Below are positions 1 to 64,000 of a stretch of 64,000 nt of DNA, one piece after another. The stretch's first letter is position 1. The number at the start of each line of letters is the position of its first letter. The DNA is from Heliobacteriaceae bacterium. Lineage in GTDB: Bacteria; Bacillota; Desulfitobacteriia; Heliobacteriales; Heliobacteriaceae. The notes beneath the pieces are model-generated. The model did not search any database and was not told the DNA's origin. It saw nothing but the letters and a program-made list of their open reading frames with translations. The position numbers and the translations under genes are program-made. The stretch is taken from positions 1-64,000 of the forward strand of contig JAQWAU010000002.1 in the NCBI GenBank assembly GCA_028707535.1, written 5' to 3'.

Positions 1-3
1 TCT

Positions 4-879
4 TTGACGGCATGGCAACGTTCCGTAACGGTGACGATCGGCTCTGATCCGGAATTCATGTTAAGTCTCTTGCCGCAAAAACGGATGGTCCCCGCTTCCC
101 GGTTCTTTCCCCGGAACGGTTTGGTTGGGTGTGATAACCGCCGGGCTTTCGGCGCTAGTGATGATTTTCCCCTGGCTGAAGTGCGTCCCCAGCCGGCACC
201 AACTCCGGAAGCGGCGGTCAGTGAATTGCGCCAGGCTTTAAAAGAAGCCAGCCGGTTATGTCCTTACACCAATATTGCCTGGGTAGCCGGTTCGGAGCCA
301 TATCCCGGATACCCAATTGGGGGGCACATCCATTTTGGGGGCCTGAAAGTTAGCGGTCAACTGATCCGGGCTTTGGACCAATATGTGGCGTTGCCGCTGC
401 TTTTTTTGGAGAATCCCGAAACAGCGCGGCGGCGTCGGAGGTTTTATGGTTTGTTAGGGGACTTTCGATTAAAGCCCCACGGTTTTGAGTACCGGACGCC
501 GGGTTCCTGGCTTACTTCGCCGGAACTGGCCTGGGTAGCCTTATCCTTGGCGGCGTTGGTTGCCAGGCATTATAAGCGGTTACCCCGGTGGGATTTCCAA
601 AGGTTAAGGTTGCAAGAAGCGTTTTACGGCGGGGATTTAACTGCTCTGGCACCGACGTTGGAAACTTGCCTGACAGAGTTGTGCACTTTGGAAAGAACGG
701 CAGAAACAGCAAAACTGGCTAGAATAATTTGGCAAATGCGGGCGGAAGGGGAGAAAAGCCTGGAAACAATTGATTTGCGTGCCGCTTGGGGTTTGCCCAC
801 TGGGGTGCATCGTTACCGCCAGGTAGCCCGTCCCCGGTATTCTTTTGCTTGGATTCCGGGTCGGGCGATTCGGGGGTAA
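4..879 (+). CDS. Putative COOH-NH2 ligase type 2 (amidoligase-like) protein; 5' end may lie upstream of the window
   Basis: ORF with GSDPEFML near the N-terminus, GGHIHFGG and HGFEYRTPGSWL motifs typical of the phage-type amidoligase-2 family. Confidence 0.7.
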   Translation: MTAWQRSVTVTIGSDPEFMLSLLPQKRMVPASRFFPRNGLVGCDNRRAFGASDDFPLAEVRPQPAPTPEAAVSELRQALKEASRLCPYTNIAWVAGSEPYPGYPIGGHIHFGGLKVSGQLIRALDQYVALPLLFLENPETARRRRRFYGLLGDFRLKPHGFEYRTPGSWLTSPELAWVALSLAALVARHYKRLPRWDFQRLRLQEAFYGGDLTALAPTLETCLTELCTLERTAETAKLARIIWQMRAEGEKSLETIDLRAAWGLPTGVHRYRQVARPRYSFAWIPGRAIRG

Positions 880-882
880 GGC

Positions 883-918
883 CTTGTTGCCGCTTTTTTC
901 GGCAACAGGCATTTTTTT
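883..918 (+). terminator. Rho-independent terminator
   Basis: TGTTGCCG / CGGCAACA stem followed closely by a T-run, just after the stop codon at 879. Confidence 0.75.
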
Positions 919-1008
919 GCGTTGCAGCAGGACATTTTTAGGTAATGCCGAAACAATTAGGCAGACAACGGGTGTTAGACAGGCCCCGGTACAGAGGGGG
1001 CGGCAGGA

Positions 1009-1833
1009 ATGAGGAACGGGCTAAGCAAGTGGGTAGTCGGGGTGCTTGTTTTAGGAGGTGTAATTACCGGTTGGCTAATCAGTGACTACCTGATTGCGCC
1101 TACAAAATTAAATGTATTGTTGATTGGCACGGATTCCCGCCAGGGTGAACAGACCGGGCGGGCAGATGCTATCCTGGTAGTACATATCGATCGCAGCCAA
1201 TCCCGGCTTGTTTTGTTATCACTGCCCCGGGACAGCCGGGTGGAGCTTCCCGGGTACGGCTGGCACAAAATCAACGATGCAACGGTATTGGGCGGGGTTC
1301 CTTTGTTAAAGACGGCAGTAGAGAAGTTACTCGGTGTGCCGGTACATAATTATATCTGCTGTGATTTTGAAGGGTTCGCCCGGTTTATTGATGGTCTTGG
1401 CGGCATAACCATTGATGTGGAAAAGGATATGTACCACAACGACAGCCCGGAACTGGCCATTAATTTAAAAAAAGGCCGGCAAAGACTTACCGGTAACCAG
1501 GCGCTCGGGTATGTTCGCTACCGGGGTGACCCGTTGGGGGATATTGCCCGGGTGGATCGACAGCAAAAGTTCTTAACGGCTTTGTTTACCCAGGGTAAAA
1601 AACCGGCTAGTTTGGTATCCTTGCCGGTTTTAGCAACGCAGTTGACCGACTATGTGGCCACCGACTTTACCGGCAGCCGGCTTACCGTTTGCCTTGCCAC
1701 GTTAGCGACAATGAATCAGGCTCAGATCCGCCAAGAAACGCTGCCGGGGATGCCGGCAATGATTAAGGGGGTTAGTTATTGGCTCTTGGATCAAGCCAGG
1801 ATCCGTTCCCTTGTCGCCGAAAATTTACGGTAA
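1009..1833 (+). CDS. LytR-CpsA-Psr (LCP) family cell-wall protein
   Basis: N-terminal TM segment, LLIGTDSR, RADAILVVHID, LLSLPRDSRVELPG and RYRGDPLGDIARVDRQQ motifs. Confidence 0.9.
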   Translation: MRNGLSKWVVGVLVLGGVITGWLISDYLIAPTKLNVLLIGTDSRQGEQTGRADAILVVHIDRSQSRLVLLSLPRDSRVELPGYGWHKINDATVLGGVPLLKTAVEKLLGVPVHNYICCDFEGFARFIDGLGGITIDVEKDMYHNDSPELAINLKKGRQRLTGNQALGYVRYRGDPLGDIARVDRQQKFLTALFTQGKKPASLVSLPVLATQLTDYVATDFTGSRLTVCLATLATMNQAQIRQETLPGMPAMIKGVSYWLLDQARIRSLVAENLR

Positions 1834-1980
1834 GTAATTTTTTTGGTTTAGGTGAATAGAATGACCTTAAAGTGGTATTAGGCTATACTATTTCATTTTT
1901 TTTTGCTATTCTGCAGGAAATTTGGTTCTTGGGCAGAATTAAAAACCCAGATTAGGTATACAAGGAGGCGCATTTTCATA

Positions 1981-3009
1981 ATGTCCGTTAAGCTGGGTAT
2001 TAATGGTTTCGGCCGGATTGGGCGACACGTTTTCCGGGCAGCGATCGGTCGCGATGATCTGGAAATAGTGGCGGTTAACGTCACATCAAACCCCGAGACG
2101 GTCGCCTACCTTTTAACCTATGATTCCGTGCATGGTGTTTTGCAGGCTGACGTCAAGACTACACCGGACAGCCTCATTGTGAACGGGCGACCGGTTAAGA
2201 TCGTTTCTAACCGGGATCCGGCCCAGTTGCCCTGGCGTGATCTGGGTGTCGATGTTGTGATCGAATCCTCGGGTAAATTCCGTAAACGGGAAGGGGCGGC
2301 AAAACATTTCGTTGGTGGGGCGAAAAAGGTGATTATCACTGCCCCGGGGACAGATGAAGACTGCATGATCGTTATGGGTGTAAATGACCATTTTTATGAC
2401 CCGGAGCGGCATCACATTATTTCTAATGCTTCATGTACAACAAATTGTATTGCCCCGGTAGCCAAGATAATTCACGAAAACTTCGGGATCGTTGAGGGCT
2501 TAATGACCACTGTCCACGCTTATACAAATGACCAGCGGGTCCTGGATGATCCCCATAAAGATTGGCGGCGGGCCCGGGCTTTGGGCATGTCGATTATTCC
2601 TACTACGACAGGTGCGGCCAAAGCGGTAGGTAAGGTTGTACCGGACCTGGCAGGAAAGTTGAACGGGTTTGCCGTCCGGGTGCCGGTACCCAATGTCTCG
2701 CTTGTTGACTTGGTGGTTAACCTGGAACGCCCGGTGACTAAGGAAGACATTAATGCTGCCTTGCGGGCCGCAGCGACAGGAAAGTTAACTAACATTATTG
2801 CTGTTTGTGATGAACCCCTGGTGTCCACGGACTTTTTGGGGGACCCGCATTCGGCGATTGTCGATGCCTTGTCAACTATGTGTTTAGGCGCCAAGATGGC
2901 TAAAATCGTCATTTGGTATGATAATGAATGGTCATATTCTTGCCGGGTGCTTGATCTGGCCGTAATGGTCGGGAAACGATTGCCGGTGGCTGGGTTAGCG
3001 GTGGTATAG
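1981..3009 (+). CDS. gap: Glyceraldehyde-3-phosphate dehydrogenase, type I
   Basis: KLGINGFGRIGR, SNASCTTNC and WYDNEWSYS; AAGGAGG just upstream of ATG 1981 (track ORF starts earlier, at 1903). Confidence 0.97.
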   Translation: MSVKLGINGFGRIGRHVFRAAIGRDDLEIVAVNVTSNPETVAYLLTYDSVHGVLQADVKTTPDSLIVNGRPVKIVSNRDPAQLPWRDLGVDVVIESSGKFRKREGAAKHFVGGAKKVIITAPGTDEDCMIVMGVNDHFYDPERHHIISNASCTTNCIAPVAKIIHENFGIVEGLMTTVHAYTNDQRVLDDPHKDWRRARALGMSIIPTTTGAAKAVGKVVPDLAGKLNGFAVRVPVPNVSLVDLVVNLERPVTKEDINAALRAAATGKLTNIIAVCDEPLVSTDFLGDPHSAIVDALSTMCLGAKMAKIVIWYDNEWSYSCRVLDLAVMVGKRLPVAGLAVV

Positions 3010-3028
3010 GTAGTTGATGGCAGTTAGT

Positions 3029-3069
3029 AAGGAGCCAAAACGTTTTAACGCTGGACTCCTTATTTTTTT
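3029..3069 (+). terminator. Rho-independent terminator after gap
   Basis: AAGGAG...CTCCTT stem followed by ATTTTTTT. Confidence 0.75.
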
Positions 3070-3136
3070 GCCTTTCCGGGCATAGGGTGTAAAAAGGCTT
3101 TTCAGGTGATTACCATCCTAGTAAAGGAGCGCCCGG

Positions 3137-3883
3137 ATGAAAATGGTGTGTATTTCCCGGCGGATTCTCCAAAAAGGCGTGTTTCTAGGCCTTTTGTTGT
3201 GCCTGTTGGGGGGTATATTTTGGGCCCTTGAGCAAAAAGTGCCGGAACCGGCGTTAATGACGCAAAAGGAACAGTCCCCACCGGAACCCGGCGTGATTCG
3301 CCAGGGGCCGGCGGAGCCTAAAATTGCTTTAACGGTGAATGTCGACTGGGGGGAGGCTTATCTTCCCCAAATGTTGGCTATTTTGGAACAGAATAACGCC
3401 AAGGCGACCTTTTTTTTCACCGGACGATTCGCGGAAAAGTTTCCGGAATATGTAAAACGGGTGGTCGCGGCCGGGCATGAAGCGGGTAATCACGGGTATT
3501 CCCATCCCCACCCCTGCCAAATTTCCGGCGAAGCTAACCGGCGGGAGATCCGGCAGACTCACCAGGTCTTGGAGAATTTGACCGGTACGGGTAGTCGTTG
3601 GTTTGCCCCCCCTTACGGGGAGCACGATGATCAGTTGGTTAAGATTGCCGCCCAGGAAGGGTATGGCACTATTTTATGGACGGTTGATTCTGCCGACTGG
3701 CTGAATCCTTCGCCGATGGTCTGGATGCAGCGGGTGACCAAGGGGATTGGCCCGGGTGCCCTGATCCTTGTTCATCCGACGCCATCCACTATACAGGCGT
3801 TGCCGCAACTGCTAAAATATTGTCAGGAAAAGGGCTGGTCTGCAGTGACCGTGAGTGAATTGCTTGCTAACTATAAAAATTGA
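3137..3883 (+). CDS. Polysaccharide deacetylase family protein (YlxY/PdaB-like)
   Basis: NodB-domain signatures: TVNVDWGEAYLP, ATFFFTGRF, GHEAGNHGYSHPHP, RWFAPPYGE; N-terminal TM. Confidence 0.88.
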   Translation: MKMVCISRRILQKGVFLGLLLCLLGGIFWALEQKVPEPALMTQKEQSPPEPGVIRQGPAEPKIALTVNVDWGEAYLPQMLAILEQNNAKATFFFTGRFAEKFPEYVKRVVAAGHEAGNHGYSHPHPCQISGEANRREIRQTHQVLENLTGTGSRWFAPPYGEHDDQLVKIAAQEGYGTILWTVDSADWLNPSPMVWMQRVTKGIGPGALILVHPTPSTIQALPQLLKYCQEKGWSAVTVSELLANYKN

Positions 3884-3931
3884 GTGATGGAGCCATAATA
3901 ACCCCGGTTGTATTTTCCGGGGGTGTTGATA

Positions 3932-4735
3932 ATGGCTAGGGTGTGGACTTCCTTTTTTTCGGCACTGTTGTTTGGGTTGTTGTTATGGGGTTTTCCGGCC
4001 GACGCCGGTGAGCCGCAGGTTACGGCCGATGCGGTGGTGCTGCTGGATGTAGCCAGTGGACAAGTTCTGTTTGAACGCCAAGCCCGGCAAGTTCGGGCGC
4101 CGGCTTCAACGACGAAGATCATCACCGGTTTGTTGGGTTTTGAGTTGGGTGACCTGGAAGCAGAGGTAATTATCAGCCAAAACGCGGGAACGACCGGTGA
4201 ATCAACGATTCATTTGTTTCCCGGGGAGAAGGTTACTCTCGGGGATTTACTTACCGGGGCGATGGTCCGGTCCGGCAATGATGCCTGTGTGGCCGTCTCC
4301 GAATATTTGGCCGGCAGCGAGGAATTTTTTACTTTGTGGATGACCGCTAAGTCGCGGCTGGTAGGGGCCAGGAGCTCCCAATTTTATAATTCCCACGGGT
4401 TGCCCCACAAGTTTCATTGTTCAAGTGCCTACGACCTAGCGGTGATTGCGGCCCAAGCGGTGCGCAACCCTTCCTTTGCGGCAACGGTTCGGCAGCGGGA
4501 TGCCTGGTTACAGCAGCGTGAAGGCTGGCCACGGTATGTAAAGAATACCAACCGTTTGCTTTGGACTTATCCTTTCGCCGACGGAGTTAAGACTGGGACT
4601 ACACGGGCTGCCGGGGCTTGTTTGGTTGCTTCGGCAACCAAGGATGGACGTCAGTTGATTGCTGTTGTCTTACATTCGGACGACCGGTTTGGGGATTGCC
4701 GTCGTTTGTTTGAATATGGTTTCACTGTTCCCTAG
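3932..4735 (+). CDS. D-alanyl-D-alanine carboxypeptidase (S11 family, DacF-like)
   Basis: Signal peptide plus STTK, SGN and KTGTT active-site motifs. Confidence 0.93.
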   Translation: MARVWTSFFSALLFGLLLWGFPADAGEPQVTADAVVLLDVASGQVLFERQARQVRAPASTTKIITGLLGFELGDLEAEVIISQNAGTTGESTIHLFPGEKVTLGDLLTGAMVRSGNDACVAVSEYLAGSEEFFTLWMTAKSRLVGARSSQFYNSHGLPHKFHCSSAYDLAVIAAQAVRNPSFAATVRQRDAWLQQREGWPRYVKNTNRLLWTYPFADGVKTGTTRAAGACLVASATKDGRQLIAVVLHSDDRFGDCRRLFEYGFTVP

Positions 4736-4786
4736 CAGGTAAAACATGCGTTAGTTAGTATTTTGCTGAGGAGGAAGTAGCATTAC

Positions 4787-6052
4787 ATGATTCGTAAAGA
4801 AACGTTGCCTAATGGTGTTCGGGTAGTAGTGGAACCGATTCCCCACGTGCGTTCGGTAGCCTTAGGCATCTGGGTGGCCACCGGTTCGCGGCATGAAGAC
4901 CCGGTAATGGCCGGGGTTTCTCACTTGGTGGAGCATTTGTTGTTCAAAGGGACGGTACGGCGGACGGCCAAGGAATTGGCGGAAGTGTTGGAAGCGGTCG
5001 GCGGCCAGTTAAATGCTTTTACATCTAAAGAATACACCTGTTATTATGCCAAGGTGTTAGATGAACACTTTGATTTGGCCTTGGATGTCCTGACCGATAT
5101 GTTTTTTAATTCCAAATTTGATGGTGTGGATGTCGACCGGGAGCGCCGGGTGGTCTTGGAGGAAATTGGCATGTACGAAGACTCTCCGGATGAACTGGTC
5201 CATGATTTGCTTGCCGAGACGATCTGGGCCGAAAATCCTTTGGGCCGGCCGATTTTGGGCTCGGTGGAAACAGTGACGGTGATGGAACGCGAACAAATAA
5301 TTGGCTATTTTCAGCGGGAATATGAAGCAAACCGGACAGTAGTCGCGATTGCGGGGGCGCTTGACCCGGCCCAGGTACTCGACAAAGTGAAGGCGATTTT
5401 TGCGGGGATGTCTCCGGGTAAGCGGTTGCGTTCCGCTAACCAACCGGTATTCCGGGCCCAAACAAAATTTCGGCAAAAAGATGTTGAACAGGTGCAGATT
5501 TGTCTTGGCACTGCCGGTTTGCCCCAGGAACATCCTGATATTTATGCCTTGCATGTGTTGAACAATGTACTGGGTGGGGGGGCTTCTTCCCGTCTTTTTC
5601 AGGAGATCCGGGAGCAAAGAGGTTTGGCTTATTCGGTATACACCTATCATGCGGGTTTTTCCGATGCCGGTATTTTTGGCGTGTATGCCGGTACCAGTCC
5701 AGATTATTGCCGGGAAGTACTGGACGTGATTGTTAAAGAAATGGCCCAGATTAAACAAGCAGGGATTACGGCTGCCGAATTGCGGCGGACCCAGGATCAA
5801 ATTAAGGGCAGCATGTACTTAGGGTTGGAAAGCGTAAGTTCCCGGATGGTTCGTTTGGGGAAGTCGGAAGTGGCTTATAACCGTTATGTTTCCCCGGAGG
5901 AAGTGATCGACCGGATTTATCAGGTTACGTTGGCTGATGTCTTGCGGGTGGCCCGGATGCTTTGGCCGGTTGAAAGGTGCAGTTTAGCTGTTATCGGGGC
6001 GGTAGATCCCCGGGTTGATTTTGCCGGCTTGGCGGCCAGGCACGGTTTATAG
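4787..6052 (+). CDS. M16 family zinc peptidase (MlpA/YmxG-like)
   Basis: HLVEHLLFKGT (HxxEH) and downstream VLEEIGMYEDSPDELVHD; AGGAGGAAG upstream. Confidence 0.95.
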   Translation: MIRKETLPNGVRVVVEPIPHVRSVALGIWVATGSRHEDPVMAGVSHLVEHLLFKGTVRRTAKELAEVLEAVGGQLNAFTSKEYTCYYAKVLDEHFDLALDVLTDMFFNSKFDGVDVDRERRVVLEEIGMYEDSPDELVHDLLAETIWAENPLGRPILGSVETVTVMEREQIIGYFQREYEANRTVVAIAGALDPAQVLDKVKAIFAGMSPGKRLRSANQPVFRAQTKFRQKDVEQVQICLGTAGLPQEHPDIYALHVLNNVLGGGASSRLFQEIREQRGLAYSVYTYHAGFSDAGIFGVYAGTSPDYCREVLDVIVKEMAQIKQAGITAAELRRTQDQIKGSMYLGLESVSSRMVRLGKSEVAYNRYVSPEEVIDRIYQVTLADVLRVARMLWPVERCSLAVIGAVDPRVDFAGLAARHGL

Positions 6053-6064
6053 GGGGCAAAAGGG

Positions 6065-6439
6065 ATGGACCGTTTAGAACAAATTTTTCAATGGCAGGCC
6101 GGTTTTGATGCGGATCTGATCAAAAGACGACAACTGGAGGATATTACCTTCGAGGAGTGGATCCAAAAAGAGACGCTGGCCCTGATGTCCGAGTTAGCGG
6201 AACTGCTGGATGAAGTAAATTTTAAATGGTGGAAAAACCCTAAACCGGTTGACCGGGAAGCCGTAAAAGAAGAACTGGTTGATATTCTGCATTTTTTTGT
6301 TAGTATGTGTCTGAAAGCCGGGATTACCCCCCAGGAATTATTTGAAGCTTATCACCGCAAGAACCAGGAAAACAGACATCGCCAGGATGGAACATCGCTA
6401 AAGGCTGGTTATACCAGTCCGCCGGCTGTCGATGACTAG
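6065..6439 (+). CDS. Dimeric dUTPase (all-alpha NTP-PPase)
   Basis: ETLALMSELAELLDEVNFKWWK and EELVDILHFF motifs. Confidence 0.85.
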   Translation: MDRLEQIFQWQAGFDADLIKRRQLEDITFEEWIQKETLALMSELAELLDEVNFKWWKNPKPVDREAVKEELVDILHFFVSMCLKAGITPQELFEAYHRKNQENRHRQDGTSLKAGYTSPPAVDD

Positions 6440-6504
6440 TTCGTCTATCCGCCGGCTTGTCCGCATACATAATTGGTTAGGAGGGGCATGAGGGGGCTGT
6501 AGGG

Positions 6505-6777
6505 ATGCGGTTGAGTGAACTGGTGGGCAAAGAAGTGGTAAATATTGTTTCCGGCGCCCGCTTGGGGACTGTGGGTGATTCGGATCTGGTAATTGATGAA
6601 GCGACCGGTGAGATCGAGGCGATTATTTTGCCGCCGCGTAATACCCTGGTCGGTTTTTGGACTGACCGCCAACCTTTAATAATTCCTTGGGACGCGATTA
6701 TTAAAATTGGTGCGGAGGTTGTGATCGTTGAATTGGATGAAACTTACCCCAAGTATACGCGCCGGTTTCCTTTTTAA
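6505..6777 (+). CDS. YlmC/YmxH family PRC-barrel sporulation protein
   Basis: MRLSELVGKEVVNIVSGARLGTVGDSDLVID and position before the dap/dpa cluster. Confidence 0.9.
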   Translation: MRLSELVGKEVVNIVSGARLGTVGDSDLVIDEATGEIEAIILPPRNTLVGFWTDRQPLIIPWDAIIKIGAEVVIVELDETYPKYTRRFPF

Positions 6778-6779
6778 CA

Positions 6780-6809
6780 TTGACGTTCCGATTTCACTAA
6801 TGTTAAAAT
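6780..6809 (+). promoter_or_regulatory. Candidate sigma-A promoter for the lysine riboswitch/dapB transcript
   Basis: TTGACG-18 nt-TAAAAT. Confidence 0.6.
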
Positions 6810-6842
6810 AATATGAACTAACTGTATAAGGCCTCAGCCCAG

Positions 6843-7024
6843 AGGTGAGGTAGAGGCGCGGTAAGTCAAGAGTACCCGGGGGAGTCCAACGGTGGACGAG
6901 GAACTTGCCGGGAAAGGGACTACCGCCGAAGTGCAAACCCGGCCGTAAGGGTTTCCACTGGGCCCGGGTATAATATGCCCGGGACTGTCACCAGAACCAG
7001 TTTAATGCTGGTGGAGCACTATCT
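6843..7024 (+). ncRNA. Lysine riboswitch (L-box)
   Basis: Conserved L-box blocks AGGTAGAGGCGC, AAGAGTA, GAAAGGGA, CCGCCGAAG, ACTGGGCCC...GGGACTGTCACCAGAA...TGCTGGTGGAGCACTATC; located before dapB. Confidence 0.95.
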
Positions 7025-7065
7025 TGCGAACGGGAACGGTGGTAGAAGATTACCCATGTTGGTTT

Positions 7066-7105
7066 AAGGGGGGGCGACCGCTGCGATCCGGGCGGCCCCT
7101 TTTTT
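7066..7105 (+). terminator. Probable riboswitch expression-platform terminator
   Basis: GGGGGGGCGACCGC...GGGCGGCCCC followed by TTTTTT between aptamer and dapB RBS. Confidence 0.75.
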
Positions 7106-7130
7106 GTTTTTATCTAAGGAGGTGACCGGG

Positions 7131-7937
7131 ATGACCGCAAAAATACGGGTGCTTGTTAGTGGTGCAGGCGGCCGGGTGGGGCGTGAAGTAGTAAAGGCTG
7201 TGCTTGGGGACCAGGCTATGCAATTAGTTGGCGTGGTGGACCCTTGGGCGGTTGGTAAGGATGCGGCTGTTCTGGCCGGGTTGCCGGCTTGTGGGATGAC
7301 GGTGCAAGGTGACTTGGCTACAGCCATCCAAGAAAGCCGGCCGGAAGTGATGGTCGACTTTACCAATCCGGCCGTGGTCAGGGAGAATATCCGGGTGGCC
7401 TTACAGGCTAAAGTATCCCCGGTGGTTGGGACTACCGGTTTGACGGACAATGACTTGCTGGAAATTGATGGCTGGGCCAAGGAAGATGCTACCAGTTGCC
7501 TGGTAGCTCCCAACTTTGCGGTTGGGGCCTTGTTGATGATCCGGTTTGCCCAGGAGGCGGCCCGGTTCTTTCCCCATGTTGAAATTATTGAACTGCACCA
7601 TGATCAAAAACTAGATGCTCCTTCAGGCACGGCCCTGAAGACGGCGGAAGCGATCTCGCGGGAACGCAAGCAAGTTCGGCAGGGTCATCCCGACGAAAAA
7701 GAACGCTTTGCCGGTGTTCGTGGTGGTGAATTTGCCGGGATGCGGCTGCATAGCATCCGGTTGCCCGGCTTGATTGCCCACCAAGAAGTAATTTTTGGCG
7801 GGGTGGGGCAAACACTGACGATTCGGCACGATAGTACCTCCCGCGAGTCGTTTATGCCTGGGGTATTGTTGGCGATCCAACGGATCCGGTCGATTCGGGA
7901 AGGGTTGGTATACGGGCTGGAAAAACTTATTTTCTAA
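7131..7937 (+). CDS. dapB: 4-hydroxy-tetrahydrodipicolinate reductase
   Basis: VLVSGAGGRVGREVVKAV, ELHHDQKLDAPSGTALKTAE; AAGGAGGTGA upstream of ATG 7131. Confidence 0.96.
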   Translation: MTAKIRVLVSGAGGRVGREVVKAVLGDQAMQLVGVVDPWAVGKDAAVLAGLPACGMTVQGDLATAIQESRPEVMVDFTNPAVVRENIRVALQAKVSPVVGTTGLTDNDLLEIDGWAKEDATSCLVAPNFAVGALLMIRFAQEAARFFPHVEIIELHHDQKLDAPSGTALKTAEAISRERKQVRQGHPDEKERFAGVRGGEFAGMRLHSIRLPGLIAHQEVIFGGVGQTLTIRHDSTSRESFMPGVLLAIQRIRSIREGLVYGLEKLIF

Positions 7938-7978
7938 GTGATAGCAACCTGCCTGTTTTGTTCCTTGATAATTGTGTT

Positions 7979-8007
7979 CACCACTCCCGTTTCCTGCTCA
8001 TAGTATG
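7979..8007 (+). promoter_or_regulatory. Candidate sigma-K-type promoter upstream of dpaA
   Basis: CACC-16 nt-CATAGTATG resembles the sigma-K pattern (AC ... CATANNNTA), in the dapB-dpaA gap. Confidence 0.4.
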
Positions 8008-8049
8008 TGGTACGATGACACCGCATCAGTGAGGAGGGCAGGAGACGCC

Positions 8050-8943
8050 ATGACAGTTTGGCAAGAAGTCCCGGTGGCTGTTTTGGGTGGAGATCGGCGG
8101 GAACGGGTGCTCGTCGAACACCTGGCCCGGTTGGGATACCAGATTAGTGTCGCTGGTTTACCGGTTGCTGCGGGGGAAAGGATCAGGCCTTGTGCGGACT
8201 TGGGGGATGCCATGACGGGGGTGGCCGCTGTAATCCTACCTATGCCGGGAACTAACCCTGAAGGGCAATTGTATGCTCCTTTGTACCCGGATCGGCTAAT
8301 CCTGAAGGATTCCCACTTCACGGCACTGCCCGAAAAAGCACCGGTGTTTGTTGGTGTGGGTAACGAGCGACTGCGAACCATGGTAATAGCTTGTGGGCTA
8401 CGACTGGTGGAGGTTGCCGAATTAGACGAAGTCGCCGTGTTGAATTCTGTGTCTTCCGCCGAAGGAGCCATTCAAGCGGCAATGGAGGGTTTACCGATTA
8501 CCATCCATTCCAGCCGGTCGGTGGTAATCGGTTTTGGGCGGATGGGGCTCACGTTGACCCGGCTGCTTTTGGCTTTAGGGGCCAAAGTACAGGTGGTGGC
8601 GCGCAATCCGGCAGCCAGGGCCCGGGCTTGGGAGATGGGGGCCGATACCCTATCTTGCCGGTCCTTAGCCCAGGTGCTGTCAACTGCCGATTTTGTTTTC
8701 AACACGGTTCCCGCCCCGGTCCTTACTGAGGCATTGCTTGTTGGGATGAACCGGGAGGCGATGATAGTCGACTTGGCTTCGGCTCCAGGGGGAACGGACT
8801 TCAGGGCGGCGGACCAGATGGGGATTAAGGCTGTGCTGGCCAGTGGTCTACCTGGCAAGGTGGCCCCAAAAACAGCGGGGGAAATATTGGCCCGCATATA
8901 TCCCGGCTTGATCGCCCATTATTTGGGCGATGGTGGTAGGTAG
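8050..8943 (+). CDS. dpaA: Dipicolinate synthase subunit A
   Basis: VAVLGGDRRERVLVEHLARLGYQ, HSSRSVVIGFGRMGLTLTRLL Rossmann motif; paired with dpaB and asd. Confidence 0.93.
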   Translation: MTVWQEVPVAVLGGDRRERVLVEHLARLGYQISVAGLPVAAGERIRPCADLGDAMTGVAAVILPMPGTNPEGQLYAPLYPDRLILKDSHFTALPEKAPVFVGVGNERLRTMVIACGLRLVEVAELDEVAVLNSVSSAEGAIQAAMEGLPITIHSSRSVVIGFGRMGLTLTRLLLALGAKVQVVARNPAARARAWEMGADTLSCRSLAQVLSTADFVFNTVPAPVLTEALLVGMNREAMIVDLASAPGGTDFRAADQMGIKAVLASGLPGKVAPKTAGEILARIYPGLIAHYLGDGGR

Positions 8944-8964
8944 ATCCCTGGGGAGGCGTGCAGG

Positions 8965-9555
8965 ATGCGATTAAAAGGAAGGTCCATCGGGTTCGCTGTC
9001 ACGGGATCTCATTGCACAATCACCAAGGTTCTCCCAGTGGTCAAACAGCTGGTTGAAGTCGAGGGAGCCCGGGTAACGCCTGTTTTCTCCGAAGCTGTCG
9101 CCTATACAGATACCAGATTTGGATCACCTAAATCATGGAAAGAAAATTTCGAACGGCTTACCGGGAATAAAGTGCTTTGTTCTATTACCGAAACAGAGCC
9201 GATTGGTCCGCATAAGCTCTTGGATGTGCTTGTGGTAGCCCCGTGTACGGGCAATACTGTGGCGAAGCTGGCTCATGCGATTACGGATTCCGCTGTTTTG
9301 ATGGCCGTGAAAGCACAGTTGCGTAATTCCCGTCCGGTGGTGCTGGCACTTTCCACCAATGATGGTTTGGGAGCCAACTTAAAAAACCTTGGTTTGGTGA
9401 TGAACTTCAAGAATATTTTTCTGGTACCTTTCGGTCAGGATAATCCTCAGGTTAAGCCAAACTCGGTTGTTGCCCGGATGGAATTGATTCCGGCGACGAT
9501 CGTTGCAGCTTTACAAAACAAACAAATTCAGCCCGTTTTGGTCGCCTATTCGTAG
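8965..9555 (+). CDS. dpaB: Dipicolinate synthase subunit B (flavoprotein family)
   Basis: GRSIGFAVTGSHCTITKV, VVAPCTGNTVAKLAHAITDSAVLMA. Confidence 0.95.
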   Translation: MRLKGRSIGFAVTGSHCTITKVLPVVKQLVEVEGARVTPVFSEAVAYTDTRFGSPKSWKENFERLTGNKVLCSITETEPIGPHKLLDVLVVAPCTGNTVAKLAHAITDSAVLMAVKAQLRNSRPVVLALSTNDGLGANLKNLGLVMNFKNIFLVPFGQDNPQVKPNSVVARMELIPATIVAALQNKQIQPVLVAYS

Positions 9556-9592
9556 CTGGTGAGCCAACGGCGCAGACAAGGAGGCAAGTTTA

Positions 9593-10603
9593 GTGAAAAC
9601 GTACAACGTGGCAATTGTTGGTGCAACCGGGGCGGTCGGTCAGGAACTCCTTAAGGGATTGGCTGAACGGAGATTCCCGGTTGGGGAATTGCGCTTGTTG
9701 GCGAGCCAACGGTCGGCAGGCAAGAAAATGCAACACCAGGGTCGTGAACACACGATTGGGTTGACTGATGCCAACGCTTTTGCGGGTATGGATGTCGTAT
9801 TCTTTGCGGGTGGGTCGGTATCTACCCAGTTTGCCGAACCGGCAGTTGCGGCTGGGGCGGTTGTTATTGACAACTCTTCGGCGTTCCGTCTTAACCCGGA
9901 GGTACCCTTGGTGGTGCCGGAAGTCAACCCGGAGGATCTTGATTGGCACCAGGGCATTATTGCCAATCCCAACTGTTCAACGATCATTTTTGTGGTTGCT
10001 TTAAAACCATTGCACGATGAGGCAACGGTGAAGCGGGTAGTCGTATCCACTTATCAGGCGGTTTCGGGTGCCGGAAGATCGGGGATTGATGAACTCACCA
10101 GGCAAACCAACCAGATTTTGCGGGGAACGGAGGCGGAAAGGCAGGTTTTTCCTTACCCGATTGCCTTTAATTTGATCCCCCATATTGATGTATTCCAGGA
10201 AGGCAGGTATACCAAAGAAGAGTGGAAGATGGTTAAGGAGACCCAGAAGATCCTGCACGTACCGGATTTGCGGATTACGGCTACAACGGTGCGGGTTCCC
10301 GTCTACCGTAGCCATTCGGAATCGATTAATATTGAGTTTGCTCAGAAAATAACGGCGGCGAAAGCCCGGGAAGTTTTGGCCAAGGCTCCCGGTGTTGTCG
10401 TCGTTGATGATCCGGAGGAAAAAAAATATCCGATGCCCCTTTATACCTCCAATCAAGACGAGGTTTTCGTGGGCCGGATCCGGGAAGATTTTTCTGTGGA
10501 TAACGGCTTAAATATATGGGTGGTAGCCGATCAGATTCGCAAAGGGGCAGCTACCAACGCAATTCAAATTGCCGAGACGATGATTAAACGTAACTTGTTA
10601 TAG
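9593..10603 (+). CDS. asd: Aspartate-semialdehyde dehydrogenase
   Basis: VAIVGATGAVGQELLK, NPNCSTI, STYQAVSGAG; GTG start. Confidence 0.96.
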   Translation: MKTYNVAIVGATGAVGQELLKGLAERRFPVGELRLLASQRSAGKKMQHQGREHTIGLTDANAFAGMDVVFFAGGSVSTQFAEPAVAAGAVVIDNSSAFRLNPEVPLVVPEVNPEDLDWHQGIIANPNCSTIIFVVALKPLHDEATVKRVVVSTYQAVSGAGRSGIDELTRQTNQILRGTEAERQVFPYPIAFNLIPHIDVFQEGRYTKEEWKMVKETQKILHVPDLRITATTVRVPVYRSHSESINIEFAQKITAAKAREVLAKAPGVVVVDDPEEKKYPMPLYTSNQDEVFVGRIREDFSVDNGLNIWVVADQIRKGAATNAIQIAETMIKRNLL

Positions 10604-10646
10604 ACTCATCCGATGTGGCGGCCAGCACTCACCAGGAGTGAGGCTA

Positions 10647-11945
10647 TTGAGAATTGCAATTTTGAAATTCGGAGGTACTTCCTTAGGTACCAGGCAAATG
10701 CGCCGGCAAGCAATTGCGCGGGTGCAGGAAACACTGGGGACCGAGTGCCAGGTAATTGTGGTGGTTTCGGCTATGGGCCGTCTTGGGGAACCGTATGCTA
10801 CCGACACATTATTAAGTTTATTGGCGGAAAACGAGCCGGTGTTGCCGGCCAGGGAAAAAGACTTGCTCATGGCTTGTGGGGAGATTATTTCCGGGGTTAT
10901 AATTACAGCAGAATTACAGCAAGCCGGGATTGATGCTGTGTTTCTCCTTGGGGGGCAGGCCGGTATTTTAACCTCCGCCCAGTTTGGTGAAGCCCGAATA
11001 TTACGGGTAGAACCGGAACGAATTTACGAAGGGTTACGGCAGGGAAAGGTTGTCGTCGTTGCCGGTTTCCAGGGAGTGGACAAAAGCGGGGAGATGACTA
11101 CCTTGGGCCGGGGGGGCAGTGATACGACTGCAGTGGCCCTAGGAGCAGCGGTTAAGGCGGAAATAGTGGATATTTTTACTGATGTGGAAGGAGTCATGAC
11201 TGCCGATCCCCGGCTGGTAGCTGATGCCCGGATTCTCCACTGGGTGTCATATCAGGAAGTGTGTCAATTCGCCCATGAAGGGGCGAAAATTATTCATCCG
11301 CGGGCTGTCGAAATTGCGATGCAAAGCCATGTGACCGTACGGGTTAGAAGTACCAGGTCGGCTGGGACCGGGACCTTGATCTGCGGCCCACCGGGAGAAG
11401 GGGGCAGTTTGGATTTTCACCCGGACCACCTAATTACAGGCATTGCTCATACTAACCACATTTCGCAGATTAAAATCGCCATTGGGCAGGACCAAGACCC
11501 TTTGGTGGTAGAACTTGCCGTTTTTCAAGCATTATCCCAAGCGGGAATTAGCATTGACTTTATCAATGTTAGTCCTGCGGGAATTATTTTTACGGTTCCG
11601 GATGGTTTGGCCGCTAAGGTTGTAGCGATTCTGCAGGCGATGGAAATAAAGCCCCGGGTTGTTTCAACTTGTGCTAAAGTGGCCGTTGTTGGAATTAACA
11701 TGACCGGTGTCCCCGGGGTTATGGCGCAAATTGTGCAAGCCTTAAACCATGAAAAGATTCCGATTTTGCAATCGGCAGACTCCTATACGACTATTTGGTG
11801 CCTGATTGATGAGTGTTACTTGCCACAGGCGGTAAACGCGTTACACCGGCAGTTTTGCCTTGGTGATGATTATCGTTCACATGAGCAAAGGGGCGAACAT
11901 GATGGTCTTTGGAAGAGTAATTACCGCAATGGTGACCCCGTTTAA
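10647..11945 (+). CDS. dapG: Aspartate kinase (DapG-type)
   Basis: [30 protein letters not shown], two ACT regions; TTG start 8 nt after AGGAG (track start GTG 10638). Confidence 0.9.
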
Positions 11946-12786
11946 CGAAGAATTGGCGGTTGACTACCAAGGAGCGGCGGAACTGGCCCGGTATTTGGCG
12001 GCGAATGGGTCGGACGGGATTGTCGTGGCTGGTACTACGGGGGAATCACCAACTTTAAGCACTGCGGAAAAAGTAAAACTATTTGCCGCCGTAGTAGAGG
12101 CAGTAGGTGACCGGGTAGCGGTGATTGCCGGCACGGGCAGCAACAATACTGCAGCATCCATCGCCTTGACCCGGGAAGCCGAGGCGGTTGGTGTTCATGG
12201 GGTGCTGTTGGTTGGGCCTTATTATAATAAACCACCGCAACCAGGGTATTACGAACATTTTGCCGCCATTGCCCGGGCTACTTCCCTGCCGGTCATGCTC
12301 TATAATATTCCCGGACGTACCGCAGCGAATATTTTGCCGGCAACGGTGGCCCGCCTCGCGGCAATCGATAATATTGTCGCGATTAAGGAAGCTGCCGGCT
12401 GCCTGGACCAAGTGAGCGAATTGGTGCGCATTCTACCACCCGGATTCAAGGTATATTCCGGTGATGATTCGTTAACCTTACCATTATTGTCCGTAGGTGG
12501 TTTTGGGGTGGTCAGTGTTGCTTCGCATTTTGTCGGGCAGGATCTACAGGCGATGATTGCCCATTTTTTGGCCGGTAATGTCAAAGAGGCCACGGCGATT
12601 CATTTGCGGTTATATCCGCTGCTCAAAGGCCTATTTATTGTAACTAATCCCATTCCCGTCAAAGCGGCGCTGAACCTTAGAGGCCTGCCGGCCGGGGGAT
12701 TGCGCCTACCTCTTTTGCCCGCGGCAGAAAAGGAAGTGGCCTCAATCCGGCAGTTGCTCGTTGACTACCGTTTGTTGCCGGCTTGA
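11902..12786 (+). CDS. dapA: 4-hydroxy-tetrahydrodipicolinate synthase
   Basis: [51 protein letters not shown]; true start inside the 11860 ORF (ATG 11899 or 11902), overlapping dapG. Confidence 0.96.
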
Positions 12787-12788
12787 GT

Positions 12789-12826
12789 AAAGAACCACTC
12801 TGCGGGGTGGTTCTTTAATTTTTGAT
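12789..12826 (+). terminator. Terminator after dapA
   Basis: AAAGAACCACTC-tgcg-GGGTGGTTCTTT then AATTTTT. Confidence 0.85.
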
Positions 12827-12864
12827 CCTGATGATGTTGTGGAAAGATAGAAAGAAGGGAAAAC

Positions 12865-12893
12865 TTGTATCCGGATCACAAACCTTGTATAAT
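12865..12893 (+). promoter_or_regulatory. Candidate sigma-A promoter for the RNase J transcript
   Basis: TTGTAT-17 nt-TATAAT. Confidence 0.6.
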
Positions 12894-13041
12894 GAAAGCA
12901 ACAGGGTTGTTCGGAGTTTTTTGCGGGGTACTTGACGGCGGTGGCGGGACCGCCGGGAGGAATTTTTTGTTTACGTAAATGATAGCAACACCCTTCCATT
13001 GCCGGGAGGGGCTTTTTGTTGTGGGAAAAAGGAGAGGTGCC

Positions 13042-14703
13042 ATGGGTGCGCGAGACAAGGTCTCGATCATCCCGTTAGGCGGGATGGGCGAAATTGGAAA
13101 AAACATGACAGTAATTAAAGTTAACCAGGAAATGGTAATAGTCGATTGTGGGGTTATGTTTCCTGAAGATGAAATGTTAGGCATCGATGTTGTTATTCCA
13201 GATGTTTCTTACTTGCTGGAAAATAAGGATATGATCCGGGGCATCGTGCTGACCCACGGTCATGAAGACCACATCGGAGCCTTGCGGTTTATTCTTAAGG
13301 ACTTACCGGTGCCGGTTTTCGGCACCAAGTTGACTTTAGCTCTGGTTAAGAATAAGCTACGGGAACAAAATATTTCTGGCGGAGTCAGCTTTTATCCGGT
13401 GAAGCCCAGAGATGTAGTGAAAATTGGCTCGATCCGGGCTGAGTTTATCCGGGTGTGCCATAATATTCCGGATGCGGTGGCTGTTGCCCTGCATACACCT
13501 GCCGGGACAATCGTGCATACCGGTGACTTTAAGTTTGACCAAACCCCGGTAGACGGCCAGCCGGTTGATTATTTCCGGTTAGCCCAATTGGGTGAAAACG
13601 GTGTACTAGCCTTGCTTTCCGATTCTACCGGGGCGGAGCGTCCGGGGTTTACTCCTTCGGAGCAAGTTGCCTTTGGCCGGTTGGAAGAGGTTTTTCGGAC
13701 GGCCAAGGGCCGGATCGTGGTTGCCACTTATGCTTCGAGTTTGTACCGCATTCAACAGACCTTTCTGATTGCTGCCCGGCATGGCCGGCAAGTAGCGGTA
13801 GTCGGCAAAGCGATACAGGAAGTTGTCGATGTGGCCTTGGCCAATGGCTACTTGGCGGTCCCCCGGGGTACCTTGTTTGAACAGAATGATTTGACCAGCA
13901 TTCCCAAAGAAAAAACGGTGATTTTGACTACCGGTCTACGAGCGGAACCACTAAGCATGATGACACGGGGCTCTTTGGCGGATACCCGGTTAGGGAACTA
14001 CCAGACAGGAGACACCGTCATTATTTCGTCTAGTCCGGTTGCGGGCAATGAACGGTCGGTTTCCCGGACGATCGATAATCTGTGTAAATTAGGGGCGGAT
14101 GTTTACCACGAAGTTGCGGGAACCCAAATTCCCGGTCATGCCGGTCAAGAAGAACTCAAGTTGATGCTAAATCTGATCCGGCCCAAATATTTTGTGCCGA
14201 TCCAAGGCGAGTACCGGATGCTGATCCGGCACACTAAATTGGCTCAAGAAGTTGGGATTTCACCAGATAAGATTTTTGTGCTTGACAATGGTCAAGTCTT
14301 GGAGTTGTCAGCAAAAAAAGCGGGCTTGACCACCAAGGTACCGGCCGGTCGGGTATTGGTTGACGGCCTTGGGGTTGGTGATGTCGGTAACATTGTTTTG
14401 CGGGACCGGCGCCAATTATCTCAGGATGGTATTCTGATCGTTGTAGTAACGATCAGTAAAGAAAATGGCCAGATTTTGGCTGGCCCGGATATGGTTTCCC
14501 GGGGTTTTGTTTACGTTCGGGAAGCCGAGGAATTAATGGAAGAAGCGAAATTGAAGGTTAAGCAGGCGTTAGATAAACAGGGCGAACGGAAGATTACCGA
14601 ATGGGTGGCCATCAAGACAAATGTGCGGGACGTTCTGTCGAAATTCCTTTACGAAAAAACCCGGCGCCGGCCGATGATTTTACCGATTATCATGGAGGTT
14701 TAA
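13042..14703 (+). CDS. Ribonuclease J
   Basis: IIPLGGMGEIGKNMTVI, LTHGHEDHIGAL metallo-beta-lactamase motif, beta-CASP region, C-terminal MILPIIMEV; ATG 13042 after GGAGAGG. Confidence 0.96.
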   Translation: MGARDKVSIIPLGGMGEIGKNMTVIKVNQEMVIVDCGVMFPEDEMLGIDVVIPDVSYLLENKDMIRGIVLTHGHEDHIGALRFILKDLPVPVFGTKLTLALVKNKLREQNISGGVSFYPVKPRDVVKIGSIRAEFIRVCHNIPDAVAVALHTPAGTIVHTGDFKFDQTPVDGQPVDYFRLAQLGENGVLALLSDSTGAERPGFTPSEQVAFGRLEEVFRTAKGRIVVATYASSLYRIQQTFLIAARHGRQVAVVGKAIQEVVDVALANGYLAVPRGTLFEQNDLTSIPKEKTVILTTGLRAEPLSMMTRGSLADTRLGNYQTGDTVIISSSPVAGNERSVSRTIDNLCKLGADVYHEVAGTQIPGHAGQEELKLMLNLIRPKYFVPIQGEYRMLIRHTKLAQEVGISPDKIFVLDNGQVLELSAKKAGLTTKVPAGRVLVDGLGVGDVGNIVLRDRRQLSQDGILIVVVTISKENGQILAGPDMVSRGFVYVREAEELMEEAKLKVKQALDKQGERKITEWVAIKTNVRDVLSKFLYEKTRRRPMILPIIMEV

Positions 14704-14774
14704 CGGCCAAAGCATGAACCTTTCCCGGGGTACACATAATGAAGTTGATCTTGTACTCAAGGGAGGGCGTGTCA

Positions 14775-15482
14775 ATGGCAGAACAACCGGGAAAAGAATC
14801 CACAGCAGATGAACAAAAAACGGAGGTTATCAAAGAACTTGGTGTAATCGAGATGCCAAAGGTGGACAGTAACATCCACTGCCTGACGATTGTTGGTCAG
14901 GTAGAAGGGCATATGGTGTTGCCGCCACAAAACAAGACAACAAAATACGAACACATCATTCCCCAGTTGGTTGCTATGGAACAGAGCAGGGAGATCGAGG
15001 GAGTTTTAATCGTTTTGAACACGGTGGGTGGGGACGTGGAGGCCGGGCTGGCCATGGCGGAAATGATTACCGGCCTGTCGAAACCTACCGTTTCCCTGGT
15101 CTTGGGCGGCGGACATTCCATCGGGGTACCGATCGCGGTGGCGGCTGATTATTCGTTTATTGCCTCGACAGCAACCATGACGATTCATCCGATCCGTTTA
15201 ACCGGCTTGGTGATCGGGGTGCCGTCAACGTTCGAGTACTTGGAAAAAATGCAGGAAAGAGTAGTAGCCTTTATTACCCGGAATTCCCGGGTAACGGTGG
15301 AAAAGTATAAGGAATTAATGTTTAAAACCGGGGAATTGACCAGAGACATCGGCACGGTAGTTGTCGGTAAAGAAGCGGTGGAGTACGGTTTGATCGATGG
15401 TGTGGGCGGAATAAGCGATGCGGTAAAAAGACTGCAGGAAATGATTGCCGCCCGTAAAGAGGAGGGGGGACTGGTGCAGTGA
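14775..15482 (+). CDS. tepA: ClpP-fold protease-like protein TepA
   Basis: [23 protein letters not shown] and [20 protein letters not shown]; located between RNase J and ylzJ/ftsK. Confidence 0.9.
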
Positions 15483-15691
15483 TCCTTTATACACCGGTTC
15501 CCCCGGAAATGATCTTCGCCGGCCTGGAATCGCCTGTTCCCCAGATGGCGGTGCTGAAATTTAAAGGGAAACCGGTCATGGGTTATCAGGTAGGGGATGG
15601 TCGTTATGAATTAACCCGGGTGCTTAGCACTGATCCGGCGGACTTTCTGGACCCTGACCTGCAACCCGGCCGGCAGATTAGGCCTGATTGA
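15479..15691 (+). CDS. YlzJ-like protein
   Basis: [13 protein letters not shown] start, GTG overlapping the tepA stop, synteny before ftsK. Confidence 0.8.
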
Positions 15692-15714
15692 CAGAATGGG
15701 TATGGTGATCGACT

Positions 15715-18108
15715 TTGGCTAACATGTTCGAAAAATTAAAAGAGGACCTTAAATACGAACTTGCCGGTTTGCTGGTATTGGTTATCGCGGCATTGTGTTT
15801 GGTCAGCTTGTTTACGGTGAACAACAATCCCTTAGCCGTTCCTTCAGCCGGTGCCGGTGCCGTCGGCCAGTTCCTGGCCACCATTCTTGGGGTGGTTGCG
15901 GGCCAAGGGAAAATTATCATTCCCATTTTTCTCATCTATTTTGGCGTTAAGATTATGACCCGGCGGGTGGCGGTTTTCGATAAAAACGTCGCGGGTTTTC
16001 TCTTCGGTTTTTGTTTGTGTCTGATCTTTTTTCATTTACGGTTGCCTGTAGGCCGTTCAGACTGGCAGGCTGCACTTGACGGTGATGGTGGGGGGATTGT
16101 CGGCGCCGTTTTTTCCATCGTTCTGAAGACTCTCTTCGGAACGATGGGTACATATGTTGTGCTAACCGCCGGGGCGTTGGCGGCGGTATTATTTGTATTT
16201 GATTTGTCTTTGGTAGCCTTGTGCCGTAGTCTGTTTCGCCGGTTGGGAAATGGCTATAATCGGTGCCGGGGAACACTCAGCAATTTTTTGTTCACCGTGG
16301 TCGAGGAAGAGGAGCCTGTTCCCCAATCATCCCGGCGGAAAAGAAGCCGGCAAAGAAAAGAAAAACCGGGTAACAAAGTGGAAAACAAAGCAGAATTTGC
16401 GCCCGAACCAGATCTTCCCCTGGTGATTATCGATCATGCGGAAAAAGAACTCCCTGACTGGCTGCGTGAACCGGCACGGGTGGCGCCACTACCGGAAGTG
16501 GATGGGGAAAGTGGGGAGGCGGCGGCACCGGGTAGCCAGGCAGGGGGCAGTGAACCTGGGGAACCGATGGAAAATAGGCTGGAAGACACCTTGGTGGAAG
16601 CTAAAGATGCGGTACCGGTAGTAGGGGCGAATTCATCCGGGCAACAACCAGCAGGTGGGGAGGAGTATACTTTGCCACCTTTGAGCCTGCTCAACCGTTC
16701 CTTAAGGGTTAAAAGTACCCGGATGAACCAGGATATAACGGAAAATGTCCGCATTTTGGAGGAAACCCTGGAGAGTTTCGGGGTGAAGGTAAAAGTGGTT
16801 CAGGTAAACCGGGGGCCGGTCATCACCCGGTATGAGGTACAACCCGCCCCGGGGGTTAAGGTGGCGAGAATTACCAGTTTGGCTGATGACATCGCTTTGT
16901 CCCTGGCTGCCGGTTCGGTGCGAATCGAAGTGCCGATCCCCGGAAAAGCAGCTGTTGGTATCGAGGTTCCGAATAAAGAAGTCACGGCGGTTACTTTCCG
17001 GGAGGTGCTGGAAGTCCCGGAGTTTCAGCAGTCGGCGGCTAAATTAACCATCGCCTTGGGTAAGGATATTGCCGGCACACCGATTGTGTCCGAACTTTCC
17101 CGGATGCCGCATCTCTTAATTGCCGGGGCGACGGGGGCAGGCAAAAGCGTATGTATGAACTCCCTGATTTGCAGCATTTTGTTTAAAGCCAAGCCGAGCG
17201 AAGTTAAATTTTTGATGGTAGACCCCAAAATGGTCGAGCTGACGCAGTATAATGGGATTCCACACTTAATCATACCGGTGGTTACCGATGCTAAGAAGGC
17301 CGCCATTGCCTTGAAGTGGGCGGTTAACGAAATGGAATCCCGTTATGAACTGTTTGCTGCCGCCGGGGTCAAAGATATTGTTCGCTACAATCAATTAAAA
17401 GGGCAAGAAAATCCTGATCTGGCCCAACCAGCCTTGCCTTATGTGGTAATATTGATTGATGAGCTGGCTGATTTAATGATGGTGGCGGCCGTTGATGTTG
17501 AGGATGCCATCTGCCGGCTGGCCCAGATGGCCAGGGCGGCGGGGATTCACTTGGTAGTGGCTACCCAGCGGCCCTCAGTTGATGTGATCACGGGGATTAT
17601 TAAAGCGAACATTCCATCCCGGATTGCTTTTGCAGTATCGTCCCAAACAGATTCCCGGACTATTCTCGATCAGGCGGGGGCCGAAAAGCTGTTAGGCCGT
17701 GGTGATATGTTGTTTTATCCGGTGGGGGCAAATAAACCCTTACGGTTACAGGGTTGTTATGTTTCGGACAAAGAAGTCGAAGACCTGGTAAATTTCTTAA
17801 AAACCCAGGGGATGCCGGAATATCAGGAAGGAATCATTCCTGCCGGTGATCCGGTGGAGAAACCGGTCGTCGAAGATGATGAGCTGTTCGTCGAAGCGGT
17901 TAAGGTATTGGTGGATAGTGGCCAGGCTTCCATTTCCATGTTGCAACGACGTTTGCGGATTGGTTATGCCCGGGCGGCCCGCTTGATCGACATCATGGAA
18001 CAGCGGGGCATTGTAGGCGGTTATGAAGGCAGTAGACCACGGGAAATATTGATCAACCAGGCCCAATTTGAGGCGCGTTACGGGTCACCGGGAAAAACCG
18101 GCAGTTAA
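15715..18108 (+). CDS. DNA translocase FtsK/SpoIIIE
   Basis: Four N-terminal TM segments, Walker A IAGATGAGKSVCMN, IDELADLMMVA, ATQRPSVDVITGIIKANIPSRIAF, C-terminal gamma wHTH. Confidence 0.97.
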   Translation: MANMFEKLKEDLKYELAGLLVLVIAALCLVSLFTVNNNPLAVPSAGAGAVGQFLATILGVVAGQGKIIIPIFLIYFGVKIMTRRVAVFDKNVAGFLFGFCLCLIFFHLRLPVGRSDWQAALDGDGGGIVGAVFSIVLKTLFGTMGTYVVLTAGALAAVLFVFDLSLVALCRSLFRRLGNGYNRCRGTLSNFLFTVVEEEEPVPQSSRRKRSRQRKEKPGNKVENKAEFAPEPDLPLVIIDHAEKELPDWLREPARVAPLPEVDGESGEAAAPGSQAGGSEPGEPMENRLEDTLVEAKDAVPVVGANSSGQQPAGGEEYTLPPLSLLNRSLRVKSTRMNQDITENVRILEETLESFGVKVKVVQVNRGPVITRYEVQPAPGVKVARITSLADDIALSLAAGSVRIEVPIPGKAAVGIEVPNKEVTAVTFREVLEVPEFQQSAAKLTIALGKDIAGTPIVSELSRMPHLLIAGATGAGKSVCMNSLICSILFKAKPSEVKFLMVDPKMVELTQYNGIPHLIIPVVTDAKKAAIALKWAVNEMESRYELFAAAGVKDIVRYNQLKGQENPDLAQPALPYVVILIDELADLMMVAAVDVEDAICRLAQMARAAGIHLVVATQRPSVDVITGIIKANIPSRIAFAVSSQTDSRTILDQAGAEKLLGRGDMLFYPVGANKPLRLQGCYVSDKEVEDLVNFLKTQGMPEYQEGIIPAGDPVEKPVVEDDELFVEAVKVLVDSGQASISMLQRRLRIGYARAARLIDIMEQRGIVGGYEGSRPREILINQAQFEARYGSPGKTGS

Positions 18109-18131
18109 ACAAGCGGGGAAGGAGCGAACCG

Positions 18132-19082
18132 GTGGTGAACCGATGGCGACTACTTATACTAGGACTGATCTTAATTCTGTTAACCGCTGGTTGCCGGCCG
18201 GCGTCACCACCGGTGACCACAAACCAGGAGTTCACCGGTAGTGGTACGGTACCGGTACTAATTGGCGCCATTCGGGCAAGCACAAACACACCTGCCGCGA
18301 TGGCGAATGACGAATTAACAGCGGTTATGCGTCAAGCTAAACGTAAATACGGGGTCCAGGTGCAAGTGATTTCTCCTGCTGATTTTTTGACCTTGGAAGA
18401 GGCCTTGAAGTATTTTGGTGAAAACCAAGCTAAAGGGGTATTGGTGGCCGAGCCGGAAGCAGCAGCCTTGCTACCGGCAATCCGGGAGCATTATCCGGAA
18501 ACCAGGTTTGAAATGCTGGCCGCAGGGGAGACCTTACCGGTTAAGGATCTGGCTACCGGGGTGTATCTCGCCGGTTCCTTGGCGGGCCATTTGGTTCCCC
18601 AAGGCAATCTGACGGCTATTTTCCCGCCGGATAAACCGGGATTAGCCGCCCTGGAGCCGGTGCTCCGGGCAGGAATTTTAGGCAGCAATTCTCAAGCGGT
18701 ATTAACGATTGCTGCGGGTGGTAGTGAGAATGTTACGGGTGACCTTTTTATTGCCATGCATCCGGCGGTACCTGCCAAAACACCGGCGCAAGGAATTGCT
18801 GTTTTAACCGGACCAAATCCGGGGACAGCCGGTTTCTGGGTAGTACAGAACAGCAGTATTGCGCAAGGGACCATTGCCAACCAAGTAGAAAAAATGTTCC
18901 AACCGGAAACCCGGCAGCCAAACGCCGGGGCCTTGGCGTGGGAAGTTTATTACGCCGATAAAAGGGAAGGGCAAAACCGGGGAGCCGTAGTAAAAAAACC
19001 GTTACCTCCCGAACTGGCGGAAAAAATAGAGGAAATTCGTCAAGAACTTCAAACAGGAGCGATCAATTTGCCGAACTTTTAG
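18132..19082 (+). CDS. Putative BMP/Med-like periplasmic-binding lipoprotein
   Basis: Lipobox LLTAGC; binding-protein-like pattern; weak family recognition. Confidence 0.5.
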   Translation: MVNRWRLLILGLILILLTAGCRPASPPVTTNQEFTGSGTVPVLIGAIRASTNTPAAMANDELTAVMRQAKRKYGVQVQVISPADFLTLEEALKYFGENQAKGVLVAEPEAAALLPAIREHYPETRFEMLAAGETLPVKDLATGVYLAGSLAGHLVPQGNLTAIFPPDKPGLAALEPVLRAGILGSNSQAVLTIAAGGSENVTGDLFIAMHPAVPAKTPAQGIAVLTGPNPGTAGFWVVQNSSIAQGTIANQVEKMFQPETRQPNAGALAWEVYYADKREGQNRGAVVKKPLPPELAEKIEEIRQELQTGAINLPNF

Positions 19083-19087
19083 GTATT

Positions 19088-19117
19088 TTGACATGCCGAA
19101 AGGTAAAATGATATACT
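19088..19117 (+). promoter_or_regulatory. Candidate sigma-A promoter for selU
   Basis: TTGACA-18 nt-TATACT. Confidence 0.65.
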
Positions 19118-19185
19118 TTAGCTGGATGTAAAAACAACCCATACAGGTGGGAATTTGGGGCTTCGAAGGGAAGACCAGGAAATAG

Positions 19186-20235
19186 ATGCATGTCGGTCAG
19201 GTAAATTCGGTGACAATTGAGCAGGCCTTAAGTGGTGAATTTGGGCCCCTGATCGATGTCCGTTCTGAAGGGGAGTATCGGGACGCAACGATACCAGGCG
19301 CCTTTAATGTGCCGGTATTGGCTGATGAGGAACGGAAGCTGGTGGGAACGACCTACCGTCAAAAAGGACCCGAGCAGGCCCGGTGGCTGGGACTGGAAAT
19401 AATAGGCCCCAAATTACCGAATATATGTGGAATAATTCGGCAGGATATTGCAAAAGGTCCGGCGGTATTGTTTTGCTGGCGTGGTGGGATGCGCAGTAAA
19501 ACAATGGCGACGATTTTGGTATTGATGGGGCTGGAGGTCTATTACCTGGAAGGCGGTTATAAAGCTTTCCGCCGGTTTGTTAACGCTTATTGGGACCAAG
19601 TAGCACATAAAAAACCGCTAGTAATGCTACACGGCAATACTGGTGTAGGAAAAACAGATATTTTGGCTGGGTTGAACCATCTTGGGGTTGGTGTGATTGA
19701 TTTGGAGGCACTAGCTGAAAACCGCGGCAGTGTCTTCGGTGGCATTGGGTATGGGCCAGGGCCTAGTCAGCAGTTGTTTGAAGCCCGCTTGGTAATGGCC
19801 TTGGAAAACTACCGTTCCAAACCATATATGGTAGTGGAATGTGAAAGCCGGCGGATTGGCCGCAATGTGCTGCCTGTGTCGTTCTTTCAGTGGATGCAGG
19901 CAGGGCCGCATATTCACGTTTATGCGGATACAAGGACCAGGGTCGACCGGCTGGTAAATGTTTACTCCACCCAGGGAAATGCGGCTGAATTGCTTGCGGC
20001 GTTACAACGTCTACAGATTCGCCTGGGAAAGGAAAAAACCAAGGCATTATCCCACCAAATTTGTATGGGTAATTACGCGGCGGTAGCAGTTACATTGCTT
20101 AGCCAATATTATGACCCGTTGTACCGTTACCCTAATGGGCCAAGTCAAAAGTATGACTTGAGCGTGGATGCGACATCAGTTGTACAGGTAAGTGGTGTAA
20201 TCGCCGCTTATCTGAGTTCGCGATTTCCAGGATAA
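19186..20235 (+). CDS. selU: tRNA 2-selenouridine synthase (rhodanese + P-loop; SelU/MnmH)
   Basis: IDVRSEGEYRDATIPGAFNVPV, FCWRGGMRSKTMA, HGNTGVGKTDIL, VIDLEALAENRGSVFGGIG. Confidence 0.92.
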   Translation: MHVGQVNSVTIEQALSGEFGPLIDVRSEGEYRDATIPGAFNVPVLADEERKLVGTTYRQKGPEQARWLGLEIIGPKLPNICGIIRQDIAKGPAVLFCWRGGMRSKTMATILVLMGLEVYYLEGGYKAFRRFVNAYWDQVAHKKPLVMLHGNTGVGKTDILAGLNHLGVGVIDLEALAENRGSVFGGIGYGPGPSQQLFEARLVMALENYRSKPYMVVECESRRIGRNVLPVSFFQWMQAGPHIHVYADTRTRVDRLVNVYSTQGNAAELLAALQRLQIRLGKEKTKALSHQICMGNYAAVAVTLLSQYYDPLYRYPNGPSQKYDLSVDATSVVQVSGVIAAYLSSRFPG

Positions 20236-20252
20236 ACGAAAGGAGCCCGCCG

Positions 20253-21062
20253 ATGGCAGATATTGGGCTTGCCCTACGAGAGGCTAGGGAACAGCAGCGG
20301 ATATCTTTGAGGCAAGTAGAAAACGATACCAATATCCGGATCCATTATTTGGTTTCACTTGAGGAAGATGTTTACGAAGAGTTACCAGGCCGTGTTTATG
20401 CCATTGGATTTTTGCGCAGTTATGCCAAATACTTGGGTTTGGATGCAGAGTCACTAGTTGAAGAACTGAAGCGCGAGTGGCGGGATGATGCAATTACGGA
20501 ACCTGCCCCGGTACCAACGGCCAAAAGACGGGACTACTCTGGAAAACCCAAAAATCTATCAATTCGGCTGGCGGGCTATAGTTTAGCTGCCGTGGCGTTT
20601 GCCGCTTTGGTGTTTGTTGCCGTCACCCTGTCCGGTGAGGATAGCCCGGTACCACCGGACCGGCCGATAAGTGTGGGAGAGCAAGTGCCGGTAAGCACTC
20701 CAGGATCAAACGGCAACCAGGGGAACGGGGCCGGCCTGGTAACGCCTGAACAGGAACACCCGGAAAATACCCAAAGTTCTCCGGGAACGGAAACCGCTGT
20801 CCCGGCGGAGGAGTTTAGTGACGGAGTCGTGGTTACTCTCCAGGTACGGCAAGACCGCAGCTGGATGGCCGTAACCCAAGATGGGGTTCCGAAGTTTCAA
20901 GGTAGCCTTAAGGCGGGAGAGACGATTAGTTTTCGGGGGAAAGAAAAAGTCTTTGTCCACGTCGGTAATGCGGGGGTGGTAGAAGTAATTTTGAACGGGA
21001 AAAACATCGGTCCGATGGGTGATCTTAATCAAGTGGTTAAAAAAGAATTTGTCCGTTCGTGA
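20253..21062 (+). CDS. RodZ-like HTH membrane protein (YmfM-like, DUF4115)
   Basis: N-terminal HTH LREAREQQRISLRQVENDTNIRIHYL, one TM, C-terminal RodZ-type domain. Confidence 0.85.
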   Translation: MADIGLALREAREQQRISLRQVENDTNIRIHYLVSLEEDVYEELPGRVYAIGFLRSYAKYLGLDAESLVEELKREWRDDAITEPAPVPTAKRRDYSGKPKNLSIRLAGYSLAAVAFAALVFVAVTLSGEDSPVPPDRPISVGEQVPVSTPGSNGNQGNGAGLVTPEQEHPENTQSSPGTETAVPAEEFSDGVVVTLQVRQDRSWMAVTQDGVPKFQGSLKAGETISFRGKEKVFVHVGNAGVVEVILNGKNIGPMGDLNQVVKKEFVRS

Positions 21063-21069
21063 AATACAA

Positions 21070-21101
21070 AAAGGTGACCTCAATAAAAGTCACCTTTTTT
21101 T
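21070..21101 (+). terminator. Rho-independent terminator
   Basis: AAAGGTGAC...GTCACCTTTTTTT. Confidence 0.85.
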
Positions 21102-21106
21102 CGATC

Positions 21107-21183
<77 letters not shown>

Positions 21184-21192
21184 CTTAAATTA

Positions 21193-21267
21193 TGGTGCGC
21201 CCGGCAGGAATCGAACCTGCGCACCTGGTTCCGGAGACCAGTGCTCTATCCACTGAGCTACGGGCGC
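21193..21267 (-). tRNA. tRNA-Arg(CCG)
   Basis: Cloverleaf, anticodon loop CTCCGGA, encoded CCA. Confidence 0.95.
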
Positions 21268-21465
21268 CTATCGGGTCTACCGATTTACCGGCGACGTTCT
21301 GTAGTTTAACAAAAATGACATAGAAAGTCAAGAGTTTCAGTAGTCTTAGGTGCATATTATCTGGAACAATGGGGTAAAGAAACATGAAGATAAGCAGGAT
21401 TCTTTCCAGATTGCATAGAAGAAAGAATTGTTGGAATTGCATGGTTATAGAAGGGGGTTATTCCA

Positions 21466-21729
21466 ATGTCGCCAAAGTTTGAACCAAATCGGTTCATTAG
21501 TCCTGGAACGGCTCACCGGTGTTTTGGTATAGAGTCTCAAGCGTTGAAGCAAGCGGTGACTGATGGGTTGATTCCAGGCATTGTCGAGAGAAACCGGGTA
21601 CGGGTACGCGAAAACGATTTAATTGCGGCGATCGAAACAGGAATACTTACCCAGTCGCCACGGTTTTTGGGATTATATGATGGGAAGCTTAAAGAAGTGG
21701 CCACCGGTGTATTCCGGACGGTGGTTTAG
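21466..21729 (+). CDS. Small protein with possible MerR/excisionase-like HTH
   Basis: 87-aa ORF with good RBS (AAGGGGG); FISPGTAHRCFGIESQALKQAVTDGLIPGIVERNRVRVRENDLIAAIE resembles MerR-type HTH spacing. Confidence 0.5.
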   Translation: MSPKFEPNRFISPGTAHRCFGIESQALKQAVTDGLIPGIVERNRVRVRENDLIAAIETGILTQSPRFLGLYDGKLKEVATGVFRTVV

Positions 21730-21765
21730 TAAGCATGAAAAAGACATTGATTATTTGAAGCAAGA

Positions 21766-21800
21766 AGCGCCGGTCAAAATTTGACGGTGCTTTTTGTTTT
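21766..21800 (+). terminator. Terminator after the 87-aa ORF
   Basis: AGCGCCGGTCAAA/TTTGACGGTGCT then TTTTTGTTTTT. Confidence 0.8.
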
Positions 21801-21901
21801 TGCCGGCAGAGGATCCGACTGGCACGATTTGCCGGAACAAAATTCGGATAAACCGGGGAAAGCTAAGTACACATTTGTTTACGAAGGCTGGTGAGTTATT
21901 G

Positions 21902-22822
21902 GTGCGATTTGACATAATTATTATTGGTGCTGGTCCAGCCGGATTAGCGGCGGGGATTCAATTGGCCCGGTATAATTACTCTGTGCTGGCTTTCGATGGG
22001 GGCGACAGCAGAACGATCGCGGCACCAAAGATTAATAACTATTTAGGTTTCCCCCAGGGTATATCCGGAAAAGATTTTTTGCGGCTGGGTCGGGAACAAG
22101 CGCAATTATTTGGCACCGAAATTGTCAAAAGCCAGGTTTCTAAAATTGAAAAGGTAGCCGACGATAATTTTAAAGTTACGACGAGTAGTGCTAACTATAA
22201 TTGCCGTTGTCTTATCTTTGCCACCGGAGTTGAAGAGGGGCAGCCGGATGTTGCCAACCGGTACGATTTTATCGGTCGTTCTCTGTATTACAGCCTCAGT
22301 ACTAATGGTTACGAATTCAGCGGGTCAAAGGCTGCTGTCTTGGGGCATGACAAGTTCGCCGCAGTTAAGGCCCTGGATTTGCTTGATTATACCCACGATG
22401 TTTGCATTTTAACAAACGGGTTACCCTTGGCGGGTGATGAAGAAATCAGGCTTTTACTTGCGGAAAATAACATTGAAGTGATTACCGACCCGATTGAGCG
22501 GATGGAAGGTAAAAACCGGGAAAAAGGACAGCTGGCGGCAATAGTATTCCAAAACGGGAAGAGCAGGGCCGTAGACACAGCTTTATCAACTTACGGTGTA
22601 AAACCAAATTCGGCTCTCGCCAAAGATCTGGGTATAGCTACTGATCACGATGGGTTTATTCTAGTTGATGAATCGATGCAGACCAACATTTCCCGGGTTT
22701 ACGCAGTTGGGGATGTGGCGGCTACAACCCGGTTGTTGATCCTTGGGGTCGCCGAAGGAGTAAAAGCAGCGTTGGACATTCATAACATTCTTCGGTCCCC
22801 GACTGGTCAAATAATGGATTAA
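21902..22822 (+). CDS. Thioredoxin-reductase-fold NAD(P)/FAD oxidoreductase lacking CxxC
   Basis: FDIIIIGAGPAGLAAGIQLARY, CLIFATGVEEG, YAVGDVAA; the usual CATCDG position reads YYSLSTNG; GTG start at 21902. Confidence 0.88.
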   Translation: MRFDIIIIGAGPAGLAAGIQLARYNYSVLAFDGGDSRTIAAPKINNYLGFPQGISGKDFLRLGREQAQLFGTEIVKSQVSKIEKVADDNFKVTTSSANYNCRCLIFATGVEEGQPDVANRYDFIGRSLYYSLSTNGYEFSGSKAAVLGHDKFAAVKALDLLDYTHDVCILTNGLPLAGDEEIRLLLAENNIEVITDPIERMEGKNREKGQLAAIVFQNGKSRAVDTALSTYGVKPNSALAKDLGIATDHDGFILVDESMQTNISRVYAVGDVAATTRLLILGVAEGVKAALDIHNILRSPTGQIMD

Positions 22823-23220
22823 AAGATACAAGCCTTGATTATCCAGCCGAAAGCAAGATAAAGGCTCATGACGATAAAACCAACCGCCCGGTTGTCGTGC
22901 GCAATTTGCGCCCGGACATTTAGGCCGGGTAAAATAACTTGAAATCCGTAACCGGCGATCAAGAGCATGGCAAAACCAAGGGCACTCCAGCCAAGAATTT
23001 GCCAAATTGTATCATTGTGGATAATTGCTTGGTGCAGGATTAAAGCAGTGGCTAGGATTTCTCCCCCCAAGGCCAAGGCTACCGCCAGGTTACCTTGGGC
23101 TAATTGTTCCCGGATCCGATCGATTGGGGTTAAAAAATGAAAAATCAACCCGATGCCGATTATGACCAGGCAGCTAAACAAAAACAATAATAAGGCGAAA
23201 ACTGCGGGATGGGTTAACAT
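22819..23220 (-). CDS. DUF350 family membrane protein
   Basis: Multi-TM ORF with the paired small-membrane-repeat organisation typical of DUF350 proteins. Confidence 0.65.
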   Translation of the reverse strand: MLTHPAVFALLLFLFSCLVIIGIGLIFHFLTPIDRIREQLAQGNLAVALALGGEILATALILHQAIIHNDTIWQILGWSALGFAMLLIAGYGFQVILPGLNVRAQIAHDNRAVGFIVMSLYLAFGWIIKACIF

Positions 23221-23385
23221 TTAAGCAACCTCCGTAAATTAAATAAAAAGGCTTATTAAGGTGAAAATTAGTTTACGGGATTTTACCATCGCCGTCAAGG
23301 GTATTCACGGTAAAAAGGAGGATCAAAGTCTTGCCGTGTCGAAAAACACCCGATAAAGGACTGTTTTGAGAAAAGGGGTAGAAGC

Positions 23386-23721
23386 GTGGAGGACTGGCTA
23401 TTGGGGGCCGGGGAAAAGCCTTACCGGATTTTAACGACGGTTGCTGGTGTTGCCGGTACGGATCTAAAAGAAGTAAACTTTTTCACTAAAATGAATGCCG
23501 ACGGGCTGATTGATTGCCTCCTTGTTTTTGACTACGGGGACCGCCAAACTGTCCGGAAAGCTCGGGATTTCCCACCAGACCAATTCGTTCACTTCTTCCA
23601 GGGGGTGCAGCAGCGCTGCCCGTTACCTTTCAAGATCATCGACGGGCAAACGGAACCAGAATTAGCGACAAGCATGTGGGAAGCTTTCGTGGGTCAGTTT
23701 GCCGTGGCAGTCGGCCAATAG
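23386..23721 (+). CDS. Hypothetical protein (111 aa)
   Basis: ORF with upstream AAAAGGGG and a downstream terminator; no family recognised. Confidence 0.6.
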   Translation: MEDWLLGAGEKPYRILTTVAGVAGTDLKEVNFFTKMNADGLIDCLLVFDYGDRQTVRKARDFPPDQFVHFFQGVQQRCPLPFKIIDGQTEPELATSMWEAFVGQFAVAVGQ

Positions 23722-23760
23722 CCTAAAGTCCAGGGTAATTGCCGCAAAGGTGAAAACAAA

Positions 23761-23785
23761 AAGACCGGGCACTGCCCGGTCTTTT
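23761..23785 (+). terminator. Rho-independent terminator
   Basis: AAGACCGGGC-act-GCCCGGTCTTTTATT. Confidence 0.85.
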
Positions 23786-23797
23786 ATTGTTTATCCC

Positions 23798-23880
23798 TGG
23801 TGCGAGAGGGGGGACTTGAACCCCCACGGTTACCCACACGCCCCTCAAACGTGCGCGTCTGCCGATTCCGCCACTCTCGC
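23798..23880 (-). tRNA. tRNA-Leu(GAG)
   Basis: Class II tRNA with long variable arm, anticodon loop TTGAGGG, encoded CCA. Confidence 0.93.
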
Positions 23881-23886
23881 CTGAGT

Positions 23887-23962
23887 TGGAGCCGCTGACC
23901 GGAATTGAACCGGTGACCTTATCCTTACCAAGGATACGCTCTACCGACTGAGCTACAGCGGC
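23887..23962 (-). tRNA. tRNA-Thr(GGT)
   Basis: Cloverleaf, anticodon loop TTGGTAA, encoded CCA. Confidence 0.95.
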
Positions 23963-23967
23963 ATAAT

Positions 23968-24041
23968 TGGAGCGGGTGATGGGAATCGAACCCACGTGTC
24001 CAGCTTGGGAAGCTGGTGTTCTACCATTGAACTACACCCGC
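23968..24041 (-). tRNA. tRNA-Gly(CCC)
   Basis: Cloverleaf, anticodon loop TTCCCAA, encoded CCA. Confidence 0.95.
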
Positions 24042-24067
24042 ATTGTGGCAACACAAAATAAAAAATA

Positions 24068-24153
24068 TGGTGCCGAAGGCCGGGGTCGAACCGGCACGAG
24101 GAAACCTCACTGGTTTTTGAGACCAGCGCGTCTGCCTATTCCGCCACTTCGGC
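24068..24153 (-). tRNA. tRNA-Leu(CAA)
   Basis: Class II tRNA, anticodon loop CTCAAAA, encoded CCA. Confidence 0.95.
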
Positions 24154-24163
24154 AAATATAAAC

Positions 24164-24240
24164 TGGTGGGCGATGACGGAATCGAACCGCCGACCTCATG
24201 CATGTGAGGCATGCGCTCTAACCAGCTGAGCTAATCGCCC
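24164..24240 (-). tRNA. tRNA-Val(CAC)
   Basis: Cloverleaf, anticodon loop CTCACAT, encoded CCA. Confidence 0.95.
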
Positions 24241-24344
24241 GCATTGGCGGCCAAGCGTCAATGATGTAATCTAATTTAACAAATCCCGGACCTAAAGTCA
24301 ACAGCAAAAAATGGATAAATGGATTTCCCCCGGATTTTACCCCC

Positions 24345-24372
24345 TTGACTTTTTTGCGGGGTAGTGTAGAAT
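24345..24372 (+). promoter_or_regulatory. Candidate sigma-A promoter of tRNA-Pro
   Basis: TTGACT-16 nt-TAGAAT directly upstream of the tRNA. Confidence 0.65.
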
Positions 24373-24382
24373 TAAAAACATT

Positions 24383-24459
24383 CGGGGCGTAGCGCAGTTT
24401 GGTAGCGCGCTTGGTTCGGGACCAAGAGGTCGCAGGTTCAAATCCTGTCGCCCCGACCA
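24383..24459 (+). tRNA. tRNA-Pro(CGG)
   Basis: Cloverleaf, anticodon loop TTCGGGA, encoded CCA. Confidence 0.95.
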
Positions 24460-24507
24460 TTGAATCGACAATCTGCTCCTGTATTCGGGGGTTTTTTCTT
24501 TTTTAAA

Positions 24508-24562
24508 CCCAAAAAAAGAAACGGCACTATGCTGGGCTCATTGCGCCGGCAAAGTGCCGTTT
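24508..24562 (-). terminator. Terminator of the downstream OxlT-like gene (minus strand)
   Basis: Perfect 10-bp AAACGGCACT/AGTGCCGTTT stem followed on the minus strand by a T-run. Confidence 0.75.
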
Positions 24563-24626
24563 GTCTTTAGTCTGGGCCCCTTATGAAAGGGGGGTTTTTA
24601 TGTTCCGGGGTAGAGTACCAGTCGGT

Positions 24627-25907
24627 TTATCTGGCGCGGGCGGCGGCCGGCCGTCGCTTAGGTGCGGTGATTGCCCGCTGCATGTATTCTTGCTGGGCTT
24701 TGGGCATCTTTGTGATTGTGGTTAAGCCGACGCCGACGACGGATAGCACGGCAGCGATAATAAAGGCGGTGGCATAAGTACCGGTGCTGTCCTTGATTAC
24801 GCCCGCCAACATTGGCCCAAACACACCACCAATACCCCAACCGGTGAAAATAATTCCGTAGTTGGTGCCCAGGTTCTTGGTACCGTAGAAATCGGCGGTT
24901 GCCGAAGGCATGACCGCCAGTGTCGAGCCATAGTCAAAGCCGAGGATGACCAAGGCAATGGCCACCGCGTAGGGAGAATTAATAAAGTTAAGGGCAACCA
25001 GGATGATTGCCGAAAGGCCCAAGGTAATCCGTAAGGTTTGCATCCGGCCGATTTTATCGGAAACGCCACCGGCAATCAGCCGGCCTCCGGCGTTGGCGGC
25101 GGCTAAAACGGCAACCAGCACGAAGCCCCAGTTTGCCCCGGAAAGGGAAGACAAGATGTTTGCGGCGTGACCGATAATCATCAATCCGGATACGGCCGCA
25201 CAGACAAAGATGAGCCAGAGGTAGAAGAATTGGGGGGTTTTGAACACTTCCCCCGGGCTAAACTGTAAAACCGGCGGGGCGGTGGCTGAAGCACCGGCCG
25301 TTTTTGCTCCCGCTGTTTCCGGGGGTGGCACTAGCAGCTGGGCAAGCAGTACGCTAACGATCATAAAGCCAATACCCAGATACAGAAATGATTGCTGAAT
25401 GCCAAAAGTAGTTAGCATGTAATTAGCCAAAGGTGAGGCATAAATCGGTGCTCCACCGAAACCGGTAACTACAATACCGGAAATAAGACCTTTCATCGAT
25501 AACGGAAACCATTTGATGGCAACCGGTGTGGCGGCCGCGTAAGCCAAACCGATCCCCGACCCGGTAATTAACCCAAACCCAATGGTAACCAAGGTGGGTG
25601 TTGGGGCAAAGCTGGCGATAATTAGTCCACCGCCGCAGAGGGCTCCTCCCAAAGTAGCAGTAATCCGGGCCCCTATCTTGTCTTGCATTTTGCCCCCTGG
25701 CCACATGAGCGCGGCAAACATGGCACAGGCCAAGGCATAGGGAATAGAAGCATTAAAGGTTGACCAGCCGTAGTTTGCAATAAACTCTTTGCTAAAAACG
25801 CTCCAGGTGTACAGGATTCCCAAGGTCAAATTGACGCCGAGACCTGCCAAAACGACGATCCAACCGCGTTTTGATTGACTCACACCAGAACCTCCTCTAT
25901 TTGCCAT
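24627..25907 (-). CDS. MFS transporter, OxlT-like (oxalate/formate antiporter family)
   Basis: 12-TM pattern; GLGVNLTLGILYTWSVFSKEF, NYGIIFTGWGIGGVFGPMLAG typical of OxlT-type MFS. Confidence 0.85.
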   Translation of the reverse strand: MANRGGSGVSQSKRGWIVVLAGLGVNLTLGILYTWSVFSKEFIANYGWSTFNASIPYALACAMFAALMWPGGKMQDKIGARITATLGGALCGGGLIIASFAPTPTLVTIGFGLITGSGIGLAYAAATPVAIKWFPLSMKGLISGIVVTGFGGAPIYASPLANYMLTTFGIQQSFLYLGIGFMIVSVLLAQLLVPPPETAGAKTAGASATAPPVLQFSPGEVFKTPQFFYLWLIFVCAAVSGLMIIGHAANILSSLSGANWGFVLVAVLAAANAGGRLIAGGVSDKIGRMQTLRITLGLSAIILVALNFINSPYAVAIALVILGFDYGSTLAVMPSATADFYGTKNLGTNYGIIFTGWGIGGVFGPMLAGVIKDSTGTYATAFIIAAVLSVVGVGLTTITKMPKAQQEYMQRAITAPKRRPAAARAR

Positions 25908-26003
25908 ATCGAGTCAATCCGAGACCGAGGCTAATTAGAAACAATTAACGGTCTCGTTGCCTAGGTTGCTTTTCCACCTCCTTTTAGGGAATAATTCGAA
26001 CCC

Positions 26004-26032
26004 ATTGTAATTGAAACGACAAAAAATGACAA
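26004..26032 (-). promoter_or_regulatory. Candidate sigma-A promoter for the 24627-25907 MFS gene
   Basis: Minus strand TTGTCA-17 nt-TACAAT. Confidence 0.55.
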
Positions 26033-26091
26033 GTAGCAATATTCATAAAATTGCAATTAATCCACCTCTAAAATGGGCTTGAGGGTTAATA

Positions 26092-26120
26092 AAAAAGCAC
26101 CCTGGTTGACCAGGGCGCTA
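26092..26120 (-). terminator. Terminator of the 26165-27472 MFS gene
   Basis: Minus strand GCGCCCTGGT-ca-ACCAGGGTGCTTTTTT. Confidence 0.85.
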
Positions 26121-26164
26121 AAACGGGGTTTTGTTACGGGTCTGTTAAACTCAATGGCTGTCGC

Positions 26165-27472
26165 TTATGCCGTCTTAGTTTGCGGCGGTTTGAGGATGAA
26201 CGAAATAACCAGCGAGATGAGGACCGCCGCAGCGGCAACGTAGAATGGCGCGGAGTAACTTTGGGAGTAATCTAACAACCAGCTCCCGACTAGGTTTCCG
26301 GCAAAGCCGGCGAAGCCGAATGAGGTGAACAACAGCCCGTAGTTGGAGCCTTGGGCGGTTGGACCATAATATTGCAGACAAGCAGCCGGGAACAGGGTGA
26401 ACATGGATCCGTAGTTCCAACCAATTACGGCGGCAACAATACATAACAAGACAAAGTTGGCGCCGGACGGGTAAAGCATAACCAGGGCGATGGTCTGGAG
26501 AATGAAAATCAAGAGGAAACAGATTTTAGTGCCTACTTTATCGGAAAGGGCGCCGATGAGCACCCGGCTGAGGGCGTTCAAGGCGGCCAAGGAACTGACG
26601 GCGTAACTGGCCTGTAAGGCGATCAGTAAGGCGTCGGGGGAACCTTTGAGCGGTAAGACGCCGGTTATTGCCTTGAAGGCATCGGACATAGAAATAATAC
26701 CGTGGTTGGCAATATGGCCGATTACCATCAGACCGGCGAAACTGCCGCAAAAATAGGAGATGTATAGGAGCCAAAATTGGGGGGTGCGGATCGTTTCGGA
26801 AAAGGTAAAGTCACGGGTACTTTTTTGCCCTGGCTTTTGTGCCGGGGGTGTCCAGCCCGCCGGCTTCCAGCCCGGTGGTGGCACGGCCAGGCAGAACGCG
26901 CTAATTACCGCCATAATCGCCATGACAATACCTACATATAAGAAAACGCTTCTAAGCCCGACAGAAGCAATCAAGGTTGTTGCCAACGGTCCCATGACGA
27001 AAGAACCCAAGCCCAAGCCAACCACGGCCAAGCCGGTAGCCAAAGCCTTGCGATCCGGCCACCACTTCGGAGCGGTGGCAATCGGCGGCAGATAGACTAA
27101 GCCACCGCCAAAGCCGGCGATGATGCCATAGTATAGATATAATTCGTATTTACTCGTGATGGTACTGACCAGGGCGAAGCCGATACCTAGGATAATGCCG
27201 CCAATAAGGACAACAATGCGGGGTCCGTATTTGTCGCTAAGTCTGCCCGCCGGGTAAGTCATACAGCCGAAAACCAACAGGCAAAGGGCGTAAGCTAAAG
27301 AAACGTCGGTAGTCGTCCATTCGGGAAACATCTGTTGAAACGGCTTGATAAAGACGCTAAATGCATATAAGAGTAAACCGCACGTGGTACTGCCTAAAAC
27401 GCCACCAATCAGGGGAATCCACCTCGGCATTTTGACCTCGGGAACAGAAGTTGTCGCCGCCATGGTTTTCAC
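26165..27472 (-). CDS. MFS transporter, OxlT-like (paralogue of the neighbouring gene)
   Basis: Same architecture as 24627-25907; [20 protein letters not shown] and [20 protein letters not shown]. Confidence 0.85.
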
Positions 27473-27611
27473 TCCTTTCCTTGGGAAACATCGGTTGTAC
27501 GAGGGAATAGACCAGGCGTTCCGGAGTCAGGAGCAGTTGCCTTGATCACCTCCTTTTTTGGCAAGGTTCATTTTGATCGTAATAGACGGCAACTAAAATT
27601 ACAAGAATATT

Positions 27612-27640
27612 ATGATAATTTAATTAAATTTGATTGTCTA
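27612..27640 (-). promoter_or_regulatory. Candidate promoter for the 26165-27472 MFS gene
   Basis: Minus strand TAGACA-17 nt-TATCAT in an AT-rich stretch. Confidence 0.5.
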
Positions 27641-27788
27641 TTTTATTTATACACTGTATATATAATAAGAAAATCGACCGGAATTCATTAACGAGGTGTC
27701 TAGTTACCTATATTGCTGTATACAGAAGTATACAAAGAAGGCAACTTCTAACCCGAATGAAGTGAGGAATCCCTGGGATAGGTTTCCG

Positions 27789-27828
27789 GGCGGTTGGGGG
27801 CCGCAAGTGAGCGGCGGCGCCAACCGCC
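27789..27828. repeat. Strong inverted repeat/hairpin next to the rqcH 3' end
   Basis: GGCGGTTGG (27789-27797) and CCAACCGCC (27820-27828) with nested CCGC/GCGG. Confidence 0.8.
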
Positions 27829-27840
27829 GAAGCCCGCCGT

Positions 27841-29649
27841 TTAGTTTTCCGGTACATGTTTTTTTGGTTTTACCCAGAGCGTTTTTTGGTGTTCGTAAAT
27901 AACGTAACCTGGTTTTGCTCCGGCCGGTTTCCGGACATTGCGGCGTTCTGTATAATCAATCGGCACTTTCGCGGCTTCCCGGGCCTGGCTGTAATAGGCT
28001 GCATAGGCAGCGGCTTCTTCCAGGACGTCCCTGGGCGGTTGTTGTTTGCTTCGGACCGGAATGATCACGTGACTACCCGGGATGTCCTTGGCGTGTAACC
28101 AGATATCGTTTTCGCGGGCCAGACGCATGGTTAGGTGGTCGTTTTGGCGGTTGTTGCGGCCAAGCCAGATGGTCCACCCGTCCGGACCAATGATGGTGGT
28201 TGGTTTTGGCGGTGTTACCGGTTTTTTCGCCGTTTTTGACTGTTTTTGCCGGGTCTTACCGGTCTTAGCCGGTCTTGAGCCTACTTTCTCTTTTTTAAGA
28301 TATTCGGTTTGGAGGAGTTCATGCCAGATTTCTGTGATGTCGTCCCAGCCTTCGGCTTGTTCAAGGGCGGTCAATACTGATTCGATATAAGCCAGTTCTA
28401 CACAGGTGACGTCCAGTTGTTTGGTTGCCTGGGTAATGGTTTGCCGGGCTTTGTTGTATTTGCTGAAGAAACGTTGCACATTTTCGGTTGGGGATAGGGC
28501 TGGGTCTAGTTCAAGGTGGTGGATTTGCCCCGGGTTAGCCGGATCTTCCGCGAGGCAGCAGTTGTCACGAGGGTTGACCCGGTACAGGTTTGTTAAGAGT
28601 AATTCCCCCCATTGGCGGTAGCGGAGCCCTTCTCGGGCGGTAGCGATGTCCTGCTCTTGGCCGGTTTTTTTGCGTTGGATGCGGTTCCGGGCGGCAGCCA
28701 TCCGGTGCTGCAAGGAGTTGCGCAAACCGGTCACCTTGTCCCGGCGGTTTTTGTGGCAGAAAAAAGCATCCAGGGTAGCATTAATGGTTGGTGTCACCGT
28801 TTCTTCGCTTCCTGGGTTATTTGCGGTTAAGTGGCGGAGTGGCCAGGGGGCAAAAGCTTGCGGGCAACCATTTGCCCAATAGACATAAGGAGTATACTGC
28901 CTGGTGTTTATGACGGCCAGTAAGTCCCGTAAAGCTACAATTACCCGGCTTAATTCGTAATGTCCGCAATTACCGGTGGCGATGTCTGCCGGAAGTCCGG
29001 CTAGGAAGCAGATTTCCCGGGCGGTTTCCGGGCTTAATCCGGCAAGGCTCTTTTGGATCGCCGTGGCCAGTAGTGTTTTCTCTGGTAGTTGATAGATAAC
29101 TTGGGCAAGGTTTTCTTCATTAACTGTGTCTGGTGGTAGTTTGTTTTGGGGCGGTGGAGCAATGTATTTTCGCCCCGGGAGGACTTCCCGGTGCCGGCTG
29201 ACCGCATGGGTATAGCGCCTGATGCCGTCGATGATCAGGCCGGAGGTTTTGTCCACAAGGATGAGGTTTGCGTGTTTGCCCATGATTTCCAAAATCAGCA
29301 GCTTTTCGGTAAGCCCGCCGAGTTCATCACTGGCCTCAATGTGAAAACAGACCACTCGCTCCCAGGGTTCTTGTTCAATGGCCAAAAGCCGTCCCCCTTC
29401 CAGATGCTTGCGCAAAACCATGCAGAAAAGGGGTGGTTGGGGCGGGTTCGGTTTATTTTTTTTGGTGAGGTGCAGCCGGGAATTGACTGGATGGGCGGAA
29501 AGGAGCAAACGCCAATGGCGGGGCCCTGTCCGGCCGGTCAGATGGATTTCGGTTGCTGCGGGTTGGAGGATGCGGTCAATTTTGCCGGGCAGCAAATCGG
29601 CCCTAAGTTCCGCGATAATGGTGGTAAGGGTTATACCGTCTAAAGCCAT
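27841..29649 (-). CDS. rqcH: NFACT family ribosome quality control protein (RqcH/Rqc2 homologue)
   Basis: MALDGITLTTIIAELRADLLPGKIDRI, LEIMGKHANLILVD, NDHLTMRLARENDIWLHAKDIPGSHVII. Confidence 0.95.
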   Translation of the reverse strand: MALDGITLTTIIAELRADLLPGKIDRILQPAATEIHLTGRTGPRHWRLLLSAHPVNSRLHLTKKNKPNPPQPPLFCMVLRKHLEGGRLLAIEQEPWERVVCFHIEASDELGGLTEKLLILEIMGKHANLILVDKTSGLIIDGIRRYTHAVSRHREVLPGRKYIAPPPQNKLPPDTVNEENLAQVIYQLPEKTLLATAIQKSLAGLSPETAREICFLAGLPADIATGNCGHYELSRVIVALRDLLAVINTRQYTPYVYWANGCPQAFAPWPLRHLTANNPGSEETVTPTINATLDAFFCHKNRRDKVTGLRNSLQHRMAAARNRIQRKKTGQEQDIATAREGLRYRQWGELLLTNLYRVNPRDNCCLAEDPANPGQIHHLELDPALSPTENVQRFFSKYNKARQTITQATKQLDVTCVELAYIESVLTALEQAEGWDDITEIWHELLQTEYLKKEKVGSRPAKTGKTRQKQSKTAKKPVTPPKPTTIIGPDGWTIWLGRNNRQNDHLTMRLARENDIWLHAKDIPGSHVIIPVRSKQQPPRDVLEEAAAYAAYYSQAREAAKVPIDYTERRNVRKPAGAKPGYVIYEHQKTLWVKPKKHVPEN

Positions 29650-29817
29650 GTAATGATTTCGCCTCTTTCATTTTGCGGTTACAATGTATCCATAATTAGA
29701 CTTGGTTATGTTATGATATATAACCTAAGAGTTGGAATTCGGCCTCCTTTTTCGCCCCTCATGATAGCATACGGTTTTGGTTGGGAGCAATGCGAATACC
29801 CCGGAGTAAAATAGCAT

Positions 29818-29861
29818 GGACAGGCTGTTTTGGTCATAGTTATTTATTATCAGGCCTGTCC
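29818..29861. repeat. Inverted repeat in the leader of the P-type ATPase gene
   Basis: GGACAGGC ... GCCTGTCC, perfect 8-bp stem. Confidence 0.6.
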
Positions 29862-29924
29862 CCTTATTCCGGCCGGCCAGATTAGCGGGGGACTTGTGGA
29901 TGTGGATTAAAGGAGGAAGGGAAA

Positions 29925-32699
29925 GTGGCGGAGCGGCTCCCTGGTAATCATCTGGATGTTTGTTTTGCGGAACCATGGCAGGCTTTGGATGAACCTGCTT
30001 TAAGTGAACGGTTGCATTCCGGGGTTGGCGGTTTAAGTCACCAGGCGGCCCGGCAGCGGCTAATGAACTATGGCTATAATGTTCTGCGCTCTAAGGCCAG
30101 GGTGCCTTTGTGGCTGCGTTTTTTAGCGCAATTCAAGGACTTTATGATCTTGGTATTGCTAGCCGCAACCGGAGTTTCGTTGTTATTAGGTGAAATTGCG
30201 GATGCGGTGACCATTTTGGCGATTGTTTTCCTCAATGCGGTGCTTGGGTTCATTCAGGAGTATCGGGCGGAACGCTCCCTCGAAGCGTTGAAAAAGTTGG
30301 CTGCTCCGGAAGCGCGGGTACTGCGGGATAATAGTGAACAGCGGATTCCTGCTGAAGAAATTGTGCCTGGTGATGTTGTTTTGCTGGAACCAGGTGACCG
30401 GGTGCCTGGTGATTTACGTCTGACGGAAGTAAACGCCTTGGCGGTGGATGAATCCCCTTTGACCGGGGAATCGGTACCCGTAATGAAGCAGACCGGTATG
30501 CTCCAGGCTGCCGGTTTACATCTGGCCGATCTGAGCAATATGGCCTTTTCCGGCACAACGGTTACCCGGGGCCGGGGTAAGGGATTTGTCGTGGCGACCG
30601 GGATGCGAACCCAAATGGGGCAAATCGCTGATTTGATGGACACTGTGCAGGAAGAAATCACCCCTTTACAGCGCCGCCTTGCTGAGTTGGGCAAGGCTTT
30701 AGTTGTTTTGTGCCTGGCGGTATGCACATTAGTGGTTGGGATCGGTCTTTGGCAAGGGGAACCAGTTTACCGGATGATCATGACCGGGGTCAGTTTGGCG
30801 GTGGCGGCGATCCCGGAAGGATTGCCGGCGATTGTGACGATTGCTTTGGCGATTGGCGTCCAAAAAATGATCCGGCGCCAGGCGATTATTCGCAAGCTGC
30901 CGGCTGTGGAAACCTTAGGCTGTGCTACTACCATTTGTTCGGACAAGACCGGTACCTTGACCCAAAATGAAATGACGATCCGCCGGGTCTACTTAAATGG
31001 GGAAGCGGTTTCCGTCGGCGGAACCGGTTATGATTTGTCGGGGGGATTTACCAGCCGGCAGCGGACGATCCGGAAGCAAAAAAAAGGGGGCACCGATTGG
31101 CCGGACCTGAACAATTTGCTTTTAGCCGGTCTATTATGTAATAATGCAACCTTGGCCAAACCGGGGCGACGGAATGGTAAGCGGACAACGGCGATTACCG
31201 GGGATCCGACGGAGGCGGCTTTGTTGGTTTTGGCCGCTAAAGCAGGAATTTGGCGGCATGATGTCGAAAATGAATTCCACCGCATATGGGAGCAGCCTTT
31301 TGATTCGGAAACTAAGCGGATGACGGTGGTAACGGCAAACCAGGCCGGTCAACGGTGGGTTTGTGTTAAAGGAGCTTTCGAGACAGTTCTTCCTTTGTGT
31401 GCTGCGGTACGCCGCGATGGCGTCGATGTTCCGTTAAGTGTGGCAGAAAAAGCAAGGATTGTGGCGGCTCAAGAGCGGATGGGCAAAGGGGCACTCCGGG
31501 TATTGGCAGTGGGTTGGCGGGAAGTCCCGGCAAATCTTACGAAACTGGAGCCGGCGGCCCTAGCCGAAGGCCCGCTTGTGTTTCTTGGGCTCGTTGGCAT
31601 GATGGATCCGCCCCGTGCCGGGGTGAAAGAAGCGGTGGCCCGTTGTCACCAAGCTGGGATCCGGACAGTGATGATTACTGGTGACCACCCGGTTACCGCC
31701 TTGGCGGTGGCTGGGGAATTGGGGATCAGTTCAGGGACGGGAGAAGTGATTACCGGCATTCAAATTGATGGTTTAAATGACCGTCAGCTGGCCCAAAAAG
31801 CCGAAAGAGCCGCCGTTTTTGCCCGTGTATCGCCGGTACATAAACTCCGGATTGTGCGGGCCTTGAAAGCCCGGGGCCAAGTGGTTGCCATGACCGGTGA
31901 CGGGGTGAATGACGCCCCGGCGTTGAAAGAGGCGGATATTGGTGTTGCCATGGGACGCACCGGTACTGATGTCACCAAAGAAGCGGCGGCGATGGTGCTT
32001 GCCGACGACAACTTCATAACAATTGTGGCGGCGGTTGAGGAAGGCCGGGCAATCTACGCCAATATTCGTAAATGTATCCGGTATCTCCTCTCTTGCAATG
32101 CCGGTGAGGTTCTGGTAATGTTGCTAGCCAGCATTTTGGCTTTACCGTTGCCGTTGTTGCCTTTGCACTTACTCTGGGTTAATCTTGTAACCGACGGTCT
32201 ACCGGCGATGGCGTTGGGTGTCGGGCGGGCGGAACCGGATCTAATGTACCGGCCGCCGCGACCAGCGCGGGAAAGCATTTTCGCCGGGGTTTTGGCTAAA
32301 CGAATTCTGGTCTGGGGAACCTATTGTGGCATTGTAACCCTTTTGGCTTTTGCTTGGGGGATCTACCTGGGGGATTTGCCTTTAGCCAGAACTTTGGCTT
32401 TTTGCACCTTAGTCTTTTTTCAGCTTTTTTACGTTTTCGACTGCCAAGGTGACCGTTTTTCTGTGTATACTATGGGTTTAGGCTATCCTTACCTACCAGG
32501 GGCCGTTTTGGTCTCGGCTTTAATGCAGGTAGCGGTGGTCTATTTTCCCCCGCTACAGCAGGTTTTCAAAACCGTACCTTTGGAACCGTCCCACTGGTTG
32601 GTAGTATTGTTCTTAGCCGGTGGCTGGATGGCGGCACAGGGTTTGTGGTATTTGGTTGGCCGGCCGGTAAATCGGGGGCAACCAACCACTAGTCAGTGA
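29925..32699 (+). CDS. Ca2+-type (type IIA) P-type cation ATPase
   Basis: Phosphorylation motif [53 protein letters not shown] start after AAAGGAGG. Confidence 0.95.
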
Positions 32700-32741
32700 A
32701 TGATGGGCGAACAAGAAAATTAACGGAAGGGAAGCCACCGG

Positions 32742-33587
32742 ATGCAAATAGAATTTGTTAAAATGCACGGTTTGGGCAATGACTTCATTGTTGTTGATGC
32801 CCGCCGGCTTTCGATTGGACCTGATGACTGGGAATCTGTTGCCCGCCGGGCCTGTGATCGTCATTTCGGGATTGGGGCGGATGGTCTTATCCTGGTATTT
32901 TCAACAGATGAAGCGGATATCCGGTGGCGGATCCTTAACCCGGACGGCTCGGAACCGGAAATGTGCGGGAATGGGATCCGGTGTTTTGCCCGCTACGTAT
33001 TTGAAAGCGGTATCGTTAATAAACCGCAAATGACTGTGGAGACTTTGGCCGGTATTATTGTACCCGAGATTTTATTCCGGGACGGAACATTTTGGGGTGT
33101 GCGGGTGGATATGGGTAAACCCCGGTTGCAACGCACCCGGATTCCGATGACGGGACCGGCGGGAATGGTTATTAGTGAACAATTGGCGGTGGGGGACCAG
33201 CTGCTGCAGATTACCGCGGTTTCGATGGGGAATCCGCACTGCTTGGTTTATGTTGACGATGTGGAAACGGCTCCTGTGACCGAACTGGGTTCTTTATTGG
33301 AAAAACATCCGGTGTTTCCCCAGAAAACTAATGTGGAGTTTGTTCAGGTGCTCAGTCCGCAAGCAATCAAAATGCGGGTTTGGGAACGGGGCGCCGGGCT
33401 TACCCTTGCTTGTGGCACCGGGGCCTGTGCTGCGGTGGTCGGTTCGGTTTTAAACCGGTACACCGAACGGCGGGTAACGGTTCATTTGCCTGGGGGTGCG
33501 CTGGAAATTGAATGGGACAAAGCCGGCGAGCGGGTTTTTATGACCGGACCGGCGGTTGAGGTTTTTCGGGGCGAGTATTCTTTGTAG
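32742..33587 (+). CDS. dapF: Diaminopimelate epimerase
   Basis: FVKMHGLGNDFIVVDA, NPDGSEPEMCGNGIRCFARY, LACGTGACAAVV. Confidence 0.97.
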   Translation: MQIEFVKMHGLGNDFIVVDARRLSIGPDDWESVARRACDRHFGIGADGLILVFSTDEADIRWRILNPDGSEPEMCGNGIRCFARYVFESGIVNKPQMTVETLAGIIVPEILFRDGTFWGVRVDMGKPRLQRTRIPMTGPAGMVISEQLAVGDQLLQITAVSMGNPHCLVYVDDVETAPVTELGSLLEKHPVFPQKTNVEFVQVLSPQAIKMRVWERGAGLTLACGTGACAAVVGSVLNRYTERRVTVHLPGGALEIEWDKAGERVFMTGPAVEVFRGEYSL

Positions 33588-33633
33588 TTTAAGCAATTTT
33601 TACTTACTTTTTATTTGAAGGAGGAACACGTAA

Positions 33634-34809
33634 GTGATTGCCCAAGCCGAACGCATAGCGATTCTACCTCCCTATCTTTTTGCCCGGATTGAACAGCTTG
33701 TCGCTGAGGCCAAAGAAAATGGGGTTGATGTAATCAGTCTCGGGATTGGTGATCCTGATCAGCCCACACCACCCCGGATCATTGCTAAATTGATCGAACA
33801 GGCGCAAAACCCGGCTAATCATCAGTATCCCTCCTCGGTGGGCCTGTTAGCCTACCGCCAAGCAGTTGCCGATTGGTACCGGCAGCGGTTTGATGTGGAA
33901 CTTGACCCGAAGAAAGAGGTCGTTTCCCTGCTGGGTTCAAAAGAAGGGATTGCCCATATTGCGTTTTGTTATTTAAATCCGGGAGATTTATCGCTGGTGC
34001 CGGATCCTGGTTATCCGGTATACGGGATTGGCACCCTATTAGCGGGTGGTGAGCCGTACATTATGCCTTTGCGGGAGGAAAACGGCTTCCTGCCGGATCT
34101 GACGGCCATACCGGAGCCGATCGCCCGGAAAGCCAAATTGTTGTATCTCAATTATCCGAATAACCCTACCGGCGCCTTGGCTACTCGGGATTTTTTTACA
34201 GAAGTTGTGGCTTTTGCGAAAAAATATGACCTGATTGTCTGCCATGATGGGGCCTATTCGGAAATTGCCTGGGGACCGGTGAAACCTTTAAGCTTTCTGC
34301 AGATCCCCGGGGCAAAAGAAGTGGGCATCGAGTTTAATTCCGTATCCAAGACGTATAATATGACCGGTTGGCGCGTTGGTTGGGCTGTCGGGCGGGCGGA
34401 TGTCGTCGAGGCTTTGGGCCGCCTTAAATCAAACATTGATTCCGGCGTGTTTCAAGCGATTCAATATGCCGCGATTGAAGCTTTGACCGGCCCACAGGAT
34501 TGTGTTGCCGCGATGCAAGCCTTATACAAGGAGCGGGCAGTGGCCGTTGTGGAAGGACTTAATGCGATGGGTTGGCGGTTGCGGGTGCCGGAAGCAACCA
34601 TCTACGTGTGGGTTCCGGTACCGAAAGGTTTCAATTCGACTGGGTTTGCCGAATTTGTCCTGGCCAAAGCCGGGGTGGTGGTTACCCCGGGAATCGGGTA
34701 TGGTCAGTATGGCGAAGGTTATTTTCGGATCGCCCTTACGGTGGAAAAAGAACGGATCCGGGAAGCCCTTGCCCGGATGAAGGCGGCAATCGGCACAGTG
34801 GATTTTTAA
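33634..34809 (+). CDS. dapL: LL-diaminopimelate aminotransferase
   Basis: Class I/II aminotransferase with [18 protein letters not shown] and [14 protein letters not shown]; adjacent to dapF. Confidence 0.92.
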
Positions 34810-34824
34810 CTACTGTGTTGCCAG

Positions 34825-34846
34825 GGCCGGGTAGCCGGCCTTTTTT
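34825..34846 (+). terminator. Terminator after dapL
   Basis: GGCCGG-gtag-CCGGCC-TTTTTT. Confidence 0.85.
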
Positions 34847-34915
34847 CGTGCCGGTATGGGCCGGTTAAAAGAGGCCGCAGGTGGACATCCTGGGGGAAAA
34901 AGGAGAGGGGCAGCC

Positions 34916-35794
34916 ATGATTATGAGCATGACCGGCTATGGCCGGGGGGAGGCCCGCGGAGCGGGAAAACAGGTCACCGTCGAAGCTAAGGCCGTGAATC
35001 ACCGTTATGCCGATGTGGTGGTCCGGCTGCCCCGTACCTATGTTTTCCTGGAAGAGCCGATTAAACGCATCTTTTTAAACGGCATCGCCCGGGGTAGGGT
35101 GGATATTTTTGTTAACTTTGAAGCCAATGGGGAGACCGGTTTAGCCGTAAAAGTTGACAAGGAAATTTGCCTGCGATATTATAATTGTTTGAAGGACTTG
35201 GCGGAAGAGTTGGAACTTTCCTTTGATGTCGGAGTCTCCCAATTATTTAGTTTACCGGCAGTGGTTACGGTGGAAGAGCCGGAGGATGATCCGGAAGCGG
35301 TGACCAGGTTGGTAGAGGAGGCTTCCCGGCTGGCTTTAGCGGGTTTGCAGGCTATGCGGCTCCGGGAAGGGCAAGCGTTGGTCGACGATTTGTGTGGTCG
35401 TTTGGCTTTATTTGCGCAGCGAGTGCAAGCTATCGAAACAAGGGCCCCTTTTGTTTCTGCTGATCACCAGGAACGCTTGCAGGAACGTCTAAAGGAATTG
35501 CTGGGTTCAGTCCCGGTAGACCAACAACGGATCGCGATGGAAGTTGCTCTTTTCGCCGATCACGCCAGTATTACCGAAGAGCTTGTCCGTTTAGCCAGTC
35601 ATTTGGGCCAATTTCGAAAAGCTCTGCAATCGGCAGAACCCGTTGGTCGTAAATTGGATTTTCTGGTCCAGGAAATGAACCGGGAGATTAATACGATCGG
35701 GGCGAAAGCTAATGATTTGGAAATATCCAGGCAGGTAGTAGAGTTGAAAAGTGAACTGGAAAAAATCCGTGAACAGGTGCAGAATATTCAGTAG
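34916..35794 (+). CDS. YicC family endoribonuclease/stress protein
   Basis: MIMSMTGYGRGEA start and C-terminal FLVQEMNREINTIGAKAND; ATG 34916. Confidence 0.95.
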   Translation: MIMSMTGYGRGEARGAGKQVTVEAKAVNHRYADVVVRLPRTYVFLEEPIKRIFLNGIARGRVDIFVNFEANGETGLAVKVDKEICLRYYNCLKDLAEELELSFDVGVSQLFSLPAVVTVEEPEDDPEAVTRLVEEASRLALAGLQAMRLREGQALVDDLCGRLALFAQRVQAIETRAPFVSADHQERLQERLKELLGSVPVDQQRIAMEVALFADHASITEELVRLASHLGQFRKALQSAEPVGRKLDFLVQEMNREINTIGAKANDLEISRQVVELKSELEKIREQVQNIQ

Positions 35795-35857
35795 GGGTAC
35801 CAGTCATAGAATTGCAGGGAAGGGCACACCGGCGAAATAGTGCCAGGGAGGATGAAT

Positions 35858-36133
35858 ATGGACATCAAGCTGGTCAATATCGGGTTTGGCAATATCGTCT
35901 CGGCCAACCGGATTGTCGCGATTGTCAGTCCGGAGTCCGCGCCGATTAAGCGAATCATCCAGGAAGCCAGGGAACGGGCGGTTCTGGTAGATGCCACGTA
36001 TGGCCGTCGTACCCGGGCCGTGATTATTGCGGATAGCGGGCACGTAATTTTATCTGCGGTGCAACCGGAAACCGTCGCTAACCGTTTGGCGGCCAAAGAA
36101 CCAATGGTTCAGGGCGATGACGGCGTCGAGTGA
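35858..36133 (+). CDS. remA: RemA family (DUF370) regulatory protein
   Basis: [38 protein letters not shown]. Confidence 0.93.
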
Positions 36134-36740
36134 AGTGACGGATATTCTGGCTTACTGGTTGGCCCGGTTAAGCCGGGGTACGCTTTTTGTTTTATCCGGG
36201 CCTTCTGGTGCAGGAAAAGGGACTCTGTGTCGGCAATGGTTAGCAAATGAACCGGATGTGCAATTATCGATTTCGGCGACTACCCGGATACCCCGTACTG
36301 GGGAAATAGATGGGGTTCATTATTACTTTTCTAACCGGGCAGATTTTGAGCAACAGGTTCGCCAGGATTGTTTTTTGGAATGGGCGGAAGTACACGGGAG
36401 TTTTTACGGGACGCCGCGCCAACCGGTGGAAAGGGCCTTGGCCGAAGGCCGGCATGTTTTACTGGAGATTGATGTCCAGGGTGGTTTGCAGGTTAAACGG
36501 TGCTACCCGGAAGCAGCTTTGATTTTCGTGCTTCCCCCATCGTTGGAGGAGTTGACCCGGCGTCTTTATTCCCGGGGGACAGACAGCCGGGAAGCGATTG
36601 AGCAACGCTTGCGGGTGGCGGTCACGGAATTTACCTATATTGAAAAGTATGATTATTGTATAATAAATGACCGGATAGAGCGGGCAGTGGCCCACCTACG
36701 GGCAATCGCGGCGGCGGAAAAAGGCCGGGTTTACCGGTGA
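36117..36740 (+). CDS. gmk: Guanylate kinase
   Basis: [27 protein letters not shown]; start uncertain, overlaps remA. Confidence 0.96.
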
Positions 36741-36798
36741 GGGCCGGCTCGTTATGGTCTCTAAAAGCACATAATAATAATGGAAGGAGTGTGGGGAT

Positions 36799-37008
36799 GT
36801 GAACCGGCCGTCATTGGATAGTTTAATGGGTAAAGTTGAGAGTAAATATGCCTTGGTGGTTTTAGCCGCTAAGCGGGCCCGGGAATTAACGGAAAAGGCC
36901 AACCCGTTGGTGGATGTACAGGAACATGCCAAACCGGTTAGCATTGCTTTGCACGAGATTGCGGCCGGCAAGATATATTATGATGAATTGCGGGGCGGCA
37001 TTAAGTGA
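36799..37008 (+). CDS. rpoZ: RNA polymerase omega subunit
   Basis: NRPSLDSLMGKVESKYALVVLAAKRARELTE; GTG start. Confidence 0.93.
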   Translation: MNRPSLDSLMGKVESKYALVVLAAKRARELTEKANPLVDVQEHAKPVSIALHEIAAGKIYYDELRGGIK

Positions 37009-38225
37009 CGATATCCGGTGACAACCGTTTGGCCGGCCGGCAGGTTGTAGTTGGGGTTTGCGGGGGGATTGCGGCTTATAAGGTTTGTGACCTGGTCAGC
37101 CGGTTGGCCCGGGCAGGCAGTAAAGTGCAGGTGATTATGACGCGGTCGGCAACCAAGTTTGTTGCCCCGTTGACTTTTCAGGCCCTTTCTAACCAGCCGG
37201 TGATTACGGAATTATTTGGTGAAATAAAGCAGGAGTGTGTTGCGCACGTGTCTGTCGCGGAAGCGGCAGACGTTTTTGTCGTTGCGCCGGCAACCGCCAA
37301 TATCATCGGGAAGTTGCGGGCAGGGATTGCGGATGATTTTCTGGCAACGACGTTGTTGGCGACTAAAGCACCGGTTGTCCTAGCGCCCGCAATGAATGTA
37401 AATATGTTTTCCCATCCGGCAGTCCGGGAAAACCTGACGGTGTTGCGGGAACGCGGGGTAATAATCATCGAACCGGAAACCGGCCGGTTGGCTTGTGGTA
37501 CCAGCGGTAAAGGCCGGTTGGCTCCTGTGGAGCGGATATTGGCGGGTATTCAGGAAGCCCTGGCGCTGCCCCCCTTGCTTGCCGGGTGCCGGGTACTGGT
37601 AACTGCCGGCGGTACCAGAGAGGCAATCGACCCGGTACGGTATATCACCAACCGGTCTTCAGGGAAGATGGGCTATGCTTTAGCCGGGGAAGCGGTCCGG
37701 TTTGGCGCGGCGGTTACCCTGGTGACCACCCCGACCGGATTACCGGTACCGGTTGGGGCCAAGGTAATCCCGGTGGAATCGGCCTTGGAAATGCGGGAGG
37801 TTGTCCAGGGTTTGTTCGACCAGGTCGATGTGGTGATTAAGGCGGCCGCGGTGGCGGATTACCGGCCGGCTTGCCCGGCTAAACAAAAGGTAAAGAAAAA
37901 TGCCGGCCAACTGACCATAGAATTGGTTCGGAATCCGGACATCCTGGCCGAGCTGGGCCAACGGAAACGGCACCAGGTTCTGGTTGGGTTTGCCGCCGAA
38001 ACAAATGATGTGGAAAAACATGCGCTCGAAAAGCTACACCGGAAGAACCTTGATCTTCTGGTAGCCAATGATGTTACCGCCTCGGGAGCCGGGTTCGGTA
38101 CAGATACTAATATTGTTACTCTGTATGATGCTAATGGGGGGCGGGAAGCCTTAGGCTTGTTGCCAAAAACCAAAGTTGCCTGCCGGATTTTGGAGCGGGT
38201 GGCGGCAGTGCTGCCGGCCCGTTAA
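37005..38225 (+). CDS. coaBC: Phosphopantothenoylcysteine decarboxylase/phosphopantothenate-cysteine ligase
   Basis: VVVGVCGGIAAYKVCDLVSRL, APAMNVNMFSHPAV, TAGGTREAIDPVRYITNRSSGKMGYA. Confidence 0.96.
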   Translation: MTISGDNRLAGRQVVVGVCGGIAAYKVCDLVSRLARAGSKVQVIMTRSATKFVAPLTFQALSNQPVITELFGEIKQECVAHVSVAEAADVFVVAPATANIIGKLRAGIADDFLATTLLATKAPVVLAPAMNVNMFSHPAVRENLTVLRERGVIIIEPETGRLACGTSGKGRLAPVERILAGIQEALALPPLLAGCRVLVTAGGTREAIDPVRYITNRSSGKMGYALAGEAVRFGAAVTLVTTPTGLPVPVGAKVIPVESALEMREVVQGLFDQVDVVIKAAAVADYRPACPAKQKVKKNAGQLTIELVRNPDILAELGQRKRHQVLVGFAAETNDVEKHALEKLHRKNLDLLVANDVTASGAGFGTDTNIVTLYDANGGREALGLLPKTKVACRILERVAAVLPAR

Positions 38226-38324
38226 GTTGCCCTCTTGTATTTCGTGCTTATCCTTGATAATCTAGGAATTGACGACATAATCGGGTTAATTTGCGGTTGT
38301 GCACCTGTAAAGGAGGAGCCTTTA

Positions 38325-39518
38325 TTGAAGCGGAGGCATTTATTTACGTCGGAATCTGTTACCGAGGGACACCCTGATAAAGTTGCCGACCAAATATCTG
38401 ATGCGGTTTTAGACGCTATTTTTTGCGAGGATCCGTATGCCCGGGTTGCTTGCGAAACCATGGTAACGACTGGTTTAGTGCTCGTTTCCGGGGAAATAAC
38501 CACACGATGCTATGTTGATATCCCCAAAGTTGTCCGGCAGACGATCCGGGAAATTGGATATACCCGCGCCAAATTCGGTTTTGATTGTGAAACTTGTGCG
38601 GTACTTACCTCAATTGATGAACAATCACCCGATATTGCGATGGGTGTGAATAAGGCCCGGGAAGCGAAAACGGGAGAAATGACGGACGAAGCCATTGAGG
38701 TGATCGGGGCCGGGGACCAAGGCATGATGTTTGGTTACGCAACAAACGAGACCCCGGAATTTATGCCGATGCCGATTGCTTTAGCCCATAAATTGGCCCG
38801 GCGGTTGGCAGAGGTTCGCAAAAGCGGTGAGCTTGAATACCTCCGCCCAGATGGCAAAACGCAAGTAACGGTTGAATACGATGGAGACAAGCCGGTGCGG
38901 GTAGATACCGTAGTTATTTCGGCCCAGCATTCCCCGGAGGTGTCCCTGGCAATCATTGAAGAGGACATGTTGGAGCGGGTGATCAAACCGGTCATTCCCG
39001 CGGCCTTATTGGGCAAACGGACCCGGTATTTGGTTAACCCGACGGGCCGTTTTGTTATTGGCGGGCCCCAAGGGGATACCGGATTGACGGGGCGCAAGAT
39101 TATTGTTGATACGTATGGGGGTATGGCCCGCCACGGCGGAGGCGCGTTTTCCGGCAAGGACCCAACAAAGGTTGACCGTTCTGCTGCTTATGCCGCCCGG
39201 CATGTGGCGAAGAACCTGGTGGCTGCCGGGTTGGCGACACGGTGTGAAATCCAGCTCGCTTACGCGATTGGCGTGGCCCAGCCGGTATCCGTTAATGTTG
39301 ATACTTTTAACACCGCAATTGTTGACGAAACACAGATTGAAGCGTGGATTAGGCAACTGTTTGACCTTAGGCCGGCCGGGATCATCGAAGAACTGCAATT
39401 GCGACAACCGGTTTATAAGCAGACGGCGGCCTATGGGCACTTTGGCCGATCCGACCTCGACCTGCCCTGGGAGCGTCTGGACAAAGTGGCGGAATTAAGA
39501 AGATTAGCGGGTATTTAG
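38325..39518 (+). CDS. metK: S-adenosylmethionine synthetase
   Basis: [48 protein letters not shown] 38325 with AAAGGAGGAG. Confidence 0.97.
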
Positions 39519-39530
39519 AAATGGGAACCG

Positions 39531-39556
39531 AGCCTGGGGCAGCCGCTCCAGGCTTT
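39531..39556 (+). terminator. Hairpin/probable weak terminator after metK
   Basis: AGCCTGG...CCAGGCTTT; short T-run. Confidence 0.45.
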
Positions 39557-39594
39557 CTGCTCGGAAGCAACAACCCCCCGAATGGGGTGATTTG

Positions 39595-41853
39595 ATGTAT
39601 GTGCAAGTGATTGTTGATGTTCCCCAGGTTGATTGTGACCAAAATTATTATTACCGGGTGCCGGCTGACCTGGCCGGACAGGTGGCCCCGGGTAATGGCG
39701 TTTGGGTTTCGTTTAACGGGCGGGTGGTCCGGGGTTGGGCGGTTGCCTTGGGAGAAGAGTTGCCGGCGGATTTAAAAAACTTCTCGGTGCAGCCGGTTAT
39801 TGGGGTTGATGAAACTTACCGTCTGAATGCCGACTTATTGGCTTTGGTTGTCCCGCTTGCCGAAGCGGTGATGAGTACCAGGGCTGATATATTAAGGCTA
39901 TTGGCCCCACCAGGTATGCGGCGGGGACGACCGGTAGCCCGGATTTGTTTACCGGAAAAATTATCGCCGGAACAAATTGTGCTCTGGGAAGGAATTGACC
40001 CGGATTGTGCTTTGATCTTAAACCGTTTATCCCGGGCTCCTAAGCAAAGTCTGCGCCGGAGTGCTTTTTCCGGCTGGCCAAAATCCAGGTTGGCCGGTGT
40101 TTTGGCCAGGTTGGCCGGGGCGGGCCTAGTGGAAGAAAAGATCTGTTTGCCTTCCCGGCGGGAAAAACGGGCGGTCAGGTCACCCGGGGCAGGGCCTGCA
40201 CTGTTGCCGGCAGGCCGGGCGCCGGTACTCACCACCGCCCAACAAAAGGCGGTTGACGCTTTAGCTACGGCAATTGACCAACAGCGGCCCGGAACGTTTT
40301 TGCTGCATGGGGTTACCGGCAGCGGGAAAACGGAAGTTTACCTGCAGGCCGCCTCCCGGGCTTTAGCCCAGGGACGCCAGGTTTTGTATCTGGTACCGGA
40401 AATTGCCTTGACGCCCCAAGCCGGGAATCATCTGGCCGAACGGTTTGGGCGGCAGGCGGTTGTTGTTTTACACAGTAAGCTGTCGGAAGCGGTGCGGCGC
40501 CGGGAGTGGTACCGGATTGCGGCCGGTCAGGTTCCGGTTGTTATTGGGGCCAGGTCCGCCGTTTTTACTCCCCTCCCGGACCTGGGGCTCATTATCGTCG
40601 ATGAGGAACATGAAACCTCATACCGTCAGGAGCGGGAGCCGAAGTATCATGCCCGGCAGGTGGCCTTGGCCAGGGCAGCCCGCTGCAGGGCAGTGGCGGT
40701 TTTAGGTTCGGCCACCCCTTCTTTGGAATCATACCAAAAAGCTTTGACCGGGAAATACCAACTGCTACGGTTGCCGGAAAGGGTCGCCGGGAGGAAGCTT
40801 CCGGCCGTAAACCTGGTGGATATGCGGGAAGAACTTACGGCTGGCAATCGCGGGATGTTTTCCCGGGCTTTACTGCAAGCAATTACCCAGTGTTTACAAC
40901 GTGAGCAACAGGTCATGCTATATTTAAACCGGCGTGGTTTTGCCCCTTTCATTATTTGCCGGGAATGTGGGAACGTATTGACTTGCCCCCGTTGTTCCAT
41001 TTCCCTCGTCTACCACCGGGTGGGAGAACGGCTGCATTGCCATTACTGCCACTTTCGGCAGATGGTGCCCAAGCAGTGTCCTGTTTGCCACAGCCGGGCG
41101 GTGCGTTTTTTTGGTACCGGGACCCAACGGATTGAAAGTGAACTGGCCGGACATTTTCCGGGGGCCCAGGTGCTGCGGCTCGATCGGGATGCCGCAGAGG
41201 GTCCGGGTGTGGAAAAGGTGATTAGCACTTTTTCCGAAACCGGTGGCGATATTCTTGTAGGAACACAAATGATCACCAAAGGATTGGACTTTCCCCGGGT
41301 GACTTTGGTCGGCATTTTGGCAGCGGATGCTTCCCTGCACATTGCCGATTTTCAGGCGACAGAACGGACCTTCCAATTGTTGGCTCAGGTTGCCGGCCGG
41401 GCCGGGCGGGCCGGTTTGCCCGGTGAAGTAATTGTCCAAAGCTATTGCCCGGAACATTATTGCTTACAATTAGTCAAGGACCACGATTTCGAGGCCTTTT
41501 ATGCTCGGGAGATCGCGCTGCGGGAACGGCTTGGTTACCCTCCTTTTTCCCGTTTGGTACGGTTGGAGTTTAGGGGGGCTGACCAGACGGCGGTTGCCGT
41601 GGCGGCGGAAACATGGACGGAAACTTTTAAGCAGCTAAATGGTTCTAAAGAGTTTAATGTTTGGGGGCCGGCGCCGGCAGCTGTCGTGAAGGTTGACGAT
41701 AAGTTCCGCTGGCAGCTTACTTTGCGGTTGGCTGGTGGTGATGCCAGGCCATTGCGCCAAGCGATCCGGAGGGCTGGGCAAGCTTACACCTCCCGGCGTG
41801 GTTGCCCGGCCGGGGTTAAGGTAAGTATTACTGTTGACCCGGCCGGTCTATGA
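39595..41853 (+). CDS. priA: Primosomal protein N' (replication restart helicase)
   Basis: LLHGVTGSGKTEVYLQA, DEEHETSYRQEREPKYHARQVA, zinc-binding CxxC repeats, VAGRAGRAG. Confidence 0.96.
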   Translation: MYVQVIVDVPQVDCDQNYYYRVPADLAGQVAPGNGVWVSFNGRVVRGWAVALGEELPADLKNFSVQPVIGVDETYRLNADLLALVVPLAEAVMSTRADILRLLAPPGMRRGRPVARICLPEKLSPEQIVLWEGIDPDCALILNRLSRAPKQSLRRSAFSGWPKSRLAGVLARLAGAGLVEEKICLPSRREKRAVRSPGAGPALLPAGRAPVLTTAQQKAVDALATAIDQQRPGTFLLHGVTGSGKTEVYLQAASRALAQGRQVLYLVPEIALTPQAGNHLAERFGRQAVVVLHSKLSEAVRRREWYRIAAGQVPVVIGARSAVFTPLPDLGLIIVDEEHETSYRQEREPKYHARQVALARAARCRAVAVLGSATPSLESYQKALTGKYQLLRLPERVAGRKLPAVNLVDMREELTAGNRGMFSRALLQAITQCLQREQQVMLYLNRRGFAPFIICRECGNVLTCPRCSISLVYHRVGERLHCHYCHFRQMVPKQCPVCHSRAVRFFGTGTQRIESELAGHFPGAQVLRLDRDAAEGPGVEKVISTFSETGGDILVGTQMITKGLDFPRVTLVGILAADASLHIADFQATERTFQLLAQVAGRAGRAGLPGEVIVQSYCPEHYCLQLVKDHDFEAFYAREIALRERLGYPPFSRLVRLEFRGADQTAVAVAAETWTETFKQLNGSKEFNVWGPAPAAVVKVDDKFRWQLTLRLAGGDARPLRQAIRRAGQAYTSRRGCPAGVKVSITVDPAGL

Positions 41854-41907
41854 TTTTATGGCGGGGCGGAAATGGTGGCAACTGAAGGCAAAAAGGGGGA
41901 AGATTTT

Positions 41908-42366
41908 GTGGCGATTTATGAGATACTGAAAATAGGCCACCCGGTTTTGCGCGAAAAAGCCCGGGTAGTCACAAAATTTAAGACCAACTTGGGCAGACTG
42001 CTCGACGATATGTACGAAACAATGGTTGCGGCACCGGGTGTTGGTTTGGCAGCGCCGCAAATTGGGATCGCCAAACAGGTAGTGGTGATCGATATCGGTG
42101 AAGGGCGGCTGGAATTGGTAAACCCCGAAATTATCCAGGCTTGCGGTCATCAAGATGGGCTTGAAGGGTGCCTTTCTGTGCCGGGTGTGGAGCGGGAAGT
42201 CCGGCGGTTTGATTCGGTGCGGGTAAAAGCGCAAGACCGGCATGGCCAGGAGTTTACGTTTGAAGCAACCGGGTTTTTGGCCCGGGCGCTCCAACACGAA
42301 ATAGATCATCTGGCGGGAATTTTATTTGTTGACCGGGCCAATCGGGAAGGTTTCCGGGAGGGATAA
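41908..42366 (+). CDS. def: Peptide deformylase
   Basis: APGVGLAAPQIG, EGCLSVPG, QHEIDHL; GTG 41908 start inferred. Confidence 0.96.
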   Translation: MAIYEILKIGHPVLREKARVVTKFKTNLGRLLDDMYETMVAAPGVGLAAPQIGIAKQVVVIDIGEGRLELVNPEIIQACGHQDGLEGCLSVPGVEREVRRFDSVRVKAQDRHGQEFTFEATGFLARALQHEIDHLAGILFVDRANREGFREG

Positions 42367-42368
42367 AG

Positions 42369-43307
42369 GTGCGAATTGTGTTTATGGGCACCCCTGACTT
42401 TGCGGTGCCGACGTTAAAGGCCTTGATAGCCGCGAATTACGAGGTTGTTCTGGTGGTGACCAGGCCTGATCGGCGACAGGGGCGGGGACAAAAAACGGCT
42501 CCAAGTCCGGTCAAAAAAGCAGCCGTGGAATTGGGAATACCGGTTCTCCATCCAGGGAAGTTAGATCAGGAGTTTGCCGTCGAACTGCAGGCCCGGCAAA
42601 TTGATGTCGGCGTGGTGGTGGCTTATGGGCGAATTTTGCCGCCGGTTTTGTTAAGTGCTTTACCCGGGCGGTGGATTAATGTCCATGCTTCGCTGTTGCC
42701 GAAATACCGGGGGGCGGCACCAATTCACCGGGCGGTGATGGCTGGGGAACCGGTAACCGGGATTACGACGATGTTGCTGGCGGAGGAAATGGATGCCGGG
42801 GATATCCTTCTCCAGGAGCCGGTGCCGGTTGAGTGCGAAGCGACGGTCGGGGAGATTCACGATCGATTGGCTTCCGTAGGGGCGCAGTTGCTGGTAAAGA
42901 CGCTGTCCCTCTGGGAGCAAGGGGGGCTGGAATCGTCGCCACAGCAGCATGCTCGGGCTACTTATGCCCCGGTAATTACCCGGGAGGATGAACGGGTACA
43001 ATGGTGGCAACCGGCTACGGCAATTCACAATCAGGTGCGGGGGCTTAACCCCTGGCCAGGTGCTTACATGCTGGCCGGGGGAAAAATTGTGAAAATTCGC
43101 CAGGGCCGGCTCCGGCACGAAGAAATGGGTCGGGAACTTCCGGGTCAGCCCGGTGAAATAGTCGGGTTGGAGGGGGAAGAAGTTGCTATCTTTACGGGGG
43201 CCGGGATCTATTGGTTGACCGAAGTACAACCGGCAGGGGGCAAGACCATGACGGCAGGGGCTTATGTTCGGGGCCGGCGTATCGGCAAAGGGTATTGTTT
43301 CGGCTGA
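42369..43307 (+). CDS. fmt: Methionyl-tRNA formyltransferase
   Basis: IVFMGTPDFAVPTLKAL, NVHASLLPKYRGAAPIHRAV. Confidence 0.97.
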   Translation: MRIVFMGTPDFAVPTLKALIAANYEVVLVVTRPDRRQGRGQKTAPSPVKKAAVELGIPVLHPGKLDQEFAVELQARQIDVGVVVAYGRILPPVLLSALPGRWINVHASLLPKYRGAAPIHRAVMAGEPVTGITTMLLAEEMDAGDILLQEPVPVECEATVGEIHDRLASVGAQLLVKTLSLWEQGGLESSPQQHARATYAPVITREDERVQWWQPATAIHNQVRGLNPWPGAYMLAGGKIVKIRQGRLRHEEMGRELPGQPGEIVGLEGEEVAIFTGAGIYWLTEVQPAGGKTMTAGAYVRGRRIGKGYCFG

Positions 43308-43334
43308 TCACGGTAGTACCGGGAGAGATGCGGG

Positions 43335-44147
43335 ATGTTAATCAAAAAGCGGCTGTTTATCGGTTTCATGCTGGTCAGCTTGTTTAGTGTCGTGTTGCTG
43401 GCCATGCTGGGCTGGTATGTGGTTAATAATAGCGAATATGCAAGCCAGATCTTGATTGGGTTGTTGGGATCCGGGTTTTTGGTTGTTGTCGGGTTAATCG
43501 CGGTTGGCCTGGCGGGGATGATTTTTTCCCTATGGCGGGAAAAGGCCATCCCGGCCGTGTACCGTTGGACCAGGATGGCGATCAATATGCTATTTCCTTT
43601 GGCTTTAGTGAATGCCCGGATTTTTGGCATCTCTCCCGACCGGCTGCGGAGCAGTTTTATTGAGGTGAGTAACCAGTTGGTGATCACCCGCCATGTTAAA
43701 GTAGCGCCGGGAAAGGTTTTGGTTTTGGTGCCACACTGTCTCCAGCGGACTGCTTGCCGCCATAAAATCACCCTTGATATCAATAATTGCACCAATTGCG
43801 GCCGGTGCCCGGTGACTGGGCTTCGCAAATTGGCTGACCGGTACCGGGTAAAAATGGCGGTAGTCTCGGGGGGCACCTTAGCCCGCAAAGTAGTCAAGGA
43901 GTCCAATGCGCAAGCGGTTGTGGCGGTGGCTTGTGAGCGGGATCTGACCAGTGGGATCCAGGATATGGCCGGAGTGCCGGTGTTAGGCATACTTAATGAC
44001 CGCCCGGAAGGTCCTTGTTGCAATACCCTTGTAAATATGGACCGGGTGGAAAGGGCAATCCGTTATTTTCTCTACCGGGAGAACAGTGATCAGGAGTTCC
44101 CGGGGGAAAAGGCTTTTTCCCGTGGGCGGCGGTTGGAGGTTTATTGA
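43335..44147 (+). CDS. DUF116 family membrane-associated protein
   Basis: Two N-terminal TMs, cysteine cluster CNNCGRCPVTG, VAVACERDLTSGIQD, located between fmt and rsmB. Confidence 0.85.
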   Translation: MLIKKRLFIGFMLVSLFSVVLLAMLGWYVVNNSEYASQILIGLLGSGFLVVVGLIAVGLAGMIFSLWREKAIPAVYRWTRMAINMLFPLALVNARIFGISPDRLRSSFIEVSNQLVITRHVKVAPGKVLVLVPHCLQRTACRHKITLDINNCTNCGRCPVTGLRKLADRYRVKMAVVSGGTLARKVVKESNAQAVVAVACERDLTSGIQDMAGVPVLGILNDRPEGPCCNTLVNMDRVERAIRYFLYRENSDQEFPGEKAFSRGRRLEVY

Positions 44148-44149
44148 TC

Positions 44150-45511
44150 ATGGAGCGTTCGGCGCGGGCAGCCGCTTTAATGGTGTTGACGGCCATAGAG
44201 GAACGGCAGGCCTATGCTAATTTATCCTTGCGGCACGTCTTGGGTACAACCAACCTGGCGAAACAGGAGTGTAACCTGGCTACTGAGCTGGTGATGGGGG
44301 TATTGCGCCGGCAAAACACCTTGGACTTTGCGATAAATTGGCTACTTCGGCGGCCGGGAGGGCTGCCGGCAGCTGTTCGCCGTTTACTGCGCCTGGGGGC
44401 ATACCAGGTGCTTTTTTTGGATCGGGTGCCGGTGGCCGCTGCTTGCCACGAAACTGTTGAATTGGCTAAGCAACTGGGAACAGGCCGGTATTCGGGACTG
44501 GTCAATGGGGTGTTGCGTCAATTGGCCCACCGGCAAAATGAAGTGCCTTGGCCGGTTTGGGAGGATGACCCGGAAGGCTTCTTGGTCATCCGGGAATCCC
44601 ATCCGGAATGGCTGGTGCGGCGTTGGCTTAAACAACATGGCCCCGATACGGCGCGGGCGATATGTGAGGCCAACAACCAACCGGTAGGTGTCGGTCTGCG
44701 GGTCAATTTGCGGCGGATTAGCCGGGACGATTTTCTTAAGCTTCTGGCCGACCGGGAAATCGAGGCCAGGCCTTCGACATTTGCCGGTGCCGGGATCCGG
44801 TTAATTTCCGGGGCGAATATTGCCGGGTTGCCTGGCTATCCGGAAGGATTTTTTTCCGTTCAGGACGAAAGTTCTATGCTGGTAGCACCGGTGGTCTGCC
44901 CCCAGCCCGGGGAAATAATCGTGGATGCCTGTGCGGCTCCTGGGGGCAAAACTACGCACTTGGCCGAGGTTTCTCGGGACCAAGCGTTAATTTACGCCTG
45001 GGATATCCATCCCCATAAGTTGGGCTTGATCCGGCAAAACTGTGAACGCTTGGGTTTGGGTAGGATTCACCCGGCAATCGTTGATGCGCAAGACCCGCCC
45101 CGGGAGCTGGCCGATCAGGTGGATCGGGTGCTGGTAGATGCCCCTTGCAGTGGGTTGGGGGTATTACGACGCCGGCCGGAGTTGCGTTACCGGATGTCTG
45201 TGGCCGGGATCCGGCGGTTGCAAGGTCTGCAGCAAAATATTCTGGCCGGGGCAGCAACTTTGGTCCGGCCAGGAGGAATATTGGTCTATTCTACATGTAC
45301 GACGGAGCCGGAAGAAAACTTCGGGCAAATCAAAACCTTTTTGCAGCAGCGGCCTGATTTTGTCCCGGCAGATTTGGCGAGTTACTTGCCATCATTGAAT
45401 TTTTCACCGGAAGAAAAACGGCAGGTGGCTAAAGGATATTGGCAGATTCTACCTCACCGCTTTAATACCGATGGGTTTTTTATTGCCCGGTTGCAGCGCA
45501 AGTTATTTTGA
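44150..45511 (+). CDS. rsmB: 16S rRNA (cytosine-C5) methyltransferase RsmB
   Basis: NusB-like N-terminus, DACAAPGGKTTHLAE, DAPCSGLGVLRRRPELRY, YSTCTTEPEEN. Confidence 0.95.
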   Translation: MERSARAAALMVLTAIEERQAYANLSLRHVLGTTNLAKQECNLATELVMGVLRRQNTLDFAINWLLRRPGGLPAAVRRLLRLGAYQVLFLDRVPVAAACHETVELAKQLGTGRYSGLVNGVLRQLAHRQNEVPWPVWEDDPEGFLVIRESHPEWLVRRWLKQHGPDTARAICEANNQPVGVGLRVNLRRISRDDFLKLLADREIEARPSTFAGAGIRLISGANIAGLPGYPEGFFSVQDESSMLVAPVVCPQPGEIIVDACAAPGGKTTHLAEVSRDQALIYAWDIHPHKLGLIRQNCERLGLGRIHPAIVDAQDPPRELADQVDRVLVDAPCSGLGVLRRRPELRYRMSVAGIRRLQGLQQNILAGAATLVRPGGILVYSTCTTEPEENFGQIKTFLQQRPDFVPADLASYLPSLNFSPEEKRQVAKGYWQILPHRFNTDGFFIARLQRKLF

Positions 45512-45535
45512 GGAAGGCAGGCACGGAAGACAAAA

Positions 45536-46651
45536 ATGTCTGATTTGCGGGGGATGTTGCCGGCGGAAATTGCGGCCGCAGTTGCTGCTTGGGGCTGGCC
45601 GGCATACCGGGGTAATCAGATTTTCCGCGGGTTGCAGAAACGTGGGGTACGGGCCCTGGATGAACTGACCGATTTGCCGGTGGATTTGCGGGGGCAGCTT
45701 GCCACTAGTGGCAAGCTGCGGCCTTTGCGGGTGAAAAGGCGGCAAATTGCCGGAGACCGGACGGAAAAGGTTCTGTGGGAATTGGCCGATGGGGAACTGT
45801 TGGAAACCGTTCTTATGCCTTATGAACGGAGCCGGACTCGTGACCGGGTGACGGTGTGTTTATCCACTCAAGTGGGTTGTGCCTTGGCTTGCCGGTTTTG
45901 TGCTACGGGACAACAGGGTTTTCGCCGTAATTTGACCCCGGCGGAGATTGTCGACCAGGTACTGGATTTAACCGCGGAGAAAAGGCTGGCCAAACCGGAT
46001 TTTAAGGTTACCAATCTGGTCTTTATGGGTATGGGGGAACCCTTGCTGAATTTTGCCGCGGTTAGGCAGGCGATCCGGATTTTGACCCATCCGCAAGGTC
46101 AGGCCATCGGCCAACGCCGGATCACCGTTTCGACCGTCGGGATTGTTCCCGGGATTGAGCAGTTTACCGCCGAAGGCTGGGAAGTGAACTTGGCCTTATC
46201 CCTTCATGCTACTGATGACCGGCAGCGTTCAGAGCTGATGCCGGTTAACCGGCGGTATCCGTTGGCGGCGGTTTTAGCGGCTTGCCGGAATTACTGGCGG
46301 CAAACCAGGCGGCGGTTGACGGTGGAATATGCCTTAATCAAAGGATTTAACGACAGCTTGGCCGATGCCCGGCGTCTGGCCGCAATGTTTGCCGGTTGGC
46401 CGGTGCATGTTAATGTAATCCCGGTTAATCCGGTGGCCGAAAGCGGCTGGGTCAGGCCATCGCCGGATGCTGTAAAATGTTTTTTGGCGACGTTAAAAAA
46501 GGCCGGTATTACGGCAGTCTTGCGGGAAGAACGTGGTGGTGACATTATGGCGGCTTGCGGTCAATTGCGGGGAACGGTTGTGGCTGAAAGGGGGGTAAGC
46601 CATGAAGGTAATCGCGCGCACGGATGTGGGCCGGGTTCGTCGGAAGAATGA
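45536..46651 (+). CDS. rlmN: Dual-specificity RNA methyltransferase RlmN
   Basis: Radical SAM CALACRFCATGQQGFRRNL, NLVFMGMGEPLLN, REERGGDIMAACGQL. Confidence 0.96.
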   Translation: MSDLRGMLPAEIAAAVAAWGWPAYRGNQIFRGLQKRGVRALDELTDLPVDLRGQLATSGKLRPLRVKRRQIAGDRTEKVLWELADGELLETVLMPYERSRTRDRVTVCLSTQVGCALACRFCATGQQGFRRNLTPAEIVDQVLDLTAEKRLAKPDFKVTNLVFMGMGEPLLNFAAVRQAIRILTHPQGQAIGQRRITVSTVGIVPGIEQFTAEGWEVNLALSLHATDDRQRSELMPVNRRYPLAAVLAACRNYWRQTRRRLTVEYALIKGFNDSLADARRLAAMFAGWPVHVNVIPVNPVAESGWVRPSPDAVKCFLATLKKAGITAVLREERGGDIMAACGQLRGTVVAERGVSHEGNRAHGCGPGSSEE

Positions 46652-47357
46652 AGACAGTTATTTTGTGGATTTAGACCGGCGGCTTTTTTTGGTGGCTGAC
46701 GGTATGGGCGGCCACGAAGCCGGTGAGGTAGCCAGTTCTTTAGCGGTTGAGGCTTTTGCCGCTAACGCCGGTTGGCGGATCTCCGGGCGGGACGCGGTTA
46801 CCGTAATGGCTGAGGCTTGCCGGGAGGCGAACCGCTTGGTTTACGATCAGTCCTGCCAAAATCCCCGGTGGGCGGGGATGGGAACCACCTTAACGGCAGC
46901 CTGGTTTACGGACACCGGTTTAATAATTGCTCATGTCGGTGATAGCCGGGCATACATGTACCGGGATGATACCATGTGTTTGCTGACCAGGGACCATTCC
47001 TTCGTACAGGAGATGGTCCGTAAAGGACAGCTAACCGAAGCCGAAGCGTTGGCTCATCCGCAACGGAATGTAATCACCAGGGCGTTAGGCACACGGGAGG
47101 AAGTACCGGTTGATATTTTTGTTGTCGACCGGATCCCTGGGGGAATCCTTTTATTATGTACGGACGGCTTATCGAATAATGTACCCGTTGCGGAGATTAC
47201 CGCCATGATTAGGGCTGCCCGGCAGGAGCCTGATCAAGAAAAGGCAATGGCCCGGGCAGCAGATGAACTGTTAAGCCGGGCCTTGGAGCGGGGTGGACAG
47301 GACAACATTACCTTCCTGATCATCTGGCAAGCGGAAAGTGAGGGAAGGAAAAAATGA
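46602..47357 (+). CDS. prpC: PP2C Ser/Thr phosphatase (Stp1/PrpC)
   Basis: DVGRVRRKNEDSYFVD, LVADGMGGHEAGE, HVGDSRAYMYRD, GGQDNIT. Confidence 0.95.
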   Translation: MKVIARTDVGRVRRKNEDSYFVDLDRRLFLVADGMGGHEAGEVASSLAVEAFAANAGWRISGRDAVTVMAEACREANRLVYDQSCQNPRWAGMGTTLTAAWFTDTGLIIAHVGDSRAYMYRDDTMCLLTRDHSFVQEMVRKGQLTEAEALAHPQRNVITRALGTREEVPVDIFVVDRIPGGILLLCTDGLSNNVPVAEITAMIRAARQEPDQEKAMARAADELLSRALERGGQDNITFLIIWQAESEGRKK

Positions 47358-49252
47358 TCGGACGCCTGCTTGGTAACCGGTACCAGCTGACAGAACGCTT
47401 GGGTGGCGGTGGTACTGCCGAGGTATACAAAGCTTGGGATAAAATCTTACAAAGGGCGGTTACCGTAAAAATTTTACGTAAAAGCTTGACCGCCGATGCG
47501 GAATTTGTCCGGCGGTTCCGGCGGGAGGCGCAAGCCATCGCCTCTTTGTCCCACCCCAATATTGTGAATGTGTATGATGTCGGTCAGGAAGACGAAACCG
47601 ATTATATTGTGATGGAGTTTATTGACGGCCCGACCCTCAAAGAGGTGATCCGGAGCAGAGCGCCATTATCCGCGGAAGAAACCGTAGAACTGGCCAAGCA
47701 AATCTGTGATGCGTTGGAGCATGCCCACCAAAACGGGATTATTCACCGGGACATTAAACCACACAACATCTTGCTTACCCGCACCGGACGGGTAAAGGTC
47801 GCCGATTTCGGCATTGCCCGGTCGGTTACCCAGAGCACCATGACCTTGGACCGTTCGATTGTCGGTTCGGTACATTATTTATCACCGGAACAGGCCCGGG
47901 GGGTGCCGGTTGACGAGAAATCCGATATTTACGCCCTCGGGGTGGTGATGTATGAACTGTTAAGCGGCCAGGTTCCCTTTCAAGGGGATACGCCGATTGC
48001 GGTGGCTTTGCAGCAAATTCAACAGGAGCCTCCCGGGTTTGCGGGGACCGGCGGCCGGGTGCCGGCGGCCTTGGAAGAAGTGGTACTGCGGGCGATGGAA
48101 AAGGATCCCGGGCGCCGGTATCTGAATGCCAGAGCCTTAAAAGAGGACTTGGAAAACGTTTTTTCCGGCCGGATTGTCGGCCGGCTGCCCTTAACCTGGG
48201 ATGATAGTCCGACAGTCCGGATCGAAGGGGAACTGCCGCTTTTGGAAAACCCCGGAGACCGGCAGGGAGTCGGGCCGTTCCCGGCGGATCACCCCGGCGC
48301 GCCGGGGCCGGGAAGGCGGATTAAAAACAAAAAGGTGCTCTGGTTTGCCGTTTTTGCCGGTGTGGCTTTAATCTGCTTGGGGCTTGTGTACGCTTGGCAA
48401 AGCTACATGAATGTTCCGGAAGTATTGTTGCCGAATGTGGTCGGCAAGCATTATATTGAAGCCACGAATATCCTACAGCGGGCAAACGTAAGTTTTCAGG
48501 TGAATACCGCCTATGATCCGAATGTTGCCAAAGATATCGTGATTGCCCAAGAACCGGAAGGGGACCGGTGGATCAAGCAAACCCGGGAAGTTATATTAAC
48601 CGTCAGTTTGGGACCGAAACTGACCCGGGTGCCGGATGTCCAGCGGAAGCCTCAACGGGATGCCGAACTAATTCTGCGGGATGCGGATTTTAAGCCTGAA
48701 ATCCAAATGGAGCCGAATGATAAAGTACCGGCAGGAACGGTGATTTCGCAAAATCCGCAGCCGAACAGTGAACAAGCTGCCGGGAGCACGGTTTATCTCC
48801 AAGTAAGCAATGGCCCAAATGTGAAAACAATCATGCCTCCTCTGGTCGGCTTAAAGGTTCAGGAGGGTCAGGCCCAATTGGCCTCCTTAGATGTGAATGT
48901 GCAATTATTGGCTCAGGAAGATGCCGGTCATCCGGCGGGAACAATTATTTCCCAGGATCCCGCCCCGAAGACACCGCTTGAGCCGGGTATGCAGGTTAAG
49001 CTGGTTTACAGTGCCGGAGCCGTGCAGCCGGTACCGGTGATGAAGACAACGGTGGTTAGTGTCCCGGTTTCCAATGACGGCAAGGAACATACTGTCCGCA
49101 TTGTGTTACAGGATAGCCGGGGTAAACAGGAAGTTTACAGCGGGAAACACCGGGGTGGGGATACGGTGACCCGGGAAGTTTCCTATACCGGGAAAGGTTC
49201 CATAAAGGCTTATGTAGATGGTGCTCAGGTATTAGACCGGGAGTTGGGATAA
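47354..49252 (+). CDS. prkC: PASTA-domain Ser/Thr protein kinase (PrkC-type)
   Basis: Kinase motifs HRDIKPHNILL and DFGIARS, one TM, about three PASTA repeats and an extra C-terminal region. Confidence 0.95.
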   Translation: MIGRLLGNRYQLTERLGGGGTAEVYKAWDKILQRAVTVKILRKSLTADAEFVRRFRREAQAIASLSHPNIVNVYDVGQEDETDYIVMEFIDGPTLKEVIRSRAPLSAEETVELAKQICDALEHAHQNGIIHRDIKPHNILLTRTGRVKVADFGIARSVTQSTMTLDRSIVGSVHYLSPEQARGVPVDEKSDIYALGVVMYELLSGQVPFQGDTPIAVALQQIQQEPPGFAGTGGRVPAALEEVVLRAMEKDPGRRYLNARALKEDLENVFSGRIVGRLPLTWDDSPTVRIEGELPLLENPGDRQGVGPFPADHPGAPGPGRRIKNKKVLWFAVFAGVALICLGLVYAWQSYMNVPEVLLPNVVGKHYIEATNILQRANVSFQVNTAYDPNVAKDIVIAQEPEGDRWIKQTREVILTVSLGPKLTRVPDVQRKPQRDAELILRDADFKPEIQMEPNDKVPAGTVISQNPQPNSEQAAGSTVYLQVSNGPNVKTIMPPLVGLKVQEGQAQLASLDVNVQLLAQEDAGHPAGTIISQDPAPKTPLEPGMQVKLVYSAGAVQPVPVMKTTVVSVPVSNDGKEHTVRIVLQDSRGKQEVYSGKHRGGDTVTREVSYTGKGSIKAYVDGAQVLDRELG

Positions 49253-49280
49253 TGAAAACACTGGTTACCGGAGGTAAGGC

Positions 49281-50201
49281 GTGAAAGGCCGGGAAATCGA
49301 AGGAACAATCTTAAAAGGCTATAGCGGTTTTTATTACGTGTTTGCGCAAGGAGAAGTGTACACTTGTTCCCTACGGGGAAAATATCGCCTTAAAGAACAT
49401 AACCGGGTTTTTTTGCCGGGAGACCAGGTATTGATCAGCATCCTGCCGAACGGGCAAGGGGTAATCGAGGCCGTAAATTCCCGCCGGACGGAGTTGTTAC
49501 GGCCCCCGGTTGCCAATGTGGACCAGGCCTTGTTGATTTTCGCCCTGCTCAGCCCCCTGCCTGATTTTTTGTTGCTTGACCGGTTGTTGGTTATGGCGTT
49601 ACATGCGGAAATTAAGCCGGTAATTGTTTGGACCAAAGCAGATCTGGTCGCTCCGGCGGTGGTTGCCGTTGCCCAAGCCGGTTATGAAAAAACAGGCTTC
49701 GAGCAGGTGGTGGTATCGGCGGTTACGGGTCAGGGTGTCGGGCGGATTGCCGGGCTGCTGCGGGGTTGGATTACCGTATTGGCCGGGCCGTCCGGGGCCG
49801 GCAAATCCACCTTGTTGAATGTGGTTTTCCCCGGGCTGGCCCTTAAAACCGGAACATTAAACCCAAAAATCGGCCGGGGCCGGCATACCACCCGACATGT
49901 GGAGTTGCTGGCGGCCGGTGGTGGGGCCTTAGTCGCCGATACTCCCGGGTTTTCTAACTTGTTTTTGCCGCCAATTGCCCCGGCCCAACTGGCTAATTAT
50001 TTTCCCGAGCTGGCCCCGTTTTTGGGCCGGTGCCGGTTTAAATCATGCCGGCATGATGCCGAACCTGATTGCCGGGTCAAAGCTGCCATGGCCGCCGGTT
50101 TAATTCCGGAACAGCGGTACAAACATTATGTGCTGTTTCTGCGGGAACTGGTTGCCCGGGAGAATCGTCCGGGGCCGAAAGGAAGAAAAGGTAATGATTA
50201 A
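49281..50201 (+). CDS. rsgA: Small ribosomal subunit biogenesis GTPase RsgA
   Basis: Circularly permuted GTPase: WTKADL, AGPSGAGKSTLLN, DTPGFSNL; zinc CRFKSCRHDAEPDC. Confidence 0.96.
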   Translation: MKGREIEGTILKGYSGFYYVFAQGEVYTCSLRGKYRLKEHNRVFLPGDQVLISILPNGQGVIEAVNSRRTELLRPPVANVDQALLIFALLSPLPDFLLLDRLLVMALHAEIKPVIVWTKADLVAPAVVAVAQAGYEKTGFEQVVVSAVTGQGVGRIAGLLRGWITVLAGPSGAGKSTLLNVVFPGLALKTGTLNPKIGRGRHTTRHVELLAAGGGALVADTPGFSNLFLPPIAPAQLANYFPELAPFLGRCRFKSCRHDAEPDCRVKAAMAAGLIPEQRYKHYVLFLRELVARENRPGPKGRKGND

Positions 50202-50850
50202 GATTGCCCCATCGATTTTGGCGGCCGATTTTTCGTGCTTGGGCCGGCAAGTCGCTGCGGTGGAAGCCGGTGGTGCGGCTTACTTGCATATTGATGTGAT
50301 GGACGGGCATTTTGTTCCCAATATTACCGTGGGTCCTTTGGTGTTAAGGGCTTTGCGGCAAAAAAGCCGCCTCGTTTTTGACACTCATTTGATGATTACT
50401 GAACCTGACCGGTATGTAGCGGATTTTGCCGAAGCCGGCGCCGACCTGATTACGGTGCACCAGGAGGCTTGTCTGCACTTGCACCGCACGGTCACCAGGA
50501 TTAAGGAAATGGGGGTGAAAGCCGGGGCGGCAATCAACCCGGGAACCCCGTGGCGAACTTTGGAATGTGTTTTGCCTTTACTGGACTTGGTTCTGGTGAT
50601 GACGGTAAACCCCGGGTTTGGGGGGCAGCAGTTTATTCCTTTAACCATCGCTAAAATTAAAGCGTTGGCTGATTTCCGGCAGCAGCAGGGTTTGGCTTAT
50701 GAGATCGAAGTGGATGGGGGGATCAACCGCCAGACCGCCCCTTTAGTTGTTGCCGCCGGAGCAGGTGTATTGGTGGCCGGTTCGGCGGTTTTTGGCGCGG
50801 CGGATATCACCGGTGAAGTGGCTTATTTACGCCGGTTAAGTCCCGATTGA
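50194..50850 (+). CDS. rpe: Ribulose-phosphate 3-epimerase
   Basis: IAPSILAADFSCLG, HIDVMDGHFVPNITVGP, MTVNPGFGGQQFI; ATG 50194. Confidence 0.97.
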   Translation: MIKIAPSILAADFSCLGRQVAAVEAGGAAYLHIDVMDGHFVPNITVGPLVLRALRQKSRLVFDTHLMITEPDRYVADFAEAGADLITVHQEACLHLHRTVTRIKEMGVKAGAAINPGTPWRTLECVLPLLDLVLVMTVNPGFGGQQFIPLTIAKIKALADFRQQQGLAYEIEVDGGINRQTAPLVVAAGAGVLVAGSAVFGAADITGEVAYLRRLSPD

Positions 50851-50876
50851 CAAAAGTCAATTTAAAATGCTAAACT
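50847..50876 (+). promoter_or_regulatory. Candidate sigma-A promoter for the FMN riboswitch/rib operon
   Basis: TTGACA-18 nt-TAAACT, overlapping the rpe stop codon. Confidence 0.65.
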
Positions 50877-50898
50877 AAACACGTAAATATGGTTGGTT

Positions 50899-51012
50899 TC
50901 CTTCGGGGTTGGGTGGAATTCCCTACTGGCGGTATAGCCCGCGAGCCCGGTTTTATGGGCAGATCCGGTGTAAACCCGGAGCCTACAGTGAGAGTCTGGA
51001 TGGGAGAAGGAA
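50899..51012 (+). ncRNA. FMN riboswitch (RFN element)
   Basis: CCTTCGGGGTTGGGTGGAATTCCCTACTGGCGGTATAGCCCGCGAGCCC...GATCCGGTGTAAACCCGGAGCC...AGTCTGGATGGGAGAAGG. Confidence 0.97.
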
Positions 51013-51097
51013 ACAGTTCCGGCCGTTTTTGGTCTGGTTTTGCCGTTCGCATTACCCGGCTGTTATTGCCGTTGTCTGTTTTTGGCCTTTTCTTTTG

Positions 51098-51127
51098 ACC
51101 CCGGGGAATTATCCTGCGGGGTTTTTG
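51098..51127 (+). terminator. Probable riboswitch terminator before ribD
   Basis: ACCCCG...CGGGGTTTTT. Confidence 0.75.
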
Positions 51128-51164
51128 TATTACATTCAAATGGGTAAAACAAGGGTTGAAGTAG

Positions 51165-52280
51165 ATGAATGACACCGATTATATGGCCCGGGCCCTGGCT
51201 TTGGCCGCCAGGGGTAAAGGGCAAACAAGCCCCAACCCGGTGGTTGGCTGTGTGATTACCAATGGGGGCCAAATTGTCGGGGAAGGTTATCATCAGCGGG
51301 CCGGTACTCCACATGCGGAAGTACATGCGATTAAACAGGCCGGGGAGAGGGCCCGGGGGGGCACCCTCTATGTTACTTTGGAACCGTGTGCCCACCGGGG
51401 CCGGACGCCGCCTTGTGTGGAGCTGATTATTGCGGCCGGGATCAAGAATGTGGTTGCGGCGGTAGCAGATCCGAACCCTTTAGTTAGGGGACAAGGGTTT
51501 ACTAGATTGCAAAAGGCCGGGATTGAGGTTAAGACCGGGGTACTGGCAACGGCAGCTACGGAAATCAACCAGCCCTTTTTTACCTGGGTTGTCCACCGGC
51601 GGCCTTGGGTGTTGCTTAAATGGGCAATGACCTTGGATGGTAAAATCGCGACGGCTACCGGGGACAGCCGTTGGGTCAGCGGCCCGGTATCCCGGAACCA
51701 AGTGCACCGGTGGCGCCATGAGTTTGACGGGATCTTGGTGGGGATTGGTACCGTTTTAGCTGATGATCCGCGGTTAACTACCCGCCTGGATGGTGAAAAT
51801 GGGTGCAATCCGGTTCGGGTGGTTGTCGATACGACGGCTAGGTTGCCGTTGACAGCGCAAGTTTTGACCCCGGAAGCCCCGACGGTGGTGGCTGTGGGCG
51901 AACAAGCCCCGGCGGACCGGTTGGCGGCTTTGGCGGCCAAAGGGGCCCAGGTGGTCCGGTGTCCGGTGAATTCGGCCGGGCAGGTGGAGATCGGTTTTCT
52001 GCTCCGGCAGTTGGCCCGGGACGGGCTCACTTCCCTGTTGGTCGAAGGGGGGGCCCGGGTGCATGCTTCCTTTTTGCAAGGGGGATGGGCGGACCGGGCG
52101 GCGGTTTTTATCGCCCCAAAGATTGCCGGTGGCGCCGGAGCTCCCGGGCCGGTCGGTGGGGTGGGGGTGGCCAGGATGCAAGAGGCCTGGCAACTCCGGA
52201 AGTGTTCCTTGACCCCCAGTGGCGAAGACTGGTTGCTGGAAGGGGTGTTACAGGAGGTGAACCCGTGTTTACCGGAATAA
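51165..52280 (+). CDS. ribD: Bifunctional riboflavin deaminase/reductase
   Basis: TSPNPVVGCVI, TPHAEVHAI, TLEPCAHRGRTPPCVE, KWAMTLDGKIATATGDSRWVSG. Confidence 0.97.
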   Translation: MNDTDYMARALALAARGKGQTSPNPVVGCVITNGGQIVGEGYHQRAGTPHAEVHAIKQAGERARGGTLYVTLEPCAHRGRTPPCVELIIAAGIKNVVAAVADPNPLVRGQGFTRLQKAGIEVKTGVLATAATEINQPFFTWVVHRRPWVLLKWAMTLDGKIATATGDSRWVSGPVSRNQVHRWRHEFDGILVGIGTVLADDPRLTTRLDGENGCNPVRVVVDTTARLPLTAQVLTPEAPTVVAVGEQAPADRLAALAAKGAQVVRCPVNSAGQVEIGFLLRQLARDGLTSLLVEGGARVHASFLQGGWADRAAVFIAPKIAGGAGAPGPVGGVGVARMQEAWQLRKCSLTPSGEDWLLEGVLQEVNPCLPE

Positions 52281-52954
52281 TCGAAGAAATGGGAACGGTA
52301 AAACAGGTGCAACGTGGCTCCCGGTCCGCCAAACTAACGGTGCAGGCCCGGCAGGTGCTTGATGACGTTAAGCTTGGTGATTCCATCGCCGTCAACGGTG
52401 TCTGCTTAACGGTAGTCGCTTTTGACCCTTCCGGATTTACGGCGGACGTGATGGCGGAAACCCTCGACCATACCGTTTTGGCCGATTTGCGGCCAGGCAG
52501 CCGCGTTAACTTAGAGCGGGCCTTGCGGGTGGGTGACCGGCTTGGTGGTCATATTGTTTCCGGGCACGTGGACGAAGTCGGGCTGATTAAGGGACAGAGC
52601 CGGGTAGATATTGCGGTAGTAACGGAGATCACCTGCTCTCCCCGGTTGCGGCGTTACGTGGTACCCAAGGGATCGATTGCCATTGACGGAATCAGCTTGA
52701 CGGTAGCGGCAGTGACGAATGAAGGTTTTACCATTTCGTTGATTCCCCATACGGCGGGGTTAACTACTTTGGGGGTAAAAAAAAGCGGGGACCGGGTAAA
52801 TCTGGAGGCGGATATCCTAGGTAAGTATGTAGAACGGTTGCTAACCGGGTTGCCGGCCCCGGCCGAAAATCCGGCAACGAATTTACCTACTGGTCAAACG
52901 AGTGCTGGTGTAACCAGGTTGACTCGCGGATTCTTGTTGGAAAATGGATTTTAG
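52265..52954 (+). CDS. ribE: Riboflavin synthase alpha subunit
   Basis: FTGIIEEMGTV, SIAVNGVCLTV, GHIVSGHVDEVG, SIAIDGISLTV; GTG 52265 within the larger track ORF. Confidence 0.96.
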   Translation: MFTGIIEEMGTVKQVQRGSRSAKLTVQARQVLDDVKLGDSIAVNGVCLTVVAFDPSGFTADVMAETLDHTVLADLRPGSRVNLERALRVGDRLGGHIVSGHVDEVGLIKGQSRVDIAVVTEITCSPRLRRYVVPKGSIAIDGISLTVAAVTNEGFTISLIPHTAGLTTLGVKKSGDRVNLEADILGKYVERLLTGLPAPAENPATNLPTGQTSAGVTRLTRGFLLENGF

Positions 52955-52966
52955 GAGGGAGCAGTT

Positions 52967-54163
52967 TTGACTTTTCACAAGATTGAAGAAGCCATTGAAG
53001 ACATCCGCGCAGGAAAAATGATCATTGTGGTTGATGACGCGGACCGGGAAAACGAGGGTGATTTGCTGATGGCGGCCGAAATGGCAACCCCGGAGGCAAT
53101 CAATTTTATGGCTTCATACGGCAAAGGCTTGATTTGTATGCCCTTAATCGGCGAACGGTTGGATGCCTTGGAGTTGCCGGCGATGGTTCCTAAGAATTCC
53201 GACCGGCTGCAAACGGCTTTTACCGTTTCGGTTGATGCTGCTGCCTGTACTACAGGCATTTCGGCTTATGAGCGTTGTCTGACGGTTAAAATTTTGCTGG
53301 ATCCGGCTACTCGCCCAACCGATTTACGCAAACCAGGTCACGTTTTTCCTTTGCGGTACCGGGAAGGCGGTGTGCTGGTCCGGGCCGGCCATACGGAAGC
53401 TGCGGTAGACTTGGCCCGCTTGGCGGGATGCTATCCGGCAGGAGTGATCTGTGAAGTTATGGCTGATGACGGCAGAATGGCTCGGGTACCCCAATTGATT
53501 CCTTTTGCCGGAAAGCATGGTTTAAAGATCATTACCATTGCCGACTTGATTAGTTACCGGCGCCGGACGGAAAAATTGGTCCGGCGGGTGGAAACGGTCA
53601 ACCTGCCTACCCGGTATGGTGACTTTGTTGGGGTAGCTTATGAAAGCCTGCTGGATGGTGAGTGCCATCTGGCAATTGTTAAGGGCGATATTTCCGATGC
53701 TAACGAACCGGTCTTAGTGCGGGTGCATTCGGAGTGTTTGACCGGGGATGTTTTTGGCTCCCGGCGGTGTGATTGTGGGGAGCAGATTGCCTATGCCTTG
53801 CAAAAAATCGAAGAAGAAGGCCGGGGGCTCGTGCTTTACATGCGGCAAGAAGGCCGGGGAATTGGTTTGCTCAATAAAATCCGGGCCTACAAACTGCAAG
53901 ACCAGGGGGCCGATACGGTGCAGGCCAATGAAATGCTGGGTTTTCCTCCGGATTTGCGGGATTACGGTACGGGTGCGCAGATTTTGGCTGACTTGGGGGT
54001 TAGAAAGATCCGGTTAATGACCAATAACCCCAGGAAAATCAAAGGGTTGGAAGGACATGGTCTTCAGGTGGTCGAGCGGGTGCCGATTGTGATCGATATC
54101 CGGCCCCAAAACGAACGTTATCTGCGGACCAAAGAAGAAAAGCTGGGTCATTGGCTATCATAG
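52967..54163 (+). CDS. ribBA: Bifunctional DHBP synthase/GTP cyclohydrolase II
   Basis: [48 protein letters not shown]. Confidence 0.97.
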
Positions 54164-54174
54164 GAGGAGATAAG

Positions 54175-54648
54175 ATGAATCAGCCTAAGGTTTTTGAAGG
54201 CAATCTCTTAGGGCAAGGGTTAAAGCTTGCCTTGGTGGTTGGCCGGTTTAACGAGTTTATTGGCAACAAACTTTTATCGGGAGCAATTGATGCCCTATAT
54301 CGCCACGGGGTGGATCAGGCAGCCATTGATGTGGTCTGGGTTCCCGGTGCTTTTGAAATTCCTTTGGTGGCCAAAAAGATGACGGCTAAGGGTTACGATG
54401 CCGTAGTCTGTCTGGGCGCGGTTATTCGCGGGGGTACCCCCCACTTTGATTATGTTTGCAGCGAAGTTGCCAAAGGGGTTGCCCAGGTGGGTCTTCAGTC
54501 CGGGGTACCGACCATCTTTGGCGTAATCACCGCTGATACGATTGAACAAGCCATTGAGCGGGCCGGGACAAAAGCCGGCAATAAAGGCTGGGATGCAGCA
54601 GTAGCCGCTATAGAGATGGCCAACTTAATGCGCAGCCTGGAAGGATGA
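54175..54648 (+). CDS. ribH: 6,7-dimethyl-8-ribityllumazine synthase
   Basis: [41 protein letters not shown] 54175. Confidence 0.97.
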
Positions 54649-54668
54649 GCCGGCTAACGCGAAAAATA

Positions 54669-54705
54669 AAAAGCCCTTCGACTGTTTAGCCGAAGGGCTT
54701 TTTCC
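54669..54705. terminator. Bidirectional terminator between ribH and rpmB
   Basis: AAAAAGCCCTTCG...CGAAGGGCTTTTT. Confidence 0.9.
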
Positions 54706-54896
54706 TAAACGGAGCGTTGCACTTTGCCGGAACGGAGGCAGCGGGTACACACGTTCAGCCGGGTTGGCGTCCCATTGACGACAGCGCGGACACGCTGCAA
54801 GTTGGGCGACCAGGTCCGTTTGGTTCGGATATGTGAATGGCTGACTTGCATCCCAGTTTGTACCCCTTTACCGCAAATGGCACATTTTTTAGCCAT
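54705..54896 (-). CDS. rpmB: 50S ribosomal protein L28
   Basis: [34 protein letters not shown]; internal start of the track ORF. Confidence 0.96.
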
Positions 54897-55069
54897 AGTT
54901 CCACCTCCTCGCGGATCCCCAAGCAATCACTTCTTTAGCTTAACAGATCGCCATTTCTTTCGCAAGCCGGAAAATACGGAAACCTGGTTACAATAGATAG
55001 TGGGAAAAAGGAATTATGGCGGGGACTGCCGAATTAAATATCCGGGAAAGGGCAGAAGGAGTTGTTGCC

Positions 55070-55282
55070 ATGGGCCGGATAATCACAGAAGAAATGTCCT
55101 TATTGGAACTGTTCCGGAGATATCCTGGGGCGAAGGCTATTCTGGCCCGTCATGGGATGGGTTGTTTGGGATGTATGGGGTCGGCAACAGAAAACATTGA
55201 AGGGGCCGCCCGGATGCATGGGGTCGAAATGGCCGTTCTTCTGGCAGAACTACGGAAGTTGGAAGCGGATGGACCCGATTAA
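55070..55282 (+). CDS. DUF1858 domain protein
   Basis: ITEEMSLLELFRRYPGAKAILARHGMGCLGC motif. Confidence 0.85.
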   Translation: MGRIITEEMSLLELFRRYPGAKAILARHGMGCLGCMGSATENIEGAARMHGVEMAVLLAELRKLEADGPD

Positions 55283-55348
55283 TCGGGTCCATTTTCCGTG
55301 AGAAAAGCAGATAAAAAGGGAACATTTCCATTTGGGGAGGTTGCAGGA

Positions 55349-55705
55349 ATGACCTTAATCGATACGTCCGGTATGGGACGGGTTTCCGTTGCTGATGATG
55401 TTATCGCCGGAGTGGTTAGTCAAGCGGTTGTCGAATGTTACGGATTGGTAGCAATGGCCTCAAAGCGGCTCTTGGGAGGAATTAGTGCTAAATTGGGGGA
55501 AGGCCAGGCCCGGGGTATCTATATTGTTCGCCATGATGACGGGACCATCACTTTGGATTTACATGTCGTTGTGGCGTACGGAGTGCGGATTCCGGAAGTT
55601 GCCCGGACGGCAATGGAAAGAGCAAAAATTGCGGTAGAGAATCAACTTGGTTTGACAGTGCGTGAGGTGAACATAAATGTCCACGGCATCAAGATTCCCG
55701 AATAG
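55349..55705 (+). CDS. Asp23/Gls24 family envelope stress protein (YloU-like)
   Basis: VADDVIAGVVSQAVVECYGLVAMASK, LDLHVVVAYGVRIPEVARTAMERAKIAVENQLGLTVREVNINVHGI. Confidence 0.92.
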   Translation: MTLIDTSGMGRVSVADDVIAGVVSQAVVECYGLVAMASKRLLGGISAKLGEGQARGIYIVRHDDGTITLDLHVVVAYGVRIPEVARTAMERAKIAVENQLGLTVREVNINVHGIKIPE

Positions 55706-57305
55706 GTCTCACGGTTTAAACGGCGAGGAAATAGCCCGGCTTTTGCGGGGTGGGGCGGATTATCTTTACGAACGGCGGGAATTGGTTGATGCCATGAACG
55801 TTTTCCCGGTTCCTGATGGGGATACCGGTACAAATATGGCCTTGACTTTACAAGCTTGTACCAAAGCTTTGCCGGAGCAAGCAGAACCGGCCGGAAAAAT
55901 GGCAGCCCTAGCGGCTAAAGGCGCTTTGTTGGGGGCAAGGGGTAACTCGGGGGTCATCTTTTCCCAACTGTTTTGGGGGTGGGCGAAAGCCTTAGAGGGT
56001 CGACCGGTGGTTTCCGCCAGGGATTGGGCCCAAGCGATGGAAAAAGGGGTAGAGCTTGCTTATCAAGCGGTGATTAAGCCGGTAGAAGGGACAATTCTTA
56101 CGGTGGCCCGGGCAGCGGCGAAGGCAGCGACCAAAACCGCCACCCGCGCAAACAATTTGGAGGAAGTATTGGCGGCGGCGATTGACCAGGGACAACGGGC
56201 CCTGGCTATGACCCCTGATCTATTGCCTGCCTTAAAAGACGCTGGCGTTGTTGATGCCGGGGGGCAAGGTTATTTGTTTTTTTTAGAAGGATGTTTCCAG
56301 GTGCTCAAGGGTGGGGAAGCAATCCTGTCAACTCAGCCGGGTGAATTGACGGCCAGGCCGGCCGGGGTTGTCTTTGAGCACTGTGAGCCGGTTTATTATC
56401 CGTATTGTACGGAATTTGTCCTACGTGGCCGGCATGTGCCGGTTGAGGTCTTCCGGTATAGCCTGCAAGCGTTTGGCGACTGTTTGCTGGTGGTTGGTGA
56501 TGAAGAAGTCGTAAAGGTCCACATCCATACCGACCATCCGGGAAAGATTTTGGAAAAGGCTTTACCGTACGGCAGCTTGCACGAGATTCACATTTCCAAC
56601 ATGCAGGAACAGACAATCAGGCAAGGTGAAAAAAACAACCGGTCACAAGTGCCGGTCGCTTTTGTCACCGCTGCACCATCGGCAGGCTGGGGCCGGTTGT
56701 TTACCGAGCAAGGGGCCGTCCAAACCGTCATGGGTGGTGCGGCGCACAACCCTAGTGCCCAGGAATGGGTAAAGGCGATTGAGGCAACTGCCACTGATTT
56801 TACCATTTTGCTGCCCAACCACCCTAATTTGATTTTAGCTGCCCGGCAGGCGGCCCAAATTTGCGGCACCGAAAAAGTGGGTGTTGTGCCGAGCCGGCAT
56901 TTACCCGGCGGGTTGGCGGCGGCCTTGGCTTTTGATCCCCAAAAAACAGCCGCCGAAAACAAGGCGGCGATGGAAACCGCTGCCGGCCGGGTACATGCGG
57001 TTGAAATAACCCGGGCGGTTAGGGATGCCGTGGTTAATGGCCACCAGGTTAAATGCGGGGAAATCCTCGGTCTTGTAGACGACACGGTAGCGGCGCACGG
57101 TGTTGAGTTGGAAAGTGTTGTTCTGGAAGCGGTGGGTGGCCCGGGCCGGGAATGGGAGTTAATTACCGTGTTTACCGGGGAGGATCTGACGGCAGCGGTG
57201 GCGGAGCAGCTGAGCGAAGTGTTGGCGGCCGCCTATCCCCAGGCAGAGGTGGAAATTTTGCCTGCCGGGCAACCGTTGTACCCGTTGATTATTGGGTTGG
57301 AGTAA
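55677..57305 (+). CDS. fakA: DAK2-domain fatty acid kinase catalytic subunit-like (FakA/YloV)
   Basis: NVFPVPDGDTGTNMALTL, GARGNSGVIFSQLFWG. Confidence 0.93.
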   Translation: MSTASRFPNRSHGLNGEEIARLLRGGADYLYERRELVDAMNVFPVPDGDTGTNMALTLQACTKALPEQAEPAGKMAALAAKGALLGARGNSGVIFSQLFWGWAKALEGRPVVSARDWAQAMEKGVELAYQAVIKPVEGTILTVARAAAKAATKTATRANNLEEVLAAAIDQGQRALAMTPDLLPALKDAGVVDAGGQGYLFFLEGCFQVLKGGEAILSTQPGELTARPAGVVFEHCEPVYYPYCTEFVLRGRHVPVEVFRYSLQAFGDCLLVVGDEEVVKVHIHTDHPGKILEKALPYGSLHEIHISNMQEQTIRQGEKNNRSQVPVAFVTAAPSAGWGRLFTEQGAVQTVMGGAAHNPSAQEWVKAIEATATDFTILLPNHPNLILAARQAAQICGTEKVGVVPSRHLPGGLAAALAFDPQKTAAENKAAMETAAGRVHAVEITRAVRDAVVNGHQVKCGEILGLVDDTVAAHGVELESVVLEAVGGPGREWELITVFTGEDLTAAVAEQLSEVLAAAYPQAEVEILPAGQPLYPLIIGLE

Positions 57306-57322
57306 AGGCAGGTGAGCCGGTA

Positions 57323-59713
57323 TTGTTGTGGCAAAGTCTGCACCGGGCCTTGAAGGTGGAACATGCACTCGGTTACACGGATGGTGGGGTGGTCGGCGGT
57401 TTTGCCCTGCACATTACCGGGTTGTTGGCCAGGCTCGGTTCCAGTTTACCGCAGGCTACCGGTCCATTGCCGGCCCGGTTGGCTTTGTGGGAGCAACAGT
57501 TCCAGAATTACCGGCGTTTGCCCTTGAAAGAACGCCGGGCACTTGTAGAACAGTTTTCCAGCCAGTTGGCGGATTTGGCTGCCCAGGAACATGGGCCGGC
57601 AAAGAATCCGGATGTCGGCGGTGGCGGCCGGAACCACCGGAGGGTAAGTACACCGGTGCAGTACGTCCGGGGTGTGGGACCACGCCGGGCGGAACAGTTA
57701 AAAAGATTGGGTATCATAACGGTTAGTGATTTGCTGTGGCACCTGCCCCTGCGGTATTTCGACCGCCGTCGGATTACGGAAATTGCGGCGATCCGGGGGC
57801 CGGGAGAAGTGAACGTGTCCGGGACAATCCGGGCTTACCAACAACGGCAATCGCGTCGGGGGTTAACCATTTTCCGGGGGACTTTGGATGACGGCACCGG
57901 TAGCTTGCCGTTGGTTTGGTTTAACCGGCACCATCTACCGGCGAAATACCCGCCGGGTTGTGCGGTTGTTGTTTCCGGGAAGATTGAGTTCCGTTACGGC
58001 CGTCCGGAACTGCAAGTTGGTGAAATAGAATCCCAGGAGGAAGCCGGTTTACATACTACCCGGGTTGTCCCGGTTTATCCGGCCACAGATGGCCTAAACC
58101 AGCGGTTCTTGCGGGGGCTGTTTCAACGGGTGCTCACGGATTTCCCCGGTGTCATGACCGGAGTCATACCACCGCCGGTACTAGCCGGACACGGATTGGC
58201 GGACTTGAAAATGGCCTTTGAGTGGGTTCATTTTCCCGCTGATTTGGCTCAGGCGGAAGCTGGGCGGCGTCGCTTGGCTTTTGAGGAAATCTTCCTCGTC
58301 CAGACGACTTGGCAGGTGATCCGGCGCCAAAGAGAAAACCGGGCGACCGGATTCCGGCATCTGCCGGCTGAAGAGGCAATGCAGACATTCCGGGCGTTGT
58401 TACCCTTTGCTTTGACCCAGGCACAGGAACGGGTGATTGCCGAGATTGCCCACGACATGGAGACCGGCCGGGTGATGAACCGTTTACTTCAGGGGGATGT
58501 TGGCACTGGTAAGACGGTTGTTGCCGCAGCGGCCGTAGTCAAAGCGGTGGCTTCGGGTTTTCAGGCGGTGCTGATGGCGCCAACCGAGGTTTTGGCGGAA
58601 CAACACGCTATTGGTTGGCAACGGTTATTATTTCCGTTGGCAATTCCGGTCGGACACCTGGCGGGGTCATTAGGCCGGGGCCAACGAGCGGGAGTGCTCC
58701 AAGGGCTGGCTGAGGGTTCCTTGCCGGTTGTGGTCGGCACCCATGCCCTGCTACAAAATGATGTGCGGTTTAAGCGTTTAGGGTTAGTTGTGATTGATGA
58801 GCAGCACCGTTTTGGGGTGAGGCAAAGAGCAACCTTGTGGGGTAAGGGATCACAGCCGGATTTGCTGGTGATGACGGCGACCCCGATTCCGCGTACCTTG
58901 GCCATTACTTTGTACGGTGATTTAGATGTCTCTGTCTTAGATGAAAGGCCTCCCGGGCGACAACCGGTAAAAACTTACCATGTTGGCAGTAAGGCCTGGC
59001 CGCGAATTTTCAATTTAATTCGTAATCAGGTGGCCGGTGGGCACCAGGTTTATGTAATTTGCCCGGTGATTGAAGAGACTGCGGCATTGGATTTGGCGGG
59101 TGTCGAAACCAGGTACCGGCAGCTTTCCCAGGAGGTTTTTGCGGATTTAAAAGTAGGCATGTTACATGGCCGGTTGAAAAAAGAAGCGAAAGCGGCAGTA
59201 ATGGAAGCTTTTCACCGGGGAGAGATCGATATTTTGGTGGCGACCACGGTAGTGGAGGTTGGGGTCGATGTGCCAAATGCAACCGTGATGGTCATTGAAG
59301 ATGCGGAACGGTTTGGCCTGGCCCAGCTTCACCAGTTGCGGGGCCGGGTGGGGCGGGGAATGGCCCTGGCTTATTGTATTTTGGTGGCCGACCGGTTGAC
59401 GCCGGAAGGCCGGGCCAGGATGCAGGCGATGGTCGCAACTAATGATGGCTTTTGTTTAGCCGAGGAGGATTTGCGTTTACGGGGTCCAGGTGACCTGTTA
59501 GGTACCCGTCAAAGCGGACTGCTCTTGTTTAAGGCCGCCGATATGATTAAAGATAACGATTTATTTGCCCAGGCGAAGGTGGCCGCCCAAGCCTGGCTGC
59601 AGCAAGACCCTGACCTGAAAATGGCGGATAGTCGGGATTTGGTGGCCAGGGTCAGGCAGACATTGCATGGATTGGATTTAGTGCAGGAGGAGAACCTAAA
59701 TCCCGGGAGGTGA
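57323..59713 (+). CDS. recG: ATP-dependent DNA helicase RecG
   Basis: GVGPRRAEQLKRLGI, LLQGDVGTGKTVVAAAA, DEQHRFGVRQR, TATPIPRTL; start codon uncertain (TTG about 57323). Confidence 0.95.
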   Translation: MLWQSLHRALKVEHALGYTDGGVVGGFALHITGLLARLGSSLPQATGPLPARLALWEQQFQNYRRLPLKERRALVEQFSSQLADLAAQEHGPAKNPDVGGGGRNHRRVSTPVQYVRGVGPRRAEQLKRLGIITVSDLLWHLPLRYFDRRRITEIAAIRGPGEVNVSGTIRAYQQRQSRRGLTIFRGTLDDGTGSLPLVWFNRHHLPAKYPPGCAVVVSGKIEFRYGRPELQVGEIESQEEAGLHTTRVVPVYPATDGLNQRFLRGLFQRVLTDFPGVMTGVIPPPVLAGHGLADLKMAFEWVHFPADLAQAEAGRRRLAFEEIFLVQTTWQVIRRQRENRATGFRHLPAEEAMQTFRALLPFALTQAQERVIAEIAHDMETGRVMNRLLQGDVGTGKTVVAAAAVVKAVASGFQAVLMAPTEVLAEQHAIGWQRLLFPLAIPVGHLAGSLGRGQRAGVLQGLAEGSLPVVVGTHALLQNDVRFKRLGLVVIDEQHRFGVRQRATLWGKGSQPDLLVMTATPIPRTLAITLYGDLDVSVLDERPPGRQPVKTYHVGSKAWPRIFNLIRNQVAGGHQVYVICPVIEETAALDLAGVETRYRQLSQEVFADLKVGMLHGRLKKEAKAAVMEAFHRGEIDILVATTVVEVGVDVPNATVMVIEDAERFGLAQLHQLRGRVGRGMALAYCILVADRLTPEGRARMQAMVATNDGFCLAEEDLRLRGPGDLLGTRQSGLLLFKAADMIKDNDLFAQAKVAAQAWLQQDPDLKMADSRDLVARVRQTLHGLDLVQEENLNPGR

Positions 59714-59719
59714 GGGCGG

Positions 59720-59878
59720 ATGGTGGCTCGCGACCGGGATGAGTTTCCCAGTGATGGGGAATTGGCCGATTCCAAGTGGGAGGTAGCCCGGGAAATCGGC
59801 TTGGTTCGCCGGCTCCAGACAGGGAAAAAACCCTATACGGTGCCCCTAACCGAAAACGATTCTCCATCGGAACCATAA
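59720..59878 (+). CDS. Putative small acid-soluble spore protein (SASP)-like peptide, 52 aa (not in ORF track)
   Basis: ATG 59720 after GGGAGGTGAG; MVARDRDEFPSDGELADSKWEVAREIGLVRRLQTGKKPYTVPLTENDSPSEP; KWEVAREIGL resembles the alpha/beta SASP KYEIAxEFG block. Confidence 0.55.
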   Translation: MVARDRDEFPSDGELADSKWEVAREIGLVRRLQTGKKPYTVPLTENDSPSEP

Positions 59879-59884
59879 CCTAGG

Positions 59885-59916
59885 CAAAAAAGAGCACCCC
59901 TTTTTAGGTGGTGCTC
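59885..59916 (-). terminator. Terminator of gpr (possibly bidirectional)
   Basis: GAGCACC...GGTGCTC with a T-run on the minus strand. Confidence 0.8.
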
Positions 59917-59924
59917 AATGTTTA

Positions 59925-60911
59925 TTACTGGAGGTACTGGGCCCATTCGCTGGCCGAAATGCCAGGATGTAAGGCTTGGGCGATACCACCGGCGACAATC
60001 CGGGCCGTATTCAGGATGAGCTGGTCGATTTCTTTGGGGGTCATAATCAGGTCTTGGGCATGAGGTCCTAACACCTGTTGGATGATCTTTTGCATCGCTT
60101 CCGGCTGGATTCCTTTGTATAACTTATACAATGTCGGACTGGTTTGAAACTCGCGGAAAAGCGCTTCCAAGGCTTGATGGGCAATCACCCCGGCGTGAAC
60201 AACCGTGGGAATACCAACCGCAATTACCGGCACCCCCATGGTGCTTTGGGTGATGCCGGCCCGCCGGTTGCCGACACCGGAACCCGGATGAATGCCGGTG
60301 TCCGCTAACTGAATACTGGTGGCAATCCGTTCGACCGCACTGGTGGATAAAGCATCAATGGCAACGATCAGGCGGGGTTGGGTCTTTTCGACGATTCCCT
60401 TGATAATTTCCGAGGTTTCGATCCCCGTCAGCCCGAGGACACCGGGGGATATGGCACTGACCGGGCGGAGGCCGCCTTGCAGTTCCTCGGGGGCGTACTG
60501 GTGTAAATGCCTGGTCACCAAGGTGAAGTCCACTACTTTGGGCCCTAGGGCATCAGGTGTGGCGTGCCAGTTGCCTAAACCTACAACCAGTACGTGGTCG
60601 TCCGGACCTAAAGATAACAATCCTTCTAACTCCCGGGCCAAAATGACGGCGATTTGCAGGTGCTTTTCCCGGTTGTTTTCCCTGATTGGCGGGGCGTCAA
60701 TGGTGACATAGTTACCTGCCGGCTTGCCCATGGCCTGTTCTCCTTGGGGAGACTCAACCTTAACCGTAGTAATTGTTACTTGGTCCTGTTCTCTTTTAAA
60801 AACCCTGACGCCGGGGATATCACTGCCAACCTCTTGACGGAGCAGATCATGGGCCTCAACTGCCAAGTCCAAACGAATACCCATGCTGCGGTAAAGCTTG
60901 GAGCAATTCAA
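59925..60911 (-). CDS. gpr: GPR endopeptidase (spore protease)
   Basis: DLAVEAHDLL, VVGLGNWHATPDALGPKVV, AIDALSTSAVERIATSIQLADTGIHPGSGVGNRR; TTG 60911 after TAGGAGGG. Confidence 0.96.
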   Translation of the reverse strand: MNCSKLYRSMGIRLDLAVEAHDLLRQEVGSDIPGVRVFKREQDQVTITTVKVESPQGEQAMGKPAGNYVTIDAPPIRENNREKHLQIAVILARELEGLLSLGPDDHVLVVGLGNWHATPDALGPKVVDFTLVTRHLHQYAPEELQGGLRPVSAISPGVLGLTGIETSEIIKGIVEKTQPRLIVAIDALSTSAVERIATSIQLADTGIHPGSGVGNRRAGITQSTMGVPVIAVGIPTVVHAGVIAHQALEALFREFQTSPTLYKLYKGIQPEAMQKIIQQVLGPHAQDLIMTPKEIDQLILNTARIVAGGIAQALHPGISASEWAQYLQ

Positions 60912-61008
60912 AGTCAGCCCTCCTAAAATAAAGCTTTGGGAATTGAACCCCAGGATCAATGTGCCACCAATATTCGTGCTTTATCCCCAAGTCACTTTGT
61001 GCCTGTAA

Positions 61009-61037
61009 TTGTCGATTATTGAAGGGCATGCTATAAT
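61009..61037 (+). promoter_or_regulatory. Candidate sigma-A promoter for rsmD
   Basis: TTGTCG-17 nt-TATAAT. Confidence 0.6.
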
Positions 61038-61061
61038 TTGGTTGAGTGGTGAGATATAGTA

Positions 61062-61631
61062 ATGCGTGTAATTGCCGGCCAAGCCCGGGGACGCCGGTTA
61101 GCTACAATTAAAGGTTGGGAAACCCGGCCGACTGCCGACCGGGTGAAAGAAGCTATTTTTAATGTCTTGGGTTGGCGGGTTACCGGGGCCCGGTGTCTCG
61201 ATTTGTTTGCCGGTTCAGGGGCCTTAGGGATTGAAGCCTTAAGCCGGGGCGCTGTTTCCGTTCATTTGGTAGAAAAAAATCGGGGGGCCAGCCGAATTAT
61301 CAGTAAGAACCTGTCGGCTACCGGTTTAACCGGCGGTGTGGTCTGGCAGAGAGATGTTTTTTTTGCTTGTCGGCAGTTGTTGGCAGCAGGCCAGAGTTTT
61401 GATTTGATTTTTGCTGACCCACCTTACGGCAGGGGTCTATTGCCTTCGGTAGTAGAATCGGTTGCCGCCGGGTTGTTGACGGCCAGTGGTACTCTGGTGT
61501 TGGAGAGCGGCCGTGACGACATGGTTCCGTTACTGGTGGGAAAAATGGTTAAACGAAGAAGCGACCGTTACGGCGATACGGTGATTCATTACTACCAAGG
61601 TGAAGACAGTACTAACCGTACGCCGGGTTAA
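61062..61631 (+). CDS. rsmD: 16S rRNA (guanine966-N2) methyltransferase RsmD
   Basis: MRVIAGQARGRRL, RPTADRVKEAIFNVL, DLFAGSGALGIEALSRGA, FADPPYGRG. Confidence 0.96.
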   Translation: MRVIAGQARGRRLATIKGWETRPTADRVKEAIFNVLGWRVTGARCLDLFAGSGALGIEALSRGAVSVHLVEKNRGASRIISKNLSATGLTGGVVWQRDVFFACRQLLAAGQSFDLIFADPPYGRGLLPSVVESVAAGLLTASGTLVLESGRDDMVPLLVGKMVKRRSDRYGDTVIHYYQGEDSTNRTPG

Positions 61632-61658
61632 TGCAGGGTAAACGAGGAGGCTGTACTG

Positions 61659-62180
61659 GTGGGAATAGCCGTTTATCCCGGGAGTTTTGACCCGGTTACC
61701 AATGGGCACATGGATATTGTGGAAAGAGCCGCGCAAATTTTTGATGAAGTTATCGTAGCCGTGGTGATTAATCCGGACAAAAGACCGTTGTTTACGATGG
61801 ATGAACGCCTGGAGATGATTAAACAATCGTGTACTGCTTTACCCAACGTTCGGGTTGGGTGTTTTTCCGGCCTGTTGGTCGATTTTATGCGGCAAGAAGG
61901 GGCGAAGGTGATTATTCGCGGGTTACGCGCGGTCTCCGATTTTGAAAATGAGTTTCAAATGGCTTTAATGAACAAAAAATTACATCCTGGTATCGAAACG
62001 GTTTTTTTTACTTCCCAGACGGAATACGCCTTTTTAAGCAGTAGTTTGGTCAAAGAAGTGGCTTCTTTAGGCGGGGATGTTTATCATTTCTTACCGGCTG
62101 CGGTATTGGCGCAAATGCAGATAAAGTATGGCGCTTCTGGATCGGGTGAAAGGGCTGTTTCCAAAAAAGGAGGAGAATAA
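61659..62180 (+). CDS. coaD: Pantetheine-phosphate adenylyltransferase
   Basis: AVYPGSFDPVTNGHMDIVERA, IIRGLRAVSDFENEFQMA. Confidence 0.97.
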   Translation: MGIAVYPGSFDPVTNGHMDIVERAAQIFDEVIVAVVINPDKRPLFTMDERLEMIKQSCTALPNVRVGCFSGLLVDFMRQEGAKVIIRGLRAVSDFENEFQMALMNKKLHPGIETVFFTSQTEYAFLSSSLVKEVASLGGDVYHFLPAAVLAQMQIKYGASGSGERAVSKKGGE

Positions 62181-62698
62181 TGGAACGAGCGCTGGCTTTG
62201 GAAGGAAATGACCTGCGTGGCGGGGAAGGCAAAGTCAATGTGCTGCGGTTGCTTGACGAGATTGAAGAGTTGATCGAATCGGCAGCCCGCATTCCGATGA
62301 CTGGCAAAATATTGATTGATGACGATTTGTTGCTGGATTACCTGGACCGGATTCGGACCGGTTTACCGGAAGAATTAAGGCAGGCTAAATGGCTGACGAA
62401 AGAGCGGCAACGGGTAATCCAGGAAGCCGAAGGGGAAGCTAAGCGAATGATCGAGGAAACCAAAGCTTATGTGGCGAAGATGGCTGGTGAAACGGAAATT
62501 TGCCGGGAGGCCCGGTTACAGGCGGAAGAGATTGTTGCTCAATCGAAGCGGGAGGCTACGGAATTGAAGGCCGGGGCTTGCGAATATGCTGACGATATAT
62601 TGCGGCAACTGGAACATACTTTAGGCCGGACAGTGAATTCGGTGCGCAAAGGTCGCGAAGAACTACAGAACCAACAGGAACGGGCGATTTTAGATTGA
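62180..62698 (+). CDS. Coiled-coil hypothetical protein
   Basis: Charged helical repeats (ERQRVIQEAEGEAKRMIEETKAYVAKMAGETEICREARLQAEEIVAQSKREATE), overlaps coaD stop. Confidence 0.75.
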   Translation: MERALALEGNDLRGGEGKVNVLRLLDEIEELIESAARIPMTGKILIDDDLLLDYLDRIRTGLPEELRQAKWLTKERQRVIQEAEGEAKRMIEETKAYVAKMAGETEICREARLQAEEIVAQSKREATELKAGACEYADDILRQLEHTLGRTVNSVRKGREELQNQQERAILD

Positions 62699-62737
62699 GC
62701 CACAGGGGAATACATATTTAAGATTAACTAAAATGTC

Positions 62738-62772
62738 AAAAAGGGGAGCCTGGGGTGCTTTCCTTTTTTTCT
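62738..62772 (+). terminator. Terminator
   Basis: AGGGGAGC-ctggggt-GCTTTCCTTTTTTT. Confidence 0.65.
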
Positions 62773-62775
62773 GGG

Positions 62776-63939
62776 TTACCCTCGGTTGCGGCGGAACAGA
62801 CCGGGTAACAAAAATAAGCCGCCACAAACAAGGTAGATGGTACCGCTAAGGCCTGGCCAGGCCGGCCAAAGGTTAAAGGCTTTACCGGCCAATACGCTGC
62901 TGACAGGTAAATTAAGCGGTTGGAGGGTGAGGAAAACGGCTAAAAAAGCAACGGCAAAAAAGCCTTGCAGCACCCGGGCCAGCAAGTAGCGGCCCAGCCG
63001 CACACCAGATCCGGCTAAAAACGCCGCTACCTGGGCTTGAATCGACAAACCGCTCCAGGCGAGGATAAAGGCACAGGCCAAGAGGCGTTCCACTAAGGGG
63101 GCCGGGGCCAGGGCCAGTTGTTGGCACCCGATTGTCATCTCCAGCAGGCCGGCAGTCAAAGCGGGGGCGAGTTCCGGACCGAAGCCAAAAAGCGGCAATA
63201 AGCAGGCCAGGGTTTTAATTACCGGGAGCAGGACTCCACTGGCGCTCAAGAGGCGAAAAATAACGGAAAAAAACATTAGATAACCGCCAATGGTAAGCAG
63301 ATTGCGCATTCCCTTGAAGACGGCAAGACCGAGAACTTCTCCGGGGGGTGGCGACTGTTGCCGGAAGTGGCGCCACTCCCGGGAGAATTTTTGCCGGGTG
63401 GCTGGCCAGAAAACCGGCCTTTTGGCGGGTTGGTGACCGGTGTGGGCGTAGATTAAACCGACCGCGAGATTGGCGGCATAATGGGAGATGGCTAAAAGGG
63501 CGCCAATTTCCGGTTGGCCGAACAGGCCGGCCCCAACAGCCCCCAACATAAACAAAGGACTGGCGTTGTTTGTAAACGGGACTAAACGTTCCCCTTCGGC
63601 CCGGGTCAAAGCGCCTTCCTGGATTAACCGGGCGGTTAGAATAGCGCCGATCGGAAAGCCGGTGGTAAACCCGATTACCACCACCAGGCCGGCAGGGCCG
63701 GGTAGTCGGAACAAGGGCTGCATCAACGGTTCCAGCAAAATGCCGAGCAGTCTGGGAATCCCTAGCCCGACGATAATTTCTACCACAACCATAAATGGAA
63801 ACAAGGCGGGCAAAGCAACGGTAAACCAGAGGTTGAGACCTTCCTGGGCGCCTTCGAGGGAGGTGGCGGGGTAATAAATCATTAATGGGGTTAAAATGAG
63901 CAAAAAAGCAAACAAAAACCAGGAGGAGCTTTTACCCAT
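62776..63939 (-). CDS. ylbJ: Sporulation integral membrane protein YlbJ
   Basis: Gate/nucleoside-recognition-like multi-TM protein: LNLWFTVALPALFPFMVVVEI, IGFTTGFPIGAILTARLIQEGALTRAEGERLVPFTNNASPLF. Confidence 0.9.
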   Translation of the reverse strand: MGKSSSWFLFAFLLILTPLMIYYPATSLEGAQEGLNLWFTVALPALFPFMVVVEIIVGLGIPRLLGILLEPLMQPLFRLPGPAGLVVVIGFTTGFPIGAILTARLIQEGALTRAEGERLVPFTNNASPLFMLGAVGAGLFGQPEIGALLAISHYAANLAVGLIYAHTGHQPAKRPVFWPATRQKFSREWRHFRQQSPPPGEVLGLAVFKGMRNLLTIGGYLMFFSVIFRLLSASGVLLPVIKTLACLLPLFGFGPELAPALTAGLLEMTIGCQQLALAPAPLVERLLACAFILAWSGLSIQAQVAAFLAGSGVRLGRYLLARVLQGFFAVAFLAVFLTLQPLNLPVSSVLAGKAFNLWPAWPGLSGTIYLVCGGLFLLPGLFRRNRG

Positions 63940-63969
63940 CTGCCCTGTTCCTCTCTTTCCTCGTGGTCG

Positions 63970-63998
63970 TTGACATGTTTATACAGGCTTTATATAAT
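63970..63998 (+). promoter_or_regulatory. Consensus sigma-A promoter reading out of the window
   Basis: TTGACA-17 nt-TATAAT, exact consensus hexamers. Confidence 0.75.
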
Positions 63999-64000
63999 GA

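Follow-up and report, generated by a model that had tools for sequence, protein, structure and literature searches.

The α/β-type SASPs (PF00269; SspA, SspB, SspC, SspF) are small proteins, encoded near gpr and with sigmaG-like promoters, and their helix 1, which forms part of the DNA-binding protein, carries the block K-Y-E-[VI]-A-x-E-[FIL]-G with the site for the germination protease GPR. GPR substrates have Glu or Asp at P1, a hydrophobic residue at P1′, Ala at P2′ and Glu at P4′, all within a helix; zymogen processing and the dry, acidic core of the spore are believed to keep the protease in check. It has specificity for a short SASP sequence and is active only under the conditions of the germinating spore (PMC8538823). 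The second SASP block (GG..MVKKM) contains the glycine whose change in SspC (G52) leads to poor DNA binding (PMC11392383). The γ-type SASP, SspE, has been reported absent from clostridial genomes (PMC3533761), and in Moorella SspA (moth_0925) lies next to Gpr (moth_0926; PMC8745062).

The window analysed here, 64,000 nucleotides of a Heliobacteriaceae bacterium, contains between recG and gpr a short SASP-like gene of 52 amino acids, running from ATG 59720 to TAA 59878 on the + strand; coordinates and translation are exactly those first noted. No description of this gene was found in openly accessible papers on recG, SASP and gpr. The ribosome-binding sequence reported upstream is present as GGGAGGTGAG at 59705–59714 (+) and overlaps the recG stop codon (TGA, 59711–59713). 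The open frame of recG extends from 57152 to 59713 on the same strand, with its true start further in, and stops 6 nt before the ATG of the short gene. That start codon is backed by relatives, in which LPERDRDE aligns with MVARDRDE of the window protein. On the other side, gpr (59925–60959, − strand) is convergent with the short gene, and its product has the B. megaterium spore protease 1c8b as best solved relative (E 2.9e-76). Alignment with 1c8b locates a putative self-processing site, D|LAVE, at 60855–60869 (−), conserved in heliobacteria and corresponding to the position at which B. megaterium GPR is processed. A hairpin at 59891–59914, between the two convergent genes, is terminator-like for gpr, with the T-run CTCTTTTTTG on the − strand. 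The first-pass annotation had proposed a terminator common to both genes; no T-run was detected on the + strand of the hairpin, so that the proposal holds for gpr while sharing is not established.

The open reading frame at 59720–59878 is a real gene. A search of 60 relatives found an ORF at the same position in five other heliobacteria and in further families of the window's class, the best heliobacterial relative being 56% identical over 36 amino acids. Over 24 orthologs of one genus pN/pS is 0.093, indicating strong purifying selection; variable columns at codon positions 1, 2 and 3 number 13, 5 and 34 of 41. Read in the other two frames, these orthologs have ratios of 3.1 and 4.4. Between heliobacterial pairs the ratio is 0.06–0.33, and pairs that include the window protein give 0.34–0.45 at near-saturated pS. 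An unconserved frame or a lack of coding constraint, named beforehand as grounds against the gene, was thus looked for and the gene was not refuted. Synteny and conservation reject a chance ORF. The idea of a degenerate SASP has to be abandoned: purifying selection and occurrence beside intact SASPs reject a pseudogene and point instead to a conserved lineage of its own. Nor is the gene a decayed SASP copy, because it coexists with complete SASPs at the recG-gpr locus in other classes. A recent origin by truncation of full SASPs is likewise rejected: intermediate forms were not seen, and the short form has a signature of its own that is common across families.

The resemblance of SKWEVAREIGL to the SASP block, on which the first reading of the gene was based, reflects homology. 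When the 1,923 ORFs in the six frames of the window were compared with a full-length SASP profile, the short ORF matched best (E 3.6e-4, runner-up 0.13), and it also ranked first with a profile built from short homologs outside the heliobacteria (E 0.04, runner-up 4.4). Alignment of the short-family profile with the full-SASP profile (hhalign, 97.8%, E 9e-13) establishes homology to helix 1 of α/β SASPs. Within this short family the window protein represents a divergent heliobacterial form. It had no Pfam match at E ≤ 10, the 22-bit cut-off of PF00269 not being reached, and no match in NCBIfam or PHROGs; the heliobacterial short members score 19–21.7 bits against PF00269, under the cut-off, and some short relatives pass it (25.8–27 bits) over profile positions 4–37 of 59 only. 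The PF00269 search that had been proposed as a check therefore leaves the window protein itself unmatched and places some of its relatives above the cut-off over helix 1. Neither NCBIfam models nor solved structures were matched. As to the γ type (SspE), the window protein lacks any Pfam or NCBIfam match, the relatives exceed the cut-off for PF00269 only, and the box is of the α/β kind. In a comparison with PHROGs, phrog_10367, a family without assigned function, was matched by 18 of 20 aligned short proteins (best E 1.4e-4), a hint that SASP-box proteins are encoded by some phages.

Members of the short family have 35–69 amino acids, a single SASP helix of the form E-x-[FL]-K-Y-E-V-A-Q-E-[MI]-G-[LI], as a rule a basic tail, and no second SASP block. 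Their anatomy was compared in 60 distinct short proteins and 42 full SASPs. The second block, with its conserved glycines, is absent from the window protein, as had been noted, and from all members classed as short, an absence that is partly definitional since the sorting used the block 2 pattern, although visual inspection of the sequences was used as well. The window box, K19-W-E-V-A-R-E25 (59774–59794, + strand), retains the K, E and E that hardly vary, if at all, in either group; in the short proteins both E residues are invariant and A is kept in 56 of 60. The groups differ at the next-to-last box position, which is Q in 56/60 short proteins versus 5/42 full SASPs, and where full SASPs carry L, I or V the short family has mostly M or I, giving the signature Q-E-[MI]-G. 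The 20 residues after the box have a mean net charge of +4.0 in the short family against 0.0 in full SASPs, with +2 in the window protein, and the sequence of this tail differs between families. AlphaFold2 models, of modest confidence overall, give the window protein one helix, residues 12–34, at a pLDDT of about 83, followed by a low-confidence tail, and a full-length SASP from its own genome two helices.

The gene was described at the outset as encoded beside its protease, and its distribution ties it to gpr. A profile search for the short gene and a search for gpr in all 83 genomes of the window's class found the short gene in 67 of the 74 gpr-bearing genomes and in 0 of the 9 without gpr, counts that are not independent events, since the genomes are related and some of the nine are incomplete assemblies. 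All 67 genomes with the short gene have gpr; this co-occurrence is no proof of partnership, because gpr marks spore-formers in general. The inspection of recG-gpr intergenic ORFs suggested earlier bore out the arrangement: the two genes are convergent in 65 of 65 same-contig pairs, within 600 nt in 57 of them, and recG, located by tblastn of its product, adjoins the short gene in most relatives, the latter usually lying behind it. As a rule the gene is single copy; a Desulfosporosinus-like genome (G066) has two near-identical copies 8 kb apart (L049:2080-2211 and 10062-10193). Dehalobacter restrictus (L053, G012), from which spores are not reported, has gpr and the short gene intact. Genomes G034, G046, G049, G055 and G082, all of genus g19, lack both, which suggests loss of sporulation in that genus.

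In a sample of 399 genomes of the phylum, the short family occurred in at least 11 further families, hence in at least 15 with the four of the class. Outside the class the order is often recG, short gene, one or two full-length SASPs and convergent gpr (L075, L076, L077, L079, L081, L083, L086, L089, L090 and L111). Two tandem full-length SASP genes separate the short gene from gpr at L076, L081, L083, L085 and L086. Upstream, the place of recG is taken by another gene at L080, L084 and L099, and recG was not found at L085 and L087. In Moorella-like genomes, tandem SASPs next to gpr have the same convergent placement, and L078 includes a short member among full SASPs, whereas the annotated ones are full length. 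Among 20 loci chosen on gpr similarity alone, four (L098, L099, L103, L111) have the short gene; despite its wide distribution it is thus by no means universal. In the window's class the full SASP at the recG-gpr spot seems to have been lost and the short gene kept, the direction of this change being inferred. Where the locus is broken, the short gene stays with recG, gpr lying 2.5–14 kb off, at L046, L060, L061 and L066, and stays with gpr, away from recG, at L080, L084, L038 and L050. A strict linkage to recG only or to gpr only is rejected, as neither holds everywhere.

Upstream regions of the short gene were scanned with a sigmaG weight matrix written from the known consensus, not trained (GNATA/CAWAMTA; PMC3416734). 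Sites above the 95% shuffle level were present in 34% of 64 regions, and in 45% of 44 regions of full SASPs, taken as positive control. In many relatives sigmaG-like sites lie at consistent distances, as in GTATG-N18-AATAATA and GTATG-N17-CATACTA. In the window no recognisable sigmaG site was found upstream of the short gene, recG ending 6 nt before it, and the gene may ride on recG transcription.

Residues E21-V22-A23-R24-E25 of the window protein, within its predicted helix, match the GPR-substrate pattern given above, and the positions for recognition, E, A and E, are kept across the short family. The predicted cut falls between E21 (59780–59782) and V22 (59783–59785, + strand), KWE|VARE, and not at WEVAR-EI as first suggested. 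The sequence is compatible with, and fits, a GPR substrate or regulator. SASP-type coating of DNA is unlikely because block 2, with the glycine needed for DNA binding by SspC, is absent. Taking into account both (i) the GPR pattern of the box, E|VARE, acidic-hydrophobic-Ala-x-Glu as in D|LAVE of the window GPR, although the latter is part of the protease itself and the likeness is one of motif only, and (ii) the lack of block 2, we favour, on balance, a model in which the short protein is half a SASP that serves as a GPR ligand. In the model, it would be made in the forespore, as a minor spore-core protein, together with SASPs and GPR. It would be unable to saturate the DNA as full SASPs do. 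GPR would recognise it through K-Y-E-V-A-x-E and cut it at E|V during germination; as a working analogy, it would resemble SspE in being cleaved by GPR without coating DNA. Its likeliest role, the least certain step, would be that of a small dedicated ligand occupying or timing the protease, and not that of a DNA shield or a bulk amino-acid store. That GPR is actually controlled by a pseudo-substrate or timing decoy that consists of one SASP half and is conserved in many spore-forming classes beyond the Bacillus model, we put forward as a tentative proposal.

The main rival to the GPR-ligand role is nucleic-acid binding through the basic tail, with which the tail charge could be equally compatible. 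In this explanation, which we regard as possible but rather doubtful, a mini-SASP would bind DNA or RNA within the core of the spore, by itself or with full SASPs, and the box would serve only for clearance by GPR. A tail of 20 residues with a net charge near +4, where full SASPs have 0, and the part of helix 1 in α/β SASP binding to DNA agree with it; the absence of block 2, with the SspC G52 position (PMC11392383), the lack of tail conservation between families and the mere +2 of the window tail do not. Less probable still is an ordinary minor GPR substrate without regulatory role, an amino-acid reserve or relic kept because it is cheap. The gene is dispensable, seven gpr-bearing genomes of the class doing without it, a fact that speaks against the GPR-ligand reading and suits this one, as does its retention with gpr in Dehalobacter restrictus; a near-invariant core, strong purifying selection, usual single copy and small size fit a specific role better. 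A RecG-linked accessory factor for genome repair in spore revival is highly improbable, for although the gene lies directly behind recG in most genomes, even at the four loci where gpr is distant, and RecG has been linked to the revival of B. subtilis spores (PMC8227628), it leaves recG for gpr at four others, is absent where gpr is absent, and has the SASP box as sole recognisable motif.

In spore-formers outside Bacillus, a conserved, gpr-linked protein with the recognition site and without the DNA-binding half is a candidate for either a second layer of control on GPR or a minimal SASP. Half the domain is enough to lift several relatives over the Pfam SASP cut-off, and they may therefore well be listed as SASPs in public annotation; because one such match can hide either of two different proteins, SASP counts mix both. 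Published heliobacterial counts are 2, 3 and 4 (PMC9147875). We found two full SASPs in a Heliorestis-like genome, three and no short gene in a Heliophilum-like one, and three plus the short gene in Heliomicrobium; because 2, 3, and 3 plus short match the published figures, the short protein has probably been counted already as an ordinary SASP and not recognised as a separate kind, the four SASPs of H. modesticaldum (PMC9147875) agreeing in number with three full-length proteins plus the short one. Another compact kind of SASP, MSERLKYELAQELGF...TTRDAGNLVRAAIERAE, in which the second block is shortened and lacks the GG motif, occurs in the window genome and in a Moorella-like genome (L033:1447-1650 and L078:2286-2555).
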